From assembly GCA_016235065.1 (NCBI GenBank), contig JACRMB010000003.1, forward strand, positions 124,001-188,000: 64,000 bases of DNA. Reading direction: 5' to 3'. A program made the translations under genes and the position numbers. Positions 1 to 64,000 of the stretch are shown here, piece by piece. A model generated the notes under the pieces. The model saw only the letters and a program-made list of their open reading frames with translations. It was not told the DNA's origin and did not search any database. The DNA comes from Actinomycetota bacterium (lineage in GTDB: Bacteria > Actinomycetota > Thermoleophilia > BMS3ABIN01). Within the stretch, counting starts at the first letter, position 1. Each line of letters opens with the position of its first letter.

Positions 1-1
1 C

Positions 2-1384
2 TGCGGGGAGTTGAACGAGCGGCGCAAGGCTATCACCAAGACGATGAGCGTGATGGGAGCGCCGGTCGCCTATACAGCGCTGGTGGCCGCCATCGGCTTC
101 TCTGTCCTGGGGATCGGGGACATCATCCCGGTCAGGGTCTTCGGACTGTTCGTGGCTTTCGGCATCGCGGTCATAACCTTGCTGACATTCACCTTTCTGC
201 CTGCGGTCATGGTCCTCATGGGCGAAAAGACCCTGCATCGCGCGGCCCGCAGGGAGTCACCCGAGGGGAACAGGGTCACGAACCTTCTGGGGATGGTGGG
301 GAGGTTTACTTTGAAGAAGCGGTATGCCGTGCTTCTGATAGGGCTAGTGCTGGTTGGGCTATCCATCTGGGGAATCACGAAGATCCGCGTCAACAACAAC
401 ATGGTCGCCTGGTTCAAGGGAGGCAGCGACATAAGGGTCGCGGACAGGGTCATCAACGATAACCTTGGCGGCTCATCCCTCGCCTATATGGTGGCCGAGG
501 GGAACGGAGCCGGTTCGCTGGATTCGCCGGCCGCCCTTAAATACATCGAAGGGCTTCAGGCGCAGCTGATGACGCTGGCGGTAGTCGGAAATACTTACTC
601 AGTGGCCGATTCGGTGAAGATGGCAAGCATGATGATGGCCGGCAACGACCCTTCAGCCTTTTCCCTTCCCGAATCTCAGGAGCAGGTGTCGCAGATACTG
701 ATGTCGGCGGCGCGGCCTTCTGACCTGGACCAGAACCGTGAAAAGGCCAACATCCAGGTTCAGCTGAAGACCTGGGATGCCTCGGCGATGGATGATGTCC
801 TGGAGAAGACAGACGCCTATATCTCCGACAACCCGCCACCCTCGGGCATTACGTTCAGGCCTGCAGGTATCGCCTATTTCAACAAAGTGTGGAACGACGA
901 GGTCCTGGGGGACATGATCCGCGTCTTCATCATCGGAACTGCGATCATCCTGCTGGTCCTGATCGTCGTCTTCCGCTCTCTCAAGTGGGCATTGGTCAGT
1001 TTCATCCCGCTACTGTTCACGATCCTGCTGATCTTCGGGGCCATAGGCTTCCTGGGCAAGGATTTTGACATGCCGATCGCGGTCCTCTCGACGCTTTCGC
1101 TGGGTCTGGCTGTCGATTTCGCGATTCACTTTGTCAGAAGATACCGCCAGCGGCTCGAGAGCGATCCGGATATCGAGCAGGCCCTGTTATGGACCATCGT
1201 CCGCCCGGGAAAAGGCATCATCCGTAACGCCATCCTCTTCTCGGCGACATTCTCAGTCATGATCTTCGCGGCGCTAACGCCTTATATAACAGTGGGCTTT
1301 TTCATCATGTCGATCGTGATGGTAAGCGCGGTGCTGACACTGGTTTACCTTCCCGCTGTTATCCGGACATTTGGGTTGAGGTGA
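2..1384 (+). CDS. RND/MMPL-superfamily exporter, C-terminal part (5' truncated by window edge)
   Basis: The frame is open to the first base of the window, so only the C-terminal part of the gene is present. Visible are a membrane hairpin (around residues 15-75), another membrane helix near residue 105, a large soluble loop of about 175 residues, and a final bundle of about five helices with the SSD-like stretch 'LSLGLAVDFAIHF'. This alternation of helix bundles and extracytoplasmic loops is that of two-repeat RND exporters of the hydrophobe/lipid type (COG1033-like). The likely role is proton-driven export of a lipid or hydrophobic compound across the cytoplasmic membrane. The substrate cannot be told from the sequence. 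The TGA stop at 1382-1384 is certain and the start lies outside the window. Confidence 0.85.
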   Translation, partial: CGELNERRKAITKTMSVMGAPVAYTALVAAIGFSVLGIGDIIPVRVFGLFVAFGIAVITLLTFTFLPAVMVLMGEKTLHRAARRESPEGNRVTNLLGMVGRFTLKKRYAVLLIGLVLVGLSIWGITKIRVNNNMVAWFKGGSDIRVADRVINDNLGGSSLAYMVAEGNGAGSLDSPAALKYIEGLQAQLMTLAVVGNTYSVADSVKMASMMMAGNDPSAFSLPESQEQVSQILMSAARPSDLDQNREKANIQVQLKTWDASAMDDVLEKTDAYISDNPPPSGITFRPAGIAYFNKVWNDEVLGDMIRVFIIGTAIILLVLIVVFRSLKWALVSFIPLLFTILLIFGAIGFLGKDFDMPIAVLSTLSLGLAVDFAIHFVRRYRQRLESDPDIEQALLWTIVRPGKGIIRNAILFSATFSVMIFAALTPYITVGFFIMSIVMVSAVLTLVYLPAVIRTFGLR

Positions 1385-1441
1385 GCTAAAAGCGTTATCC
1401 TGGCTTATCAGCCGTATATCATTGGACGGCAAAGTGCTCAG

Positions 1442-1469
1442 GAGGGTGAGTCGTGCACGACTCACCCTC
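1442..1469. repeat. 28-bp perfect palindrome
   Basis: GAGGGTGAGTCGTG (1442-1455) is followed directly by its exact reverse complement CACGACTCACCCTC (1456-1469), with no spacer. It lies between the convergent ends of the exporter gene and the small cysteine-rich ORF. No T-run follows on either strand, so it is not a standard intrinsic terminator. It could be a U-tract-less bidirectional terminator, a protein-binding site or a copy of a dispersed palindromic repeat. Confidence 0.8.
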
Positions 1470-1488
1470 TGTCCAGCCTTATCCCACG

Positions 1489-1605
1489 TTATTTCGTCTC
1501 GATCGGGGGCATGCAGCCACAACCGCAGGAGCCTTCTTTCCCGCTTTTATCCTGTGGCTCTTTTTCAACCGACTCTCCCTGGATTCCCTTCTCGTCATTT
1601 GTCAT
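1489..1605 (-). CDS. Small cysteine-rich peptide (38 aa), probable metal binder, downstream of ArsR
   Basis: This short frame starts at ATG 1605 with an ideal Shine-Dalgarno GGAGG (1618-1614) eight bases upstream and ends at TAA 1489. The product starts MTNDEKGIQGE, is charged and polar, and carries the motif SCGCGCMPP near its C-terminus. It lies 76 bp downstream of the ArsR gene on the same strand and may share its transcript. The clustered cysteines and the ArsR neighbour suggest a metal- or metalloid-binding peptide, or a small partner of a metal pump encoded elsewhere. That role is inference and I do not recognise a named family. A competing ATG two codons upstream in another frame stops after four codons. 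Confidence 0.55.
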   Translation of the reverse strand: MTNDEKGIQGESVEKEPQDKSGKEGSCGCGCMPPIETK

Positions 1606-1681
1606 CCATGTCACCTCCCTCCATTAAGTAAATGCACATAAACTAAAATAGAATGGAAAATTTTTTATCCTGCCGACTGCT

Positions 1682-1987
1682 TCAACATTTGTCTCCTTTT
1701 ATTGAGTTTTCATTCTGGCAGCCGCAGGTGCATATCCGGTTCAGTCTTTTCCGGCACTTTTCCAGGACATCGTGATCCAGCGAATAGTAGATCCAGTAGC
1801 CTTTTCTCTCATCTCTGACCAGACCCGCGCTTTTGAGCACCCGCAGGTGTTGTGATACAGCGGACGAGGTCACACCCAGCGCCTCGGCCATGGAATTGAC
1901 GTTCATGTCTTCCTTCTTTAAAAGCTCGATGATCTCGATCCTTTTATCAACGGCCAGTATCTTGAATAATTCTGCTGATTCCTTCAT
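1682..1987 (-). CDS. ArsR/SmtB-family transcriptional repressor
   Basis: This 101-residue winged-helix protein has the ArsR recognition-helix pattern 'VTSSAVSQHLRVLKSAGLV' followed by the beta-hairpin 'DERKGYWIYYSL'. The C-terminus carries a CTCGC cluster (around residues 86-90) that could coordinate a soft metal or metalloid. Members of this family dissociate from DNA on binding metal or arsenite. ATG 1987 is preceded by GGAG five bases upstream. An AT-rich inverted repeat directly upstream is a good candidate for autoregulation, and a Cys-rich micropeptide follows downstream. The inducer is not known from sequence. Confidence 0.85.
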   Translation of the reverse strand: MKESAELFKILAVDKRIEIIELLKKEDMNVNSMAEALGVTSSAVSQHLRVLKSAGLVRDERKGYWIYYSLDHDVLEKCRKRLNRICTCGCQNENSIKGDKC

Positions 1988-2007
1988 TGCGCTCCAATGC
2001 TCCTAAT

Positions 2008-2027
2008 AAGTATGTACTAAAATACTT
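2008..2027. promoter_or_regulatory. Candidate ArsR operator (AAGTAT-N8-ATACTT)
   Basis: A 6-bp inverted repeat, AAGTAT (2008-2013) and ATACTT (2022-2027), sits 20 bp upstream of the ArsR start within an AT-rich patch. It overlaps where the minus-strand promoter would lie. Position and symmetry suit autoregulation by an ArsR dimer, but binding is inferred. Confidence 0.45.
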
Positions 2028-2135
2028 TATAGGATGCTCGTTGTCAAGAATATTCAAATCGCGAGAGACCAGCCTTGCTTCGGGCAGTCCCATCCCTTTT
2101 ATTATCTCCGGGGCAACGAGCATCTAGCCCCCGGA

Positions 2136-2207
2136 TTTTATCCGTCCACGGCTTCTGCTATACTCTTGCATTCCACTGCATAGCACGCCGTGCGGCTTTC
2201 AGCACGG
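2136..2207 (+). promoter_or_regulatory. Probable rpsF-operon promoter and leader hairpin
   Basis: TATACT (2159-2164) is a near-consensus -10 box, with a weak TTTTAT 17 bp upstream (2136-2141). The predicted leader contains a stem CCGTGC (2188-2193)/GCACGG (2202-2207) with an 8-nt loop. Many bacteria autoregulate this operon through an S6:S18-binding leader RNA, and this hairpin is a candidate for one. I could not match the published consensus, so the riboregulatory role is speculative. Confidence 0.35.
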
Positions 2208-2247
2208 TGATGCGCCGAATACTCCCACTCCTGCTCCATGCATAGAC

Positions 2248-2586
2248 ATGGGGCCGCCTAGACCGAAGGAGGTGATTACCACGAGCAATTACGAAATAAT
2301 GCTTCTGCTCAACCCTGAAGCAGAGCCAGCGCGCCAGACGGAGATCCTGGACCGCATCAAGAAGACGGCCACTGACGGCCAGGGTTCAGTTGATAACGTC
2401 GAGGAATGGGGCAAGAAACGCCTCGCCTACGAGATCAACCACATCCGCGACGCCTTCTATTATGTCATCACTCTCACCATTTCAGCGGCTGCGCTTGACG
2501 AGATCTCGCGTATCCTGAGGATAACCGACGAGGTGATCCGGTTCATGCCGGTGGCCCTCAAGGAAAAAGTTGCCAGTGAGAGTTAA
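2248..2586 (+). CDS. rpsF: 30S ribosomal protein S6 (start codon uncertain)
   Basis: The product contains the S6 hallmark NYEIMLLLNPE and the central 'WGKKRLAYEI' segment, and it heads the classical rpsF-ssb-rpsR order. S6 binds the 16S rRNA platform together with S18. Coordinates use the first in-frame ATG (2248), giving 112 residues, but that ATG has no good ribosome-binding site. A perfect anti-SD complement, AAGGAGGTGAT (2266-2276), lies inside the frame. It is followed by ACG at 2281 in frame, eight bases after GGAGG, exactly where an S6 N-terminus (S-N-Y-E-I) is expected. GTG 2272 overlaps the SD. The true start may therefore be the non-canonical ACG at 2281. Confidence 0.93.
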   Translation: MGPPRPKEVITTSNYEIMLLLNPEAEPARQTEILDRIKKTATDGQGSVDNVEEWGKKRLAYEINHIRDAFYYVITLTISAAALDEISRILRITDEVIRFMPVALKEKVASES

Positions 2587-2598
2587 AGGAGGCCCAAA

Positions 2599-3063
2599 AT
2601 GGCCAGTATCAACCGAGTAGTCCTGGTAGGAAACCTGACCCGCGACCCTGAGCTGCGGACGACGCCAAACGGCAAATCCGTCTGCACCCTAGGGCTGGCG
2701 GTGAACGAGAAATACAAGAACGACGCCGGCGAGTGGGTCGAGAAGCCCAACTACTTCGACATCGTGGTCTGGGGCGCCCAGGGCGAGAGCTGCGCCCAGT
2801 ATCTGAGCAAGGGCCGCCAGATCGCTGTCGACGGCCGCCTCAGCTTCCGCAGCTGGGAGGCCCAGGACGGCTCCAAGCGCTCCAAGGTCGAGGTCATAGC
2901 CAACACGGTGCAGTTCCTGGGTTCGCGCCAGGATGCGGGTGCTTCCAGCGGTTCATCGGCTGGCGCGCCGGTCGCGGTCGGGGCGCCTTCGGGCCTTTCG
3001 CCCGACACCTCAGACTTCGATGCTCCAGCGGGATCGTCCAGTGACGACGACATCCCGTTTTAA
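2599..3063 (+). CDS. ssb: Single-stranded DNA-binding protein
   Basis: This is a 154-residue SSB with an N-terminal OB fold (MASINRVVLVGNLTRDPELR; 'YFDIVVWG') over about the first 110 residues. A Gly/Ser/Ala-rich linker follows, then the acidic tip DDDIPF that recruits replication and repair partners. It coats single-stranded DNA at the fork. A strong site (AAAGGAGG) precedes ATG 2599, 12 bp after rpsF. Placement between rpsF and rpsR is the conserved arrangement and implies co-transcription. Confidence 0.97.
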   Translation: MASINRVVLVGNLTRDPELRTTPNGKSVCTLGLAVNEKYKNDAGEWVEKPNYFDIVVWGAQGESCAQYLSKGRQIAVDGRLSFRSWEAQDGSKRSKVEVIANTVQFLGSRQDAGASSGSSAGAPVAVGAPSGLSPDTSDFDAPAGSSSDDDIPF

Positions 3064-3098
3064 CCAGTTAACATAAGAAAAAGGAAACGGAAGGACAT

Positions 3099-3380
3099 AT
3101 GCCTCCATCATCATCAAGAGGACCGCGCAAGGCAGGTAGCAAGAGGCCGTCATGGCGCGCCGGCGGCGGTTCGCAGCGGCGCAAATACTGCTACTTCTGC
3201 AAGGAAAAAGTCGACGAGATCGACTACAAGAACTACAACCAGTTGCGGCGCTACGTCTCCGACCGGGGCAAGATCCGCGCCCGCCGGGTCACCGGCACCT
3301 GCAGGCGCCATCAGCGCCAGCTGGCAATCGCGATCAAGCGTTCGCGCGAGATGGCGCTACTGCCGTACCTGGTCAGATAA
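3099..3380 (+). CDS. rpsR: 30S ribosomal protein S18
   Basis: This 93-residue basic protein has the S18 core '[19 protein letters not shown]' and ends with 'ALLPYLVR'. It keeps a CxxC pair (KYCYFC, residues 27-30) and a later CRRH, the pattern of a zinc-binding (C+) S18 form. The N-terminal extension of about 25 residues is rich in Pro, Ser, Gly and Arg. It forms the S6:S18 heterodimer of the 30S platform. GGAAGGA lies just upstream of ATG 3099. Confidence 0.96.
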
Positions 3381-3415
3381 ACGCGGACACACAACCCGAG
3401 GGACCCGGTGTCGAC

Positions 3416-4405
3416 ATGACCACTGACTCCAGATCTGCCCTGCATGACGCGGGCAAGGCCGTCGCGCTTTCGGTCGCCCTGGGAGTAGTGATCGCCTTTG
3501 TGCCGCTGTTCTCGATCGTGGCCATCCCGGCGATGCCCATCCCGGCAGCGTTCATAACCTCGCGCTATGGTTTTGGCGCCGGGTTTATGGTGAGCCTGCT
3601 GACCGGCGCGGCCTGTATGGCTCTGACCGCGCCGCTGGTCGGCATCGCTGCCGGGTTGCTGATATTCCTGCTGACTGCATTCGCCGGCCTGGGTGGCGGC
3701 CTGGCGCTCAGGAAAGGCGTCACCCAGTACCGGCTGTTCATTTCCACCGCGGCAGTGTTTTTTGCAGCCCTGCTGGTGTGGCTGGCAGCCCTGTTGCTGC
3801 TGAGCGGCCAGGGGCCGGTGAGCGCAGTCGAGTCATTGATGGATGCTACCGCGGAACCAAGCCGCCAGATCTATCAGGCAATGGGGATGAACGAACAGGA
3901 CGTGGACGAGGCTATCTCGCAGGCGCGTGAGTTTGCGCTGCTCCTGCCTTATCTGGCTCCGGCAGTGCTGCTGGTGGTCTCCATCGTGTTCTCGGGGGCC
4001 AACCTGGCCATAGGGCGCCGGGTGTTCGAGCAGCTGCGCCAGCCATTTCCGCGCGATTTTGTATTTCGGGATTTCAGGGCGCACTGGGTGTTCGCTTACG
4101 CGATCATCATCGGGCTGATATGTGAACTTGTGGCTCCGTATTCGCCGGAGCAGTACAGGTCGGCCATGGAGCTTGTCGGCGCGAACCTGTTCATCATTTC
4201 CGAAGTGCTGTTTTTTATCCAGGGGATGGCCATAGCTAATTTCTTCCTCTGGATCTACAAGGTTGCCAGGGCGAAGCGGCTGGCGGTCTATTTTTGTCTT
4301 GTCCTGCTGCAGCTGACCTTGTCGCTGACTAGCTGGATGGGACTGTTTGATACCTGGCTGGACTATCGCCGCCGTTTTATCAGGAAGAATCTTTCTGGTC
4401 AATAA
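3416..4405 (+). CDS. DUF2232 (YybS-like) integral membrane protein
   Basis: A hydrophobic protein of 329 residues with about eight predicted membrane helices. It is set between rpsR and rplI, the position yybS occupies in many Gram-positive genomes. ATG 3416 was chosen because the longer frame upstream overlaps rpsR; GAGGGA (3399-3404) can serve as its ribosome-binding site. Family members (PF09991) are multi-spanning proteins of unknown function, some reminiscent of ECF-type substrate-binding components. Function here is unknown. Family assignment rests on context and hydrophobic pattern. Confidence 0.75.
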   Translation: MTTDSRSALHDAGKAVALSVALGVVIAFVPLFSIVAIPAMPIPAAFITSRYGFGAGFMVSLLTGAACMALTAPLVGIAAGLLIFLLTAFAGLGGGLALRKGVTQYRLFISTAAVFFAALLVWLAALLLLSGQGPVSAVESLMDATAEPSRQIYQAMGMNEQDVDEAISQAREFALLLPYLAPAVLLVVSIVFSGANLAIGRRVFEQLRQPFPRDFVFRDFRAHWVFAYAIIIGLICELVAPYSPEQYRSAMELVGANLFIISEVLFFIQGMAIANFFLWIYKVARAKRLAVYFCLVLLQLTLSLTSWMGLFDTWLDYRRRFIRKNLSGQ

Positions 4406-4436
4406 GGTCCGGCGGTGGGCGCAAATTGCGCAATAA

Positions 4437-4469
4437 AATAATCGCTGTAAATAGCGGGATTATTCTTTT
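4437..4469 (+). terminator. Weak stem-loop between the DUF2232 gene and rplI
   Basis: AATAATCGCT and AGCG-GG-ATTATT can form a 10-bp stem with a two-base bulge, followed by CTTTT. It lies 21 bp before rplI and could cause partial termination within the operon. Low-GC stem; low confidence. Confidence 0.25.
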
Positions 4470-4489
4470 AAGAGAGGAGACGGAAAAAA

Positions 4490-4945
4490 ATGGACGTGAT
4501 ATTGTTGCAGGACGTCGAGACACTCGGCGGCAAGGGCGCGGTTGTTGCCGTTTCAGACGGCTACGCCCGCAATTTCCTGTTGCCGCGCAAGCTGGCGGAA
4601 CAGGCCTCTGCAGGCCGCATCGAGGAAGTCAGGCGGCGCCAGGAGGAAGAGGAAACCAAGAAGGTCCGCGATATCGAGCGCGCCGGCGATACTGCTGAGA
4701 TGCTGAGCAAGACCGTTCTGACCGTTACGGCCCAGGCCGGCGAGGACGGCAAGCTGTTCGGCTCCGTGACCGCGGCTGATATCTCCAAGGAGATCTTCCG
4801 CGCCCGGAACGTCAAGATCGACAAGAAGAAGATCAACCTGGAAGAACCGATCAAGGAGACCGGCGACTACATGGTCGAGATCGAGGTCAACACCGGAGTC
4901 AAAGCGACCACAAAGGTGATCGTGACCGCGGCTGGCCAGGAGTAG
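4490..4945 (+). CDS. rplI: 50S ribosomal protein L9
   Basis: This 151-residue protein has the L9 N-terminal domain (MDVILLQDVETLGGKGAVV; 'GYARNFLLPRKLA'), a long connecting helix and the C-terminal domain with 'KLFGSVTAADI'. L9 binds domain V of 23S rRNA and helps maintain reading-frame fidelity. GAGAGGAG precedes the ATG. It follows the DUF2232 gene and precedes dnaB, the standard cluster order. Confidence 0.97.
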   Translation: MDVILLQDVETLGGKGAVVAVSDGYARNFLLPRKLAEQASAGRIEEVRRRQEEEETKKVRDIERAGDTAEMLSKTVLTVTAQAGEDGKLFGSVTAADISKEIFRARNVKIDKKKINLEEPIKETGDYMVEIEVNTGVKATTKVIVTAAGQE

Positions 4946-5006
4946 GATCGGGACAGGTTCCGGATTCATGCTGAAGCCGGCATAAAACAAGAATAAGGAT
5001 CTGACT

Positions 5007-6338
5007 ATGGCGCGAGAACTGAAACAGACTCCGTCGCTGCCGCCCCAGAACCTGGAGGCGGAAGTGTCGGTGCTCGGCGCCATGATGATATCTCCCAATG
5101 CCATCACCGCGGTGGCGGACAAGCTGCGGGAGAACGATTTCTACCGTGACTCGCACCGCGAGATCTACCGGTCGATCACGGATCTGTTCGCCAACGGCGA
5201 CCCGGTGGATCCGATCACTGTAACCGAGAGCCTCGTTGCCCGGGGTGTGCTGGACAGGGTAGGCGGCAAGGCGTATATCCATACCCTTGTCTCCACTGTA
5301 CCGGCTGCGGCCAACGCTGCCCATTACGCCGCCATTGTCCGCGAGAACTCGGTGTTGAGGTCGCTGATCCAGGTCGGTAACCGCATCGCCGAGATGGGCT
5401 ACGAGCGTCCCGGAGACGTCCAGGAGATCCTCGACCAGAGCGAGAAGCTGGTCTTTGAGATCTCCCAGCACCAGATCCGGGGCAATGTGCGGCCGCTGAA
5501 GGAACTGCTTTCTGAGCAGTTCGAGAAGATCGAGAAGCTGCACGAGAAGGGCACGAGGATCACCGGTGTGCCCACGGGATTTGCCGACCTCGACAAGATG
5601 ACTTCCGGGCTGCAGCCTTCAAACCTGGTGATCCTGGCGGCGCGGCCGGCCATGGGCAAGACCTCACTGGCCCTCGATATCGCCCAGAACATCGCCCTCA
5701 AGGAAGACATCCGCGTAGTCATCTTCAGCCTGGAGATGAGCGACACCGAACTGGCCCAGCGCATGATGTGCGCCCAGGGGCGGGTAGACAGCCATCGCCT
5801 GCGCACCGGCAGCGTCGGCCCAGACGACTGGTCGAAGCTGACCGAAGCCTGCGCCCGGCTGGAAAAAGCTCCGATAACCATCGTCGATACACCGGGCACC
5901 AACATGCTCGAGATCAGGGCGCTGACCCGGCGCCTTGCCAGCGAACAGGCCGTTGGGCTGGTGGTAATCGACTACCTGCAGCTGATGATGTCCGACGGCC
6001 GCTATGAGAACCGCCAGCAGGAGATCGCCAAGATATCCCGTTCGCTCAAGATCATGGCCCGCGAGCTCAAGGTTCCCGTGCTCGCGCTATCGCAGCTTTC
6101 CAGGGCGCCCGACAAGCGGGAGATACCGCGCCCGCAATTGACCGATCTCAGGGAATCCGGCGCCATCGAGCAGGACGCCGATATGGTGCTCTTCATCTAC
6201 CGGCCGAAGAACGAGTCCGGCCATATGGAGAACACAGCCGAGCTGATAGTCGCCAAACACCGTAACGGGCCAACCGGGACAGTCGACCTTGTGTTCCAGG
6301 ATAAATACACATCTTTCAGCAGCGCGGCCAGGGTCTGA
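5007..6338 (+). CDS. dnaB: Replicative DNA helicase DnaB
   Basis: This 443-residue RecA-type helicase unwinds DNA at the fork. The N-terminal all-helical domain (PPQNLEAEVSVLGAMM) occupies about residues 12-150. The C-terminal ATPase domain has the Walker A loop ARPAMGKTS near residues 212-220, the switch 'FSLEMS', Walker B 'VVIDYLQLM' and the arginine-rich 'AKHRNGPTG' near the end. No intein interrupts the P-loop. The start ATG has AAGGA upstream. It closes the ribosomal/replication cluster, and its 3' end is part of a short duplication. Confidence 0.97.
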   Translation: MARELKQTPSLPPQNLEAEVSVLGAMMISPNAITAVADKLRENDFYRDSHREIYRSITDLFANGDPVDPITVTESLVARGVLDRVGGKAYIHTLVSTVPAAANAAHYAAIVRENSVLRSLIQVGNRIAEMGYERPGDVQEILDQSEKLVFEISQHQIRGNVRPLKELLSEQFEKIEKLHEKGTRITGVPTGFADLDKMTSGLQPSNLVILAARPAMGKTSLALDIAQNIALKEDIRVVIFSLEMSDTELAQRMMCAQGRVDSHRLRTGSVGPDDWSKLTEACARLEKAPITIVDTPGTNMLEIRALTRRLASEQAVGLVVIDYLQLMMSDGRYENRQQEIAKISRSLKIMARELKVPVLALSQLSRAPDKREIPRPQLTDLRESGAIEQDADMVLFIYRPKNESGHMENTAELIVAKHRNGPTGTVDLVFQDKYTSFSSAARV

Positions 6339-6375
6339 GTTCGCAGCCAAGGCGGCGCGGCCAGGGTCTGGGTTC
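6322..6375 (+). repeat. 21-bp direct repeat, period 33 bp, across the dnaB stop
   Basis: The segment starting GCGCGGCCAGGGTCTG at 6322-6342 recurs at 6355-6375 with one mismatch. The first copy encodes the last DnaB residues and its TGA; the second lies in the short gap before pabB. It looks like a recent local duplication. Confidence 0.8.
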
Positions 6376-6390
6376 TCGGCTTCGGCAGCT

Positions 6391-7923
6391 ATGGCTGAGT
6401 CTGAGCTCCTGACTCCAGCCCGCTCGATCTCTCACCGGCAACTGGCGGTGGAGCTGGTGAATCCTGTCGGCCTCATCCGTAGGCTTGGCCTGCCTGGCAG
6501 CGGCCCCTACGTGTTTCTCGACAGCGCCGGCGGCAACCCCGAGCTGTGCCGTTATTCCATCCTTGCCTGGAGCCCTCGCCTTTCAGTGACCATCCGCCAG
6601 GGAATCGCCACTCTATCGGGGCCGGATGAGTCACCTTCTGAAGCGTCTTCGCTGGCTGCCAGCACGGTATTGCCGGCTCCGGATCCTTTCAATTTTTTAA
6701 GAGAGTTGCAGGCGGCTATGGCTCCCGACGATCTGCTGCTTCCCGATGGAGCCAGCGGGCTTCCCCTGACCGGGGGATTATTCGGACTGGTAAGTTACGA
6801 TGCCGGCCGCTATATCGAGTCGCTGCCTCATCAGGCCGTTGACGACCTGGCTATCCCCGACTTCGACGTCATCTTCCCCCGCCGCCTGATCTGTTATGAC
6901 CATCAGGGCGGCATGGCGAATCTGCTCTTCGAGGACGCCGCGCCTGGCGAGCTCGAGGAGGTCGAGACTGCCCTGCGCCGTCAGGCACTGGCGGGCGCCG
7001 CGCCCCGGCCTGAAAGCATCGGCCAGGATGGTTTCAGCCTCAGCTCCGCAACCCGCTCGAACCTGACCAGCGAGGATTTTCAGAACATGGTCCGCCGGGC
7101 CAAGGAATATATCCTCGATGGCGACATCTTCCAGTCCAACCTTTCCCAGCGTCTGGAACTCGACTACGACGGAGACAGCCTCGAGCTTTATGACGCCCTG
7201 CGGGCGGTGAATCCGTCGCCCTTCGCCGGTTATCTCGAATTTAACGGTTATCAGATCATCTCTTCATCACCGGAGCGGCTGGTGCAGTTGCAGGGGCGCC
7301 GGGCTCAGACCCGTCCCATTGCCGGCACCCGTCGCCGCGGTCTCGATTATGGCGAGGACGACAGCCTGACCCAGGAGCTCAACCTCGATCCCAAGGAACG
7401 CGCCGAGCACATCATGCTGGTCGACCTGGAGCGCAACGACATGGGTCGCGTCTGTGATTACGGCAGCGTCAGGGTCAACGAGCTCATGGTCAACGAAGCT
7501 TATTCCCATGTCATCCATATCGTTTCCAACGTCCTGGGAGAGCTGCATGAGAGGAAGGACGCCTACGATCTGCTCAAGGCCATGTTCCCCGGAGGCACGA
7601 TAACCGGCTGCCCCAAGGTACGCTGCATGGAGATCATCGACGAGCTGGAGCCAGTGCGCCGGGGGCCCTATACCGGCAGCTTCGGATACATCGGCTACAA
7701 CGGCGATATGGACATGAACATCATCATCCGCACCCTTGTCCGCTGCGGCGACCGGGTCTATATGCAGGCCGGCGCTGGCATCGTCGCCGACTCAGACCCC
7801 GAACGCGAATACCAGGAGTCGCTGCGCAAGGCCGAGGCGATGGTGAGGGCGGTGGAGCTGGCGAAGCATGGGTCGGCTGCGTCCCCGGCAAAGCCGTCTG
7901 CTTTTCTGGCCGCGGAAGCTTAG
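6391..7923 (+). CDS. pabB: Aminodeoxychorismate/anthranilate synthase component I (probable PabB)
   Basis: A 510-residue chorismate-binding enzyme that forms 4-amino-4-deoxychorismate from chorismate with ammonia from a PabA-type amidotransferase. The family signature is 'DGDIFQSNLSQRLELDY', followed by 'SSPERLV', PIAGT, 'VDLERNDMGRV' and 'FPGGTITGCPK'. The 'GGTITG.PK' form and an adjacent pabC-like gene favour PabB over TrpE. However, the PIxGT motif has Ala, as in TrpE, and not the Lys of E. coli PabB. ATG 6391 was chosen because the longer frame overlaps dnaB. No pabA is nearby in the window. Confidence 0.85.
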   Translation: MAESELLTPARSISHRQLAVELVNPVGLIRRLGLPGSGPYVFLDSAGGNPELCRYSILAWSPRLSVTIRQGIATLSGPDESPSEASSLAASTVLPAPDPFNFLRELQAAMAPDDLLLPDGASGLPLTGGLFGLVSYDAGRYIESLPHQAVDDLAIPDFDVIFPRRLICYDHQGGMANLLFEDAAPGELEEVETALRRQALAGAAPRPESIGQDGFSLSSATRSNLTSEDFQNMVRRAKEYILDGDIFQSNLSQRLELDYDGDSLELYDALRAVNPSPFAGYLEFNGYQIISSSPERLVQLQGRRAQTRPIAGTRRRGLDYGEDDSLTQELNLDPKERAEHIMLVDLERNDMGRVCDYGSVRVNELMVNEAYSHVIHIVSNVLGELHERKDAYDLLKAMFPGGTITGCPKVRCMEIIDELEPVRRGPYTGSFGYIGYNGDMDMNIIIRTLVRCGDRVYMQAGAGIVADSDPEREYQESLRKAEAMVRAVELAKHGSAASPAKPSAFLAAEA

Positions 7924-7933
7924 GGGAAGACGG

Positions 7934-8788
7934 ATGGGTTACGTCATCCTCAACGGCAATCTTGTCCCCGATACGGCTGCCACCGTCTCGGTTTTCGACC
8001 GTGGCTTCGCATATGGCGACTCGCTGATCGAGACCCTGAAAGTATTGAATGGCCGCCCTGTATTTTTCGCTGACCATTTTCAGCGGCTTGTCCGGGCCAT
8101 GGGCCTGGCGGCATATGAAGTCGTTCTCGAACGGGAGACTTTGCTCAACCAGGTGCTGTCACTGGTTGAGGCCAACGGTATCAGCGAGGGGCGGCTGCGT
8201 ATCCAGCTATCCCGCGGCACCCCGACTGTCGCCGCCGGTGTCGATCCGGTGCCAGAACTCACGCCAACGCTGCTGCTGACTGCTGAACCATTTCCAGGTT
8301 ATCCGGAAGAGATCTATCGAGAGGGAGTAAAATGCGTGACCGTATCCGCAAACCGGGGACGTTACGCTTCGCTTAAGTCAGGTAGCCTGCTGCCTACGAT
8401 CATGGCCCGCCGGGAAGCCGCGATCGCGGGAGCCTGGGAGGCCATCTTCACGAGCGGCCACGGGCGATTGCTGGAAGGATCGTTTACCAACCTCTTCATT
8501 CTCGCTTCCGGCAAACTGTTTACCGCCGGCGAGGAAGAGCCGATTCTGCCTGGAGTGGTGAGGGAAAAGCTGATCGCCATGGCCTCGGCGATGGGCGTCG
8601 AGATAGAACTCAGGGCACTGAAACTCAACGAGCTGGCTAGGGAGGAAGATGCAGCATTCCTCTCCAACAGCCTGCTGGGCGTCTGCCCGGTGCGGGAGAT
8701 AGACGGCATTACACTGAGACGGGATGAAGAAATCGTGCCCCGGCTGGCCGAACGGCTGAAAAAGCGGGAATCGACAGATATCGAATAA
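7934..8788 (+). CDS. pabC: Class IV PLP aminotransferase/lyase, probable 4-amino-4-deoxychorismate lyase
   Basis: This is a 284-residue fold-type IV PLP enzyme. The start 'MGYVILNGNLV' and 'VFDRGFAYGDSLIETL' match the PabC/IlvE/D-amino-acid transaminase family. The PLP lysine is probably in 'RYASLKSGS' (near residue 155), and the cofactor phosphate region is 'LLEGSFTNLFIL'. It follows pabB by 10 bp, so release of p-aminobenzoate and pyruvate from aminodeoxychorismate is the best guess. A branched-chain or D-amino-acid transaminase cannot be excluded. A GGGGAAGA site precedes ATG 7934. Confidence 0.8.
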   Translation: MGYVILNGNLVPDTAATVSVFDRGFAYGDSLIETLKVLNGRPVFFADHFQRLVRAMGLAAYEVVLERETLLNQVLSLVEANGISEGRLRIQLSRGTPTVAAGVDPVPELTPTLLLTAEPFPGYPEEIYREGVKCVTVSANRGRYASLKSGSLLPTIMARREAAIAGAWEAIFTSGHGRLLEGSFTNLFILASGKLFTAGEEEPILPGVVREKLIAMASAMGVEIELRALKLNELAREEDAAFLSNSLLGVCPVREIDGITLRRDEEIVPRLAERLKKRESTDIE

Positions 8789-8797
8789 GAAGCGCTG

Positions 8798-9796
8798 CTA
8801 CTGCCTCTTCTCGGCCCGGATCCCGGCGTCGATCTCTTCCTGGACGATCTTGAGGTCGTTCTCGATCATCATCTGGATCATCTCTGAGAAGCTGACCTGC
8901 GGCTCCCAGCCAAGCTTTTCCTTGGCCTTGGTGGCGTCGCCGATGAGCAGGTCGACCTCAGCCGGCCGCACGAATCTCTGATCGATCTTGACATACTCCT
9001 TCCAGTCGAGCCCGACATGATCGAAAGCGATCTGCACCAGTTCCTCGACCGAGTGGGTCTCGCCCGAGCAGATGACATAGTCGTCCGGCTCGTCCTGCTG
9101 CAGCATCATCCACATCATCCGCACATAGTCCTCGGCATATCCCCAGTCGCGCTTGGCGTCGAGGTTGCCCATGCGGATCTCGTCAGCTACGCCCAGCTTG
9201 ATGCGGGCGACAGCGTCGGTGACCTTGCGGGTCACGAACTCGTAGCCGCGGCGGGGCGACTCATGGTTGAAAAGGATGCCGGAGCAGGCGTACAGATCGT
9301 AGCTCTCCCGGTAGTTGACTGTTATGAAATGGCCATAGACCTTGGCGACGCCATAGGGGCTGCGGGGATGGAACGGCGTGTTCTCCGTCTGCGGCACCTC
9401 CGCCACCTTGCCGAACATCTCCGATGACGAAGCCTGGTAGAAGCGGGCATCGATCTTGGTGTGGCGCATGGCTTCGAGCATGCGGGTCACGCCGAGCGCT
9501 GTGAACTCCGCCGTAAGCACCGGCTTGGTCCAGGAGGTAGGAACGAAACTCTGGGCGGCAAGGTTGTAGATCTCGTCCGGCTCGGACTCGCTGATCGCGG
9601 CTATCAGCGACATCTGGTCGAGCAGGTCCGCCTGGATCAGTGTCACCTTGTCGCGAATCTGGGCGATGCGCTCAAAATTCTCGGTGCTCGAACGCCGCAC
9701 CATCCCGAAGACCTTATAACCCTTTTCGAGCAGGAATTCGGCGAGATAGGAGCCGTCCTGTCCGGTAATGCCTGTGATCAAGGCTGACTTTTGCAT
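8798..9796 (-). CDS. gmd: GDP-mannose 4,6-dehydratase
   Basis: A 332-residue extended short-chain dehydrogenase converting GDP-mannose to GDP-4-keto-6-deoxymannose. It shows the NADP-binding '[19 protein letters not shown]', the catalytic '[10 protein letters not shown]', the YxxxK pair in '[11 protein letters not shown]' and the family-specific 'NHESPRRG'. It lies directly downstream of rmd on the same strand (19 bp gap), forming a two-gene sugar-nucleotide operon. GDP-mannose may come from a nucleotidyltransferase such as the one at 48.7 kb. Confidence 0.95.
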
Positions 9797-9815
9797 CTTT
9801 TCCCTTCCTGTTGGA

Positions 9816-10793
9816 TTACGCCGAAGCCCCCAAAATCTTTACCTGTTCGCGCCAATAGTCGAGCGCATCTTTAAGGCTCTGCTCGAGCGGGATGACCGGC
9901 TGCCACTCGCCCAGCGCCTTCAGTTTGCCCGCGTCGCCGACGACTACCGGAGTGTCGGACGGCCGCATCAGTTCAGGGATGTTCTCCACCTCGGGCATTA
10001 CCGTGGAAAGCTTTATCAGTTTCTCCAGTATCTCGCTGATCGGATGGGTGGTTCCAGAAGCAATATTATACGCTTCTCCGGCCTTGCCTCCCATCAGCAG
10101 CAGGTGATATGCCCTGACTACGTCGCGAACATCGGTAAAATCCCGTTGCGACTCAAGGTTGCCGACGCGCATTAGCGGCTCCCGAAGGCCCGCCTCCATC
10201 TCAGCGATCTGCTTCGCGAATGCGGGCACCACGAAATTGCCGACCTGCTTCGGCCCGACATGGTTGAAAGGCCGGGCGATTATCACCTGGGCTCCGAAAG
10301 CTTCATGGTATTGCAGGGCGACGAACTCCTGAGCCACCTTGCTGACCGAATAAGGATTGTTTGGTTTGAGGGCGCTGGTCTCGCCGGCAGGAAGCCTGTC
10401 CTGGTCAACCTTCCCGTAGACCTCGCTGGAACTTATCAGCAGCATCCGTGCGTCCGGAGCCTTCTCGTGCAGCGCCTGCATCAACACCTGGGTGCAGACG
10501 ATATTGGTCTCCAGGATGCCCGGGGCTTCCTTCCAGGCGCCCGCGACCTGGGCCCGGGCTGCAAGATGGACGACCGCGTCAGGGGCTTCCTGCTCGATGA
10601 TCTCGGTCAGGGGTTCCGAATCGGCCAGGTTGCAGCAGTGGACGACCGGCGGCTCACCGGAAAAAAGGTCCGTGAAACCAGCGTCTGGCGCCCGCAGGTC
10701 CAGCCCGGATACTTCCATGCCATCGATCGACCGCAGGTATCGGGAAAGGTGGCTGCCGGCGAATCCGGTTATGCCGGTTATGAGGATCTTCAA
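9816..10793 (-). CDS. rmd: GDP-6-deoxy-4-keto-mannose reductase (RmD-type NAD-dependent epimerase/dehydratase)
   Basis: A 325-residue SDR-fold enzyme with the Rossmann motif '[12 protein letters not shown]', the catalytic 'ISSSEVYG' and YSVSK. The '[10 protein letters not shown]' and '[13 protein letters not shown]' segments are typical of RmD/GDP-4-keto-6-deoxymannose reductases. With Gmd it would give GDP-D-rhamnose (or the talose epimer) for a surface glycan. Stereochemistry cannot be read from the sequence. It is the first gene of the minus-strand pair and is divergent from the sulfur operon at 11 kb. Confidence 0.85.
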
Positions 10794-10928
10794 AAACGGC
10801 TCCGATTGTCTCTGATTGCAGGAAAAGTGTTTCCTGCTTTGGTCGTTGCGTCAAGCGAGGACAAATTATATCAGGATTTTCTGCTTAGGCTCTCGCTCCC
10901 TGCTGGCAAGCTGCAATGAATACCGTGG

Positions 10929-10971
10929 TTGACGCATAATATATAATCATGTAAGAATACTATTATATATT
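10929..10971 (+). promoter_or_regulatory. Promoter and operator of the sulfur-redox operon
   Basis: A -35-like TTGACG (10929-10934) is followed 17-18 bp later by TAAGAAT. A 10-bp inverted repeat AATATATAAT (10938-10947)/ATTATATATT (10962-10971) straddles the -10 region, with a 14-bp spacer. It is 20 bp upstream of the ArsR start, the expected place for a repressor that blocks RNA polymerase. Binding is inferred. Confidence 0.6.
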
Positions 10972-10990
10972 TCAACTGATCGAGAGTGCC

Positions 10991-11353
10991 ATGAAAGCGT
11001 CCACAAAACCCAAAAAAATCGAACGAGACCGGATCGAGCTTCTGAAAATCATCGGGCATCCCTTGAGGGTCCAGATTCTGGAGCAGCTCGAAAGTGGCGT
11101 GAAATGCGTCAGCGACTTTGACGATTTTCTGGAGGCAAGCCAGCCGAACATATCCCAGCACCTGGGTCTTCTTCGCAGGAGCGGTCTTATCGACTATTAC
11201 ATGGACGGCCGTCTGCGCTGCTATTTCCTGGTTGAACCGATTGTGCCGGATCTCCTGAAACTAATGAGAAAGCAATACGATGAAGACCTGGCGGCGCCCG
11301 CGTGCTGTCCTGTCACCAGGACAGGGAAGTACCCGGGGGCGAGAAAGCATTAA
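10991..11353 (+). CDS. ArsR-family regulator of the sulfur-redox operon
   Basis: A 120-residue winged-helix repressor with ArsR recognition helix 'SQPNISQHLGLLRRSGLI' and hairpin 'YYMDGRLRCYFLV'. It has cysteines at residue 39 (before the helix-turn-helix), 77, and a pair at 105-106 near the C-terminus. Residues 39 and 105/106 are spaced much like the two redox cysteines of persulfide sensors SqrR/BigR. Being the first gene of an SQR/DsrE operon, it may sense sulfane sulfur. That function is inference; metal sensing through the CC pair is the alternative. The ribosome-binding site is weak (GAGAG). Confidence 0.85.
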   Translation: MKASTKPKKIERDRIELLKIIGHPLRVQILEQLESGVKCVSDFDDFLEASQPNISQHLGLLRRSGLIDYYMDGRLRCYFLVEPIVPDLLKLMRKQYDEDLAAPACCPVTRTGKYPGARKH

Positions 11354-11371
11354 TCTTTTTGGGAGGAAATC

Positions 11372-11803
11372 ATGAGCGATGAGAAAAAACCAGCCAAAGT
11401 CGTTTCCATAATGTGCTTTCATGACGAGATGTGTCTGGTCTTTAATGCGCTCATGACGGCGCAGAGCCTGCTCAGGTCCGGTTCGAAGGTCACCATCTTT
11501 TTCGGCTCCCGGGGCATCAACGCGGTACATAAGGACAAGATCGACCATCTGGTCTGCCTTCCGGATCAGCCTCAGGAGGTGCAGGACGCGGTTACCAAAA
11601 GGATGGAAGAGATGGACCTGCCCGAGATCAGCCTGATGATGGAGTCGCTTTATTATGAAGGAGCAACACTGTTGGCATGCCCGCTCAACCTTTCTGTGTT
11701 TGGTATGAGCGAGAGAGATCTGGTGCTTGGCGTGACCGTAGCAGACCCCGCCACCTTCTATAAAGATGTGATGATAGCGGCGGACATGAACCTGGCGTTT
11801 TAA
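11372..11803 (+). CDS. DsrE-family sulfur-carrier-like protein (first copy)
   Basis: A 143-residue alpha/beta protein of the DsrE/DsrF-like superfamily. It starts with a beta strand (VVSIMCFHDEM) and a long helix (CLVFNALMTAQSLLRSG), then 'VTIFFGSRGINAV', and ends 'YKDVMIAADMNLAF'. Relatives carry persulfides on conserved cysteines or interact with sulfur oxidoreductases. Candidate cysteines are in MCFHDEMC (near the N-terminus) and 'LLACPLN' (near residue 109). A strong GGGAGG site precedes ATG. It lies 18 bp after arsR and 55 bp before the selenoprotein gene, so it is probably co-transcribed. Confidence 0.8.
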   Translation: MSDEKKPAKVVSIMCFHDEMCLVFNALMTAQSLLRSGSKVTIFFGSRGINAVHKDKIDHLVCLPDQPQEVQDAVTKRMEEMDLPEISLMMESLYYEGATLLACPLNLSVFGMSERDLVLGVTVADPATFYKDVMIAADMNLAF

Positions 11804-11858
11804 TCCCGTAATCCTGGCCACCGCTGCTTAAAAATAAAATGAGAAAAAGGAGACAGAA

Positions 11859-13493
11859 ATGAAAGTCATCGACGAGGGCAACAAGGGCGTCGCTGAAGGA
11901 ACGCTGGTTCCATTGGATGAACTGGGCTTGCCCGCTCCCACTACCGGGGGGTTGCTCATCGTTTTCTGGAAGGGCCAGTGACAGGGCTGCCGGCGGGAGG
12001 CTCCCGCCATAAAGCGCCTGTATGAGCGCTTCTCGTCCCAAGGACTCTCGGCCGTCTACGTTGGGCCTTTCGAAACTAAGGAAACCTGCCAGGAGTGGAA
12101 GGAAGAGTACGAGCTGCCGTTTGACGTTATCCCTGACGAAGACGGGACCATATTCAAAAAGCTCAGCAATGGCTGGGTGCCTTACACCCTCCTGGTAGGG
12201 TCCGACAGCAAGGTAGTCCTGTGGGAGAGCGAGTTTGAAGAGGAGGGCTTTGCCGCTGTCGTTGAGAAGCTCTTCGAGGAGCCGTCCGAAGCGCAGGCTG
12301 AGCCTGCCGTAAGGGAAGTGCCCCGGCGGGCCGGCCAGGGATTTGGAGCGAACATCGTGATCCTTGGCGGCGGTGCCGGCGGGCTGGTTGCCGCCCATCA
12401 CCTGCGCCGCAAGCTTTCTGGCAGGGACCGGATCATCCTCATCGACCGCGCGCCCAATCATCTTTTTCAGTCCTCACTGCTGTGGCATGCGGTGGGGCAG
12501 CGCCGGCCCGATCAGATCCAGAGACCGCTTTCAGATCTGGCCCGCAAGGGCGTCGAGTTTATCAATGAGGAGGTCGTGGAAATAGACGCCTCCGCCCGGC
12601 AGGTGAGAACGAAGTCACAGGCGATCGATTTTGATTTTCTGATTGTTTCGCTTGGCGCTCAGCTGAGGCCCGACGAGGTAGAAGGCTTCGATGATATGGC
12701 CCTCAACCTATATGACCTGGAGGGTACGGCAAAGATCCATGCCGCACTGGACGCTTTTTCCGGCGGCACGGTGGGCGTGCTGGTCACCGACATGCCTTTC
12801 AAATGTCCCGCGGCGCCTTATGAGGCAGCGTTGCTGGTGGAGTCCTTCCTCCGCAAAAGGGGTGTGCGCGACCGATCGGAGATCCACATCTACACCCCCG
12901 AGCACCAGCCAATGCCGATCACTGGGCCGGCGATGGGGGATGCTATAACAAAGGTGTTGCATAAGCGCAATATCCATTACCATCCTCTCTTCACTTTCGA
13001 GAAGATGGATCCGGCCGATCGAACCATCATCAAGTCTGGCGGTGAACCGCAGAAAGTGGACCTGCTTCTCGCCATTCCTCCGCACCGGGCGCCCGAGGTA
13101 GTGCGCTCCTCCGGGCTTATCGGTTCGTCCGGGTGGATGCACACAGACCCGCACACGATGGAAACGGAGCATGAAGGCATATACGCCATCGGCGACGTCA
13201 ACAGCATCAGGCTGGCTAACGGCAAGAACCTCCCCATGGCAGGCGTTTTCGCCCATTACGAGGCCGGGGTTGTCGCCGAGCGGATCCTCGCCGAACTCGA
13301 AGGACGGCCGCCGGCAGCGACATTCAACGGCAAGGGCTACTGCTGGCTGGAGATGGGCGACGGCAAGGCCGGCATAGCCAGCGGCGACTTCTATGCCGAA
13401 CCCGAACCGGCCGTGCGGATGTATCCGCCGATGCACCCATGGCACTGGGGCAAGGTCCTGTTCGAGAAGTGGTGGCTGAGGCACTGGTTTTAA
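11859..13493 (+). CDS. Selenocysteine-containing TlpA-like thioredoxin domain fused to an SQR-like FAD oxidoreductase (TGA at 11979-11981 = Sec41)
   Basis: Read through one in-frame TGA, this is a 544-residue protein. Residues 1 to about 150 form a thioredoxin-like domain: the active site FWKGQUQGCRREAP aligns position by position with the TlpA/ResA pattern FWASWCGPCRKEMP, so U41 replaces the first cysteine and C44 is the second. A cis-proline-type loop 'GWVPYTLLV' follows. From about residue 165 there is a two-dinucleotide-binding flavoprotein with 'VILGGGAGGLVAA', the SQR-type 'KCPAAPYEAALL' (C316) and 'GIYAIGDVNSI'. AGGAG precedes ATG 11859, and a stem-loop follows the TGA. The likely job is sulfide or persulfide oxidation coupled to a selenothiol relay. 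Plain gene calling would start at GTG 12177 and lose the Sec domain. TGA is an ordinary stop elsewhere here, and no sel gene lies in the window. Confidence 0.87.
11982..12020 (+). promoter_or_regulatory. Candidate bacterial SECIS element
   Basis: Ten bases after the TGA a 7-bp perfect stem GGCGGGA (11992-11998)/TCCCGCC (12002-12008) closes a GGC triloop. Below it, CAGG+GC (11982-11987) can pair with GC+CCTG (12014-12020) across an internal loop. The apical loop starts 17 bases after the TGA with a G at its first position. This fits the general bacterial SECIS description (a short GC-rich hairpin inside the coding region, with a G at the start of the apical loop). Structure was drawn by eye. 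Confidence 0.75.
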
Positions 13494-13564
13494 GACTGGC
13501 GACGATCCAGGCTTCATCCGTTGCCTGTTTATAAAAACTTGCATTTGAGCAACAGGAGGTAATC

Positions 13565-13885
13565 GTGAAGTTTGGAATCATCATAAACTCCAATGATCCG
13601 GAGACCGTCTGGAATGCCTTCCGGTTCGGGCTCAAGCCGCTCACCAAGGGCGATGAGGTGCGGGTGTTTCTGACCGGAAGAGGAGTAGAGGCGGAGCAGC
13701 TTGATACGGAACAGTTTGCAGTTACCCAGATGATGACGGATTTTATGGATCTCGGCGGCTCTGTTCTTTGTTGTGGCAGTTGTGCGGAAAAAATACGGGG
13801 GATGACGCCCAAGATCTGTGCGATAGGTGGAATGAATGACATGTACGAGATCGTTGCGGATTGTGACAGGGTGCTGACGTTCTGA
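13565..13885 (+). CDS. DsrE-family protein (second copy), small
   Basis: A 106-residue DsrE-like protein: 'KFGIIINSNDPETVWNAFRFG', 'GDEVRVFLTGRGVEAEQLDTE', 'GGSVLCCGSCAEKIRG' and the C-terminus 'ADCDRVLTF'. This is the compact form common in anaerobes, with the CCGSC cluster as the likely persulfide-carrying site. GTG 13565 has a strong AGGAGG site. It sits between the two SQR-like flavoproteins, which supports a role in accepting or delivering sulfane sulfur. The physiological partner is not known. Confidence 0.85.
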   Translation: MKFGIIINSNDPETVWNAFRFGLKPLTKGDEVRVFLTGRGVEAEQLDTEQFAVTQMMTDFMDLGGSVLCCGSCAEKIRGMTPKICAIGGMNDMYEIVADCDRVLTF

Positions 13886-13968
13886 TCCGTTACAGCCAGG
13901 GGCTCCATAAAGATTCAGATTAATCACGGGATCGGCAGCAATCATATGAACTAGTGGAGGTGGCGTTG

Positions 13969-15120
13969 ATGTCAGGCAAGACTGTGATGGTGCTGGGCGG
14001 AGGGATCGGCGGGATCGTCGCCGCGAACAAGCTGCACCACCTGCTTCGTGACGACAAGGTGATCGTGGTCGACAAGAGCCCGAGGCACAGCTTCACCGGC
14101 TCGTACATGTGGATTTTAAATGGCACCAGGGTGGGCTCGCAGGTCGAGAAGGATCTCTCAGTCCTCGATAAGAAGGGAATCGAGTTCGTGCAGGGTGAGG
14201 TCTCCGGCATCGACGCTTCTGCCGGCAAGGTGACCGTGGGTGGTAAGGATATGGGTTATGACCACCTGGTGGTATCCCTGGGCGCGGACCTCGATCCGGG
14301 CATGATCCCGGGCCTTTCCCGCTCCGGCATAAACATCTATTCCGTGGACGGCCTCACGGAAGCCCACCAGGAACTGGCGAAGTTCCAGGGTGGCCGCATC
14401 GTCATCGCCATCTGCCGCATGCCCTACAAATGCCCCGCCGCCCCCTACGAGGCGGCGATGATCATCGACCAGATGCTTAAGAAGACGGGAGTGCGCGAAA
14501 AGACCGAGATTGAGATCGTGACTTGGGAGCCGCAGCCGATGCCGGTCGCTGGTCCGGTGATGGGACAGGCAGTCCTGTCGATGATGGAACCGGCCGGTAT
14601 CGCCTACAGGCCCAATACCACGATCGCCTCGGCCGATCCCGATACGAAACAGTTGTTGCTGGAGGGTGGAGAGGCGGTTCCCTACGACCTGCTTCTATAC
14701 GTGCCGCCGCACAAGTGCGCCCAGGTCATCAAGGACTCAGGCCTCACCGGCGAAGGCGGCTGGGTGCCCGTGGATCCCGGAAGGCTGACTACCAGCCATG
14801 AGAATCTCTACGTCATCGGTGACGCCGCGGCGATCAAGCTTCCCAACGGCAAGATGCTCCCCAAGGCGGGTGTCTTCGCCCATAAGCACGCTGAGACTGT
14901 AGCCCACGAGATAGCCGCGACTATCAAGGGTTCAGCTCAGCCAAAGCCATATGATGGACTCGGATTCTGTTTTCTGGAAGTCGGCGATGGGACCGCAGGC
15001 TATGCAAAAGGCAATTTCTACGCCGAACCGGATCCGGCCATCCAGGCGCGCAAGCCGAACAAGATGCTCCACTGGCAGAAAGTAGCCTTTGAGAAGTACT
15101 GGTTCTGGAAGTATTTCTAG
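13969..15120 (+). CDS. Sulfide:quinone oxidoreductase-like FAD enzyme (stand-alone)
   Basis: A 383-residue flavoprotein with N-terminal 'VMVLGGGIGGIVAANKL', central 'MPYKCPAAPYEAAMI' (C155) and 'NLYVIGDAAAIKLPNGK'. The C-terminus is aromatic (KYWFWKYF), as expected for a monotopic membrane-associated SQR. It resembles the flavoprotein half of the upstream selenoprotein, so the two are probably duplicates. SQRs oxidise sulfide to sulfane sulfur and pass electrons to quinone; a related polysulfide or NADH role is possible. ATG 13969 is preceded by GGAGG eight bases upstream. It is the last gene of the operon. Confidence 0.85.
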   Translation: MSGKTVMVLGGGIGGIVAANKLHHLLRDDKVIVVDKSPRHSFTGSYMWILNGTRVGSQVEKDLSVLDKKGIEFVQGEVSGIDASAGKVTVGGKDMGYDHLVVSLGADLDPGMIPGLSRSGINIYSVDGLTEAHQELAKFQGGRIVIAICRMPYKCPAAPYEAAMIIDQMLKKTGVREKTEIEIVTWEPQPMPVAGPVMGQAVLSMMEPAGIAYRPNTTIASADPDTKQLLLEGGEAVPYDLLLYVPPHKCAQVIKDSGLTGEGGWVPVDPGRLTTSHENLYVIGDAAAIKLPNGKMLPKAGVFAHKHAETVAHEIAATIKGSAQPKPYDGLGFCFLEVGDGTAGYAKGNFYAEPDPAIQARKPNKMLHWQKVAFEKYWFWKYF

Positions 15121-15167
15121 GTGCTCAGATCGGATCCGTCGGTTCGGCGCTCAGCCAGCCTGCTGAT

Positions 15168-15183
15168 CCAGCTGCTGAGCTGG
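15168..15183. terminator. Hairpin between convergent genes
   Basis: CCAGCT-GCTG-AGCTGG forms a 6-bp stem with a 4-nt loop in the 79-bp gap between the SQR gene and the convergent protease gene. No U-tract follows, so it is only a candidate bidirectional terminator. Confidence 0.35.
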
Positions 15184-15199
15184 CATATAGGTCTGGCGC

Positions 15200-15895
15200 T
15201 CAGCTATTACGGCTGATCAGGATCATGCGCACCAGCGACAGGATCGACATCAGCGCCGCCGCCACATAGGTCAGCGCCGCCGCGGTCAGTACCTTGCGTG
15301 CCCCCTGGGCTTCGCTCTGCACCACCATTCCGTTGCTCTGTAGCAGTTGCATGGCTCGTGATGAGGCGTCGAATTCGACCGGCAGGGTCACGATCTGGAA
15401 GATAACCGCCGCTGTGAAGAGCACGATACCCAGGTTCATCAGCGTCTCGTTGGTGCTGAAGAAAAGTCCTATGAGGAAAATGAAAGGACCCGCGCCGGAA
15501 CCGAATGACGCCGCCGGCACCACGGCCGAGCGGATCTTCATCGGCACATAGCCGTTGGCGTGCTGGATCGCATGCCCGGTCTCATGAGCGGCCACTCCCA
15601 GCGCCGCCAGCGAATCGCTGCGGCCCACACCTTCGCTGAGCCTGAGCACCCGCTTGCGCGGATCGTAGTGGTCCGACAGCTCGCCGGGCACTTCCTCGAC
15701 GGCGACGTCGGTCAGCCCCGCCTGGTCAAGCAGCCGTCGGCTGGCCTGGGCGCCGGTGATCCCGCTTGCCGCCTTCGTCTGGGAATATTTCCTGAATGTG
15801 CTTTTTACTTTGATCTGGGCGTAGATGGAGAGCGCTATGCCCGGAATGAGCAGCAACATGCTGGTAAAGAAGATTGGATCGCCCCAGTAAAACAT
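15200..15895 (-). CDS. YugP-type zinc metallopeptidase, membrane protein
   Basis: This 231-residue protein has an N-terminal membrane helix (FFTSMLLLIPGIALSIYAQI), the zinc-protease motif HETGHAIQH near residue 104 and a further cluster of hydrophobic helices after it. It matches the neutral zinc metallopeptidase family PF04298 (YugP), whose substrates are unknown. The preceding segment 'YDPRKRVLRLSEGV' is also typical of the family. ATG 15895 has AGGAGG nearby. Likely a monocistronic gene facing the sulfur operon. Confidence 0.88.
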   Translation of the reverse strand: MFYWGDPIFFTSMLLLIPGIALSIYAQIKVKSTFRKYSQTKAASGITGAQASRRLLDQAGLTDVAVEEVPGELSDHYDPRKRVLRLSEGVGRSDSLAALGVAAHETGHAIQHANGYVPMKIRSAVVPAASFGSGAGPFIFLIGLFFSTNETLMNLGIVLFTAAVIFQIVTLPVEFDASSRAMQLLQSNGMVVQSEAQGARKVLTAAALTYVAAALMSILSLVRMILISRNS

Positions 15896-15983
15896 TCTTG
15901 CTACCTCCTGGTTTCCGCCGCGGGCGCGGCTGGAGAGTTATTCTGAAGAAATTATAGCACAGGGAAAAACCCGTCTGCGCCAG

Positions 15984-16967
15984 TCAGATCGTCGGATTAT
16001 CCCGGCCGTGTTCGTCATCTTCCGAGATCTCTTTCATCGTAGCCGCCTTGATCTTGATGTGCCTGATCTTCACCAGCGCCATCACCACTGCGACCGCGGC
16101 GATCTCCACCAGCGTCTGCCAGAAGCGGATGAGGATGGCGAAAGCTGAAGCGATTGCCAGCGAAGGCTCGCCACTGCTGTCGGGGAAGGCGAAGTCCAGC
16201 GTATAGGCATATACGCCTTCCCTTACTCCCAGCCCGCTGGGTGAGATGAAGAAAAGCACCGAGGTCAGCCAGGCCAGGGGCGTGCTGGCGACGAAGATCG
16301 GGAAATTGGACCAGGTCACATAAGTAACCGTCTGCGCCATGGCGAAAAGGCCCAGGCCGGCGACGATCCAGAAGAAGCAATAAAAGAAGAAGATGCCGAC
16401 GATGTCCCCGAACGGCAGGAATTCCTCGATAGCCTCCCGCTTGACCTTGCGAAGCAGGTAATTGCCGACCCTGTTGAGCATCGCTGGATGAAGGAAGATG
16501 ACCGCAAGTGGTGGCACTACAAGAACAAGCCATATCCATTGCGAGAAGTTCTGCAACTTCGGCCAGAAGGGCAGGGCGACGGCGATCACGGTCGCGGCCG
16601 AAGTCAGAAGCAGAGCCTGTTCGTAGGCGACGCTGGTCAGTGATACCCGTTTGGGGACGCCGTAGGGCTCGATCATCACGACCCGGCCTACCACCATCAT
16701 CACGTTTCCGGGGATATATCGCGCCAGCAAGGATTTGCACCAGACATATAGACCGGGCAGGAAAGGTACCGGATGATTGAATCGCTTGAGGATTATCAGC
16801 CAGCCGCAGGCGTGACCCAGATAGAGCGCCAGCAGCATCAACAGCGAGAAGATGAGCCAGGGGATGTCGAACTGCCAGTCGCGGGACGTTATCTCGGGCC
16901 AGTCCGTCCGGATCTTTTTGCCCATGAAGTAGAAGACGGCGCCGACGATGATTATCTGCGCGGCCAT
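15984..16967 (-). CDS. UPF0104/lysylphosphatidylglycerol-synthase-type membrane protein (flippase-like)
   Basis: A 327-residue polytopic protein with roughly eight helices. The motif 'LARYIPGNVMMVVGR' and the later 'SPSGLGVREGVYAY' are the two conserved blocks of the LPG-synthase transmembrane family PF03706, related to the MprF flippase domain and to glycan-lipid proteins such as AglD. There is no C-terminal aminoacyl-transfer domain, so this is a membrane-only member, probably moving or modifying a lipid-linked molecule. ATG 16967 lacks a clear ribosome-binding site, so the start could be upstream. Confidence 0.8.
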   Translation of the reverse strand: MAAQIIIVGAVFYFMGKKIRTDWPEITSRDWQFDIPWLIFSLLMLLALYLGHACGWLIILKRFNHPVPFLPGLYVWCKSLLARYIPGNVMMVVGRVVMIEPYGVPKRVSLTSVAYEQALLLTSAATVIAVALPFWPKLQNFSQWIWLVLVVPPLAVIFLHPAMLNRVGNYLLRKVKREAIEEFLPFGDIVGIFFFYCFFWIVAGLGLFAMAQTVTYVTWSNFPIFVASTPLAWLTSVLFFISPSGLGVREGVYAYTLDFAFPDSSGEPSLAIASAFAILIRFWQTLVEIAAVAVVMALVKIRHIKIKAATMKEISEDDEHGRDNPTI

Positions 16968-17094
16968 CCGGAGGTATTTCTTATGTTGCGGACTGATGGT
17001 CCCTCCCGGGGAAAGTGGCCTGGCGGGTCTCTCGCCGCCGCCGAGAAGTATATACTAAATCCGTTGGATTATGCCCCAACCCTGCCCCTTGCTG

Positions 17095-17100
17095 TATAAT
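17095..17100 (+). promoter_or_regulatory. -10 box upstream of ddl
   Basis: A perfect TATAAT lies 55 bp before the ddl start in the divergent intergenic region. I see no convincing -35 at the right distance. Confidence 0.4.
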
Positions 17101-17154
17101 GACGCTCTGCCGCATATGGACATATAGTCCGTACCCGGGCACACAATAAATATC

Positions 17155-18102
17155 ATGACAGACCTTATTATAAAAACCAGCCGGATCGGAGTCCTCATGG
17201 GCGGGCTTTCCCGCGAGCGGGAGATCTCCCTGAGGTCGGGCGCCGGCTGCCTTGCCGCCCTCCAGTCTCTTGGCTACGATGCCGTGGGAATCGACGTAGA
17301 CCGGGATGTTGCCGAAAAGTTGCGGAGCGAGGGCATCCAGGTGGCTTTCCTGGCCCTTCACGGCAAGTATGGCGAGGATGGCAGCATCCAGGGGCTTCTC
17401 GAGATGATGGATATCCCCTATACGGGATCCCGGGTGCTGGCAAGCGCCATCGGCATGAACAAGGTGCGAACCAAGCAGATAGCTGTCTTTCATGGAATAC
17501 CCACTGCTCCATTCGCCATATTCGAACCCGGTCAGGATATTGGCGCCGACTGCATAAAGGCCAAAGACCAGCTGAACTTTCCGGTGATGGTCAAACCATG
17601 CGAAGAGGGTTCGAGCCTTGGAGTCTCCAAAGTGAGTGATCCTGAAGAGCTGGCGGACGTGGTCACGAGGACCTGCGGTGACTTCGGCTGTGCGATCGTC
17701 GAAGAATTCGTCGAGGGGGATGAGATCACGGTCGGGTTGCTCGAGAACAAGCGTACCGTGACGGCGTTACCGGTTCTGCAGCTGAAACCTTCCGCAGAAT
17801 TCTACGATTTTGAGGCCAAGTACAACCACGGGATGACAGAGTTTGTCGTTCCGGCGGAGATTCCCGAGGAAACAGCGACGATGGCCCAGGAACTCGCCAT
17901 GAAGGTGCACGCAGTGCTTGGCTGCCGGGGATTCAGCCGTGTCGACTTCATCATTGATGCCGGGGGGACGCCCCAGCTGACTGAGATCAACACCCTTCCG
18001 GGGATGACGGAGACTTCTGACCTGCCTGCCCAGGCGAAAGCGGCCAATATAGGCTACGAGGAACTGGTCCAGAAGATGCTTCGCACAGCGCTGATGCCTT
18101 GA
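17155..18102 (+). CDS. ddl: D-alanine--D-alanine ligase (copy 1)
   Basis: A 315-residue ATP-grasp enzyme joining two D-alanines for the peptidoglycan stem peptide. Motifs in order: 'VLMGGLSREREISLRSG', 'ALHGKYGEDGSIQG', 'IPYTGSRV', the ATP-binding 'VKPCEEGSSLGVSKV', 'EEFVEGDEITVGLL' and the magnesium site 'LTEINTLPGMTETSDLP'. The first ten residues are an extension over the usual Ddl start. A paralogue lies at 59 kb. Which one is dominant, or whether one accepts D-lactate or D-serine, cannot be decided by eye. Confidence 0.93.
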   Translation: MTDLIIKTSRIGVLMGGLSREREISLRSGAGCLAALQSLGYDAVGIDVDRDVAEKLRSEGIQVAFLALHGKYGEDGSIQGLLEMMDIPYTGSRVLASAIGMNKVRTKQIAVFHGIPTAPFAIFEPGQDIGADCIKAKDQLNFPVMVKPCEEGSSLGVSKVSDPEELADVVTRTCGDFGCAIVEEFVEGDEITVGLLENKRTVTALPVLQLKPSAEFYDFEAKYNHGMTEFVVPAEIPEETATMAQELAMKVHAVLGCRGFSRVDFIIDAGGTPQLTEINTLPGMTETSDLPAQAKAANIGYEELVQKMLRTALMP

Positions 18103-18142
18103 TCTTTACTGCCTCGAAGGCGCGGCGGTTCTTTCGAGAAAG

Positions 18143-18322
18143 TCAGTCAGCGAGCCGGTTCGCGGCTTCGAACGAGCAGGCTTCCCTGATCATGCCGCAG
18201 GCAACAAGGTTTGAATCCACTGGATAATCGTGGCGTTCGATCGATCTCTTGATGCGGCGGAGGCGGCGGGCGTGCTCGTCGCGGTGGCGGGGTGAGAGTT
18301 CTTTTAAATCAACTGAGGGCAT
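18143..18322 (-). CDS. Small FlgM-like (anti-sigma-28-type) protein, 59 aa
   Basis: A short minus-strand frame with M-P-S-V-D-L-K-E-L at the start and 'RRIKRSIERHDYPVDSNLVA' followed by CGMI. This closely follows the C-terminal FlgM pattern (I..aI..G.Y.Vds..vA..mi) that binds sigma-28. A modest GAAAGG lies upstream of ATG 18322, and the frame has the neighbours' GC-rich third-position bias. No flagellar or sigma gene is in the window, so the sigma target is unknown. It may be a stand-alone regulator with the FlgM fold. It sits alone between ddl and the TIM-barrel gene. Confidence 0.55.
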   Translation of the reverse strand: MPSVDLKELSPRHRDEHARRLRRIKRSIERHDYPVDSNLVACGMIREACSFEAANRLAD

Positions 18323-18417
18323 ACGTTAAAGCCTTTCATTACTGATATCGGAGTCCTGCAACCATTACCTGATACAGGTAAACTATTAATGGTATTGCGC
18401 AATCTCAGCGGACACTC

Positions 18418-19149
18418 ATGAGTAACCTCAGATTTGGCGGTCAGGCCGCCGGACTCGAAGGAATCAAGTTCCTCGCTGCTCACGGATTTGATTTCGCCGA
18501 TCTCAACCTGAACGAGATCGACAAGATCAGGCGCGAGGAAAAAGCCATGCTCAAGGCGGCAAAACAGGCCGGTATGTTCTTTGTCGCCCATGCCCCCGAC
18601 CTGAGGGTGGATAACGATGACGGCATGCGTCTTATCGGCGACGCGGTCAGGTACGCGAAGCGCTTCCGGCCCCGGACTATCACGATCCATCCCATCCTCG
18701 CCCCGAGGTCGAACACACCCGGGAAGATAGAGCTCAAGATCAGGGAAGTGGGAGTCCTGGCGGCCTTGGCTCAGGAATATGGCGCCAGCATCTCCTGTGA
18801 GAACACCAGCGAAGACCCGGTCGACATGAAGGATGTACTGGATTCGAATCCGGGTGTGATGCTGACGGTCGACATCGGCCACAGCGAACTGCTGGGTGAT
18901 GAGAACAAGTCGCTGGGATTTATCGAAGCTTTCCCGGACCGCATCGGCCACGTACACATCCACGACAACATAGGCGGCAATACCTATCACGAAGACCTGC
19001 ATCTGCCGCTGGGCGAAGGCCGCATCGATTTTACTCCCATCCTCAAGGCGTTGCGCGAGTTGCCCCAGACGATAACGATAACCTTCGAGATGCCGCGCCA
19101 GAAGGCCTACGAGGGGCTTCTCTGGTTGCGGGAACGGGAGCTGACGTGA
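18418..19149 (+). CDS. Sugar-phosphate isomerase/epimerase-like TIM-barrel protein
   Basis: A 243-residue AP-endonuclease-2-like TIM barrel. Metal-binding positions of this fold are visible in 'FFVAHAPDLR', 'TITIHPIL', 'ISCENTSED', 'LTVDIGHSEL', 'IGHVHIHDN' and 'ITFEMP'. Family members isomerise sugars, open inositols or cleave phosphodiesters, so the substrate is not assigned. It precedes the radical SAM gene by about 60 bp on the same strand. Start ATG 18418. Confidence 0.8.
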   Translation: MSNLRFGGQAAGLEGIKFLAAHGFDFADLNLNEIDKIRREEKAMLKAAKQAGMFFVAHAPDLRVDNDDGMRLIGDAVRYAKRFRPRTITIHPILAPRSNTPGKIELKIREVGVLAALAQEYGASISCENTSEDPVDMKDVLDSNPGVMLTVDIGHSELLGDENKSLGFIEAFPDRIGHVHIHDNIGGNTYHEDLHLPLGEGRIDFTPILKALRELPQTITITFEMPRQKAYEGLLWLRERELT

Positions 19150-19210
19150 GCGGAAACGATCCCCGTGTGAAGGGTGCCGGACTTCCCGCGACCATGATGA
19201 GAATGCCGCG

Positions 19211-19831
19211 ATGACGATAGCCTACCGGGCCAAAGGCAACATCTATCTGAATATCACCAACCGCTGTTCCTCGGACTGTGTCTTTTGCCTTGCCAGGTTC
19301 ACTGACACCTTTTGCGGATACAACCTGAAGCTGGCCAGCGAGCCGTCAGTGGAAGATATCATTCATGACCTCGAACTGGAGTTTCTGGAAGGACCAGCCG
19401 GGGAAGTCGTCTTCGTAGGTTTCGGCGAACCGACCTTGAGGCTGGACGTTATCCTCGAGGTCGCCGAATGGCTGAGGTTGCGGCGCATCCCGGCGAGGCT
19501 CGACACCAATGGCCACGGGCAGCTTCTCCACCCGGAGCGCGAAGTCGCGCGCGAACTGGCGGTGGCTGGCATCGGCGCCGTCTCGGTCAGCCTTGTGGCT
19601 CACAATTCCGAAGTCTACAATCAGTTATGCAGGCCCATGTTCAGTAAAGCCTACCGGGCCGTGCTTAGATTTGCCGAAGATTGCCTGGCGGCCGGGCTGA
19701 AAGTAACGCTTTCAGTTGTGGACCTGCCGGAGGTAGACATCGAGGCCTGTCGAAGTATTGCCGAGAAGATGGGTGCTGAATTCAGGGTACGGCAACTGCT
19801 GACGCCGGAATCCGAGGAGGTAAAGCCTTGA
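19211..19831 (+). CDS. Radical SAM protein of the TatD-associated type
   Basis: A 206-residue short radical SAM protein. 'YLNITNRCSSDCVFCLARF' carries the CxxxCxxC [4Fe-4S] motif (about residues 17-24), and 'FVGFGEPTLRLD' is the SAM-binding GGE-like loop. The pattern NITNRCSxxCxFC..F followed by GYNL is that of the 'TatD family-associated' radical SAM group. No TatD nuclease is adjacent here. The chemistry is unknown. Its stop overlaps the TTG start of the response regulator, so the two are translationally coupled. Confidence 0.8.
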   Translation: MTIAYRAKGNIYLNITNRCSSDCVFCLARFTDTFCGYNLKLASEPSVEDIIHDLELEFLEGPAGEVVFVGFGEPTLRLDVILEVAEWLRLRRIPARLDTNGHGQLLHPEREVARELAVAGIGAVSVSLVAHNSEVYNQLCRPMFSKAYRAVLRFAEDCLAAGLKVTLSVVDLPEVDIEACRSIAEKMGAEFRVRQLLTPESEEVKP

Positions 19832-20535
19832 ACGAGAACAAGGCGCCCCGCATCCTGCTTGTGGATGACGAGGAAGCGATCCAGAAACTGCTCACCTTCC
19901 CGATGGAGAAGGAGGGCTACGAGATCGTCCAGGCGATGGACGGCGAGACCGCCCTGGAGAAGTTCCGTGAGCAGCCATTCGATCTCGTGGTTCTGGACAT
20001 CATGCTCCCGGGGATGGACGGCACCGACGTCTGCCGGTTGATCCGCGCCGAGAGCACCGTGCCCATCATCATGCTGACCGCCAAGTCGGACGAGTTCGAC
20101 AAAGTGCTCGGTCTCGAGATCGGCGCCGACGATTACATCACCAAGCCGTTCAGCATCCGCGAGTTCCGCAGCCGCGTGAAGGCGCAGCTACGCCGGTCGC
20201 AGATGATCCAGCAACCCAACGAACTCGCCCGCGAGGTCCTCGAAATCGAAAGCCTGCGTATCGATTTCCTCAAAAGGAATGTCTATGTGTCAGGCAAGAA
20301 AGTGGATCTCACCTACAAGGAATTCGAGCTTCTGAAGACCCTGGTAAGCCATCCCGGCCGCGTCTTCGGGCGCGATTCCCTGCTGCAGCTGGTCTGGGGC
20401 GACGCCGAATACCGTGATCCGCGTACCGTGGACGTGCACATCCGGCACCTGCGGGAAAAAATCGAACCTGACGCCCATGATCCGGAATATATATTCACCG
20501 TTCGCGGCGCCGGGTACAAATTCAGGGACATGTAA
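19828..20535 (+). CDS. OmpR/PhoB-family response regulator
   Basis: A 235-residue two-domain regulator. The receiver domain has the acidic pair D13-D14, the phospho-acceptor D57 in 'VVLDIMLPG', T/S in 'IIMLTAKSD' and K in 'DYITKPFS'. The C-terminal winged helix has 'VDLTYKEFELLKTLVSHPG' and 'VDVHIRHLREKIE'. TTG 19828 with GAGGAGG upstream overlaps the preceding stop by 3 nt. It is paired with the histidine kinase 30 bp downstream. Tandem 10-bp repeats upstream of the nearby htrA gene are candidate targets. Confidence 0.95.
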   Translation: MNENKAPRILLVDDEEAIQKLLTFPMEKEGYEIVQAMDGETALEKFREQPFDLVVLDIMLPGMDGTDVCRLIRAESTVPIIMLTAKSDEFDKVLGLEIGADDYITKPFSIREFRSRVKAQLRRSQMIQQPNELAREVLEIESLRIDFLKRNVYVSGKKVDLTYKEFELLKTLVSHPGRVFGRDSLLQLVWGDAEYRDPRTVDVHIRHLREKIEPDAHDPEYIFTVRGAGYKFRDM

Positions 20536-20565
20536 GCCAACGGGCGAGGACCGCCCAGTCTCCTT

Positions 20566-22320
20566 ATGTCTTTCAGAAATCAAATCCGCCTGAGCCTCGC
20601 CGTCAAGATGAGCCTGGTATTCTTCTCAGTGTTTGTGCTGGCCGTCGGCATCATCTTCGCCGTGGTCGTGCCCCAGCTGCAGAGCCGCCTCACTGACCAG
20701 AAGCTCGGCAATCTCGGCGACTACGCCACCCTGTATTCCGAGAGCTATCTGCAGGCCCTGAATCAGGGGGCTTCGCGCATCTACCTTGATCTGCTCACCC
20801 AGCAGTATGCCGAGCGCTCCGATTCCCGCATCCTGGCGATCGACTCTTCGGGAAGCCTTCTCTCCGATTCACTGATGGGCCAAGGATTCGACCTTGCTGA
20901 CTATGGTGTCGCCAATGCATCCATGTCCACTGGTAATCTGATGACCACGGTGACCTCCATCGGGGGCAGGAGCTATGCCATGGCCGCCGTGCCGGTCTCC
21001 CGCGATAACCGTATAGTCGCCGCTATCGTGGTCTCTTCTTCCATGGATGAAGTCGAATCGGCCGTGACGCTCGTACAGCAACTGATGGTGATCGCTGCCC
21101 TGGCGGCTCTCGTCATCGCGCTGGCGGTCATCTACCTGGTCTCCTATATCCTTTCCCGGCGTATCCGCCGCATAGAGTCGGGCGCGGCCCGCATCGCCGA
21201 GGGTGATTTCAATATCAAGGTGCCGGTCACCTCGCAGGATGAACTGGGCCAGCTGGCGATAACCTTCAACGACATGGGCGAACGCCTGGGCTCTGCCTTC
21301 CAGCAGGTCGATGACGAGAAGCGGCGGGCGAAGGTACTGCTCGATGACCTCGACGAGGGCGTGATCGGCATCGATTCCGAGGGAAATATCGTTGTGGTGA
21401 ATCCGGCTGCCGAGCACCTCCTGGGCCAGGAGATCATGGCGCCCTGTCTCCTTGACGAGTGCCTGCCGATCGAGATCTATGACCTCTGGAAATCCATGAG
21501 CCAGGAAAGCCCTAACCGGGAGGACATCTTCATCCTTTCCGACGGCCGGGCCTTGCTGGTACATAGCTCCTATCTTTCTGACCAGGCGGAGCTGGCTTCA
21601 TTGCTCGTGCTCCGTGATGTCAGCCAGGAAGTGAAACTGGAGAAGTCCCGCCGGGATTTCATCGCCAACGCGTCTCACGAGCTGAAGACGCCTCTGTTCT
21701 CGCTGGGCGGTTTTCTTGAGCTGCTTCAGGAGGAGGACCTCGACGAGAAGACCCGGGATGAGTTCGTCGCCACCATGCGCGAGCAGGTCGACCGTCTGGC
21801 TGACCTGGCCAGGAAGCTGCTCGACCTGTCACAGATGGATTCGGGCGCGATGGACGTGAGGACCAGCCGGGTCGAGCTCAAGGATATATTCGACATGGTG
21901 ACCAGGGAGTTCGCGGCATATTCGGCCTCCCACGATGCTCCCATCGATACCAGCTCCCTGCCGGACACCCTGGTCGCGATCTGCGATCCCGACCGGACCG
22001 CCCAACTGATAAGGATCTTGATAGACAATGCACTCAAGTACTCACCTGCCGGCGGGACTATCGACATATCGGGCAGCAGGAACGGCATGTCGGTGAGCTT
22101 TGTCGTGGCCGATCACGGCCCCGGCATCCCCGAGGAAGAGCTTCCCCGCCTCTTCGAGCGCTTCTACCGGGGCAAGGCCGCCGGGCGCATCCGCGGCACC
22201 GGGCTGGGACTCTCTATCGCCCACGAGCTGGTCAGGCTCATGAACGGCACCATCGAGGTGGATTCCACCGGCGACGGCACGGTATTCACGGTGACGCTGC
22301 CAGCAGGGGACACTCCCTGA
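20566..22320 (+). CDS. PhoR-like sensor histidine kinase
   Basis: A 584-residue membrane kinase. Order: membrane helix (about 15-35), extracytoplasmic sensor of about 130 residues, second helix (about 170-195), HAMP, a PAS-like segment (about 250-350), HisKA with 'DFIANASHELKTPL' (H371), then HATPase with 'LIDNALKYSPAGG', 'VADHGPGIPEEELPRLFERF' and 'GTGLGLSI'. This is the PhoR/VicK plan. It would phosphorylate the upstream regulator. The stimulus is not evident; envelope stress is attractive because an HtrA protease follows. Confidence 0.95.
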   Translation: MSFRNQIRLSLAVKMSLVFFSVFVLAVGIIFAVVVPQLQSRLTDQKLGNLGDYATLYSESYLQALNQGASRIYLDLLTQQYAERSDSRILAIDSSGSLLSDSLMGQGFDLADYGVANASMSTGNLMTTVTSIGGRSYAMAAVPVSRDNRIVAAIVVSSSMDEVESAVTLVQQLMVIAALAALVIALAVIYLVSYILSRRIRRIESGAARIAEGDFNIKVPVTSQDELGQLAITFNDMGERLGSAFQQVDDEKRRAKVLLDDLDEGVIGIDSEGNIVVVNPAAEHLLGQEIMAPCLLDECLPIEIYDLWKSMSQESPNREDIFILSDGRALLVHSSYLSDQAELASLLVLRDVSQEVKLEKSRRDFIANASHELKTPLFSLGGFLELLQEEDLDEKTRDEFVATMREQVDRLADLARKLLDLSQMDSGAMDVRTSRVELKDIFDMVTREFAAYSASHDAPIDTSSLPDTLVAICDPDRTAQLIRILIDNALKYSPAGGTIDISGSRNGMSVSFVVADHGPGIPEEELPRLFERFYRGKAAGRIRGTGLGLSIAHELVRLMNGTIEVDSTGDGTVFTVTLPAGDTP

Positions 22321-22390
22321 TGCGGCTGGAGGCAGGAGCCTTGTCGGTTCGGGACTGGCGAGCCCGGCGCATCACCCTTCCCCGGGGCGG

Positions 22391-22453
22391 TTAACACAAC
22401 TTAACCTCGCTTAACCCGTTCTCCGTTGGCTTTATTTTGCACATGGGTATAAT
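22391..22453 (+). promoter_or_regulatory. htrA promoter with three TTAAC direct repeats (10-bp period)
   Basis: TTAAC occurs at 22391, 22401 and 22411, exactly 10 bp apart. Next come TTGGCT (22426-22431), a 16-bp spacer and a perfect TATAAT (22448-22453). Tandem direct repeats just upstream of the -35 are the classic layout for OmpR/PhoB-family activators, and such a regulator is encoded immediately upstream. The regulatory link is inferred. Confidence 0.6.
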
Positions 22454-22504
22454 TGGTTATGGTTGAGTTAGTAAAGGCTCGGCCTGGGTCAAGAAAGTTT
22501 GGTA

Positions 22505-22533
22505 AATCGGGTGGCTTGGTCGGCCACCCGATT
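22505..22533 (+). promoter_or_regulatory. Stem-loop in the htrA 5' leader
   Basis: AATCGGGTGGC (22505-22515) pairs perfectly with GCCACCCGATT (22523-22533) around a 7-nt loop. It sits between the predicted start of transcription (about 22460) and the ribosome-binding site at 22541. Only a short mixed sequence follows, so it is more likely an mRNA-stability or translation-control hairpin than a terminator. Confidence 0.45.
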
Positions 22534-22552
22534 CTGTTCCAGGAGGGAATAA

Positions 22553-23701
22553 GTGAAGAAGCTCGTTAACATGATCACCAGCGGTATCGCCGGCCTTGTA
22601 GGGGCGGCTTTGTTTTTTCTGATGGCTTATTCGCTGAACCTCGGCGGATTCGGTGAAACCCAAACGACAGTGACCATACCGGGGCCCACCGAGATGGTCT
22701 CTTCATCCTCTACCTCGAGCGGGGATTCCAGCCCGGAACGCATCTACAAGACTTACGCGGACTCGGTGGTGCAGATAGTGTCGACCTTCGAGGGACAGGC
22801 CGACTTCTTCCATTCTGGTGGCGAGCAGCAGGGAATCGGTTCAGGCTTTGTCGCTTCGACTGAAGGTTATATCCTCACCAACGCACATGTAGTTACAAGC
22901 GAGGGTGCAAGCAGTACGACGCGGGCTAATGACGTCGAGGTCAATTTCGCTAACGGCAAGAAAGCCAAGGCGTCGATCGTCGGCTATGACCTGACCAGCA
23001 GTGACGTTGCCGTCCTCAAGATCGATCCCGCGGGACTCGACCTGGTGCCGGTAGCGCTTGGCGACTCGGACAAAGTCGTCGTCGGCGAACCAGTTGTCGC
23101 CATCGGCAGCCCCTTTGGAGAATATGCCGGTTCGCTGACCTCGGGCATCGTCAGTGCCATCAATCGTACTGTCGAATCGCCTGAGAAAGGCTTCAGCATC
23201 CAGGACGCCATCCAGACAGACGCCGCTATCAACCAGGGCAACAGTGGTGGCCCCCTGTTCAATTCCCGCGGCGAAGTGATCGGCCTCAACGAGCAGATAG
23301 CTACGACCACCGGCGGTTCGGTCGGCGTCGGCTTTGCGGTCCCCATCAACACCGCCAAGAAAGTGATGGAACAGATCATCGCCAATGGTGAGGTCGAATA
23401 TGCCTGGTTGGGCGTCATCGGCCAGAGTGTCGATCCCGATACGGCAAAGGAAGAACAGCTATCGGTAGAGCAGGGCGCCCTGATCACCGAAGTGGTCGCC
23501 AACGCCCCGGCGGAGCAGGCCGGACTCAAGGCCGGTGATGTGGTCACCGGGATAGATGGCCAGAAGATGGATTCCATGGAGGCCGTCTCCGGTTACCTGG
23601 CCCAGCGAAAGCCTGGGGACAAGATCAGGCTGACCTACGCGCGGGGCACGGAGTCCCAGGAGATCGAGATCGAGCTCGCCAAGCGGCCAGAGCGCGTCTA
23701 G
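22553..23701 (+). CDS. htrA: HtrA/DegP-type serine protease
   Basis: A 382-residue envelope protease anchored by an N-terminal membrane helix (about residues 7-27), with a Ser/Thr-rich linker to about residue 60. The chymotrypsin-like domain has His112 in 'TNAHVV', Asp151 in 'SSDVAVLKID' and Ser231 in 'NQGNSGGPLF'. A single C-terminal PDZ domain starts near residue 285 ('AWLGVIGQSV'). It degrades or refolds damaged secreted proteins. GTG 22553 has AGGAGGG upstream. The promoter carries candidate response-regulator repeats. Confidence 0.95.
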   Translation: MKKLVNMITSGIAGLVGAALFFLMAYSLNLGGFGETQTTVTIPGPTEMVSSSSTSSGDSSPERIYKTYADSVVQIVSTFEGQADFFHSGGEQQGIGSGFVASTEGYILTNAHVVTSEGASSTTRANDVEVNFANGKKAKASIVGYDLTSSDVAVLKIDPAGLDLVPVALGDSDKVVVGEPVVAIGSPFGEYAGSLTSGIVSAINRTVESPEKGFSIQDAIQTDAAINQGNSGGPLFNSRGEVIGLNEQIATTTGGSVGVGFAVPINTAKKVMEQIIANGEVEYAWLGVIGQSVDPDTAKEEQLSVEQGALITEVVANAPAEQAGLKAGDVVTGIDGQKMDSMEAVSGYLAQRKPGDKIRLTYARGTESQEIEIELAKRPERV

Positions 23702-23786
23702 CGGCTCGGGGGCAGCAGTGGGGCTGCCGGCGGTAATGCCTGCGGGCCAGTGGCAAGACCTGCACCAGAAGCAATAACGGCCCGGT

Positions 23787-23815
23787 TTGAGGCCAGCGCT
23801 GCGTGGTAGTATAAG
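23787..23815 (+). promoter_or_regulatory. Promoter predicting a leaderless acuC mRNA
   Basis: TTGAGG (23787-23792), a 17-bp spacer and TATAAG (23810-23815) place the transcription start about 6-7 bp later. That coincides with ATG 23822, and there is no Shine-Dalgarno sequence. This is the arrangement of leaderless messages common in Actinomycetota. Confidence 0.6.
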
Positions 23816-23821
23816 CCTGCC

Positions 23822-24988
23822 ATGCCGGGACGCTCCGCACTCATCTACAGCGACAGCTACATGGGCTATAATTTCAGCCCCTGGCACCCCATGAAGCCGG
23901 TGCGGCTGCAGCTGACCGCCGAACTCATCAGGGCTTACGCCCTTCCTGATCTTCCCGATGAACGTATGCGCATCGTCGAACCGCGCCTTGCCACCGATGA
24001 AGAGCTTGCCCTCGTTCATGACCCCGCCTACATCGAGAAAGTCCGCGAGTTTAGCGACCCCGATGTGGAAAAGGATTACGCACCTGGCTGGGGGCTAGGT
24101 ACTGGAGATAATCCTGTTTTTCCGGGGATGCACGATGCTTCGGCCACCATAGCCGGCGGCGCCCTGGTGGCGGCCGGCATGATCATGGATGGGGAGCTCG
24201 ATCACGCCCTGCACGTGGGCGGCGGCCTGCATCATGCCCAGCGCGCCCGCGCCTCAGGTTTCTGCATCTACAACGACGTGGCACTGGCGGCTGCCTGGCT
24301 GCGCGAGAACCATGACGCCCGCGTTCTCTACCTGGATTTCGACGCCCATCATGGAGATGGGGTCCAGGAGGCGTTCTACAGCGACCCCGGCGTACTGACA
24401 GTTTCCTTCCATGAATCCGGTATGTACCTGTTCCCGGGGACCGGCTTCACCAGCGAGACCGGCGACGGCGACGGGCGCGGCTACGCCGTCAACCTGCCCC
24501 TGGCGCCGGGCACTACCGATGAGGTCTTCCTCGAAGCCTACGATTCGCTGGTGCCCGGGCTGGCCCGCCGGTTCCGGCCGGACATCATCATCACCCAGAA
24601 CGGCTGCGACGGCCACTGGAGCGACCCCCTGACGCACCTGGGGCTGACTCTGCCGGGCTATGCCGCTTTAGGCCACCGCCTGCACGAGCTGGTACATGAA
24701 GTCTGCGATGGCCGCTGGCTCGGCACTGGCGGCGGCGGTTACCAGGCATATACGGTTGTGCCCCGGGCCTGGACCCGGCTGATGGCCGAGATGGCGGACG
24801 CCGACCTGCCCGAGCCCCTGCCGGAAAGCTGGCGCGAGCTCTGCGGCCGCTACGCCGATAACGAGGTGCCGCTGACCCTGACTGGCGACGAACCGCCCCC
24901 GGTGGATGCCGAGGTCACAGCCAATGCCCGCGACCTGGCCCGTAAGGGCACTGATGAAATCAGGGAAGCGGTTTTTCCGCTATACTAA
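23822..24988 (+). CDS. acuC: Histone-deacetylase-family protein, AcuC-like
   Basis: A 388-residue zinc deacetylase of the arginase/HDAC fold. Motifs: 'GGGLHHAQRARASGFCIYND', the zinc site 'DFDAHHGDGVQEAF', 'SFHESGMYLFPGTG' and 'ITQNGCDGHWSDPL'. In other bacteria AcuC removes acetyl groups from acetyl-CoA synthetase to reactivate it. No acs or acuA gene is in view, so the target is inferred. The usual zinc-binding Asp/His residues are present. The message is probably leaderless. The IMPase-family gene starts 6 bp after the stop. Confidence 0.9.
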   Translation: MPGRSALIYSDSYMGYNFSPWHPMKPVRLQLTAELIRAYALPDLPDERMRIVEPRLATDEELALVHDPAYIEKVREFSDPDVEKDYAPGWGLGTGDNPVFPGMHDASATIAGGALVAAGMIMDGELDHALHVGGGLHHAQRARASGFCIYNDVALAAAWLRENHDARVLYLDFDAHHGDGVQEAFYSDPGVLTVSFHESGMYLFPGTGFTSETGDGDGRGYAVNLPLAPGTTDEVFLEAYDSLVPGLARRFRPDIIITQNGCDGHWSDPLTHLGLTLPGYAALGHRLHELVHEVCDGRWLGTGGGGYQAYTVVPRAWTRLMAEMADADLPEPLPESWRELCGRYADNEVPLTLTGDEPPPVDAEVTANARDLARKGTDEIREAVFPLY

Positions 24989-24994
24989 CCGCTT

Positions 24995-25966
24995 GTGAGC
25001 AAGGCATCACCGGACATCAAGGACCTGGCGGTCGATCTCTGCACATCGCTGCGGCAGATCGTTCTGCCACATATCGGAAAGGCGGCCGCGCGCACCCACG
25101 CCGGCACAGCCGTTGGCGGCGATGTCACCTTCGGCATCGATGAGCTGGCCGAGGATTTCCTCGTTGGTTATCTCGAGGACAGCGGCATCAGCATCGCCGT
25201 CTATTCCGAGGACCGGGGGTTGCTCCGTTTCGGCGATTCAGAGCCGGCGCATGTGCTGATCGTGGACCCTGTGGATGGCACCAGGCCAGCGGCAGCAGGG
25301 CTGGAATGCGCCATGGTCTCAGTGGCCGTGGCTGAGCTGACTGAGGCGCCCACGATGGGTGACGTGGTCTTCGGCTGCCTGAATGAGATAAAGAGCGGCA
25401 CGGTCTTCACCGCTGCCCGTGGCGAGGGAGTCACGATCACCACCGCCGGCGGCGAGCCTGTGCCGGTCATCCTTTCGGAGAACAAAGATCTTTCAAGACT
25501 TTTCTGGACCATCGGCTTCCGTGGCCGCCCTGCCCGGGTACTCATGGAGGCCATGGGCGACCTGGTAGACCTGTCCTCGGTGGACGGCGCCGTCTTCGAT
25601 CTTGGCAGCGCCACCTATTCGATCACCCGCGTGCTTACCGGCCAGCTGGACGCTTATATAGATATAGGCCCCCGCATGATCGAGGATGTCCCTGAGGTCA
25701 AGGCGATCTTCGAAGAAGTGGGCAAGGGCGCCGTCCTCAACAACTCGCCTCACGATCTGGCGGCCGCCGGCATCATCGCCCGCGAGGCAGGCGCCATCTT
25801 CGGTGATGGCTGGGGAAAGCCGCTGGAGAGCAGGCTGCTGCTCGGTTCAGACCATTCGTTCCAGATGTCATGTGTGGCTGCGGCCAACCAGGAGATGTTC
25901 GACGCCATCATCCAGGCGATGGACGATGGAATTGACAAGCTCCGAACCGTTTATGGGACCGCCTGA
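24995..25966 (+). CDS. Inositol-monophosphatase/FBPase-superfamily phosphatase
   Basis: A 323-residue sugar-phosphatase-like protein. The metal site is 'LIVDPVDGTRPAA', the upstream acidic residues are in 'IAVYSEDRG', and a later 'DLGSATYSITRVLTGQLDAY' resembles the second family motif, where Asp is usual. This larger variant occurs in archaea and some Actinomycetota. Dephosphorylation of an inositol or sugar phosphate is likely, but the substrate is not assigned. GTG 24995 follows acuC closely; a TATACT just upstream could give a separate short-leader message. Confidence 0.75.
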   Translation: MSKASPDIKDLAVDLCTSLRQIVLPHIGKAAARTHAGTAVGGDVTFGIDELAEDFLVGYLEDSGISIAVYSEDRGLLRFGDSEPAHVLIVDPVDGTRPAAAGLECAMVSVAVAELTEAPTMGDVVFGCLNEIKSGTVFTAARGEGVTITTAGGEPVPVILSENKDLSRLFWTIGFRGRPARVLMEAMGDLVDLSSVDGAVFDLGSATYSITRVLTGQLDAYIDIGPRMIEDVPEVKAIFEEVGKGAVLNNSPHDLAAAGIIAREAGAIFGDGWGKPLESRLLLGSDHSFQMSCVAAANQEMFDAIIQAMDDGIDKLRTVYGTA

Positions 25967-25975
25967 CACGCAAGT

Positions 25976-27121
25976 TTGGAAAGGCCCGCCTGCGGGAAGC
26001 TGGCAGACATAAGTACTAGCTATCACGCCGGCACCGGTCCGGCCGCAAGGGAAGCCCGAATCAAAGCCAAGGAAGACAACCTGCACGAGGGATTACTCTG
26101 GGAACCGCGCGACGGCGGCAAGGTCCGCTGCCATGTCTGCCCCCGCCTGTGTGTGATCGCTGAAGGCAAGCTCGGGATCTGTAAGACCCGCACCAACGTT
26201 GGCGGCAAGTGCTATACGCTGATATACGACGAGGTCGTCTCGGTAGCGGCCGATCCCATCGAAAAGAAACCACTGTTCCATTTCCATCCCGGCACTCAGG
26301 TGCTGTCGATCGGCACCCTCGGCTGCAACATGCGCTGCCTTCACTGCCAGAACTGGCAGATAGCTCACGCCGACGCTGTCGACGACGGCGATCAGATGAG
26401 GCAGCTGCCGGCGCGGAACCTGCCACGCATAGCCGTACAGAACGACTGCTCCGGCGTCGCCTGGACTTACAACGAGCCGACGATCTGGCTCGAATATGCC
26501 CTGGACGGCGCCAAAGCCTGCCATGCGGAAGGCCTGTACACGGTCTTCGTTACCAACGGCTATATCACCAGGGAAGCGCTGGACATCATCGCGCCCCATC
26601 TTGACGCCTACCGGGTCGACATCAAGGGATTCCGGCCTGAGACTTACAAGTTCCTGGCGAAGATCGCGGATGTCGAACCTATCTTCGAAGCAGCGGCCCG
26701 CGCGAAGAAAGTCCACGGCTGCCACGTCGAGATAGTCACAAATATCATCCCTACGGTCAATGATGACGAGGAGACACTGAGGTCCATCGCCGCCTGGATC
26801 GTCAGGGAGCTGGGTGACAGGACGCCCTGGCATGTGACCCGGTTCTTCCCTTATCTGGAGCTGTCACACCTGTCTCCTACGCCGATCTCGACTCTGGAAC
26901 GGGCGATGGCCATCGGGCGTGAGGAAGGACTGAAATTCATATACGTGGGCAACGTCCCGGGGCATGAAGGGGAGAACACGGTCTGTCCGAACTGCAGGCG
27001 GGTGGTCATCAGGCGGGACGGATACAGCCTGGGTAAAATCGACGTCCGGGAAGGTTATTGTACCTTCTGTGGTGAAGATTTGAATATAATCCAGTCTGGG
27101 GCAGACAAAACCGAAGCTTAA
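25976..27121 (+). CDS. amrS: AmmeMemoRadiSam-type radical SAM enzyme
   Basis: A 381-residue (as called) radical SAM protein. The N-terminal 'CHVCPRLCVIAEGKLGIC' is the extra cysteine block of this family, then 'SIGTLGCNMRCLHCQNWQI' holds the CxxxCxxC cluster motif, 'TYNEPTIW' is the SAM/strand motif, and a C-terminal pair of CxxC motifs (CPNC, CTFC) looks like a zinc knuckle. This domain order matches the PflA-like AmmeMemoRadiSam system enzyme, of unknown substrate. The AMMECR1 and Memo partners are not in the window. The start is uncertain: TTG 25976 has no good ribosome-binding site, and homologous sequence begins near residue 35. A CTG there follows AAGGAAG. Confidence 0.85.
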   Translation: MERPACGKLADISTSYHAGTGPAAREARIKAKEDNLHEGLLWEPRDGGKVRCHVCPRLCVIAEGKLGICKTRTNVGGKCYTLIYDEVVSVAADPIEKKPLFHFHPGTQVLSIGTLGCNMRCLHCQNWQIAHADAVDDGDQMRQLPARNLPRIAVQNDCSGVAWTYNEPTIWLEYALDGAKACHAEGLYTVFVTNGYITREALDIIAPHLDAYRVDIKGFRPETYKFLAKIADVEPIFEAAARAKKVHGCHVEIVTNIIPTVNDDEETLRSIAAWIVRELGDRTPWHVTRFFPYLELSHLSPTPISTLERAMAIGREEGLKFIYVGNVPGHEGENTVCPNCRRVVIRRDGYSLGKIDVREGYCTFCGEDLNIIQSGADKTEA

Positions 27122-27170
27122 AGGCTGCCAGCGCCCCGGCCGATAGCGTGTCATCCTTGTAACCGCCGTG

Positions 27171-27193
27171 GGGGCGGCCCGAAGGGCCGCCCC
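27171..27193 (+). terminator. GC-rich hairpin after amrS
   Basis: GGGGCGGCCC (27171-27180) pairs perfectly with GGGCCGCCCC (27184-27193) around GAA, 50 bp after the amrS stop. There is no U-tract, but its strength and place suggest transcription termination. Confidence 0.5.
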
Positions 27194-27208
27194 TGCTAAA
27201 CATGAATC

Positions 27209-27273
27209 AGCATCGTATTCTGGTACCGCGTTCCGGTATCGTGTTAAGGTACCGCGTTCAGGTATCGCAGTCG
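27209..27273 (+). repeat. Five tandem 13-bp repeats upstream of treT
   Basis: GGTAYCG recurs at 27222, 27235, 27248 and 27261, exactly every 13 bp, in units GGTACCGCGTTCC, GGTATCGTGTTAA, GGTACCGCGTTCA and GGTATCGCAGTCG. A fifth degenerate unit (AGCATCGTATTCT) precedes them at 27209. The array ends about 23 bp before the treT start. It could be a multi-copy operator or a slippage array. Confidence 0.75.
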
Positions 27274-27296
27274 TGTACTCGCAGGAGGTAACTTTT

Positions 27297-28529
27297 TTGC
27301 TGCAGGAAGTCCATGTAGGCCATAAATTTCTGGCGGATTACCAGAGCGTCGTAGTCCGCCCGCTGATCGAGGAGATCCGGGAGCTGGCGGAAGGGCTCAA
27401 GGGCGCCAGGGTCCTCCACGTGAACGCCACATCCTTCGGCGGCGGTGTCGCCGAGATCCTCTATACGCTCGTCCCGCTGATGCGCGACGTCGGCCTCGAC
27501 GCCGAGTGGCGCATCATCATGGCGGAGCAGGAATTCTATGAGGGTACCAAGATCACTCACAACGCCCTCCAGGGTAACGCCATCGGGCTAGACGATACCC
27601 AGAAGGAGATCTACGAGAAGAACAACCGGCTGACCGCCGAGTCGCTGGGCAAGGGCTTCGATTTCGTCGTGGTCCACGACCCTCAGCCGCTATTGCTGCG
27701 CCATTACGCCGGCGACCTGGGAGCCAAGTGGATCTGGCGCTGCCATATCGATACATCGACGCCTAATCAGGATGTGGCCGACTATCTGCTGCCTTACATC
27801 CAGGAATATGATACGGCGCTGTTCACCATGCAGGAGTATGTCTTCAAGGGGCTGAACATCCCCATCAAGGTGATCGCGCCGGCTATCGATCCGCTGTCCA
27901 CCAAGAACATGGCGCTGTCCCCGGAGGACGCCGATTACGTGGTCAGTCAGTTCGGCGTCGAGCCGGACCGGCCGCTGATGTTGCAGATCTCCCGATTCGA
28001 TCCCTGGAAAGACCCTCTCGGCGTGATCGACGCCTACAAGATAGTCAAGAAAGAATTCGCCTCAGTGAGGCTGGCGCTGGTCGGCTCCATGGCCACCGAC
28101 GATCCCGAGGGCTGGACCTTCTTTACCAGCACCGTGGAACACGCCGGTGACGACAGCGACGTACTCATACTCTCCAACCTGAACAATGTGGGCAATCTGG
28201 AAGTGAATGCCTTCCAGTCGCGCGCCGACGTCATCATCCAGAAATCCACCCGGGAAGGCTTTGGCCTCACCATCAGCGAGGGCCTGTGGAAGGCCAAGCC
28301 GACTATCGGTGGCAACGTCGGTGGCATCCCTCAGCAGATAGACGACGGCAAGACCGGTTTCCTGGTGGATTCGGTCGAGCAGTGCGCGGAGAAGACTATG
28401 TGGGTCCTGGATAATCCCAAGGATGCCAAGACCATGGGACGCGCCGGCAAGGAACATGTCAGAGCCAACTATCTGACGCCACGGCTGCTTCGCGATTATC
28501 TGAAGCTTTTCACTGAACTGAAGGGTTAA
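27297..28529 (+). CDS. treT: Trehalose glycosyltransferring synthase TreT (GT4)
   Basis: A 410-residue retaining GT-B glycosyltransferase that joins NDP-glucose and glucose to make trehalose. 'VLHVNATSFGGGVAEIL' is the characteristic TreT N-terminal block. The donor-site region has 'LQISRFDPWKDPLGVID' and 'QKSTREGFGLTISEGLWK', with the E-x7-E motif. TTG 27297 was chosen because GGAGG (27284-27288) lies eight bases upstream; the longer frame from 27168 starts inside the terminator hairpin. It is followed by a GT20 synthase, which suggests a compatible-solute operon. Confidence 0.88.
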   Translation: MLQEVHVGHKFLADYQSVVVRPLIEEIRELAEGLKGARVLHVNATSFGGGVAEILYTLVPLMRDVGLDAEWRIIMAEQEFYEGTKITHNALQGNAIGLDDTQKEIYEKNNRLTAESLGKGFDFVVVHDPQPLLLRHYAGDLGAKWIWRCHIDTSTPNQDVADYLLPYIQEYDTALFTMQEYVFKGLNIPIKVIAPAIDPLSTKNMALSPEDADYVVSQFGVEPDRPLMLQISRFDPWKDPLGVIDAYKIVKKEFASVRLALVGSMATDDPEGWTFFTSTVEHAGDDSDVLILSNLNNVGNLEVNAFQSRADVIIQKSTREGFGLTISEGLWKAKPTIGGNVGGIPQQIDDGKTGFLVDSVEQCAEKTMWVLDNPKDAKTMGRAGKEHVRANYLTPRLLRDYLKLFTELKG

Positions 28530-28575
28530 ATCGACAGGCCGGTCTCGCAGGTCACGGCCGGTCTCGGGAGGTCTC

Positions 28576-30072
28576 TTGGAACAGTGTCCTTTTGAAAACG
28601 AGCTGATCCTGGTCTCGAACCGCGGGCCGATCTCATATACACGCGATGACAACGGTGAACTGAAGACCGTGCGCGGCGGCGGCGGACTGGTGACGGCGCT
28701 TCTGGGTGTAGCCGCTTCCTGCGAGATAACCTGGATCGCCAGCGCCATGACCCCCGAAGATACCGAGATCAGTATCCGCGTCGGCGGCGGCAGCACCAAG
28801 GTGACCCATGACGAACACAGATTGGGATTGCGCTTCGTAGTATCCGACCCCGAAGTCTACAACAAGTTCTACAATATCATCGCCAACCCGCTTATCTGGT
28901 TCATCCAGCACTACCTCTGGGATCTCTCCGTAGTGCCGGACATCCGCAAGAACGAGTTCGAGGCCTGGGAGAATGGCTACCAGGTGGTCAACCAGGAGTT
29001 TGCCGACGCTGTCTGTGACGAGCTCGACAGCCGCGAGGGCGAGCGGCCGGTAGTGATGCTCCACGACTATCATCTCTATACCTGTCCCGCCCTGGTGCGC
29101 GAGCGGCACCCCGAAGCGTTTCTGCACCAGTTCGTGCACATCCCCTGGCCTCAGTCAGATTCCTGGAGAGTGCTGCCGCGCCATATCCGGCAGGCCATCG
29201 TCCGCGGCCTGCTGGCCAACGACATCGTCGCCTTCCATACCCAGAGGTATGTCAGGAATTTCCTGGTCAGCTGCGAGGAGCTATTGCGCGATGAGGTGGA
29301 GATCGATTACGGCCGTTCCAGCATCCGCATCGGTGGCCGCGACGTCTGGGCCCGGGCCTATCCCATCTCTATTGACTGCGCCGATTTCGAGCGGCTGGCT
29401 GAGAGCCAACCGGTGCTCGAGGAGGAGCGCGCCATCGAGGCGCTGCGGCGTGAGTACCTGGTGTTGCGGGTGGACCGCATGGATCTCTCCAAGAACATCG
29501 TCCGCGGTTTCAAGGCCTTCGACATGTTCCTCGACGCTCACCCCGAGTTCAAACAGCGCATCACCTTTCTGGCGCTATTACAACCATCGCGCGGAGACGT
29601 CAAAGAGTACAACACCTACCGCGAGCAGATCATGCGCGAGGTCGAAATGATCAATACCAAGCACGGCACCACCAACTGGATGCCGATCGACGTGCGCATG
29701 CAGGACAACTTCATGCGTTCGGTAGCCGCCTACAAGCAGTTCGACGTGCTGATGGTAAATGCTATCTACGACGGCATGAATCTGATAGCCAAGGAGGCCG
29801 GCCTGATCAACCGCCATGACGGCGTGCTGATCCTTTCCGAGAACACCGGAGCCCACGAGGAGCTGGGTGAACACTGCCTCTCGGTCAATCCATTCGACCT
29901 GGAAAGCCAGGCTGAAGCCATCTATCAGGCGCTGGTGATGGAACAGGATGAGAAAAGCCGCAGGGCGGGTATGATAAGGGAGGCAGTCAGGAATAACGAC
30001 ATCCAGAAGTGGATCGAGACCCAATTCGTGGATATCAAAGCGAAGATAACGGAGAAGGCTCAGGCTGGTTGA
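28576..30072 (+). CDS. otsA: GT20-family synthase, trehalose-6-phosphate synthase-like
   Basis: A 498-residue GT-B enzyme. 'ILVSNRGPISYTRDD', 'RGGGGLVTALLG', 'VMLHDYHLYTCPALVRER', 'HIPWPQSD', 'VLRVDRMDLSKNI', 'EYNTYREQIMREVEMINTK' and 'VNAIYDGMNLIAKEAG' are the GT20 landmarks in order. It would transfer glucose from an NDP donor to glucose-6-phosphate or a related acceptor. A glucosylglycerol-phosphate synthase cannot be excluded. TTG 28576 has GGGAGG just upstream. No otsB phosphatase is adjacent. The gene follows treT by 46 bp, giving two possible routes to trehalose side by side. Confidence 0.85.
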   Translation: MEQCPFENELILVSNRGPISYTRDDNGELKTVRGGGGLVTALLGVAASCEITWIASAMTPEDTEISIRVGGGSTKVTHDEHRLGLRFVVSDPEVYNKFYNIIANPLIWFIQHYLWDLSVVPDIRKNEFEAWENGYQVVNQEFADAVCDELDSREGERPVVMLHDYHLYTCPALVRERHPEAFLHQFVHIPWPQSDSWRVLPRHIRQAIVRGLLANDIVAFHTQRYVRNFLVSCEELLRDEVEIDYGRSSIRIGGRDVWARAYPISIDCADFERLAESQPVLEEERAIEALRREYLVLRVDRMDLSKNIVRGFKAFDMFLDAHPEFKQRITFLALLQPSRGDVKEYNTYREQIMREVEMINTKHGTTNWMPIDVRMQDNFMRSVAAYKQFDVLMVNAIYDGMNLIAKEAGLINRHDGVLILSENTGAHEELGEHCLSVNPFDLESQAEAIYQALVMEQDEKSRRAGMIREAVRNNDIQKWIETQFVDIKAKITEKAQAG

Positions 30073-30108
30073 GCCGGGCCAAATGTTTTTCTAACGAAGG
30101 GGGAAGTC

Positions 30109-30477
30109 ATGATCAGCGAATTGATGGAGAAGGTTTTGCTGCTGGGCGTGGGCGCTGCCTCGCTGACCAGGGACAAGGTCGATGAACTGGCCAATGAGCT
30201 GGTGAAGCGGGGCCAGATGACCAAGGAGGAAGGTGAGGCTTTTATCAAGGAAGCCGCCGGGAGCGCCAAGGAGAGCGGCGCCAATATCAAGGAGATGGCC
30301 TCCGACACATATCAGGATACTTTGCGCGCCATGGGCGTCGCCACCCGCGAGCATGTAGATGAGCTCGACCACCGTCTGACTGTGCTTGAGGCCAAGGTAT
30401 ACGGCAAGCCGCTGCGAGTGGAGGAACCGCAGACCGGTTTCACCATGACGCAGACCGAGGAGGGGGAGCCGACTTAA
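30109..30477 (+). CDS. Phasin-like coiled-coil protein
   Basis: A 122-residue helical protein: a hydrophobic start (LMEKVLLLGVGAASLTRDKV), an amphipathic helix rich in Lys, Glu and Ala ('ANELVKRGQMTKEEGEAFIK'), and 'THRE'-like coiled coil 'EHVDELDHRLTVLEAKVYG'. This resembles the polyhydroxyalkanoate granule-associated/phasin-like family (COG3937-like), but no PHA synthesis genes are present, so its surface could be another hydrophobic body or a stress role. A good intrinsic terminator follows. It is probably the last gene of the treT-otsA transcript. Confidence 0.65.
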   Translation: MISELMEKVLLLGVGAASLTRDKVDELANELVKRGQMTKEEGEAFIKEAAGSAKESGANIKEMASDTYQDTLRAMGVATREHVDELDHRLTVLEAKVYGKPLRVEEPQTGFTMTQTEEGEPT

Positions 30478-30510
30478 GCGTCAGCTGCCCGGACGCAATC
30501 CGGAAATCAA

Positions 30511-30538
30511 AGGCGCCCCTTGCGGGGCGCCTTTTTTT
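30511..30538 (+). terminator. Intrinsic terminator
   Basis: AGGCGCCCC (30511-30519) pairs with GGGGCGCCT (30524-30532) around TTGC, followed by seven T. A textbook rho-independent terminator after the phasin-like gene. Confidence 0.92.
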
Positions 30539-30563
30539 GTTCAGATATGTAAAGCCATCAATA

Positions 30564-32249
30564 TCAGGCCGCTGGACCGCCGCTCTCGGTTGACTGACCT
30601 TCGTCAGCGGCGGGTGGTGCAGCCGGATCTGTGCCTTCAGCAGGCTGCACGGATGGGTCTGCATTTTCAGCCGGCGGTGCTGTTGAGCCGCCCTTGTCTT
30701 CCGCGGGCGGTGCTGGGCTGCTCGCTGGCGGTGTCGGACTCACCGGTGGTGCCGGACCTGCCGGCGTCGCCGGGCCCGCGGGCGGTGCCGTACCAGCTGG
30801 CGGTGTCGGACCGCCCTGGGCAGCTTCCTTCTTCTTCTTCGATTGGGGCAGGACTACGAGGAGCACGACCAGCACCACTACCGCCACGATCCCGCCGATC
30901 ACGGCCACGATGACCACCCACAGCCAGGGGAAGGTCCCCTTGTCGAGGCCTTTGCTGATCTTGTCCTGGCATTCGGAGATATATTCGTCGATGAACGGGA
31001 AGTCGGAGCTGGTGCTCTTGACCTCCTCGAACTTCTTCTTGGCGGCGCTGTAGTGCTCTTCGTGGAAGAGATCGACGCCCTCACGGTAGAGGGTGGTGGC
31101 GGGACCTTCCGAAGCGGTGACGTTGCCGGAGTTCATGAACTCCTTGACGACCGATACAGGGATCGCGAAGTTCTCGGTCTCGATCTCGGTCCTGGTGCCG
31201 GTCTCCTCGTCGGTCTCAGACCTGCCGAACGTCTCGACGCCGATCACGTCGCCGTTGTTGTTCAGGATCGGCGAGCCGCTGGATCCCTGCCTCAGCGGTA
31301 TCTGCAGCTGCAGGACATCCCAGCCGTCCTCCATCTCGCGGTGTCCCGCGACGGTGCCGCTGACCAGCGACGGCTTGTCTTCCTTGAGTCCGGTGTCGCC
31401 GCTCTCGTCGGACTTGTCTGATATGTAACCGAGGGCGCTGATCCTGTCGCCGTCACGGACGCTGCTATCGTCACCAAGCTGCACGGTCGGCAGGTTACTC
31501 TTGTTGATCTTCAGGATGGCGATATCCTTGCCGGTGTCTTCCTTCATGTCGATAGGATCGCCGACCTCGATCTCTTCCGCGGTAAGGCCTTTTTCTTCCT
31601 CACGGGCCTTGTCGATCATGTTGCCGGTATAGACCTGCGTCTTGGACTTGGTCTTGCCCACAGTCAGGTAATCAGCGTAGATGGTCAGGCCGGCCGTCAT
31701 GAACCGTTCCGCTTCGGCGTCGGTCAGCTCGAATCCGAGCTCTTCCTCGAAACTGGCCAGTTCGTCCAGGATCGAGTTGGTCGCCGCTTCCTCGGCCATC
31801 ATATAGTCGAGGTTTTCTTCGTCGTCCTTGACCAGATGCGCGTTTGTGACAACATAACCATCGGGAGATACGAGGAAGCCGTTGCCGCTGCTGGTCACCG
31901 TTATTGTCCTGGTTTCCGAGGTCGCGGAGGGGACAAAATAAATCTCGGGACGCGACAGCAGCTCCAGTATCGCCTCGACGAACATGGCGTCTTCATTGTT
32001 CGCGACCCGCCCTGCGAGCACTTCCGCCGCCAGGTAATTGGTCAGGGCGACAGTGTCGATGTCGAGAACCGGTATATCGACATCGGCTTCCCAGGTAGTC
32101 ACTACATAGACGATGCCCGGCTTGTTATAGTCGGCGATCTGGGATTCCGTGATCGCCTTTTCCTCGCCGCAACCCGTAAAAAACAGCAAACCGCCGATCA
32201 GGCAAAGCGTAATCAGGAACAGAATCAGGATTTTGCGATGTTCACGCAT
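30564..32249 (-). CDS. Trypsin-like serine protease lipoprotein with C-terminal membrane helix and Pro-rich tail
   Basis: A 561-residue envelope protein. The signal peptide ends in a lipobox-like LLFFTGC (about residues 21-27). An S1-type protease domain follows with 'TNAHLV', 'DIAILKI' and 'RQGSSGSPILN', supplying His, Asp and Ser. There is a TPR-like helical stretch (around 390-440), then a strong membrane helix near 445-470 and a long Pro/Ala/Gly-rich tail with repeated 'PPAG' and 'APPA' blocks. The carboxyl tail should lie on the other side of the membrane from the protease. An insertion of about 60 acidic residues separates the His and Asp motifs. Relatives occur in Actinomycetota; substrates are unknown. 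Confidence 0.8.
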   Translation of the reverse strand: MREHRKILILFLITLCLIGGLLFFTGCGEEKAITESQIADYNKPGIVYVVTTWEADVDIPVLDIDTVALTNYLAAEVLAGRVANNEDAMFVEAILELLSRPEIYFVPSATSETRTITVTSSGNGFLVSPDGYVVTNAHLVKDDEENLDYMMAEEAATNSILDELASFEEELGFELTDAEAERFMTAGLTIYADYLTVGKTKSKTQVYTGNMIDKAREEEKGLTAEEIEVGDPIDMKEDTGKDIAILKINKSNLPTVQLGDDSSVRDGDRISALGYISDKSDESGDTGLKEDKPSLVSGTVAGHREMEDGWDVLQLQIPLRQGSSGSPILNNNGDVIGVETFGRSETDEETGTRTEIETENFAIPVSVVKEFMNSGNVTASEGPATTLYREGVDLFHEEHYSAAKKKFEEVKSTSSDFPFIDEYISECQDKISKGLDKGTFPWLWVVIVAVIGGIVAVVVLVVLLVVLPQSKKKKEAAQGGPTPPAGTAPPAGPATPAGPAPPVSPTPPASSPAPPAEDKGGSTAPPAENADPSVQPAEGTDPAAPPAADEGQSTESGGPAA

Positions 32250-32489
32250 TTTTTCTCCCGGGGTAAGAGTAATAGTTGATAACCGGTTTTTCTGAATGAG
32301 CCTGTGCCAGTTAGTCCGGTTCTATCCATTTCAGGCATGGAAAAAACCATCGCGGTGCTGTTTTCGCCGTAAAGGGACTGGAACCTTCAGAAAAGAAAGC
32401 AGGAAGATCTCAGGATTCTGCTTGTCCGGTGATTCCCGGGACTATCGGAAAGATGCAGCAGCCGCCTCACGGACGGTCTGAATTCACGC
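32250..32489. other. Intergenic region, 240 bp, no gene seen
   Basis: Between the protease lipoprotein and the glycosyltransferase genes, both on the minus strand. The frames here are short, lack ribosome-binding sites and do not look coded. It must hold the promoter of the protease gene. I see no riboswitch or strong terminator. Confidence 0.5.
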
Positions 32490-33932
32490 TCAGCCGGGAG
32501 CCTTGGCCGCCTTCGGCACCCAAAGATCGATCGGTGGCCAGGATTCGCTGTGATAATCAACCTGATATTTGTCAGCGAGCTCAGGCTGGAGTATCTCGGC
32601 GCTCGGCTGACCCGGGGCGAATACGACTACCGGCGGTTTGACCCCGGCCAGATCCATCCTCAGACCGTCGAAGAGGGCGATGGCGTTCTCGTCTCCGCGT
32701 TTGTATTTCTCTTCCCAGAGGAAGGGGTCGTAGAAATCGAGTGTCACCGGCCGCCCGGCTTCAAGCGCATAGCATCCGGGTATCAGCACGGGCTGGCAAT
32801 CAGTGCTGCGGTTGATGGTCTCGGCCACGATAACCGCTACGTCGCTCTCATTGCTGCGGAAGAAATAGTCGCCGCTTTTGTTGACCAGGTTCGGCACTGC
32901 AAAAACCAGCCAGGCTGCGATCAACAGCAGTGGCACCAGGCTACCCCTCTCCGCGAGGGCTACGATGCCCCAGGCTGCAAGTACCGCCACGGCAGGCTCA
33001 GCGATCAGAAACAGGTTGGTGTCATGCCCTTCAGCTGGCAGGGTCCCGAGAACCGCTACGCCGGCCAGCAGCCAGCCGACCAGCAGGAACAGGCGTCCTT
33101 TTAGCTCGCCGCCGAGTTTTTCGCGGTTGCGCAACGCTTTGGCGGCGAACCAGGCACCCACCCATGCGGGCACCATCAGCGGCCAGTCCATCTGCCAGAT
33201 CCGCCGCAGCCCATCGAAGAGGTTGGCGAAATTGTAACCCTTGCTGGATTGCGCTCCCAGGATGTCAGCGAGGTAGGCGCCGTCGGTGATCCACTGGGCC
33301 GCCAGCGCCGCTGTCAATGAGCCTCCTACAGCCACGACGATGTATATCCATGACAACTTTCTACGGAATATCAACACGTAGGCGATGCACACCAGAATGA
33401 AGGGCAGGATAGTCAGTTTAGTCAGTGTCCCCAGCACGGCCAGGGCGCCGGCGCCGACGATAGCGGCGCGAGACCTTCCCATCAGTAGCAGGATGGAAAT
33501 AACGGCTATCAGCGAAACAAGGTAGTCGTTGATAAACGTCTTGGAGAAGAAAAGACCCAGCGGCGCGAACAGCGTCAGCACCCCGGCGACAATGGCCAGC
33601 TGCTGGTTGGCGGTGATGCGGAAGGCCAGCCGCCATACCGCAACTCCAAGCCCTGCCATCAACAGCAGGGTAAAGATGCGGAAGGGGATGACTCCAGCGC
33701 CTAGTCTTGCCAGAGGAGCACCCAGGAGGAAAAGCAACGGCGGATGGGCGACCAGGAAATCACGATAAGGCATCTGGCCGTCTGCCAGCGCCCGCGAGGT
33801 TATCAGATAGCTGCTGTCAGCTGCGTCCAGGCAGCTGCGGTCGATGCCGGATAGCCCCAGAGCCAGGAACAGGACGATGAACGCGAGTAAAGCTAGAGGA
33901 TAGAATCTGGCGAGCCTGGCGGGGCTGGCCAT
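32490..33932 (-). CDS. GT39/ArnT-like membrane glycosyltransferase
   Basis: A 480-residue polytopic protein with about ten membrane helices, then a soluble C-terminal part of about 120 residues. The first loop, 'DAADSSYLITSRALADGQMP' followed by YRDFLVAHPP, has the acidic pair and layout of GT-C (dolichyl-phosphate-mannose-type, PMT_2) transferases, which use a lipid-linked sugar. It probably glycosylates a surface lipid or protein. Donor and acceptor are unknown. It is 4 bp after the GNAT-like gene, in one operon. Confidence 0.75.
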   Translation of the reverse strand: MASPARLARFYPLALLAFIVLFLALGLSGIDRSCLDAADSSYLITSRALADGQMPYRDFLVAHPPLLFLLGAPLARLGAGVIPFRIFTLLLMAGLGVAVWRLAFRITANQQLAIVAGVLTLFAPLGLFFSKTFINDYLVSLIAVISILLLMGRSRAAIVGAGALAVLGTLTKLTILPFILVCIAYVLIFRRKLSWIYIVVAVGGSLTAALAAQWITDGAYLADILGAQSSKGYNFANLFDGLRRIWQMDWPLMVPAWVGAWFAAKALRNREKLGGELKGRLFLLVGWLLAGVAVLGTLPAEGHDTNLFLIAEPAVAVLAAWGIVALAERGSLVPLLLIAAWLVFAVPNLVNKSGDYFFRSNESDVAVIVAETINRSTDCQPVLIPGCYALEAGRPVTLDFYDPFLWEEKYKRGDENAIALFDGLRMDLAGVKPPVVVFAPGQPSAEILQPELADKYQVDYHSESWPPIDLWVPKAAKAPG

Positions 33933-33936
33933 CAGA

Positions 33937-34590
33937 TCAGGGGCAAACAGGTGCCCGGCCGTCGCCTGCTTTCACCGGCTCGCACATGGCGGCGGGCGCC
34001 GGAGCCGGAGCGGTACGCTTGATGCGTTCCAGGATCCGGCGGCGGGATTTATGTTTTTCGGCCGCCCTGGAAGTCTGGACGCCGCCCATCTCGAATCTCA
34101 TCAGCTGCAGGCCACGGGAGCTGCGCACCGGGTTGAAGCCGCAGTCTCTCAGAAAATCCTGGTCGAACAGCCGGCAATCGCCTTCAGGCGCATCTATCTG
34201 ATAACAGAAAGCTTCGACCGTATCAACATCGCGCTCCTTGAGATCGGCGAGCACGGCAGTGAGCAGGCTTCTGCGGGTAGGCTCGAAGTCGGAATTGGCT
34301 ACAAAGCTGCAGGTCAGCAGCACCGCATCGCCGCTGACCGGGCCGCAGGCAAAGTCGTTGGCGCGGGCGAAGAGTCGAGCGGGGCCGTACTGGATCATAC
34401 CCATCAGTTCGTCATCAGCGGTCGCAAGCTTTCCCCAGCTGCCGAAATATTCGACTGCCGTCTCAGTCCAGTCATCCGCGGCGCTGGCAGGCCAGCTGTC
34501 ATCGTGCCCCTGCCACCAGCCACAGCACTGGCATTCCTCGGGGAGGATCTCCAATGCCGCCTTGTCCAGTTCCTGAAGTTGAAAGATCAC
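33937..34590 (-). CDS. GNAT-like acetyltransferase with N-terminal cysteine motif
   Basis: A 217-residue protein whose first part reads 'LPEECQCCGWWQGHDDSW' and then 'LMGMIQYGPARLFARA', with later 'LTCSFVAN', 'RRSLLTAVLADLKERDVDTV' (an acetyl-CoA-site-like helix) and 'FLRDCGFNPVRSS'. This is the pattern of a divergent GNAT N-acetyltransferase seen in Actinomycetota. A Lys/Arg- and Pro/Ala-rich tail follows. The substrate is unknown. It is translated with the downstream glycosyltransferase. Confidence 0.6.
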   Translation of the reverse strand: MIFQLQELDKAALEILPEECQCCGWWQGHDDSWPASAADDWTETAVEYFGSWGKLATADDELMGMIQYGPARLFARANDFACGPVSGDAVLLTCSFVANSDFEPTRRSLLTAVLADLKERDVDTVEAFCYQIDAPEGDCRLFDQDFLRDCGFNPVRSSRGLQLMRFEMGGVQTSRAAEKHKSRRRILERIKRTAPAPAPAAMCEPVKAGDGRAPVCP

Positions 34591-34745
34591 TTATCGAACC
34601 ATCCGTGAACTCGTCGTTGTCCGTAGACTGTCGCACCCTTGCAGGCAACAGTCATCCAATCGAACAGGATTCTCTTTCCCAGATACATCAACATTATAAC
34701 TTACGGGAAGAATCTGTTGGAGAGGCAATCCCAGAAAACGAGGCA

Positions 34746-35708
34746 CTATTCGCCGGAAACCAGCTCAAGCAGCGTGATCTCGGGGCGGCTGAGGAAGCGA
34801 AATGGCAGCAGGGTCGTGCCGACTCCCGGGGATACGTGCATGGTCAGGCGGCCAATACGGTAGATCCCGGCACCGAAATCCGAACCAGACGTAGATAACA
34901 GGATCTTTCCTTTTGTGGGATGAGGGATGCAGATCTGACCGCCATGAGTATGCCCGGCGAGGATCAGGTCATAAGAGCCCGCGGTAAGCAGTTCAGCCAC
35001 ATCCGGGCTGTGGGACAGGAGCACGCGCAGCCCTGCCTGGCGGTCTACCTGCGAGGCTGTGCTTTCGAAATCGGCGTAACCATACTGGAAGTCATCCATG
35101 CCACAGACCTGCACGCTGCCGCCCCGGGTCATGACTATCGCACATTCGTTCTCGAGCAGACGGATTCCCGACTGGGCGAGGAGCTCGCGGTTGAGGGACA
35201 CGGTATTCGCAAGGTCTTCGACAGGGATTTCTTTCGATCCCAGGCGATTTCGGCCGGTAAACCGCCGGGCCAGATCCTGGAGGACAGTCTTTCTAAGCCC
35301 ATGGTCGTGGTTGCCAAGCACCGCGAACTTGCCATAACGCCCGCCGATCTCAGCCAGGAGGGGTAGCCATGGACGCAGGTCCTTCTTCTTGTCGGTCATG
35401 TCACCGGTAAAAAGGACCAGGTCGGCGTCGGCGCGGCGCGATGCCTTGATCAGCTTGCCGATAGCCCTGCCTGCCGGGCCGGGCGCACCGGCGTGAAGGT
35501 CGCTGATATGGAGTAGTTTCAGCCCCTCCAGCTCAGAGGGGAGACCTGGAAGTTCCAGCCGCCGCCGCCGCAGGCGCAGCCACTGGGCCTCGAAGAGCAT
35601 GTAACCGAAACCGGCAGCCGCCAGGATAGCGGCTGAAAGCAGCGTCCGCGCCAGGAGCAGTCTGACCTGACGCCTGACCTGGCGGTTAGCCTTCCTGCTG
35701 GGCTTCAA
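34746..35708 (-). CDS. Membrane-anchored metallophosphoesterase, YkuE-like
   Basis: A 320-residue calcineurin-like phosphoesterase. An N-terminal membrane helix (around 20-42) is followed by the metal-binding series 'HISDLHAGAPG', 'LVLFTGDMTDKKKDL', 'VLGNHDHGLRK', 'VLLSHSPDV' and 'LILAGHTHGGQICIPH'. This is the YkuE/UDP-2,3-diacylglucosamine-hydrolase-like group of membrane proteins. The substrate is not determined. Its start overlaps the end of the YtxH-like gene by 23 bp, so they are probably coupled. Confidence 0.88.
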   Translation of the reverse strand: MKPSRKANRQVRRQVRLLLARTLLSAAILAAAGFGYMLFEAQWLRLRRRRLELPGLPSELEGLKLLHISDLHAGAPGPAGRAIGKLIKASRRADADLVLFTGDMTDKKKDLRPWLPLLAEIGGRYGKFAVLGNHDHGLRKTVLQDLARRFTGRNRLGSKEIPVEDLANTVSLNRELLAQSGIRLLENECAIVMTRGGSVQVCGMDDFQYGYADFESTASQVDRQAGLRVLLSHSPDVAELLTAGSYDLILAGHTHGGQICIPHPTKGKILLSTSGSDFGAGIYRIGRLTMHVSPGVGTTLLPFRFLSRPEITLLELVSGE

Positions 35709-35946
35709 TCTCCGCCTTCAGGCGTTCCCGGGTTTCCTCGATCCTCGCCTTCAGTTCTTCAGAGGACTCAGGCTCCTCGACAACGGGTATCCCGGTCTCG
35801 GTGCCTGGCTCTGCCAGGATGTCGAGCTGGCCGCCGAACAGTTCCTGCCTGATCTCCCGGCCGGATTTTGGAGCCAGCAACAGGCCGGCTGTAAATCCCA
35901 GGATCATCCCGCACATGAACTTCCGGCATCGTTTACACTTGGCCAT
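35686..35946 (-). CDS. YtxH-like small membrane protein
   Basis: An 86-residue protein starting MAKCKRCRKFMCGMILGFTA. It has one membrane helix followed by 'LLLAPKSGREIRQELFG', the YtxH-domain signature. The acidic tail ends 'RIEETRERLKAEIEAQQEG', very like the end of the larger protein at 45.4 kb. Two CxxC-like cysteine pairs precede the helix. ATG 35946 was preferred to the longer frame because AGGAGG lies just upstream. Confidence 0.7.
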   Translation of the reverse strand: MAKCKRCRKFMCGMILGFTAGLLLAPKSGREIRQELFGGQLDILAEPGTETGIPVVEEPESSEELKARIEETRERLKAEIEAQQEG

Positions 35947-36132
35947 AGGAACCTCCTGGAGTACTTGAACATGGGCGCTGATTTCCGGACCCAATTCTAT
36001 TGGCTTGCCCGGGCAGCCGCAAGGAAGTGCGTTTTACTCAGGAGCCGCCAGGCAATACTATGTGCGGACAGCATGAAGTTATGCCCGGGTGCCTGAAGAA
36101 ATAACCCGGCAACTGGAAGGAGTGCGGAGGCG

Positions 36133-36339
36133 ATGGCAGAAAAGAAGATAACCGGCGACATGGTCATTAACGATGTGATCAAGCTCTACCCCTGGACGCT
36201 GCCAGTCTTTCACCGCCTGGATGTGGATTCCTGCTGCGGTGGAGCCCGTACGGTGGCGACCATGGCGCAGGAACACGGTCTTGTCCTGGATGAGGTCCTG
36301 GCCGAACTGCAGGCGGCAGCGGAAGCCAGCCAGTCATAA
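36133..36339 (+). CDS. DUF542/ScdA_N-domain protein, 68 aa
   Basis: 'INDVIKLYPWTLPVFHRLDV' followed by DSCCGGARTV is the N-terminal domain of ScdA/RIC di-iron cluster repair proteins, with the diagnostic CCGG. The C-terminal hemerythrin-like iron domain is missing, so this is a stand-alone version. Such short forms occur in anaerobes. A role in redox or Fe-S homeostasis is inferred. GGAGTGCGGAGG lies upstream of the ATG. Confidence 0.8.
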   Translation: MAEKKITGDMVINDVIKLYPWTLPVFHRLDVDSCCGGARTVATMAQEHGLVLDEVLAELQAAAEASQS

Positions 36340-36378
36340 ATCATATGCCGGCCGTCACGGCCGGCGGAAGGAGGCGCC

Positions 36379-36933
36379 ATGATTGCCTTGATAATCGTCA
36401 TAGCTGTGGTAGTTCTTCTCGTGGGTGGCATCATCGTCATCTACAACAGCCTGGTACGCCAGCGGAACAAGGTGGACAACGCCTGGAAGCAGATCGATGT
36501 CCAGCTCAAGCGTCGCCACGATCTGATCCCCAACCTCGTGGAAGTGGTGAAGGATTACATGTCATACGAGAAAGAAGTGCTGGAGAATGTGACCAAAGCG
36601 CGTTCTCAGGCGATGCAGGCTTCGGGTCCGGCCGAGGCAGGTCAGGCGGAGAACATGCTCACCGGGGCGCTCAAGTCGCTCTTCGCGGTGGCGGAGAATT
36701 ATCCCGACCTGAAGGCCAACCAGAACGTCTCCCAGCTGCAGGAAGAGCTGACCTCGACCGAGAACAAGATCTCCTTCGCCCGCCAGCTCTACAATGACGT
36801 GGTCATGTATTTCAACAACAAGGTCCAGACCTTTCCCTCGAACATCATCGCCGGAGCCTTCGGCTTCAAGGCACGGGAATACTTCGAGGTCCCTGAAGAG
36901 GAAAAGGAAGTCGTGGCGGTGGACCTGCGCTAG
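36379..36933 (+). CDS. lemA: LemA-family membrane protein
   Basis: A 184-residue protein with an N-terminal membrane helix (about 2-24) and the diagnostic '[20 protein letters not shown]' plus '[14 protein letters not shown]', then '[16 protein letters not shown]'-like sequence ([14 protein letters not shown]). LemA proteins are helical-bundle membrane proteins often encoded next to HtpX proteases, as here (10 bp gap). AAGGAGG precedes the ATG. A role in envelope protein quality control is inferred from that pairing. Confidence 0.93.
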
Positions 36934-36942
36934 GCAGTCTCC

Positions 36943-37875
36943 ATGTACGAGCAGATTTCAAAAAACAAGCGGCTCTCCTATGTTCTCATCGTGGTGATGA
37001 CGGCGTTTTTTATCGTTTTCGGGTTCGTCGTGGGCGCCGCCGCATTTGGTGGATCGATGAGTGGTGCTGTGTTCGGACTCATCATCGCCGTCTTCATCGC
37101 GGTGGCCATGAGCCTCACCAGCTACTTCAAGGGTGACAAGATCGCTCTGGCCACAAGCCGCGCCCGGCCGGTCACTCGCGAGGAACAGCCGCAGCTCTGG
37201 AACGTGGTCGAAGAGATGGCGATCGCCTCGGGTAATCCCGTGCCGGCCGTGTATATCATCGACGATTCAGCGCCCAACGCCTTCGCGACCGGACGCAAGC
37301 CGGAGATGTCATCCATTGCAGTCACCCAGGGACTGCTGGACAAGATGAACCGTGAGGAGCTCCAGGGTGTTATCGCCCATGAGATGTCGCACGTGCGCAA
37401 CTACGATATCCTTTTCGCCACCCTGGTCGGGGTGATGGTCGGCGCTATCGCCCTGATGGCCGATTTCTTCCTGCGCTTCACTTTCTTTGGCGGCAGCCGC
37501 CGCAGCAGCAGCGATAACAGCGGCGCCCTGGGAGCGATACTCCTGGTAGCGGCACTTGTTCTGGCCATCCTCGCCCCCATCGCCGCCCGCATGGTGCAGC
37601 TGGCGATCTCCCGCAAGCGCGAGTATCTGGCTGATGCCTCAGCTGTTGAGCTCACCCGTAATCCCGAGGGCCTGGCCAATGCTCTTGAGAAGATCTCAGG
37701 TGACCAGGAGGTTCTGGAGGTGGCCAACCGCGCCACCGCCCATCTCTATATCGCCCAGCCGATCAAGAAGTTCGAGAAGAAATCCCGCGGCCTGTTCGAT
37801 ACCCATCCGCCGATCCAGGAGCGCATCGCCGTTCTGAGGGCGATGGCGAGCGGCGCCGCGGGAGCCGCAGACTAG
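36943..37875 (+). CDS. htpX: HtpX-family membrane zinc protease (M48)
   Basis: A 310-residue membrane metalloprotease. Two N-terminal helices, then the zinc motif 'VIAHEMSHVRNYDI' (around residue 145), two more helices (around 165-215) and the third zinc ligand in 'KREYLADASAVEL'. HtpX degrades misfolded membrane proteins. It follows lemA directly, the usual pairing. ATG 36943 has a weak site. Confidence 0.95.
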   Translation: MYEQISKNKRLSYVLIVVMTAFFIVFGFVVGAAAFGGSMSGAVFGLIIAVFIAVAMSLTSYFKGDKIALATSRARPVTREEQPQLWNVVEEMAIASGNPVPAVYIIDDSAPNAFATGRKPEMSSIAVTQGLLDKMNREELQGVIAHEMSHVRNYDILFATLVGVMVGAIALMADFFLRFTFFGGSRRSSSDNSGALGAILLVAALVLAILAPIAARMVQLAISRKREYLADASAVELTRNPEGLANALEKISGDQEVLEVANRATAHLYIAQPIKKFEKKSRGLFDTHPPIQERIAVLRAMASGAAGAAD

Positions 37876-38004
37876 GAAAACCGCTTGCGATTTTAAGACC
37901 GGTCGGATAATATCCACTCCCCCCTCGTTTCCCGCAACATTCGTTCTCTCCAGGCAGAGATGAACGTCCGCATCGTCTCGCTCCGCGTGTAATGGAGCCC
38001 GAAA

Positions 38005-38709
38005 ATGACGTATAGCACTCAGCAGGAAGACCCATGTACCCCGCAGGACGACCGGATCCGGGCAAACACTGAAGGCATGATCGCCCGTGAGGCGGTTCCT
38101 GCCCCAGCCAGTTCGCTTTTCGATCATGAACTCGTAGGGCTGGTGCTTGACCACGAGCCTGACTCCGGGCTGGTCCGCCTCTGCGACCACATCTTCGAGC
38201 TGTTTGCAGGCAGGGCGCTCTCCCCTGTGACTCCTGAAGAAATCAGCACCAGCTGCAGCGTGTCCGCTGCTGATGCAGAGCGGCTGTCGGCATCCATCGA
38301 ACTCGCCAGGCGCCTTCTCTGGCCGGACGACGGCCTCGGACCCATCCGCTCGCCTCGAGACGCCTGCCGGGCGGCATCAGGCATCCGTGCGGCCGCAAGA
38401 GAGCATTTCCTCGCCCTTTACCTTAATGCCCGTAACTCAATCATCCACCAGGAGACCGTTTCGATCGGCAGCCTCAACGCCAACATAGTCCATCCGCGTG
38501 AGGTCTTCCGCCCGGCTATCACCCGTTCGGCTGCCGCCATCATCCTCGTCCATAACCATCCGTCAGGCGATGTCACGCCCAGCCAGGAGGACCTCAATCT
38601 GACCGCGCGCCTGGTGGAAGCGGGGCGCTTGCTGGGAATCGAAGTGCTCGATCACCTGATAGTCGCGGAAAAACGCTATCTGAGTTTTCGCAGCGAAGCA
38701 TATCTTTAG
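38005..38709 (+). CDS. radC: RadC-family JAB1/MPN protein
   Basis: A 234-residue protein with the JAMM metal motif HNHPSGDVTPSQED near the C-terminus, preceded by 'VSIGSLNANIVHPREVFRPA', as in RadC (DUF2466). The N-terminal half has the helical region seen in the family but poorly conserved. RadC's role is unsettled; DNA-repair links in old literature were later doubted. ATG 38005 has GGAG eight bases upstream. It is the gene on the left side of the origin-like region. Confidence 0.9.
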   Translation: MTYSTQQEDPCTPQDDRIRANTEGMIAREAVPAPASSLFDHELVGLVLDHEPDSGLVRLCDHIFELFAGRALSPVTPEEISTSCSVSAADAERLSASIELARRLLWPDDGLGPIRSPRDACRAASGIRAAAREHFLALYLNARNSIIHQETVSIGSLNANIVHPREVFRPAITRSAAAIILVHNHPSGDVTPSQEDLNLTARLVEAGRLLGIEVLDHLIVAEKRYLSFRSEAYL

Positions 38710-39041
38710 GACGACCTCTGACGATTTTCAAAGGAAAGCACTCAAATATGAAAAGGAAGTTCTATTTGTGGAAAAACAATTTTTTTCAGGCTTTCCGGTT
38801 TTCTGGCTGTCGACAGCGGCGGCAACAGCTGTAAGGAAAATCATTATTCAAGAGAGCAAACAGATTTATCCTGCTATTTGCAGGCACTCTGCTCAAAAAT
38901 AGGCTAACTGACTTCCTTTGTCAGATTTTTAACGGGAACGAATGTCAACTGCCGGGATGCTTTTAGTGATGCGGACTCGGGGAGTTATCCACATAATCCA
39001 CAACCGTGTATAATCCTCACGTACCGCCCTGACCGGCTTTG
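38710..39041. other. AT-rich origin-like intergenic region with DnaA boxes
   Basis: A gene-free stretch of nearly 400 bp, more AT-rich than its surroundings. A perfect DnaA box TTATCCACA (38985-38993) is directly followed by TAATCCACA (38994-39002), one mismatch. A reverse-orientation TTTTCCACA lies at 38767-38775. Runs of T and A lie between. Position before rpmH is the classical oriC place. However, dnaA is not adjacent (radC is), and three boxes are few. The true origin could be here or near a relocated dnaA. Confidence 0.55.
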
Positions 39042-39071
39042 TTGACTTTAGTGAAAATCTGACTGTATACT
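39042..39071 (+). promoter_or_regulatory. rpmH promoter
   Basis: TTGACT (39042-39047), an 18-bp spacer and TATACT (39066-39071) lie 34 bp before the rpmH start. A second TATAAT at 39009-39014 has no good -35. Confidence 0.7.
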
Positions 39072-39104
39072 ACATGGTCGGTCTACCCGAAAAAGGACGA
39101 TTTC

Positions 39105-39239
39105 GTGAAGCGCACATATCAGCCAAACACCAGGAAGAGAAAGAAAACCCACGGATTCCGGCTCAGGATGAGCACGAAGGCCGGTCGCCGTGTCATCAAA
39201 CGCAGGCGAGCCAAGGGCAGGAAGAGGCTATCGGCCTAG
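39105..39239 (+). CDS. rpmH: 50S ribosomal protein L34
   Basis: The 44-residue product reads [20 protein letters not shown] at the start, the universal L34 sequence, and ends '[13 protein letters not shown]'. GTG 39105 is preceded by AAAAGGA. Another frame runs through it and is easily mistaken for an extension of rnpA. It opens the rpmH-rnpA-yidD-yidC-jag cluster. Confidence 0.97.
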
Positions 39240-39256
39240 GTACTTCCACGGCTACG

Positions 39257-39625
39257 GTGGAAAAAAAGCACCGGCTGACCCGGTCGGCCGACTTCCAGCG
39301 GGTATACCGCCAGGGAAAGTCAGTGGCCGGCAGGCATGCGGTCCTGTATTACTTCGAGCGTGTCTCGGAAAGTGGAGAAGAAGCGCCCAGACTGGGCGTA
39401 TCGGTTTCCAAGAAAGTAGGCGGCGCAGTCGTCCGCAACCAGGTAAAGCGGGTTTTGAAAGAGATCTTCCGCAGCCTGCAGGACCGTCTCGCCCCCAACT
39501 ATGACTATGTAATTATCGCCCGCCATGGGCTGCCGGACTTCCTGGAGAAGAGCCGGCATGAAGATATCGTCGAAATGATCGAGGATCTCTTCCGGCGGGC
39601 TAACCTGATACAGGAAACAGACTGA
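39257..39625 (+). CDS. rnpA: Ribonuclease P protein component
   Basis: A 122-residue basic protein with the start 'EKKHRLTRSADFQRVYRQGK' and the RNA-binding RNR motif 'VVRNQVKRVLKEIFR' (about residues 59-73). It assists the RNase P RNA in 5' maturation of tRNA. GTG 39257 was chosen because the longer frame covers rpmH; the ribosome-binding site is weak, and coupling to rpmH 17 bp upstream is likely. Confidence 0.95.
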   Translation: MEKKHRLTRSADFQRVYRQGKSVAGRHAVLYYFERVSESGEEAPRLGVSVSKKVGGAVVRNQVKRVLKEIFRSLQDRLAPNYDYVIIARHGLPDFLEKSRHEDIVEMIEDLFRRANLIQETD

Positions 39626-39626
39626 A

Positions 39627-39845
39627 TTGAAACAGATACTGATCGTGGTGATCGGCCTGTACCAGAGGCTGGTATCGCCGCTCATCCCTCAACGCTGCAA
39701 ATATTATCCGACCTGTTCCCAGTACTCCATCCAGGCATTCCGCGAGTGGGGCCTTTTCCGGGGCTTTGCGCTTTCAGCCTGGCGGCTTCTGCGCTGTAAC
39801 CCCTTTTCCCATGGCGGGCATGACCCGGTAAGGAAGCGTTCCTGA
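39627..39845 (+). CDS. yidD: Membrane protein insertion efficiency factor YidD
   Basis: A 72-residue protein: 'LIGLYQRLVSPLIPQRCKYY'-like start (VIGLYQRLVSPLIP) and 'CKYYPTCSQYSIQAF', then 'CNPFSHGGHDPV'. These cysteine blocks define YidD. It helps YidC-dependent membrane insertion. TTG 39627 comes 1 bp after the rnpA stop, and its stop overlaps the yidC start by 1 bp, so translation is coupled on both sides. Confidence 0.95.
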   Translation: MKQILIVVIGLYQRLVSPLIPQRCKYYPTCSQYSIQAFREWGLFRGFALSAWRLLRCNPFSHGGHDPVRKRS

Positions 39846-40594
39846 TGGCAGACAAACTCAGCTTCATCATCGATCCGCTTTACAGCGTACTCAACTGGAT
39901 CCACGACAACGTCGGGGTCTCCTGGGCGGTCTCGATCATCCTGCTCACCATCCTTGTCCGGATCGTCCTGATCCCGCTCACGGTCAAGCAATATACCTCC
40001 ATGCGGGCCATGCAGAAACTGCAGCCGCAGATGAAGGAGCTGCAGGCCAAGTACAAGGACGACAAGCAGAAGCTCAACGAAGAGATGATGAAGTTCTACC
40101 GCGAGAACAAGGTCAATCCCTTCGGTTCCTGCCTGCCTCTGCTGCTGCAGATGCCGATCTTCATGGCACTGTATTTTATGCTGACCACGCACAGCAGTGA
40201 TTTCGCCGGGTCCAGTTTTCTCTGGATCGAGGACATCACCCAGTCGAGCCAGCTGCTGGTCCTCTTTTACATGGCGACGCAGCTGGTGTCCAGCCTGCTG
40301 CTGTCGACAGCCGTGGACAAGTCCCAGAGGATACTGATGATCGTTATGCCCCTGGGCATCGGTGTGTTCTTCCTCTTCAGCGACTTCCCGGCGGGTGTGC
40401 TCATCTACTGGGTCACCACCAACATTTGGACCATCGGGCAGCAACTGGTGGTCAAACAGATAATCCAGGCCAAGGAAGCCAGGGAGGAAGCCGCTATCGC
40501 CACTACTACGGGCGAAACGGTATCGGCCAGTCTTACCGAGGCCAAGAAGACCGGAGGCAAAGGTGGAGGAAAATCAAAAAGGAAACGGCGCTGA
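39845..40594 (+). CDS. yidC: Membrane protein insertase YidC
   Basis: A 249-residue Gram-positive-type YidC (no large periplasmic domain). Features: 'SWAVSIILLTILVRIVLIPL' with the conserved Arg in the groove, the cytoplasmic hairpin 'LQPQMKELQAKYKDDKQKL', 'NPFGSCLPLLLQMPIFMALY', and a Lys/Arg-rich tail ending GKSKRKRR for ribosome contact. There is no lipobox at the N-terminus. It inserts membrane proteins alone or with SecYEG. The start overlaps yidD. Confidence 0.96.
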   Translation: MADKLSFIIDPLYSVLNWIHDNVGVSWAVSIILLTILVRIVLIPLTVKQYTSMRAMQKLQPQMKELQAKYKDDKQKLNEEMMKFYRENKVNPFGSCLPLLLQMPIFMALYFMLTTHSSDFAGSSFLWIEDITQSSQLLVLFYMATQLVSSLLLSTAVDKSQRILMIVMPLGIGVFFLFSDFPAGVLIYWVTTNIWTIGQQLVVKQIIQAKEAREEAAIATTTGETVSASLTEAKKTGGKGGGKSKRKRR

Positions 40595-40595
40595 T

Positions 40596-41324
40596 ATGAA
40601 AGCAGTAGGCGAAGGAAAGACGATCGAGGACGCTGAAGTCGACGCGCTGGAGAAGCTCGAAGAGATCACGGGCGCGCTCATGCCCGATCAGGTCGTATAC
40701 AAGGTGATTTCCGAAGGATCAAAAGGTTTCCTCGGGATGGGTTCGGCGATGGCGCAGGTCGAGGCCAGCGTCAAGAGCTATGGCGAAGCAGAGACGGGAT
40801 CCCCTGATTCACCTGCAGGTGTAGCAGGCGAAGTGGCAGAGTCTCCGGCAGTGCCTTCAGTTCCCCTGTCTCCTGAAGCAGAAGACCGCCTCACAGAGTT
40901 GCTGGAAAAGGTGTCCGACGGCCTGGGCCTGGAAGCGACAGTAAAAGTCACTGACAGGGGTGAGGAGGTTGCCGCCGAGCTGATCGGTGAGGATCTGGGC
41001 CTGTTCATCGGCCGGCATGGCTCCACCATGGACGCCGTGCAGTATCTCGCCAACATCATCGTCTACCGCGGCCTCGAAGACCGAAAGCGCATAATCGTGG
41101 ACGCCGAGGAATACCGCGAACGCAGGGAAGAGGTATTACGCTCGCTCGCAGACCGCGCCGCCAGCGAAGTCATGAAGGGCAAGGGTGTTTACGAGATGAA
41201 GCCGATGAGCGCCGCCGAGCGCCGTATAGTGCACATCCACCTTCAGGAGCGCAACGGCATCGAAACCAGCAGCGAAGGCAGGGAGCCTTTCCGCCGGGTG
41301 ATCATCTCCCGAGCCGGCAGCTGA
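40596..41324 (+). CDS. jag: RNA-binding protein Jag/KhpB
   Basis: A 242-residue protein with an N-terminal Jag domain (MKAVGEGKTIEDAEVDALEK), a variable acidic linker, a KH-like domain with 'LIGEDLGLFIGRHGSTMDAV' and a C-terminal R3H domain ('MSAAERRIVHIHLQERNGI'). KhpB binds RNA and affects envelope synthesis in other bacteria. ATG 40596 starts at the Jag motif. An alternative GTG 40563, overlapping yidC and preceded by GGAGG, would add 11 residues. It ends the rpmH cluster. Confidence 0.93.
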   Translation: MKAVGEGKTIEDAEVDALEKLEEITGALMPDQVVYKVISEGSKGFLGMGSAMAQVEASVKSYGEAETGSPDSPAGVAGEVAESPAVPSVPLSPEAEDRLTELLEKVSDGLGLEATVKVTDRGEEVAAELIGEDLGLFIGRHGSTMDAVQYLANIIVYRGLEDRKRIIVDAEEYRERREEVLRSLADRAASEVMKGKGVYEMKPMSAAERRIVHIHLQERNGIETSSEGREPFRRVIISRAGS

Positions 41325-41343
41325 CCAGCGTCATCGCCTGCCA

Positions 41344-41366
41344 GGGACCTCAAGTCACAGGTCCCC
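41344..41366. terminator. Hairpin between convergent jag and metal-chaperone genes
   Basis: GGGACCT (41344-41350) pairs with AGGTCCC (41359-41365) around an 8-nt loop in the 52-bp convergent gap. The U-tract is poor on both strands. Likely serves both genes. Confidence 0.5.
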
Positions 41367-41376
41367 TTCCACGAGC

Positions 41377-41583
41377 TTAATCTGTGGGGTAACCGGCTTT
41401 CTCCATCGCCTGTTTGATCTCATCCAGCGTGATCACGTTCTCGTCGTAGGTGACGTCGATCTTCTTGGTTTCCGGATCGGCTGATATCGAACTGACGCCT
41501 TCCAGGGAATTGCCGGTGCTTTCCACGGTCATCTTGCAATGGCCGCAGGATATCTTCGCTGATACAAGTACAGCCTCTTTCAT
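41377..41583 (-). CDS. Heavy-metal-associated (HMA) domain protein, CopZ-like
   Basis: A 68-residue ferredoxin-like HMA domain: 'SAKISCGHCKMTVE' holds the metal-binding CxxC, then 'LEGVSSISADPETKKIDVTY' and 'AMEKAGYPTD'. Such proteins carry Cu(I) or related soft metals to P-type ATPases. No pump is adjacent. ATG 41583 is favoured; GTG 41613 would add ten residues including one cysteine. Confidence 0.88.
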   Translation of the reverse strand: MKEAVLVSAKISCGHCKMTVESTGNSLEGVSSISADPETKKIDVTYDENVITLDEIKQAMEKAGYPTD

Positions 41584-41704
41584 TTCCTCACATCCTTCCA
41601 GCCTGATTGGCACCTCTCCTAAAGGATAACAAAGCCGGACGGAGAAAATAAGGAAGCCGCATATTCATATTCAGCCAAAAAAGATTCAGGAAAGGAAGGT
41701 AGCG

Positions 41705-41935
41705 ATGCCCGCAAACATCATGTCCGGGAAGTTTGGCAAACGCAAGCTCGAAGCCATGGAGCTCTCATGTTCCTGGTGCGCTTCGGCTGTACCTCTGCCA
41801 TCCGGCGAATACAGTGGTGTCTGCATCGATTGTGGCACCGTTATGTTCCGCGGGGATCCTGTTTTTGAGAGCGCCAGTGACCGCAGGAATTCCTGGGGGA
41901 TGGGTGGTTCCATGAATCCGGCTCCCGCCGTCTGA
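41705..41935 (+). CDS. Small zinc-ribbon-like protein, 76 aa
   Basis: GGAAGG precedes ATG 41705. The product has two CxxC knuckles, 'LSCSWCASAVP' and 'GVCIDCGTVMF', spaced 15 residues apart, a likely zinc ribbon. The flanks are polar, and the C-terminus is Gly/Met/Pro-rich. I do not recognise the family and no function is suggested by the neighbours. The 3' end runs into a tandem repeat. Confidence 0.6.
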   Translation: MPANIMSGKFGKRKLEAMELSCSWCASAVPLPSGEYSGVCIDCGTVMFRGDPVFESASDRRNSWGMGGSMNPAPAV

Positions 41936-42027
41936 GTGGAGCCCGCCAGCTGAAACTCTTCTGCCGTCTGTGTGGAGCCCGATAGCGGAAATTCTTCCGC
42001 AGTCTGTGCGGAGCCACTCTCTAGCGG
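41927..42027 (+). repeat. 36-bp imperfect tandem repeat, 2.8 copies
   Basis: Units at 41927-41962, 41963-41998 and 41999-42027 share GCCGTCTGTGTGGAGCCC (with changes) followed by a GCGGAAATTCTT-like half. The first copy overlaps the last codons of the zinc-ribbon gene. No coding role is evident beyond the stop. Confidence 0.75.
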
Positions 42028-42058
42028 CGCCGACCTCGTCTAATAGTAGACGCCCAGA

Positions 42059-44257
42059 CTAATTGTAAACGGTCCTTACCGCGCCGGTGGCCTGTTCCCA
42101 GGTGATGTATCCACCCTGGAAATTGCTGCGTCTTCCATTCGGTATGTCGAATTCGTCAGTAGTTGGCAAGCCCATGACACCTGAAGGCCCTCCCAGCTGG
42201 TCGAATCTGCTCAAGATACCGCCCACGACATGATAGGCATCGGTTTCCATCGACCAGTAAATGCGGCCTCTTTGAAGCATACTGACCCTGGCTCCTGGTC
42301 TGCCGGGTACGTCTGACTCGTCGCTCAGCGGCAATCCCAGCACTGAAGGGCCGCCCAGCCGGTCATATTTTGTGAGGATGCCACCCTGGAGCGCGCGGGC
42401 GTCTGTCGCCATCGACCAGTAGACCCTTCCCCGTTCGAAAGTACTAACCCGTGCTCCCGGTTTGCCACTCACATCGGCTTCGTCGCCAGTGGGCAATCCC
42501 AGGACTTCCGGGCCACCCGCGATCCTGTACCTGGCGGAAATCCCGCCTACAACAGTATGGGCTTCGGTAGTCGTCGACCAGTAGATGGCGCCGCGCTGGA
42601 AATTGCTGACTCTACCTCCTGACCTTCCGGGGGTATCGATCTCCTCGGTAGCCGGCATGCCCAGTGCTCCAGGACCGCCAGCCAGGTCGTATTTGCCGAG
42701 GATGGCGCCGGTCACGGCATGGGCGTCCGTAGCCATGGACCAGAAGATGCGGCTGCCGTGGAAATTCAGTGCCCTGCCGCCGGGCACATCATATTCATCT
42801 GAGGCGGGCAGTCCCAGCCGGTCCGGGCCTCCCTGGAGCAGGTATCTTGCCAGGATCCCGCCGAATACCGGATGTACGTCTGTCGCCATCGACCAGTAGA
42901 CGCGGCCCCCCTGGAAGTAGCTGGCTCGGCCACCCGCGACATCGAGTTCATCGCTGACCGGCAGCCCCAGCAGTCCACCCGGACCCCCCATCTGGTCGTA
43001 TTTGCCGAGGATAGCTCCCCTTACCCAGGTGACCTGCCCGCTGGCGCGGTTCCAGTACATCCGGCCGCTGGTGAAGTCCTGGGCGCGGCCGCCGGGTACA
43101 TCATATTCGGCGTTCCTGGGCTCACCCGGGGCTCCACCCAGCTGGTTATACCTGCCGAGGATCGCGCCGACTACGGGTATCGCTGGCGCTTCCCAGTTGA
43201 AGTTGACGTAGATCCAGCCGCTCACCAGGTATCCAAGGCCAAGCTGTACCCCCGCCTGGGGCGAAAGATCGATTCCCGCCGGGTTGGACACGGTTCGGCC
43301 GAACTGGTCTTTCCCGCCGTTGTAACCGTCAAAATAGGCTGCCTGTGCTTCCGGCAGTCCAGTCGCGAGGCCTGCGAACAGCCTTCTGGGCCTGGCTCCA
43401 CCAGCAGAGTTCCAATAGTTGTCGTCGATATTCCAGGGTCCGCAATCCTTGACCTGGACACCGTTCAGTTGCCGTCCGTTCAGAGACAGATTGACTGAAT
43501 AATTGCCACCCGCCGGGTAACCGGCGTGGTACTCCCAGCCCAGGCTGGCAAACTTGGCGTATTTATCCGGGACTGCCACGTCGACGCTGTCAGGTCCGAA
43601 ATGGGAATAGTACTGGGTGGCATAGATGCGGTAGCCACCTGGCGTAGCCGTGGTAGTGGCGCCCCCGGGCGCCCCCGTGATACCCGTAGTTCCCGCAGTC
43701 GCTGTTCTGGCGGCATCTGCGAACTGCTGCCGCTGCTCATCCATGCGCACTTCTACCCAGCCTGCCAGCTGGGCTTTCTGACCTGTATCCAGCGCCGCTT
43801 CGACTTCAGCCCGGGCTGTTCTGACCGCGGCGCTGAGCCGCTGATCGTACTGCATTTCATTAACCGCGGACTTTTTCTGGTCGATAGCCAGATCGGTGCG
43901 GCCGACGACTGCCTCTGACTCGTACTTCAGTGCTGCCAGAGAAGCAGCTTCCTTCTTGCCAGCGGCACGGATCATGTCAGTCTGGGCCGGTGTCAGCTTC
44001 AGGTCAGTCTGCAGGCGGCCGAGCATGACCTCGTCGGTGAAGAGGAACGAGGCGACAGGCTTGCTGTCATCAAGCCAGGGCGTCACCTTCTCGGCGCCCC
44101 TGCCGTCAGGAGTAACGTACATCATCAGAATGACAGCCAGGATTATCGCGCAGGCGAGAACCGCAGTCGATGCCGGCAGGCGCAGCCAGTACATCAGAGC
44201 ATTTCTGATGGGGGAATTTGCTGAATCACGGGGATCATTCATGAAGGGTCGTCCCAA
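42059..44257 (-). CDS. Membrane-anchored LGFP-repeat cell-wall protein
   Basis: A 732-residue surface protein. A single membrane helix lies near residues 30-50, then a helical region of about 150 residues containing LTPAQ and reminiscent of Spy/CpxP-like helices. A globular domain follows with 'NGVQVKDCGPWNIDDNYW' and 'GYNGGKDQFGRTVSNPAGID', which I cannot name. From about residue 350 to the end there are seven or so repeats of about 55 residues with 'GAILGKYDQLGGP...LGLP.SDE.DVPGGR...F..G.IYWS', the LGFP repeat that binds peptidoglycan or mycolyl-arabinogalactan-type walls. TTG 44257 has AGGAA upstream; ATG 44242 is an alternative start. Confidence 0.85.
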   Translation of the reverse strand: MGRPFMNDPRDSANSPIRNALMYWLRLPASTAVLACAIILAVILMMYVTPDGRGAEKVTPWLDDSKPVASFLFTDEVMLGRLQTDLKLTPAQTDMIRAAGKKEAASLAALKYESEAVVGRTDLAIDQKKSAVNEMQYDQRLSAAVRTARAEVEAALDTGQKAQLAGWVEVRMDEQRQQFADAARTATAGTTGITGAPGGATTTATPGGYRIYATQYYSHFGPDSVDVAVPDKYAKFASLGWEYHAGYPAGGNYSVNLSLNGRQLNGVQVKDCGPWNIDDNYWNSAGGARPRRLFAGLATGLPEAQAAYFDGYNGGKDQFGRTVSNPAGIDLSPQAGVQLGLGYLVSGWIYVNFNWEAPAIPVVGAILGRYNQLGGAPGEPRNAEYDVPGGRAQDFTSGRMYWNRASGQVTWVRGAILGKYDQMGGPGGLLGLPVSDELDVAGGRASYFQGGRVYWSMATDVHPVFGGILARYLLQGGPDRLGLPASDEYDVPGGRALNFHGSRIFWSMATDAHAVTGAILGKYDLAGGPGALGMPATEEIDTPGRSGGRVSNFQRGAIYWSTTTEAHTVVGGISARYRIAGGPEVLGLPTGDEADVSGKPGARVSTFERGRVYWSMATDARALQGGILTKYDRLGGPSVLGLPLSDESDVPGRPGARVSMLQRGRIYWSMETDAYHVVGGILSRFDQLGGPSGVMGLPTTDEFDIPNGRRSNFQGGYITWEQATGAVRTVYN

Positions 44258-44450
44258 TCCGTTCCTGGTTGAATTCTTTCAGTTCCGGCCTGTTACCCAT
44301 GGCCGGGCTTTTTGTAACCCCACTATCGGCAGGGAAGCCGGTTTCTCAAGCGTCTGTGATGTCCGGCCGCTATGCTAGGATCATCAGGTGTAGATTCTTC
44401 CCCAAAGAAGCCTTTCCCAGGGCGGTACAGATCATGAAAAGGACATTGTC
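44258..44450 (-). promoter_or_regulatory. 5' leader of the LGFP gene with interleaved stems
   Basis: Read on the minus strand, GTTAC...GTAAC and CCGGCC...GGCCGG are interleaved (GTTAC, CCGGCC, GTAAC, GGCCGG), compatible with a small H-type pseudoknot or alternative hairpins. They end about 30 nt before the LGFP start. On the plus strand the CCGGCC/GGCCGG hairpin is followed by a T-run. The region also holds the promoter of the divergent YhaM-like gene. Confidence 0.35.
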
Positions 44451-45440
44451 ATGAACGATTCTCCGGATTATCAGAGGCGGTCCATCGCGAACCTCTCGGC
44501 AGGCTCCGCCATTGAAGAGACTTTCTACCTGAGGGAAGTCAGGCAGGGTATCGCCAGAAACGGCAACAGATACCTTGCTTTGAAGCTGAGCGACCATAGC
44601 GGCAGCATCGAGGCGCGCATCTGGAAGGGCACAGAAGCCCTGGAAGCCGGGCTGGCGCCGGATTTATTCGTCCGGGTCATCGGCACTGTCGAAAGCTGGC
44701 GTGGAAGGCTTCAGCTGAATATCAGCAGTGCCGTACCCGTTGACCCGGAAGATCTCAATCAACGGGATTTCGTGCCTGCCTCCTACCGCGATGTGGAGGA
44801 ACTTCGCGGCTTTCTCGATTATTTTGTCTCAGAGATCCTCGATCCGGATTATTCAGGCCTGCTCCGATCATTCTTCGGTGACATGGAATTCATGGAAAAG
44901 TTCAGCCAAGCTCCGGGGGATGCCCGCTCACATCACGCTTATCTGGGAGGGTTGCTGGAACATACAGTCTCTGTGGCTACCCTCTGTCAGCATGTCACCG
45001 TCCAGCACCCGCGTCTCAACAGCGATCTTCTGATGACCGCCGCCCTGCTCCACGATATAGGAAAGGTCGAGGAATTCCGGTTCGATGGCCGCATTCGTTA
45101 TACCCGTGAAGGCCAGCTTCTTGGCCACGTGCTGCTGGGCCAGCGGCTGGTCGAGGATCAAATAAGGAAGATCGGCGGTCTTCCAGAGGATAAGGAGCTG
45201 GAACTGCTTCACGCCATAATCAGCCATCATGGGGAACTGGAATGGGGAGCGCCCAAGCGCCCCAGGAGCGCCGAGGCTCTGGTGTTGCATCACGTCGATA
45301 ATCTCGACGCGAAGGTGAAAGGATTCCTCGAGGTTGTCGATGGTCGCGGAGAAGTCGGCTGGCCGGAGTTACAGAATCTGTTCAGGCGGCCGCTGGATGA
45401 GCCGCGGGCAGCCGACCGTCCGGTTACTCCTCTTCTTTGA
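44451..45440 (+). CDS. OB-fold/HD-domain 3'-5' exoribonuclease, YhaM-like
   Basis: A 329-residue protein with an N-terminal OB fold (about 18-95: 'GNRYLALKLSDHSGSIEARI', 'IGTVESWRGRLQL') and a metal-dependent HD domain: 'HHAYLGGLLEHTVSVATLC', 'TAALLHDIGKVEEF' and 'HAIISHHGELEWG'. This is the architecture of the YhaM exoribonuclease family, acting on RNA and single-stranded DNA in Gram-positive bacteria. The C-terminus is shorter than B. subtilis YhaM's. ATG 44451 has a modest AAAAGGA upstream. Confidence 0.88.
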   Translation: MNDSPDYQRRSIANLSAGSAIEETFYLREVRQGIARNGNRYLALKLSDHSGSIEARIWKGTEALEAGLAPDLFVRVIGTVESWRGRLQLNISSAVPVDPEDLNQRDFVPASYRDVEELRGFLDYFVSEILDPDYSGLLRSFFGDMEFMEKFSQAPGDARSHHAYLGGLLEHTVSVATLCQHVTVQHPRLNSDLLMTAALLHDIGKVEEFRFDGRIRYTREGQLLGHVLLGQRLVEDQIRKIGGLPEDKELELLHAIISHHGELEWGAPKRPRSAEALVLHHVDNLDAKVKGFLEVVDGRGEVGWPELQNLFRRPLDEPRAADRPVTPLL

Positions 45441-46392
45441 GCGAGCGGTCTATCTGTTCCTCGATCTCACTGTCGATCTCGACGCCGGCGGCCTCATGCT
45501 TTTCCCGGCCCGCTTCAGGCTCAGGTTCGATGAAAGTCTCGCCGCTGACGAGGGCGTCGAAGGCTTTTGCCTTCAGCCGGGCGCGGGTCTCATCGATGCG
45601 CCGGCGCATCTCGTCCCGATCGATCTGTGAGGGAGCCGGTCCTGTCTCCGTTTCCAGCACGGCTTCGCCGGCTTCCTGCCCGGTAGTGGTCGGCTCGCCT
45701 GCGACTGGTGTCTTGAGGTCGGCGAACTCGTCAGTCTCCGGTACTGCCTGCGTTTCGAACTGAACCGTCTTTTCCGCCTCGAGCTCAGGTTTTACTCCCG
45801 CCTCGAGTCCAGCAGTCTTCTCAGCCTCGAGCACTGCGGATTCTTCCTTGGCCGGGATCTCGATACCGTTGGTCTCGACTGCTTCGGTTAGCGCTTCGGC
45901 TTCTGCTTCTTCAAGCTCTTCCCTGGTCGCCTGCGTATCTGAGATCACTTCTTCTTCGAGCAGGATCTCCGGCGCTTCACCTGTATCGACCTCTTCCTCG
46001 GATATTGCCGTCCCTGGAACGGCAGGCTCAGGCGCCGCGAAAGGCTTCTCCAGATGTTCTTCAACCTGGCGACGGGTTTCCTCGATCTGCGCCTCAAGAT
46101 CTTCGGCCACAATCGCTGAGGTCACAGGCTCTTCAGACTCGGGTGATTCAGAAACAGGTTCTTCGGCTGGCGCTGCTGCCGGCGCGCCGGCTGGCGCCTC
46201 AGCTGGCGCTTCAACGGGTGCCGCCATGGGGGTCGGAACCGTCACTGGTATATTGGTTCGGGGAGCTCCGGGAGCAGGAAGTTGACCCTGTCCGCCGCCC
46301 ATCAGTCTGCGCCTCACATCCTTGCGGGAGAACAGGTATGCGAGACCGGCGCCTACAATTCCGCCAAACAATAAACGGGAAAACTTTGCCAT
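45424..46392 (-). CDS. Acidic low-complexity membrane-tethered protein
   Basis: A 322-residue protein starting MAKFSRLLFGGIVGAGLAYL, a single N-terminal helix followed by 'FSRKDVRRRL', as in YtxH proteins. The rest is extremely rich in Glu and Ala, with Pro/Ala blocks, and should be largely disordered. Two copies of an [IE]xETRxx motif (EAQIEETRRQVEEHLEKP; RRIDETRARLKAKAF) resemble the tail of the small YtxH-like protein at 35.7 kb. ATG 46392 follows GGAAGG by nine bases. The 3' end overlaps the YhaM-like gene by 17 bp. Function unknown. Confidence 0.65.
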   Translation of the reverse strand: MAKFSRLLFGGIVGAGLAYLFSRKDVRRRLMGGGQGQLPAPGAPRTNIPVTVPTPMAAPVEAPAEAPAGAPAAAPAEEPVSESPESEEPVTSAIVAEDLEAQIEETRRQVEEHLEKPFAAPEPAVPGTAISEEEVDTGEAPEILLEEEVISDTQATREELEEAEAEALTEAVETNGIEIPAKEESAVLEAEKTAGLEAGVKPELEAEKTVQFETQAVPETDEFADLKTPVAGEPTTTGQEAGEAVLETETGPAPSQIDRDEMRRRIDETRARLKAKAFDALVSGETFIEPEPEAGREKHEAAGVEIDSEIEEQIDRSLKEEE

Positions 46393-46509
46393 CAGGATCA
46401 TCCTTCCAACGTCAGTAGCGAGGACAACATCTTAATACCAGTGTCGGCCAAATCAAAGTAAAACCGGAAAGGCGGACTGGCAGGATATTCCCTGCTCCCG
46501 GCAGGGTGT

Positions 46510-47856
46510 CTATGAGCTACCGCCGCCGCCGCCCTTCAGTTCCTTAATTCTCCGCCTCAACTCTTTCTCAAACCCCCGGTCTGAAGGTGAGTAATATTCT
46601 CGTTTTTCCATGCCGGGAGGAAGGTAATCCTGCTCGACTACAGCCCCGCTGAAATTGTGCGGATACTGATAATCGGTGCCGTGCTCCAGCTTCTTCGCCC
46701 CAGGGTAATGCGAGTCGCGCAGGTGCTTGGGCGGCCGCCGCGTCCCCTCTTCCTTGACGTCCTTCATGGCTGCGCCAATGGCGCGGTAGGAAGCGTTACT
46801 CTTGGGTGCGAGACAGAGATAAGCGACCCCCTGTGACATATTGATCTGGCATTCCGGCAGGCCCACGAACTCCACCGCGCGCGATACCGAAGTGGCTACG
46901 ACCAGAGCTTGTGGATCGGCGTTACCGATGTCTTCCGATGCGAAGATCACCATCCGCCTGGCGATGAACTTGGGATCTTCGCCGCCGGTAAGCATGACTG
47001 CCAGCCAGTAGATCGCCGCGTCGGGATCGCTGCCGCGCATGCTTTTGATGAAAGCGGAGATGGCGTCGTAGTGGAGATCGCCGCCCTTCTGGTAAAAGAC
47101 CGGTTTGCGATGGACTGCTTCTTCGATGACTTCCATCGGGATGATCCCCTTGTGGCTTTCAGGCGCCAGCTCGGCTGCGGTCTCCAGGATTATCAGCGCC
47201 GCTCTGGCGTCACCGCCGCTAGCCCTGGCGATGGCTTCGAAGCCCTGATCGTCGAGTGCGAGGCCGGCTTTCCCCAGGCCGCGCTTGCCGTCCTCAAGCG
47301 CGCTTTTAACCAGGCGTCTCAGCTCTGGTGGTTCCAGGTGGTGGAACTCATAAAGCTCGCAGCGGGAAAGCAGCGGCCCGATCACCTCGAAATAGGGATT
47401 CTCTGTTGTCGCGCCGATCAGGGTGACTACGCCGCTTTCCACAACAGGCAGCAGGGCGTCCTGCTGTGCCTTGCTGAAGCGATGGATCTCGTCGACAAAA
47501 AGGATGGTCGGCCGTCCCCGGTATTTCAGTTCGTCTTCGGCCTCGGCGAAGACCTTGCGAAGATCGGCGACACCGGAACTAACGGCGCTTACCTGCCGGA
47601 AATTGGCTTTCGTCTTGGCGGCGATTATCATAGCCAGGCTGGTCTTGCCGGTGCCGGGAGGACCGAAAAAGATCATCGAGGGCAGACGGTCGGCTTCGAT
47701 CGCACGGCGAAGGGCGCTTCCCGACGCCAGTATCTCCTCCTGGCCCGCGAATTCCTCAAGAGTCGAAGGACGCATGCGATGCGCCAGTGGGGCTCCTTCG
47801 CGCGGAGTCTCGGGAACATCCGGACTTTGCTGGTTAAAAAGGTTCGGGTCGCCCAT
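46510..47856 (-). CDS. rarA: Replication-associated recombination protein RarA/MgsA
   Basis: A 448-residue AAA+ ATPase. 'LAHRMRPSTLEEFAGQEEIL', Walker A 'FFGPPGTGKTSLAM', Walker B 'ILFVDEIHRFSKAQQDALLP', sensor 1 'LIGATTENPYFEV' and the C-terminal 'SMRGSDPDAAIYWLA' tetramerisation region are diagnostic. RarA acts at stalled replication forks. It is divergent from the HNH gene. The start is at the conserved LFNQ-containing N-terminus. Confidence 0.96.
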   Translation of the reverse strand: MGDPNLFNQQSPDVPETPREGAPLAHRMRPSTLEEFAGQEEILASGSALRRAIEADRLPSMIFFGPPGTGKTSLAMIIAAKTKANFRQVSAVSSGVADLRKVFAEAEDELKYRGRPTILFVDEIHRFSKAQQDALLPVVESGVVTLIGATTENPYFEVIGPLLSRCELYEFHHLEPPELRRLVKSALEDGKRGLGKAGLALDDQGFEAIARASGGDARAALIILETAAELAPESHKGIIPMEVIEEAVHRKPVFYQKGGDLHYDAISAFIKSMRGSDPDAAIYWLAVMLTGGEDPKFIARRMVIFASEDIGNADPQALVVATSVSRAVEFVGLPECQINMSQGVAYLCLAPKSNASYRAIGAAMKDVKEEGTRRPPKHLRDSHYPGAKKLEHGTDYQYPHNFSGAVVEQDYLPPGMEKREYYSPSDRGFEKELRRRIKELKGGGGGSS

Positions 47857-47949
47857 TCCATGATTCTAACACTTAGACCTACTGGCCGCCGCGCGCCGGC
47901 TGATACCATCTCCATAGCACAGGCGCGCAACTTTATCTTCGCTCTTTCC

Positions 47950-47978
47950 TTGATACTTTGCTCACTGAGGGCTACAAT
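47950..47978 (+). promoter_or_regulatory. Promoter of the HNH gene
   Basis: TTGATA (47950-47955), a 17-bp spacer and TACAAT (47973-47978) lie 40 bp before ATG 48019. The best sigma-70-type match in the gap. Confidence 0.65.
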
Positions 47979-48018
47979 TTTTCCAGCTTTACCGCTGCGT
48001 CAAAGGAACGCAATTTCC

Positions 48019-48525
48019 ATGAGCGACAAGGTACTGGTGCTCAATGCCACCTACGAACCGCTCAACGTCTGTTCCGCCCGCCGGGCTATCGTGCTTATGC
48101 TCAAGCAGAAGGCCGAGGCGATCGAGACGTCTGGCCGGGTGTTTCATTCTGCCGAGAGCGCGTTCGCGCTTCCCGCTGTCATCAGGCTCAGCAATTTTGT
48201 AAAAGTGCCTCATGGCAAGACCCGAAGGGTGTCCCGCCGGGCGGTGCTCGCACGCGACCGGCACAGCTGCCAGTACTGTGGTTCTCGCTTCCACCTGACT
48301 ATCGACCATATAATCCCGCGAAGTCGCGGTGGCGAGAGTACCTGGGAGAATATTGTTACTTCATGCGCCCCGTGCAATTCGCGAAAGGGTGACAGGCTGC
48401 CATACGAGGTCAACATGCAGCTGCGCAGCAAGCCTCGTCCGCCCGACCCCAGAGCGCTGATCTGCATGGCGGTCAGCGAGATCCATCTATCCTGGAAGCG
48501 CTATCTCGACTATGCTGTTGCCTGA
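48019..48525 (+). CDS. HNH endonuclease family protein
   Basis: A 168-residue protein. The N-terminal half has 'VLVLNATYEPLNVCSARRAI' and the C-terminal half has the HNH fold: 'RHSCQYCGSRFHLTIDHIIP', 'RGGESTWENIVTSCAPCNSR'. Cys pairs C82/C85 and two later Cys form the zinc ribbon, and DHI.PRSRGG is the active site. This type is widespread and chromosomal in Actinomycetota and other groups, usually not mobile. ATG 48019 was chosen; the longer frame runs antisense to rarA. Role unknown, probably DNA or nucleic-acid cleavage. Confidence 0.88.
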   Translation: MSDKVLVLNATYEPLNVCSARRAIVLMLKQKAEAIETSGRVFHSAESAFALPAVIRLSNFVKVPHGKTRRVSRRAVLARDRHSCQYCGSRFHLTIDHIIPRSRGGESTWENIVTSCAPCNSRKGDRLPYEVNMQLRSKPRPPDPRALICMAVSEIHLSWKRYLDYAVA

Positions 48526-48676
48526 GCTGTAGAGCCCGGCCCCAGCCGGTTTGACACCGGTTGTGATGCTGTCTAATCTTGACAGGCCGTTCTGCCGTCT
48601 GACTCTAGTCGGGCCGTGGCGATCAGCCTGGCAAGCGGCGATTGCTATTTATACTCAAACTCCGCGAGGAGGACTG

Positions 48677-49786
48677 TTGAAAGCTGTGATTCTGGTCGGC
48701 GGACAGGGTACGAGGCTGCGGCCTCTGACCCTGACAACGCCGAAACCGATGGTGCCGCTGGCCAACAAGCCGTTCGTCTCCTATGTACTGGAGCGGCTGA
48801 GGGATCATGGCATCAGCGAAGTAGTCTTTTCCATGGGATACCTGCCCGATGGCATCAAGTCGTATTTCGGCGACGGCAGCGATTGCGGCCTCAAGGTGAC
48901 CTATGTGACCGAGGACCGCCCCCTGGGGACTGCGGGCGCGGTCAAGAACGTGGAAGAATACGTCCGGGATGGAGATTTCCTGGTGTTGAACGGCGACATC
49001 CTCACCGACCTCGATCTGAGGAGCCTGATCGAGTATCACAACCACAACCAGGCGGTCGGAACCATAGCGCTGACACCGGTCGAGGATCCCACGGCTTACG
49101 GGCTGGTTCGTACCGGAGAGGACGGCGCAGTTCTGGGATTCCTCGAAAAGCCCAGTTGGGACCAGATCGACACCAACCTGATCAACGCCGGCACCTATGT
49201 GTTGAGGAGCGAGGTATTCGACCTCATCCCGGAACGCATGGAATATTCGTTCGAGCGGGGTGTATTCCCGAAGCTCGTCGGGAAGGGACTCTACGGTTTC
49301 CGTAGCGATGCCTACTGGATGGACATTGGCACGCCCGAGAAGTATCTGCAGGCCCATTACGACATTCTTGAAAAGAACGTGGAGACCAGCGTTTCCGCCT
49401 GTCTCGATCAGGATTTCGTCTGCATGCAGGGGCAGGTGCATCTGGAAGAGGGCGCCAAGCTTGTACCACCGGTCATCATCGGTGAGGGCTGCGTGATCAA
49501 GGCGGGGGCTCGCGTGGGCCGAATGGCCATCGTCGGCGCGGGCTGCACCATCGAGGCGGGCAGTGTCATCGAAGAATCCATCCTGCAGGAAGGCTGCACC
49601 CTGGAAGAGAACGTCGTCGTCCAGCGCAGTATCATCGCCAGGGGCGCATCGGTGGGCAGGGGCACGATCGTCGCAGGCGGCGCCATTATCGGTGAAGGCG
49701 CCAGGGTCGAGGGGGACAATATCCTGACCAACCATGTGCGCATCTATCCGGGCACGGTGATCAGGGAAGGGTCCATAAAGTTCTAG
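48677..49786 (+). CDS. Sugar-1-phosphate nucleotidyltransferase with left-handed beta-helix domain
   Basis: A 369-residue enzyme. 'MKAVILVGGQGTRLRPLT' and 'PKPMVPLANKPF' form the nucleotide site, 'LVLNGDILTDLDL' supplies the metal Asp, and 'GFLEKP' is in place. From about residue 250 hexapeptide repeats ('IGEGCVIKAGARVGRMAIVG') build a left-handed beta-helix. This resembles GDP-mannose pyrophosphorylase of the ManB/GMPP type and could feed the gmd-rmd pair; glucose-1-phosphate use is also possible. TTG 48677 with GAGGAGG was chosen over a longer frame. Confidence 0.88.
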   Translation: MKAVILVGGQGTRLRPLTLTTPKPMVPLANKPFVSYVLERLRDHGISEVVFSMGYLPDGIKSYFGDGSDCGLKVTYVTEDRPLGTAGAVKNVEEYVRDGDFLVLNGDILTDLDLRSLIEYHNHNQAVGTIALTPVEDPTAYGLVRTGEDGAVLGFLEKPSWDQIDTNLINAGTYVLRSEVFDLIPERMEYSFERGVFPKLVGKGLYGFRSDAYWMDIGTPEKYLQAHYDILEKNVETSVSACLDQDFVCMQGQVHLEEGAKLVPPVIIGEGCVIKAGARVGRMAIVGAGCTIEAGSVIEESILQEGCTLEENVVVQRSIIARGASVGRGTIVAGGAIIGEGARVEGDNILTNHVRIYPGTVIREGSIKF

Positions 49787-49793
49787 GCCAGCG

Positions 49794-50441
49794 TCAGGCG
49801 GCTTTCAGTGCCTCCCGGGCCAGTGCTCCCACGGTCGTTTGAACCAGTTCGCCGTTTTCATAGAGACGAAGCTCACCCTCATCTCCGGTCATGCCGCCGA
49901 TGGTCTCGTCAGCATTGACCCCTGCGCGCCTTGCAGCCCAGACGGCCAACCCTCTAACCGCCGGGTCATCGTGTTCAAGCGACTTCCTGATGAGCTCGTC
50001 ACAGTCGGCGATATCAGTGATGCCTGCTTCGCCCATGCGCCCGACGGCCCTGAGAACGCCCTTGAGAAAGACTTTCTCTTCGTCTTCCGAATGCAGCGAG
50101 ACGATGATCGGCGGGATATCGGGAAAGTACCGGGGCGCGGCGATGGCTATCTCGGCAAGCAGTTCAGGGGCGCTCCACCCCATTCCACCCGATTCCTCGC
50201 GGGCCGACCAGAGGATACGCTGGACCACGTTGCGGACGGCCTCCCGGTTCTCAACAGCGACTGCGCGTGCAGCTACGCCCATGGCTTCGATAGCCCGCCA
50301 GCAGAGCAGGTCGTCCTTGTTATAAGCCAGGGCCACTAGCTTGCTGAAAGTGCGCTTGTCGTCCTGGGCCAACGCCGCAATCCGCTCATAGTCTCCCGCG
50401 AGCAGGGCCTGCCTGAGTTCGATCTTGAGTGATGCCGCCAT
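49794..50441 (-). CDS. HEAT-repeat-like protein, DVU0298 type
   Basis: A 215-residue helical protein. 'LLCWRAIEAMGVAARAVAVE', 'RILWSAREESGGMGWSAPEL' and 'ADCDELIRKSLEHDDPAVRG' are the blocks of a conserved family in sulfate reducers and other anaerobes that I recall as DVU0298-like. It looks like a small HEAT-type scaffold; function unknown. It is tail to tail with the nucleotidyltransferase gene (8-bp gap) and 64 bp downstream of ugd on the same strand. Confidence 0.65.
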   Translation of the reverse strand: MAASLKIELRQALLAGDYERIAALAQDDKRTFSKLVALAYNKDDLLCWRAIEAMGVAARAVAVENREAVRNVVQRILWSAREESGGMGWSAPELLAEIAIAAPRYFPDIPPIIVSLHSEDEEKVFLKGVLRAVGRMGEAGITDIADCDELIRKSLEHDDPAVRGLAVWAARRAGVNADETIGGMTGDEGELRLYENGELVQTTVGALAREALKAA

Positions 50442-50505
50442 AAGAAGATTTTAACCGGGGGAAGGGAAGGTGAAACCAGGAGCACTGGTCCGGGAGCCGC
50501 AGCAG

Positions 50506-51804
50506 CTAGGTGCGGCCGATACCCTCGTAAGTGAATCCCGCATCGCGTACTTTCTGCGGATCGAGGAAGTTGCGGCCGTCGATGATCAGCGGGTGGCGCA
50601 TGAGCTTCTTCATCTCCTCGAGGGGCAGTTCGGCGAACTCTTCCCACTCAGTGACAAGAACCACAGCGTCGCTGTCCTTGACCGCCGAGAGGATGTCATC
50701 ACAAAGCAGGATGCCACGGACAGCCTTGGCGGCGTAAGGGATAGCTACGGGGTCGTAAGCCTTCACCAGGGCGCCGTCGCCAAGCAGCCGTGAAGCCAGG
50801 ACGATCGACGAAGCTTCACGCAGGTCGCTGGTGTTGGGCTTGAAGGCGAGGCCGAGCAGAGCGATCGTCTTGTCCGCCAGCGTCCCCAGGTGCTTCTGCA
50901 GCTTGTTGACTACCCGCCGCTTCTGTAATTCATTTACCTCTATGACCGCGGTGAGCAGCTGGAAATGATAGCCGGAGTTACCGGCGATCTGCTTGAGCGC
51001 GGTCACGTCCTTGGGAAAACACGAACCGCCGAATCCGATGCCGGCGTTGAGAAAATGCTTGCCGATGCGCTTGTCGCGGCCCATGCCGTCAGCGACCACG
51101 GTCACGTCGGCGCCTACCTCTTCACAGACGTTGGCTATCTCGTTGATGAAAGAGATCTTGGTTGCCAGGAAGGCGTTGGATGCATACTTGATCATCTCCG
51201 CGGTGGGGATGTTGGTGCGCAGGACCTGGGCATCCACGTCCTTGTAAAGCGCTGCGACTTTTTCGCCGGCTTCCGGATTACGCGAGCCGATGACCACCCG
51301 GTCGGGATTGAGGAAGTCGCCGATTGCTGATCCCTCCCGGAGGAACTCCGGATTGGATACATAGTCGATATTGCCGACGTCCATCCGCGCCAGCTCCGAG
51401 CTTATCTTGTTGCCGGTGCCGACGGGCACGGTACTCTTCATGACCAGGATGTGGTGATCGGTTGAAAGCCCGGGAAGCGCGGACATTACCGCGAAGACAC
51501 GGCTGAGGTCGGCGTCCCCGGTAAAGGTCGGAGGCGTATCCACCGCGATGAAGACCAGTTCGCAGTTCTCGAATATGTCTGTCAGCGAAGTGGTGAACGT
51601 CATGCGCTCACGGTTCTTCGCCACCAGCTCGGGCAGGCCCGGCTCGTAGATAGGCACCTGGCCTTCCCTGAGAGCCGCGATCTTCTCGACATCGATATCC
51701 ATACAGATCACATCATTGCCGAGTTCGGCCAGGCAGGTTCCAGTGACAAGGCCTACATAGCCTATGCCGATCATGCCTACCGATGTTTTTTCTTTAGCCA
51801 TCAT
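50506..51804 (-). CDS. ugd: UDP-glucose 6-dehydrogenase family enzyme
   Basis: A 432-residue nucleotide-sugar dehydrogenase. 'VGMIGIGYVGLVTGTCLAEL' is the NAD site, 'VSNPEFLREGSAIGDF' and 'AFLATKISFINEIAN' form the core, and 'GIGFGGSCFPKDVTAL' carries the catalytic Cys. UDP-glucose is the likely substrate (to UDP-glucuronate); GDP-mannose or UDP-HexNAc cannot be excluded. Its start overlaps the LCP gene's stop by 4 bp, so the pair is co-translated and likely contributes to a wall glycan. Confidence 0.93.
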   Translation of the reverse strand: MMAKEKTSVGMIGIGYVGLVTGTCLAELGNDVICMDIDVEKIAALREGQVPIYEPGLPELVAKNRERMTFTTSLTDIFENCELVFIAVDTPPTFTGDADLSRVFAVMSALPGLSTDHHILVMKSTVPVGTGNKISSELARMDVGNIDYVSNPEFLREGSAIGDFLNPDRVVIGSRNPEAGEKVAALYKDVDAQVLRTNIPTAEMIKYASNAFLATKISFINEIANVCEEVGADVTVVADGMGRDKRIGKHFLNAGIGFGGSCFPKDVTALKQIAGNSGYHFQLLTAVIEVNELQKRRVVNKLQKHLGTLADKTIALLGLAFKPNTSDLREASSIVLASRLLGDGALVKAYDPVAIPYAAKAVRGILLCDDILSAVKDSDAVVLVTEWEEFAELPLEEMKKLMRHPLIIDGRNFLDPQKVRDAGFTYEGIGRT

Positions 51805-53549
51805 ACGGTCTTGAAAGATACTGCCAGCTGGACCATGGTGTCCTCGCTCAGCGTGTTTTGCAGTGAATTGCTTAACCAGTAAACTACATCGCCGTCCTGC
51901 CAGGCGAGATATTTCAGCTTGTCGCCAACATAATAAAAGCGGTAATTCCTGCCTGAGACCTCACGTTCGATGGTCGCATTATCGAGCAGCGGCGCATTGG
52001 CGAACGTCGTCTCCATGATGCCCCAGCTGTCTCCCGTCTCACTCTCGCCGACGACCTTGAGTGCCGGGCGGGGTCCATCATCCGTCTGGATCTCATAGAT
52101 ATGAAAATCGGCATAATCAAATTCCGCCGGGAAGCTGGTTGGCTTCTGTACTTTGAACGGAACCTGCAATGAAGCCGACTGCCAGCTGCGGAGTCCCGTT
52201 TCGGAGTCCTGCTCGAAGTTCAGCGCCGATTTCACTTCGGGCTGCTTCTCGGTCAGCTGTCCTTCAAAGTTGCTTCCTACCGCGACCAGCACCTGGGCTT
52301 TCGTGCTCAGCTCCGGAGGCATCGGCGAAACCGTCGCAGGCTTGAGCAGGGTAGCCAGTTCCTCGGCCGCCTGCTGGTTTCCTTCGCGGAAGTATATCTG
52401 ATTATCCCCATAACTGTTACTGGCGTTGCCGCCTATGGCGACCGAGGTGAAACCCTTCTGCATCAGCAGGTTGGCGGCCAGGCTGGCGGCGCCTTCAACG
52501 CCGTTGCCATTGAGTACCTCGAGGGGGGTTTTTTTGGTTTTTTCTGAAGGGACTTCAGGCGCTGCGGCGCCGGGGATCTGCGGCTCAGGTTTGGCGAAAG
52601 CCGGCGAATTGAAATCTTCGAGCGCCTGTGAGAACGCTTCTCTGGAAACAGCCAGATAACCGCCGTTCAATTCATCCACGGGAGCCTGCACCTGGAAGAT
52701 GCGGTCGCGGCTGAGGCCCATTATGAACTTCGTCAGCGAAAGCACGTCGCTGCGGCCGATGTCCGAGGTCGTGTTGCTGGCGAATACGTCGGCCAGCTCG
52801 GGGATCTTGGTTATGTTGCCCCATTTCATGGACTGGGCCTTGGTGTCGTTGATAAAGAGCTGCTGGCGTGCGATCCGCATGAAATCACTGTCGGTGTGGC
52901 GATAACGGACAAAAGCCAGAGCGTCCTTGCCGCTAAGCTTCTGATAGCCGGGATAGATATCGATCGGCTCATACTCCTGCCCCCAGAGGGCGTCGCTGTT
53001 ATCGTTGAAGTAGCGCTTGTCCACGTCTATGTAGACCCCGCCCATGGCGTCAACAGCTTTCTCGAAGCCGGTGTAGTCGACCATGACGAAGTGGTGGACC
53101 GGCTGCCCGGTGAGTTCCCGCACGGTTTCGATGGCCAGGGGGGCGCCGCCCACAGCGTAAGCTGAATTTATCTTGTCCTGGCCGACTCCGGGGATGTTGA
53201 CGACCAGGTCACGGGGCATCGAGAGTATCGAAAGACATTCGCCCTTGGGATTGACCCGCGCCAGCATTATCGTGTCCGAGCGTTTGTTGGTGCCATCAGG
53301 GTCCGAATCGGTACCCATGATGAGGATGTTCTCAGGCTCGTCGGGAAGGGGGATGTCCAGCTGCTGCTTGGCCTCGTAGATGACCTCGGTATCGAGTCCG
53401 ATCTTTCCGAGTGTATGGTAAACGAAGATGAAGCCGGCAATACCCACAGCTAGAATTATTACCAGGAGGGAGAGGGCGGTCCACTTGAGTATCCTCTTCC
53501 ATAGCGCCGGTTTTTTGTAATGCCGCCCGCGTTGTGGAATCAAACCCAT
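51801..53549 (-). CDS. LytR-CpsA-Psr family ligase with LytR_C domain
   Basis: A 582-residue membrane-anchored enzyme. An N-terminal helix (about 20-45) leads to the LCP domain with 'ILIMGTDSDPDGTNKRSDTI', 'LSMPRDLVVNIPGVGQDKIN' and 'ALAFVRYRHTDSDFMRIARQ' (conserved Arg and Asp residues). A LytR_C domain ('LEVLNGNGVEGAASLAANLL') follows at about 355-440, then a unique domain of about 130 residues. LCP enzymes attach glycopolymers from undecaprenyl carriers to peptidoglycan. With ugd downstream in the same transcript, it probably anchors a uronic-acid-containing glycan. Confidence 0.93.
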   Translation of the reverse strand: MGLIPQRGRHYKKPALWKRILKWTALSLLVIILAVGIAGFIFVYHTLGKIGLDTEVIYEAKQQLDIPLPDEPENILIMGTDSDPDGTNKRSDTIMLARVNPKGECLSILSMPRDLVVNIPGVGQDKINSAYAVGGAPLAIETVRELTGQPVHHFVMVDYTGFEKAVDAMGGVYIDVDKRYFNDNSDALWGQEYEPIDIYPGYQKLSGKDALAFVRYRHTDSDFMRIARQQLFINDTKAQSMKWGNITKIPELADVFASNTTSDIGRSDVLSLTKFIMGLSRDRIFQVQAPVDELNGGYLAVSREAFSQALEDFNSPAFAKPEPQIPGAAAPEVPSEKTKKTPLEVLNGNGVEGAASLAANLLMQKGFTSVAIGGNASNSYGDNQIYFREGNQQAAEELATLLKPATVSPMPPELSTKAQVLVAVGSNFEGQLTEKQPEVKSALNFEQDSETGLRSWQSASLQVPFKVQKPTSFPAEFDYADFHIYEIQTDDGPRPALKVVGESETGDSWGIMETTFANAPLLDNATIEREVSGRNYRFYYVGDKLKYLAWQDGDVVYWLSNSLQNTLSEDTMVQLAVSFKTV

Positions 53550-53575
53550 AGCCTTTGTCGAGGATCTTTCATAAC

Positions 53576-53604
53576 TTAAAAAAAGCCTCTTGGGGGAGGC
53601 TCAA
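53576..53604 (-). terminator. Intrinsic terminator of the GT4 gene
   Basis: On the minus strand AGCCTC-CCCCAA-GAGGCT forms a 6-bp stem (53584-53601) followed by eight T. It separates the glycosyltransferase transcript from the LCP-ugd transcript. Confidence 0.8.
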
Positions 53605-53648
53605 ACCGCCGTCAATTATAGCTTACGCGGGCTAATCGAACAAGAACG

Positions 53649-54671
53649 CTAGCATTCGAGGATTTTCCGGTAGATTTTTTCATACCCGTCGGTGCATTTG
53701 CTGACGCTGAAATTCTCCTGTACATGCCGGCGGCACTCTGCCGGATCGATGCTGTCTATGCGCCCGATAGCGTCTACCATACCATCAGCGTCGGGCACCA
53801 GGAATCCGGACCGGCCATCTGCTACAACCTCAGGAACCGAGCCTTCCGGGAAGGCTATCACCGGGGTTCCGGCTGCCATGGCTTCGATCATCACCAGCCC
53901 GAAAGGCTCCGGCCACTGGATCGGGAAAAGAAAAGCCTTCGCCTTGGAGAACAGGTTCCATTTCTCGGTCAGGGTCACTTCTCCCACAAAACTGATGTGC
54001 TCTCCGTCCACATGGGGCTTGACCATGGTTTCGTAGTAATCCCGGGACTGGTGCTGGATGGCGCCGGCGATCACCAGTCTTTCACCGGTGCGCTTCGCGA
54101 CCTCGATCGCCGTATGGAACCCCTTGTCTTCGCACAATCTGCCGAAAGCCAGCAGATAGTCCTCTTTCTCATCCCTGCCGCGATATGGCCAGCCCTCCAC
54201 ATCGATGGGATTGTAGACGGTGCCGGCATGTTGCAGGTCCGGACAGCAGCTGCGCTGGTAATCGCTGATGCTGACGTAATGGGCCGAATCGCGGAATTCC
54301 TGGTAGAAGCCGCAGATGTCGTGGGTGAACGGGCCGTGAAGGGTATGGACGACCGGTGTGTCGACAAGCTCGGCGAAGGCGACTCCTGCAAAGCCGCTGT
54401 GATCGTGGATTATGTCGAATTCATCAGCCCGGCGCAGGCAGGCGGCTACCTGCCGGACGTCGTATAACGTCTCGCCTATGCGGTCGGGCATCTGTTCGTC
54501 AAAAACAGATTCGAGCTTCGCCGCTGTGATGGAATCTCCGGTCGCGAAGAGTGTGACTTCATTACCGCGACCCACCAGCTCCTCGGTGAGGTAATGGACC
54601 ACCCATTCGATTCCTCCGTACCCAGCGGGTGGGATCTTGATCCACGGCGGAGCGAGCATAGCGATTTTCAT
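53649..54671 (-). CDS. GT4 family glycosyltransferase
   Basis: A 340-residue GT-B enzyme: 'IAMLAPPWIKIPPAGYGGIE' is the acceptor-side glycine loop, 'DIIHDHSGFAG', 'YLLAFGRLCEDKGFHTAIEV', and the donor motif 'PEPFGLVMIEAMAAGTPVIA' with E-x7-E. Relatives glycosylate lipids or make small glycosides. ATG 54671 was chosen at the conserved MKIA start; no strong ribosome-binding site is seen. It is just downstream of nrnA (28 bp). Confidence 0.88.
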   Translation of the reverse strand: MKIAMLAPPWIKIPPAGYGGIEWVVHYLTEELVGRGNEVTLFATGDSITAAKLESVFDEQMPDRIGETLYDVRQVAACLRRADEFDIIHDHSGFAGVAFAELVDTPVVHTLHGPFTHDICGFYQEFRDSAHYVSISDYQRSCCPDLQHAGTVYNPIDVEGWPYRGRDEKEDYLLAFGRLCEDKGFHTAIEVAKRTGERLVIAGAIQHQSRDYYETMVKPHVDGEHISFVGEVTLTEKWNLFSKAKAFLFPIQWPEPFGLVMIEAMAAGTPVIAFPEGSVPEVVADGRSGFLVPDADGMVDAIGRIDSIDPAECRRHVQENFSVSKCTDGYEKIYRKILEC

Positions 54672-54699
54672 GGGATTTTTTACCCGTGCCGGTTTGATT

Positions 54700-55740
54700 C
54701 TAATCCTCTTCCAGCGCGCGGGCGACACTCGCTGTCAGGTAGTCGATTATCTCCTGGGAACTCTCGTCCTCGGCGGTGTATCCCGCCGCCTGCCTGTGTC
54801 CGCCGCCGCCTTTGGCGCCTGCAATCCTCTGAACGTCTAACGCCTCGGAAGAAGACCTCAGGCTGACCCGGTACAGGGTCTTTCCGGGTGCATCCTCATG
54901 GCCGGGTTCAACAGAGCCACCGGGCCGGGCATAGATAAGCGCGGCCACCCTGACCCCCTCGATGGCGCGGAGGTTGTCCACCAGGCCTTCAGTGAGGCCG
55001 TTGCCGGCTCCCGCGGACTCGAAGTCCTCCCGGTCGAGCAGCCCGATAGCCAGACTGCCATCGCAGGCTATGGTCATGTTAGTCAGCAGCCGGCAGAGAA
55101 GCCGGGACTTGGCGAGCGGAACCGTCTCGTAGACGTTATGGAATATCTCTGTGTGATCGACCCCCCGGGAGATGAGATCGGCCGCGACCCGGAAAGTCGT
55201 GGCCGTCGCGGAAGAGTACTGAAAACGGCCGCTGTCGACCAGGATGCCGGTGTAGAGCGCTTCGGCGATCTCCATCGTGAGTTCCACTCCCATCTTCCTG
55301 AGGACGAAATACAGGATCTCGGCTGTCGAGCTGGCCCCGGCGACCACCAGGTTCAGCTTGCCGAAGCGGGTATTGTCACTGTGATGGTCGATGTTGATGA
55401 TCCGTGAAGCGGTAACGACCAGATCCTCGTTGCCGATGCGCTCGGCGCTGCCGCAGTCGACCGATATAAGTGTCCTGGAGGCATGGTCGGTGGGAGGAGT
55501 CCCGAAGACCGCTTCGCTGAGCCCCGGGAGCCACCGGAACTCGGGAGCTACCGGGCTGTCGTCTGCCAGGTACATGACGCTGTCGGCGCCAAGACCGGAC
55601 ATGGCCCTGTGCATGGCAATCAGGCTGCCGATGGCGTCGCCGTCGGGCTTCACGTGGCAGGTTATCAGGACCCGCTTCTCCTGCCTGAGAGCGTCAGCGA
55701 GGGAGTCCAGGGTCCTGTCCATCGTCGTCTCTTGGTTCAT
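54700..55740 (-). CDS. nrnA: DHH/DHHA1 phosphoesterase, NrnA-like
   Basis: A 346-residue phosphoesterase of the NanoRNase/pAp-phosphatase group. Metal motifs: 'ITCHVKPDGDAIGSLIAM', 'LISVDCGSAERIG', 'RIINIDHHSDNTRFG', 'LYTGILVDSGRFQYS'. The DHHA1 part ends with 'GAKGGGGHRQAAGYTAED'. It degrades 2- to 5-nt RNA fragments and dephosphorylates pAp. GGGAG lies seven bases before ATG 55740. Confidence 0.93.
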   Translation of the reverse strand: MNQETTMDRTLDSLADALRQEKRVLITCHVKPDGDAIGSLIAMHRAMSGLGADSVMYLADDSPVAPEFRWLPGLSEAVFGTPPTDHASRTLISVDCGSAERIGNEDLVVTASRIINIDHHSDNTRFGKLNLVVAGASSTAEILYFVLRKMGVELTMEIAEALYTGILVDSGRFQYSSATATTFRVAADLISRGVDHTEIFHNVYETVPLAKSRLLCRLLTNMTIACDGSLAIGLLDREDFESAGAGNGLTEGLVDNLRAIEGVRVAALIYARPGGSVEPGHEDAPGKTLYRVSLRSSSEALDVQRIAGAKGGGGHRQAAGYTAEDESSQEIIDYLTASVARALEED

Positions 55741-55803
55741 CTGTGCACTCCCGATCTCTGTTTCCAGTCAGTTTCGGATGGCTGAATGCCTTCGTTAGGC
55801 ATC

Positions 55804-56865
55804 CTACTTCGACTTGTCCCCGGGCGCAATCGCCTCGCTGATCAGTTCGCTTCTCTCGCGTTCGATTATGAATCGTATCGCCAGCAGCAACAGCAGATAA
55901 AAGATGAATCCGGGGATGGCACTGAACTCATCCTTATAGAAAAGGAACAGCTGGCCCACGAATATCTGGACCAGCACAGAGCGCTCGAACATCCTGAAGG
56001 CTTCCAGGCGGGAACGGCGCAGGGACAGGACGCCCAGGGCGATGAAAACGGCTGAGATGACGGTGGACGCCAGGACAGCCCAGTCGGAGAAGCCGAACGC
56101 GTCGAGCTGGGACAGGATCTCGCCGGGATCCAGCAGAAGCGTCAGCACCATGCCAAGGCTGCCGGCGAATTGCAGGATGAAGAAAGCCTTGATCGCCGGC
56201 ATGAACCAGCGCCTGGTCGTCAGGTTGCGGTATCCGTCAAAAAGCCGCTTGCGCACACGGAGGAAAGGTCCAGGTTTTCCTGGCACGCTGGTGCTGGTGC
56301 TGGTGGCGATCTCGTTCAGCTTTCCAGTCAACGGATTCCCGGAACCGCTTTTGCCCAGATAGAAAAGGATCAGGCTGCGCTCCTCTTCAGTCGCCACGCC
56401 GATCGGCAGCTCCCGCATCTCGTTGATCGAGTTCACTAGATACTCTGTATCGGAATAAGCAGTAGACGTGAGGAACCAGCGGGATATCAGATAGAGGAAG
56501 ACGAAAGTGACATACATGATCGCCACAGCCGGCTGGAAGAAGTAGTCGTTGTCATTGGTGACGAACTTTCCTACTTCGTCTATGAAAAGTCCGAAGCCGA
56601 TGCCGCCAACCAGGGTGCCGAAAGCCTCGGCCTTTTTCCCCAGGAGGGTGAACAGGACGATGATGCTGATCGCCATCAGCAGGCCGCCCCAGAGAACATG
56701 GGCCACATGGAGAGCGCTACCACCTACCTGCGGGTAGCCGGTCAGCTCCAGGAACAGCCTCACCACCAGGATGGTCACGACAGCCGAGACCAGGAACAGC
56801 TCCAGCCGGTCCATCCCCCGGAGGTTCCGGTTCAGAAATTTACGGATTTTGTCTGGCATGCTCAT
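55804..56865 (-). CDS. Polytopic membrane protein of unknown function
   Basis: A 353-residue protein with about eight helices: two pairs in the first half, with 'GTLVGGIGFGLFIDEVGKFV' as the most conserved-looking block. A cytosolic middle segment (about 155-235) follows, then four more helices. The acidic/Arg pair in that block resembles a family in Actinomycetota annotated only as membrane proteins. ATG 56865 was chosen over TTG 56904 because GAGG lies upstream. No function is suggested by the neighbours. Confidence 0.6.
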   Translation of the reverse strand: MSMPDKIRKFLNRNLRGMDRLELFLVSAVVTILVVRLFLELTGYPQVGGSALHVAHVLWGGLLMAISIIVLFTLLGKKAEAFGTLVGGIGFGLFIDEVGKFVTNDNDYFFQPAVAIMYVTFVFLYLISRWFLTSTAYSDTEYLVNSINEMRELPIGVATEEERSLILFYLGKSGSGNPLTGKLNEIATSTSTSVPGKPGPFLRVRKRLFDGYRNLTTRRWFMPAIKAFFILQFAGSLGMVLTLLLDPGEILSQLDAFGFSDWAVLASTVISAVFIALGVLSLRRSRLEAFRMFERSVLVQIFVGQLFLFYKDEFSAIPGFIFYLLLLLAIRFIIERERSELISEAIAPGDKSK

Positions 56866-57062
56866 TTGAATGGCGGCCTCGCCGGGAATCGTCGGGATAA
56901 ACAATGAACGTCAAACCTGGCTATTCTGGAAGATTCTCTACCCGGTTCAGTGAACCTTTATTCCAGTGCCGGATATGCACGGAGCAAGGATAACGGAATA
57001 TGGGTCAACTAATTTTCCGAAAGGCCGAAGGTTAAGCATCCTTTTAAGGAGGCTGGTCCGTC

Positions 57063-58799
57063 ATGACCGCAAAAATATTCAGAAAATCAATTATTTATGG
57101 GATAGTCGGCGCCCTGCTGGGTGTCGTATACGCATTTATCGCTGTCGTTATCCTTGATCCGCTGCTGGGAGTCGAACTACAGAAGATACACCTGGTTCTG
57201 GCTCCACTTCTTCTAGGCACGGTCGCGCTATTGATTGGCAGGCATGCAGAGGTCCTGGAAGATGCGAAGAAACGTTTCTCGGTGCTCACGCAGCAGGCCA
57301 TCATCGATAAACACTGGGATGTATCGTTCGAAGATGAGTACATTCCCACCTGCTGGGAGGTCAAGAAATGCGACAAGACCGACTGCCCGGTTCACGGAAA
57401 ACATAATGTCCGTTGCTGGCTGGTGGCCGGCACATTCTGCCGTGGTGAAGTCCAGGGCAAGTTTGCCCAGAAGCTTGGCAACTGCTCCAAGTGCACGATT
57501 TATCAGACTGCTCTTGCCCATAATCCGGTGAGCGAGATAAGTGAGAATTTTTACAGCCTGATGTGGGCCCTTCGGGAAAAAGAGGACATGCTGGGTGATG
57601 CCCACGACAAGCTCCAGGGCCAGTATGCAGAGCTGGCTGAGCATCATAAAAAAGCCAAAGAGATGGCGAACACGGATGGGCTGACAGGACTCAAGAACCA
57701 CGGCCATTTTCAGCGGCACCTTCACCACGAAGTCGACCGCGCCAGGAGATATGAACGCCCCCTCTCCCTGATCATGATCGATCTTGATTTCTTCAAGCAG
57801 GTCAACGACAAGTTCGGTCATCAAAAGGGAGACGCGGTATTGAAGCACGTAGGAAGAATATTGCGTGAGGAGTGTCGGGACGTTGATTACGTAGCCAGAT
57901 ACGGAGGCGAAGAGTTCGTCATCGTGATGCCCGAGACTACAGCTCCCAGCGCTATCGATGCGGCAAACAGGCTGCGGGAAAAGATCGAGATGCTCTACCT
58001 CGAGGTCAACCTCCCCGAGCATCAGACGGGCGCCAGTTTCGGCGTGGCTGATTTTCCTGATTGCGCGCCAGATAACACCAGTCTGATCGCGGCTGCGGAC
58101 GGCGCTCTGCTCTTTGCAAAGAGGCAGGGGCGGAACCGGGTCTCCTACTTCAGGGATCTGTCAGATGCCGAGCTGAGCGGCGACGATCTGGATAATCTCA
58201 ACACCAGGCTGGAAGGAGCTGGTTTCCAGACTATCCGCGTGCTCGCCAAGGCTGTGGATGTGCGGGACCAGTATCCGGAGCACGATATGAATAACCTCTC
58301 GCGGGTCGCTACTTCCCTGGCGAGGGAGCTGAGCTTCACTCCGGATCAGGTCGAGGCGCTCATTCTTGCCACCAAGCTGCATGACATCGGCAAGATCGGC
58401 ATCCCGAAGAAGATATTGCAGAAGACGGACCATCTGCTTCCCGAAGAGCTCGAGATTCTACGCCAGCATCCCCAGATGGGAGAACAGATCCTTCAGGAGG
58501 CCAATACGGTCAAGGACCTGATCGCGGCCGTCCTGTATCATCATGAAAGATGGGATGGAAAGGGTTATCCTGAAGGTCTTCATGGTGAAGAGATACCGCT
58601 TATGGCGCGCATCGTGGGCATTCTTGACGCGTACCGGGCGATGCGCAGCGACCGCCCCTACAGCAAGGCGTTGTCTGTCAACGAAGCCATAGCCGAGCTT
58701 CGCTCTGCGGCAGGAAGCCAGTTCGATCCCGTGCTGGTCGAGAAGTTTGTCCAGTTGCTGAACGAAGAAGAAGGGAAGCACCTGAAGCGGGTTGGATAG
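57063..58799 (+). CDS. Membrane GGDEF plus HD-GYP protein with cysteine-rich 'two-CW' domain
   Basis: A 578-residue signalling protein. Two membrane helices lie near 10-60. A Cys-rich segment 'CWEVKKCDKTDCPVHGKHNV' to 'LGNCSKCTIYQ' (around 100-150) matches the two-CW pattern, probably binding a metal or cluster. A coiled coil leads to the GGDEF domain, 'ARYGGEEFVIVMP' (around residue 280), and then HD-GYP, with 'TKLHDIGKIGIPKKIL' (H440) and 'HHERWDGKGYPEGLHGEEIP'. It can both make and break cyclic di-GMP by motif. No GEMM riboswitch was seen upstream. AAGGAGG precedes ATG 57063. Confidence 0.88.
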   Translation: MTAKIFRKSIIYGIVGALLGVVYAFIAVVILDPLLGVELQKIHLVLAPLLLGTVALLIGRHAEVLEDAKKRFSVLTQQAIIDKHWDVSFEDEYIPTCWEVKKCDKTDCPVHGKHNVRCWLVAGTFCRGEVQGKFAQKLGNCSKCTIYQTALAHNPVSEISENFYSLMWALREKEDMLGDAHDKLQGQYAELAEHHKKAKEMANTDGLTGLKNHGHFQRHLHHEVDRARRYERPLSLIMIDLDFFKQVNDKFGHQKGDAVLKHVGRILREECRDVDYVARYGGEEFVIVMPETTAPSAIDAANRLREKIEMLYLEVNLPEHQTGASFGVADFPDCAPDNTSLIAAADGALLFAKRQGRNRVSYFRDLSDAELSGDDLDNLNTRLEGAGFQTIRVLAKAVDVRDQYPEHDMNNLSRVATSLARELSFTPDQVEALILATKLHDIGKIGIPKKILQKTDHLLPEELEILRQHPQMGEQILQEANTVKDLIAAVLYHHERWDGKGYPEGLHGEEIPLMARIVGILDAYRAMRSDRPYSKALSVNEAIAELRSAAGSQFDPVLVEKFVQLLNEEEGKHLKRVG

Positions 58800-58808
58800 G
58801 GTCGATCA

Positions 58809-58885
58809 TGGTGCCCCGAGAAGGATTCGAACCTTCGACCTACCGCTTAGGAGGCGGTCGCTCTAATCCTCTGAGCTATCGGGGC
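58809..58885 (-). tRNA. tRNA-Arg (anticodon CCT)
   Basis: The minus strand folds into a full cloverleaf: acceptor GCCCCGA/TCGGGGC, D-arm GCTC/GAGC, anticodon stem ACCGC/GCGGT with loop CTCCTAA, T-arm GAAGG-TTCGAAT-CCTTC. CCA is encoded at 58811-58809. Anticodon CCT reads the arginine codon AGG. It stands alone, 9 bp beyond the convergent GGDEF gene. Confidence 0.97.
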
Positions 58886-58987
58886 ATATGGAAGCTATGA
58901 AAGTGTAGCAAATCGGGGACCAATGCTTCCATCAGGCCGATCAGCACCACTGTCTTGAACTGATTCCGCCAGGCGTCACATGCGACC

Positions 58988-59926
58988 TTAACCTTCAAGC
59001 GCGCAGAGCAGGATCTCCTCCACCAGTTCGTTGAAGCCGATGCCTGCCGCCTGGGCGGCCATGGGCAGGAGGCTGGTCTCGGTGAAGCCGGGGATGGTGT
59101 TGATCTCCAGCACCTGCAGCCCGCCAGACTCGTCCATCATTACGTCCACACGGCCGAAGCCCGAACACCCCAGGGATTTGAAAACACGCAGGGACAGCTC
59201 CGCGACTTCGACCGCGGCAGCTTCCGGGATCTCGGCGGGCACCAGGTAGTCGGCCTTGCCCATGGTATAGCGTGACTCGAAGTCGAAGAAATCTGTCTTG
59301 GGCCGTACTTCGACCACTGGCAGTGCCCTTGGCTCCTTGCCGAGGATGCTCACGGCAAGCTCGGTGCCTTTGACGTATTTCTCCAGCAGCACCTTGTTGT
59401 CGAAGCTGAAGGCTGAGATCAGCGCCGCCGGCAGTTCGCTGGCCGTGTGCGCGAAACGGATACCCAGCGCCGAGCCCTGAGCCGCCGGCTTGACCACGAT
59501 GGGGAAGCCAAGCTCTTCGCCGATTATGGGCATAGTGTCAACTGCCCCCAGCTCCTGGAATGCGTCGCGGTTGAAGGCGTAGAAGGGAGGAGTCGGGATG
59601 CCATCGGCGACGAAAATGTGCTTGGAAAGGACCTTGTCCATGCAGCGGATCGACGGCAGTACGTCTGACCCCGTGTAGGGGATGCCGAGGATGTCCAGCA
59701 GTTCCTGGACCGTCCCATCCTCACCGCTGCGGCCGTGCATGGCGATGAAGGCGGCGTCGGGTTTGAGTTCCTTGAGAGTCCTCACAAGGCTTTCGTCGAC
59801 ATCGATGCCCTCAGCTGCATAACCCTGCTCCCTGAGAGCCTTCTCCACCCTGGCGCCGGACTTGAGCGAGATGTTGCGCTCCAGAGAACGGCCGCCCTTG
59901 AGGACTGCTATGGTTTTTTTGCTCAT
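58988..59926 (-). CDS. ddl: D-alanine--D-alanine ligase family (copy 2)
   Basis: A 312-residue ATP-grasp ligase. Motifs: 'AVLKGGRSLERNISLKSG', 'AMHGRSGEDGTVQELLDILG', 'VVKPAAQGSALGIRFA', 'LEKYVKGTELAVSILG' and 'LEINTIPGFTETSLLP'. The binding-loop residues differ from the first copy (17 kb), which raises the possibility of a different substrate. The two proteins are clearly homologous. It lies between tRNA-Arg and the aminotransferase, on the same strand as the latter (63-bp gap). Confidence 0.9.
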   Translation of the reverse strand: MSKKTIAVLKGGRSLERNISLKSGARVEKALREQGYAAEGIDVDESLVRTLKELKPDAAFIAMHGRSGEDGTVQELLDILGIPYTGSDVLPSIRCMDKVLSKHIFVADGIPTPPFYAFNRDAFQELGAVDTMPIIGEELGFPIVVKPAAQGSALGIRFAHTASELPAALISAFSFDNKVLLEKYVKGTELAVSILGKEPRALPVVEVRPKTDFFDFESRYTMGKADYLVPAEIPEAAAVEVAELSLRVFKSLGCSGFGRVDVMMDESGGLQVLEINTIPGFTETSLLPMAAQAAGIGFNELVEEILLCALEG

Positions 59927-59989
59927 CTCAAACCCCCATGAGTCTGGTTATTGGCTGCCTGGCCAGTTTAAAGGGCCGCGCCCCGACGC

Positions 59990-61240
59990 TTACTCCGAAC
60001 CCCGGAGGGCACGGTACAGATCCATCTGCTCCCTGATGACCTTGGCGATCCTCTCGATCCCGTCGGTTATGACATCCTCGGGGACGGCGCTGAAAGAAAG
60101 CCGCATATGGTTGGCGCCGCTTCCGTCAATCCAGCCGCCTGATCCCGGTACGAACGCTACTTTCTGCTCTTCGATGGCCAGGGCCAGCAGGTCGGCGGTG
60201 TCCAGGTATTCCGGGAGGGTGACCCAGATATAGAAGCCGCCCTGTGGATGGGTCCAGCTCGCCTCAGCCGGGAAGAACTCCTCAAGAGCCGCCAGCATGG
60301 CGTCCCGCCGGCTCCGGTAGACCTTGATGACCTCTTCCACATAATCCTGCCAGCGGAATTCCCGGAAATACTGGTTGACGATCTTTTGGGCCAGGGTCGA
60401 AGGACAGAGGTCGGCTGCCTGCTTGCCCAGGTTGAACTTCGCCAGCAACGGCGTAGGCGCGGCCATCCAGCCCAGGCGGATGCCCGGCGACAGGATCTTG
60501 GAGAACGTACTCAGGTAGATCACGTTCTGGTCCTGGTCCAGCGAATAAAGCGTGGGCAGGTGCTCGCCCTCGAAGCGCAGCTGGGCGTAGGGATTGTCCT
60601 CCACGACTATCAGTTTGTGTTTTTTTGCCAGTTCCACGATCTCCACCCGCCGTTCCAGGCTGAGGCAGACTCCGGCGGGATTGTGGAAATCCGGGATCAG
60701 GTAGATGAACTTGGGCTTCCTGCCGGCCTCTGCCAGTCTCTCGACCTCCCGGGTGAGGATGTCGGTGCGGATGCCGTCATTATCCAGCGGAACCTGGATG
60801 ACCTCCGCCTCAAAGCTGCAGAAGGACGGGATGGCGCCCGGGTATGTGGGAGCCTCGGCGATGATGACATCGCCCGGATTCACGAGCACGCGGGTCACCA
60901 GGTCGATACCCTGCTGGCCGCCTGTGGTGACGATGATGTTGTCGGGGTCGGCCACCGTGTTCTCCTCGGCCATCACCTCGACGATGTTCTTCCTGGTCTC
61001 CTCGAAGCCTTCGGTCGGGCCATACTGCAGGGCGGCAGCTGTGCCTGTGGCAGAGACCGCCTTTGTGACTTCGGCGAGTGTTTTTGCCGGGAAACTTTCG
61101 GTATTGGGAAGGCCTCCCGCCAGGGATATGACGTCTGGGCGCGCGATAATCGCCATCAGGTCACGCATGACCGAAGAACGCATGCCTCCGGTGCGCTTCG
61201 CATAAAACTCTTCATATTTGTCAAATTCGATCCTGGTCAT
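59990..61240 (-). CDS. PLP aminotransferase of the fold-type I (2-aminoadipate/MocR-like) group
   Basis: A 416-residue aminotransferase: 'ISLAGGLPNTESFPAKTLAE', 'ALQYGPTEGFEETRKN', 'TTGGQQGIDLVTRVL', 'EAPTYPGAIPSF', 'IYLIPDFHNPAGVCL', PLP-lysine motif 'STFSKILSPGIRLGW', and a C-terminal 'VPGSGGWIDGSGANHMRLSF'. There is no DNA-binding domain. This LysN/KAT-II-like group works on 2-aminoadipate, branched or aromatic amino acids. The substrate is unassigned. The neighbour is the second Ddl. Confidence 0.88.
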   Translation of the reverse strand: MTRIEFDKYEEFYAKRTGGMRSSVMRDLMAIIARPDVISLAGGLPNTESFPAKTLAEVTKAVSATGTAAALQYGPTEGFEETRKNIVEVMAEENTVADPDNIIVTTGGQQGIDLVTRVLVNPGDVIIAEAPTYPGAIPSFCSFEAEVIQVPLDNDGIRTDILTREVERLAEAGRKPKFIYLIPDFHNPAGVCLSLERRVEIVELAKKHKLIVVEDNPYAQLRFEGEHLPTLYSLDQDQNVIYLSTFSKILSPGIRLGWMAAPTPLLAKFNLGKQAADLCPSTLAQKIVNQYFREFRWQDYVEEVIKVYRSRRDAMLAALEEFFPAEASWTHPQGGFYIWVTLPEYLDTADLLALAIEEQKVAFVPGSGGWIDGSGANHMRLSFSAVPEDVITDGIERIAKVIREQMDLYRALRGSE

Positions 61241-61344
61241 GACATTTGATTCTAGTCGCGCCTGTTTCTAGAAGCAACACGCCGGGAATGGTAGAATCCT
61301 GACGTTTGTATATATATCAATGTTAGTGACAGGGGAGGAGCCTG

Positions 61345-61914
61345 ATGGAGGCAGCATGGGCGATCGGAGCCGGCGCCGGCCTGGCGGGTCTGGCGGGTTT
61401 TCGTGCTTTCATACCTTTGGCTGTATACATGTTGGTGGCCCGTATGGGCTGGGTCTGGGGTTTCCAGGTGGAAGACAACCCCATGGATTTCATCATCTCT
61501 GACCTGGCGGCGCTCGTGCTGCTGGTCCTTGTGGTGCTCGAAGTGCTGATGACCCGCATCAAGGCACTGGTTTCAGTCGAGAAGGCCTTGCGTCTGCCGC
61601 TTTCTGTCGCCGCTGGCGCCCTTGTAGCTTCGGCCGCCATGGCCGGGGAATTTCCCGGAGCCGCCCATTTTGCCGGAATAGCTATCGGCGCTGTCCTGGC
61701 GCTGCTAGGCTCCTATGTGCTGCGCGGACTGGTCATGATCGGCGAAGGCCGTGATCCCGGTCCGGCGCTGGACATCAGCATCCTGATACTTTCGGTCCTG
61801 ATGATGCTGGTTCCTCCAGCCGGATATGTTTTCGTACTGCTGCTGATGTATCTCGCTTTCAGGGTGCGACGTCTGCGCAAGCTCAAATACAAGGGGCTGC
61901 GGGTCCTGGCCTGA
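61345..61914 (+). CDS. DUF4126 membrane protein
   Basis: A 189-residue hydrophobic protein with about five helices. 'GAGAGLAGLAGFRAFIPLAV', 'EDNPMDFIISDLAALVLL' and 'VSVEKALRLPLSVAAGALVA' follow the DUF4126 pattern, a family of unknown function common in Actinomycetota. GGGGAGGAG precedes ATG 61345. The stop lies in a 15-bp duplication. Confidence 0.75.
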   Translation: MEAAWAIGAGAGLAGLAGFRAFIPLAVYMLVARMGWVWGFQVEDNPMDFIISDLAALVLLVLVVLEVLMTRIKALVSVEKALRLPLSVAAGALVASAAMAGEFPGAAHFAGIAIGAVLALLGSYVLRGLVMIGEGRDPGPALDISILILSVLMMLVPPAGYVFVLLLMYLAFRVRRLRKLKYKGLRVLA

Positions 61915-62002
61915 TCCACCCGGCGGGGATCCACCCTGCGGGACACATTACTTAATTCATAAATAAGGGGACAGGTTACTACCTTTCAGGTCACTTTCCC
62001 CT
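61913..62002 (+). repeat. 15-bp tandem duplication and short inverted repeat before acyP
   Basis: GATCCACCCGGCGGG (61913-61927) is repeated at 61928-61942 with one mismatch. Further on, AGGGGA (61976-61981) and TCCCCT (61997-62002) bracket a GGGGACAGGTTACT-like sequence, a motif I associate with dispersed REP-like elements. Confidence 0.5.
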
Positions 62003-62013
62003 CAGGGATTTAT

Positions 62014-62298
62014 ATGGCGATCAAGCGAGTACACGTCTACATCTCCGGCCGCGTTCAGGGCGTCTTCTTCCGCGCCTGGGTATCAGAGAACGCCCGCCGC
62101 CTGGGCTTGACCGGGTGGGTGCGTAACCGGCTGGATGGCCGCGTCGAAGCGGTTTTCGAGGGAAGCGCCGAGACAGTAGGAAAGATGGTGGAACTATGCC
62201 ACGAAGGCCCGGCCCACGCCCGTGTCGATAAGGTACTCGATGATTACAGCGAGTCCGCCGAGGGATACACTTCGTTTGAAGTGAAAAGCACTTTCTGA
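62014..62298 (+). CDS. acyP: Acylphosphatase
   Basis: A 94-residue protein with the acylphosphatase signatures 'YISGRVQGVFFRAWVSENAR' (catalytic Arg) and 'GWVRNRLDGRVEAVFEG' (catalytic Asn). It hydrolyses acyl phosphates such as 1,3-bisphosphoglycerate. The start ATG 62014 lies inside the region after the inverted repeat and has only a weak ribosome-binding site (AGGGA). Confidence 0.96.
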   Translation: MAIKRVHVYISGRVQGVFFRAWVSENARRLGLTGWVRNRLDGRVEAVFEGSAETVGKMVELCHEGPAHARVDKVLDDYSESAEGYTSFEVKSTF

Positions 62299-62364
62299 TC
62301 GCCGGCTTCACATCGATATGCCGACCTCGCCGCTGAGCGTTAGGAAGATCTTGCGGTCAGCCGG

Positions 62365-63216
62365 CTACTCAGACTCATGCCCATGATGATCTTCCAGATG
62401 GCTATGCGGGTGGTAATGCTCGATCTTTCCATGCCGGTGCGGATGGTCATGGATCAGATTGGCCGATAAGAGCAGTTCCCGGTCGGCCAGGATGTCGGAA
62501 GCGCTACCTTCTCCTGCAAGCCGATGGTCTTCTCCCAGGATGATCACCCGTTTGGAGATTCCTTCGACCAGCCGCAGGTCCTGGGTCGCCGTGATGATGG
62601 TCTTCCCAGCGGCGGCCAGCTCCACGATCAACCTGACCAGGAAGCTTTCCGTCTTTGGATCAAGCCCGGCTGTCGGTTCGTCAAACAGGAGCACATCTGG
62701 CCCGATGGCAAGTACGGAAGCGAGTGCCACTTTCTTTTTTTCCCCACCACTCAGGTGATACGGAGGACGCTTCCGCAGATGTTCAAGCCCCAGGATGTGC
62801 ATCGTATCCTCGGTCCGTTTCTCCACTTCCTCCACCGGCAGGCCAAGATGCAAGGGCCCGAAGGCGATCTCGTCCCAAACGGTGGGTGAGAATAGCTGGG
62901 CATCAGAGTTTTGAAAGACAAATCCGACCCGGCGCCGAAATGACTGCGAAAATCCCTCATCTTTTAAAGCCATCTCAGTCAGTCCCTCTCCAAAAGCGCG
63001 TATGCTTCCAGTAGAGGGGAAGATCAGGCCATCCAGCATCTTTAGCAAAGTCGACTTGCCCGATCCGTTAGCGCCCAGCAATGCAACGCTCTCGCCCGGA
63101 TTTATCACGATGCTCACATCAGTGAGCGCCGTGGAGTCTTCATATCCGTAAGAAACGGTGTCCACGTTGAAAACGGCGTGATTGTCCATGCTGGTCTCAG
63201 CCAAGTAACTGGTCAC
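62365..63216 (-). CDS. cbiO: CbiO/NikO-type ECF transporter ATPase with His-rich tail
   Basis: A 283-residue ABC ATPase. 'LLGANGSGKSTLLKMLDGLI' is Walker A, 'YHLSGGEKKKVALASVLA' the signature, 'VLLFDEPTAGLDP' Walker B. The last 25 residues alternate His and acidic residues (HDHPHRHGKIEHYHPHSH and onward), typical of nickel or cobalt systems. It powers metal import with CbiQ, encoded upstream and overlapping by 20 bp. The start is uncertain: the called GTG 63216 or a Met nine codons later. Confidence 0.92.
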   Translation of the reverse strand: MTSYLAETSMDNHAVFNVDTVSYGYEDSTALTDVSIVINPGESVALLGANGSGKSTLLKMLDGLIFPSTGSIRAFGEGLTEMALKDEGFSQSFRRRVGFVFQNSDAQLFSPTVWDEIAFGPLHLGLPVEEVEKRTEDTMHILGLEHLRKRPPYHLSGGEKKKVALASVLAIGPDVLLFDEPTAGLDPKTESFLVRLIVELAAAGKTIITATQDLRLVEGISKRVIILGEDHRLAGEGSASDILADRELLLSANLIHDHPHRHGKIEHYHPHSHLEDHHGHESE

Positions 63217-64000
63217 TTCCCAGCGCTACAGCACCCAGAAGGATCACGGAGGAAAGCCAAAGCCAGTCTTTCACATCAGTTCTGAACCGGTGCAATGTCA
63301 ATGGTTCACCGTTGTAACCCCGGCTGATCATGGCAGAGTAGACTTCCTCGCTGAGTGCATGGGACTTACCAAAAAGTGTCGCCATGCTGGAAGCGACGAA
63401 GCTGCGGTCTTCCCGGGGGTTTGAGCCACCTACCATGCGGCTCGTGCGCGCGGTGAACATATCCGTAGCCATTCCGAGGATGAGGAAGATGTATCTGTAA
63501 GCCATCGACAGGATCAGAATAAAAATCCGCGGCACCAGGAAAATCCGAAGTGCTTTCAGCAGGTCTGCCCAATGGGTTGTCAGCGTGAGCAAAACAGCAA
63601 GGGAAACCGAAGTCGCCACTCTCAGAATCAGAACAACGGCGCCCTTGAGCCCCTGGTGGGTGATTGCAATGGAAGAACCGAGCGACCAGGGCCCGAACGT
63701 AACCTCGTGGCCAAAGTCCCAGATAGTCCAGAGGGCATCTCCCGGGCGGACGATGCTGAACAGGCTTGGCAGTACTACAATCCCCGCGAATATGGGGACG
63801 AAGAGCCAGACGCGCTTTACAAAAAACCATGACGAGATACTTGAAGCCGCCGCCATCACCAGCGTCAACGCATATATCGACAATATGATGTACCAGGTAT
63901 GCAGAAACGAAGTTGCCAGCAGCAATCCGAGCAGGCCTGCCACTTTTACCCGGGGGTCGGTTTCCTGCAGAAGGCCTGTACGGCTTGCCACTCGCTCTGA
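63197..64000 (-). CDS. cbiQ: CbiQ/NikQ-type ECF transporter membrane protein (5' end beyond window)
   Basis: A membrane protein of about five helices with 'DPRVKVAGLLGLLLATSF' near its start and the coupling motif 'SEEVYSAMISRGYNGEP' at the C-terminal side, where EcfT/CbiQ proteins contact the ATPase. The frame is open to the window edge, and the DPRVK block sits nearer the start than usual, so the gene probably begins outside. GTG 63991 is the first internal start. Partners such as CbiM/NikM would be further upstream of this gene. Confidence 0.88.
   Translation of the reverse strand, partial: SERVASRTGLLQETDPRVKVAGLLGLLLATSFLHTWYIILSIYALTLVMAAASSISSWFFVKRVWLFVPIFAGIVVLPSLFSIVRPGDALWTIWDFGHEVTFGPWSLGSSIAITHQGLKGAVVLILRVATSVSLAVLLTLTTHWADLLKALRIFLVPRIFILILSMAYRYIFLILGMATDMFTARTSRMVGGSNPREDRSFVASSMATLFGKSHALSEEVYSAMISRGYNGEPLTLHRFRTDVKDWLWLSSVILLGAVALGSDQLLG

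Follow-up and report, generated by a model that had tools for sequence, protein, structure and literature searches.

A 2026 catalogue of prokaryotic selenocysteine (Sec) proteins holds 119 families and subfamilies, among them thioredoxin-fold families with a UxxC motif and one sulfide:quinone oxidoreductase (SQR), NF049943, with an HxxU motif (PMC13188914). The selenoprotein subtype of NF049943, a type III sulfide quinone reductase, comes from deep-Sep (Xiao and Zhang 2025; PMC12013277). In the Prx-like thiol:disulfide oxidoreductase, thiol-disulfide isomerase-like and Redoxin selenoproteins, Sec takes the first position of UxxC on a thioredoxin fold, as in the protein described here, but these are families of their own for which no flavoprotein fusion has been described (PMC13188914, Table 1). 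ResA and TlpA are exported or membrane-tethered proteins with a Cys-Cys pair, and human-type SQR and flavocytochrome c sulfide dehydrogenase (FCSD) have neither an N-terminal thioredoxin-fold domain nor Sec.

We analyzed a window of 64,000 nt (GCA_016235065.1, contig JACRMB010000003.1, forward strand, 124,001-188,000) from an Actinomycetota bacterium (Thermoleophilia; BMS3ABIN01), in which a TlpA/ResA-type domain with a predicted Sec and an SQR-like flavoprotein are joined in one reading frame. The parts of this gene, in window positions, are the following.

11847..11852, + strand: ribosome-binding site AAGGAG before ATG 11859, with a similar site ahead of the ATG in 15/15 orthologues
11859..13493, + strand: complete coding sequence of the Sec-TlpA/SQR-like fusion, 544 aa with the TGA read as Sec
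11901..12278, + strand: TlpA/ResA-type thioredoxin-fold domain, residues ~15-140 (Pfam, PDB sequence and fold matches)
11979..11981, + strand: predicted selenocysteine U41 (in-frame TGA), with TGA at 15/15 orthologous loci
11988..11990, + strand: C44, the resolving cysteine of UxxC, invariant
12087..12089, + strand: C77, third cysteine of the N-terminal domain (ETCQEW), invariant in 15/15 orthologues
12351..13427, + strand: SQR/FCSD-type FAD flavoprotein domain, residues 165-523 (Pfam and PDB matches)
12804..12806, + strand: C316, first redox cysteine (FKCPAAPYEAA), aligned with PVKCAGAP of human SQR, invariant
13341..13343, + strand: C495, second redox cysteine (GYCWLEMG), aligned with SCPLVTG of human SQR, invariant

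The frame holds a single TGA, codon 41 of 545, and ends at a TAA (13491-13493); read through, the product begins with MKVIDEG, carries FWKGQ-U-QGCRREAP at its core and ends with HWF. As the sequence-only reading had claimed, the TGA lies exactly at the first Cys of a ResA/TlpA-type CxxC (here UQGC), by both frame and alignment, and the proposed ribosome-binding site at the ATG is present. That reading was also right that the frame stays open beyond the TGA, but the 504 codons it counted there are 503 sense codons. Inspection of the other TGA-interrupted frames of the window yielded no second candidate.

Several lines of evidence place the N-terminal domain with ResA and TlpA, as had been proposed from the letters of the sequence. 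Pfam matches it to AhpC-TSA (1e-12, residues 31-119) and to Redoxin, and among solved structures ResA is matched by sequence (2e-8). Residues 1-150 are predicted (pLDDT 83) to adopt a thioredoxin fold in which the UxxC occupies 41-44 and a helix spans 42-59; the top fold matches of this model are of ResA type, including ResA and a Bacillus ResA-like protein. The UxxC opens the first helix, and the next strand is preceded by a conserved VP. The likeness extends from the fold to the active-site surroundings (FWxxxCxxCRxEAP), whereas the Sec-Cys pair, the attached SQR and the lack of a signal sequence set the fusion apart. We found neither a signal peptide nor an N-terminal hydrophobic segment in the fusion sequence, in which the most hydrophobic 19-mer begins at residue 161, within the FAD motif; the N-terminal domain is probably cytoplasmic.

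The C-terminal half is a complete flavoprotein of the SQR/FCSD type, as Pfam, NCBIfam and PDB matches agree in confirming. Pfam identifies Pyr_redox_2 (1e-19) and FCSD_central (8.5e-8), the PDB matches are to human SQR (2e-30) and FCSD (9e-25), and the half contains an FAD-binding GxGxxG motif. It shares with human-type SQR and FCSD the FAD domain and both aligned redox cysteines, and the human SQR cysteines aligned with C316 and C495 are that enzyme's redox pair. The segment around C316 has no GxGxxG motif in its sequence, which is consistent with an enzyme of the SQR type and not with one that uses NAD(P)H. At its C-terminus, where an amphipathic membrane anchor may be expected of an SQR/FCSD flavoprotein, the protein has a conserved aromatic-rich tail, HWGKVLFEKWWLRHWF, for which a helix at 527-543 is predicted in the low-confidence full-length model (pLDDT 50, from a shallow alignment). 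We infer the label "sulfide-oxidizing" from homology and from the neighboring genes.

The nearest described relative, NF049943, is itself an SQR-like flavoprotein with a selenoprotein subtype, and no NCBIfam model matches the C-terminal half better. Its model covers a flavoprotein only, with 406 positions matching residues 165-523 of the fusion and no thioredoxin domain. With 251.5 bits against a cut-off of 525, the fusion is ruled out as a member. The position of Sec also differs: in NF049943 it lies in the flavoprotein (HxxU), apparently where the fusion has C495, while the Sec of the fusion lies in the added N-terminal domain. The NF049943 members that we found in the class have Cys and no in-frame TGA. 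As the sole HxxC of the Cys-type members examined (L118, L119, L121 and others) is HANC, which aligns with C495, the Sec of NF049943 would replace the second flavin-side cysteine; this alignment suggests that HxxU is at the catalytic flavin-side cysteine. No model in NCBIfam release 20 spans both halves of the fusion, and a UxxC-SQR fusion is not among the 119 catalogue families (PMC13188914), in a search that covered open literature. The earlier suggestion of an undescribed family therefore stands as far as the catalogue goes, but a link between SQR and selenium is not wholly new, because NF049943 had already been described. Measured against the open catalogues searched, the fusion is known selenoprotein biology in a new domain architecture.

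Orthologues of the fusion were found at 15 loci in 14 genomes from five genera of one family, with 68-95% identity over the protein. In each of the 15 the frame contains TGA once only, always at one and the same alignment position, and the protein is closely similar before and after it; at this position no locus shows a frameshift, a codon for Cys or some unrelated residue. Because single TGA and flanking protein are shared by 15 orthologous loci, the position of the TGA is not due to chance. U41, C44, C77, C316 and C495 are all invariant among them. The pN/pS ratio is 0.216 over codons 1-40, 0.200 over codons 59-150 and 0.224 over the flavoprotein; at about 0.2 on both sides, it indicates that protein-level selection is unchanged at the TGA.

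With a profile of the N-terminal domain we searched two overlapping samples, 399 genomes from the class and 397 from the phylum, ~740 genomes together. Matches at 1e-80 or better came from the one family only, always fused and always with TGA. The next matches, near 1e-11, were TlpA/ResA-like proteins on their own, with Cys in nearly all of them; other TGA-containing candidates among the TlpA matches were rejected, being mostly normal gene ends. When 84,980 species genomes were scanned by pattern, with a reach limited to close relatives, seven loci were returned, all in metagenome-assembled genomes named Thermoleophilia or Actinomycetes bacterium. The Cys-containing homologues that the sequence-only reading had proposed to look for thus exist for the N-terminal half, as standalone TlpA/ResA-like proteins with Cys at the position of the TGA. 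A Cys version of the fusion itself was found neither in the ~740 class and phylum genomes nor among the close relatives reached by the 84,980-genome scan, and no plasmid record covered 80% of the fusion query. As the searches found it nowhere else, the fusion seems to have been born in, or to be limited to, an Actinomycetota lineage. In a FastTree phylogeny of SQR domains it forms one clade, adjoining a standalone SQR from another family of the same class (L064) and apart from the NF049943 group and from the group of SQR2, a second SQR-like protein of the window. Another family of the class holds a standalone Prx-like protein whose frame contains a TGA (FNRGFM-U-PFC; L100, G027:C84:4105-4320) and which is probably of the known UxxC Prx-like selenoprotein type.

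The machinery for reading UGA as Sec is complete in the host. Its genome (98.9% complete) encodes a tRNA-Sec (67.8 bits, above the Rfam cut-off) that is adjoined by selA (575 bits) and selB (359 bits), as well as a selD (370 bits) that itself contains Sec; the full set of selA, selB, selC and selD, named beforehand as what to look for, was found. selA is present in 19/19 genomes of the family examined, five of them without a detected fusion. Just downstream of the TGA we found a region under RNA-level constraint and, within it, a hairpin.

11982..12032, + strand: 17 codons under RNA-level constraint (pS 0.20), holding the SECIS element
11992..12008, + strand: SECIS apical hairpin GGCGGGA-GGC-UCCCGCC, 7 bp, with the GGC loop at 11999-12001, 17 nt after the TGA

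In these 17 codons pS is 0.20, versus 0.68 before and 0.66 after them in the flanking parts of the N-terminal domain. The hairpin region has a folding energy of -22.8 kcal/mol (z = -2.5), and across eight distinct sequences 98% of cells are paired, versus 41-57% with the partner slid. Two pairs vary between G-C and G-U, and one changes from G-C to A-U in a compensatory manner (relative locus L030), a single event that 72 of 500 shuffles reached. As evidence for a SECIS, the synonymous constraint outweighs this lone event, which is weak by itself. Described rules for bacterial SECIS elements call for a loop of 3-9 nt with G in its first two positions, a stem of 4-16 bp, a distance of 16-37 nt from the UGA and an energy of at most -7.5 kcal/mol (PMC13188914), all of which agree with the 3-nt GGC loop, 7 bp, 17 nt and -22.8 kcal/mol found here. 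The hairpins of two other selenoproteins of the same genome have matching geometry.

G000:C2:52350-53618: Sec formate dehydrogenase (L112), loop GGUCU
G000:C3:16902-17834: SelD (L018), loop GUC

All three loops lie at equal distance, starting at nucleotide 21-22 with the T of the TGA as nucleotide 1. A search of the window with Rfam gave no SECIS match, which is not counter-evidence because the hairpin was tested directly. Together, the aligned TGA, the host genes and the constrained hairpin strongly support decoding of UGA 11979 as Sec by the cell's SelABCD/tRNA-Sec, guided by the downstream SECIS hairpin, and we regard the existence of the selenoprotein fusion itself as nearly certain.

The fusion lies among genes that point to sulfur species.

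10991..11353, + strand: ArsR-family regulator (Pfam)
11372..11803, + strand: DsrE2-like gene (Pfam DrsE_2), upstream of the fusion and beside it in 6/13 loci examined
13565..13885, + strand: DsrE/DsrF-like gene, downstream of the fusion (Pfam)
13954..15120, + strand: SQR2, a second SQR-like flavoprotein, ~43% identical to the flavoprotein half of the fusion

SQR2 has neither a thioredoxin domain nor Sec. All 13 loci examined have an ArsR-type gene ahead of the fusion, and in six of these a fusion of ArsR with rhodanese stands directly upstream (L067 6264-6959, L066 4510-5181, L069 9477-10160, L071 3193-3876, L072 8504-9181 and L073 5557-6234), a regulator that, from its domains, is likely to sense sulfane sulfur. 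The DsrE2-like and DsrE genes do not adjoin the fusion in every relative. At the same chromosomal place, between NDP-sugar and HtpX-like genes, one genome has SQR2 without the fusion (G004, locus L062) and another the fusion without SQR2 (G005, locus L053); since each keeps one part, the sulfur genes appear to be gained and lost as a module. Two members of the family, G004 and G009, have selA and SQR2 and no detected fusion, and the fusion is therefore dispensable. Elsewhere in the host genome there is a dsr cluster.

L116 4812-15255 (G000:C10, ~178.8-189.3 kb): dsrE, dsrF, dsrH, dsrL-like, dsrB, dsrA and dsrC

Its dsrA scores 555 bits, and the cluster also holds genes that resemble dsrP, dsrO, dsrJ, dsrK and dsrM by order and size. 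A small protein beside dsrB resembles DsrD by eye and has no Pfam or NCBIfam match. Dsr-bearing Thermoleophilia have been described as likely, in the main, to reduce sulfate or sulfite; Actinomycetota that work in both directions, or that possess dsrEFH, have been described as well (PMC10591310). The DsrE-family genes, SQR2 and the ArsR-rhodanese neighbors, with the dsrA, dsrC, dsrEFH and dsrL-like genes of the host, place the fusion in a sulfur-handling context.

Judged by homology, the protein is most likely a sulfide:quinone oxidoreductase with a seleno-domain that handles the persulfide product. With its C316/C495 pair the flavoprotein would oxidize sulfide at FAD, electrons would go to quinone, and the sulfane sulfur would stay as a persulfide on C316 or C495. 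The tethered selenolate, with C44, would then take up or resolve the persulfide, and sulfur or reducing equivalents would be handed to partners, for example the DsrE-family proteins encoded nearby and the DsrEFH-DsrC relay. The use of Sec would count at this step because, at sulfane sulfur, a selenolate outpaces a thiolate both as nucleophile and as leaving group. Moderate confidence attaches to the statement as a whole, a selenoprotein fusion with sulfide oxidation and a seleno-relay; for the catalytic scheme taken separately, sulfide oxidation with the persulfide handled by the seleno-domain, we see the chances as evenly balanced.

Each part of this reading has its alternatives. The TGA could be an ordinary stop, leaving a short peptide of the N-terminal domain and an internally started SQR, or a decaying gene. 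Gene callers, which stop at a TGA, would indeed split the gene at the position of GTG 12177, as the sequence-only reading had foreseen, and 11 of the 15 orthologues have a GTG there. The other four do not, however, and conserved thioredoxin-fold residues are already encoded ahead of it, so GTG 12177 is ruled out as the true start; more generally, whatever the alternative start, the stretch from the TGA up to it encodes conserved protein. With the one TGA kept at the Cys position in 15/15 orthologues, purifying selection even across the frame, synonymous constraint confined to the SECIS region and a complete Sec machinery, we reject a stop or pseudogene as extremely improbable. Standard annotation would lose the N-terminal part bearing the Sec center at all 15 loci.

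For the chemistry, the main rival of sulfide oxidation is operation in the reducing direction, in which the flavoprotein would be supplied with electrons by reduced quinone or some other donor and would feed them to the Sec-Cys pair, so that persulfides, polysulfides or protein disulfides are reduced in a thioredoxin-reductase-like or persulfide-reductase role. A cytoplasmic UxxC thioredoxin-fold domain is normally a reductant, and the fusion has no signal peptide; the host has dsrAB and belongs to a lineage inferred to be mainly sulfate- or sulfite-reducing (PMC10591310); and there are weak NCBIfam matches to CoA-disulfide reductase. Yet where reductases form their NAD(P)H site, the fusion bears an SQR-type cysteine loop, and the nearest solved relatives are SQRs and FCSD, with both SQR cysteines kept, so that we consider the reducing direction unlikely, if still a serious competitor. 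Less probable again is a protective or peroxide/thiol-repair module of peroxiredoxin-like type that is tethered to the SQR and transfers no sulfur. The AhpC-TSA and Redoxin matches in Pfam would fit such a module, as would the UxxC of known Sec-containing Prx-like thiol:disulfide oxidoreductases (PMC13188914, Table 1), but the best sequence and fold matches are to ResA/TlpA instead of peroxiredoxins, and the regulators and neighbors indicate sulfur species instead of peroxide.

The sulfide-oxidizing reading, carried to its end, is of a seleno-sulfur relay in one polypeptide, in which persulfide formed at the SQR flavin would pass to the tethered selenolate, through a Se-S sulfane intermediate, and feed the Dsr pathway; we put this forward tentatively. 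If true, it would place a selenoenzyme directly in dissimilatory sulfide metabolism. The fusion puts Sec beside a probable sulfide-oxidizing flavin in bacteria with a dsr pathway, and with Sec in this position, the question of why cells pay for Sec over Cys becomes testable in sulfane-sulfur chemistry.
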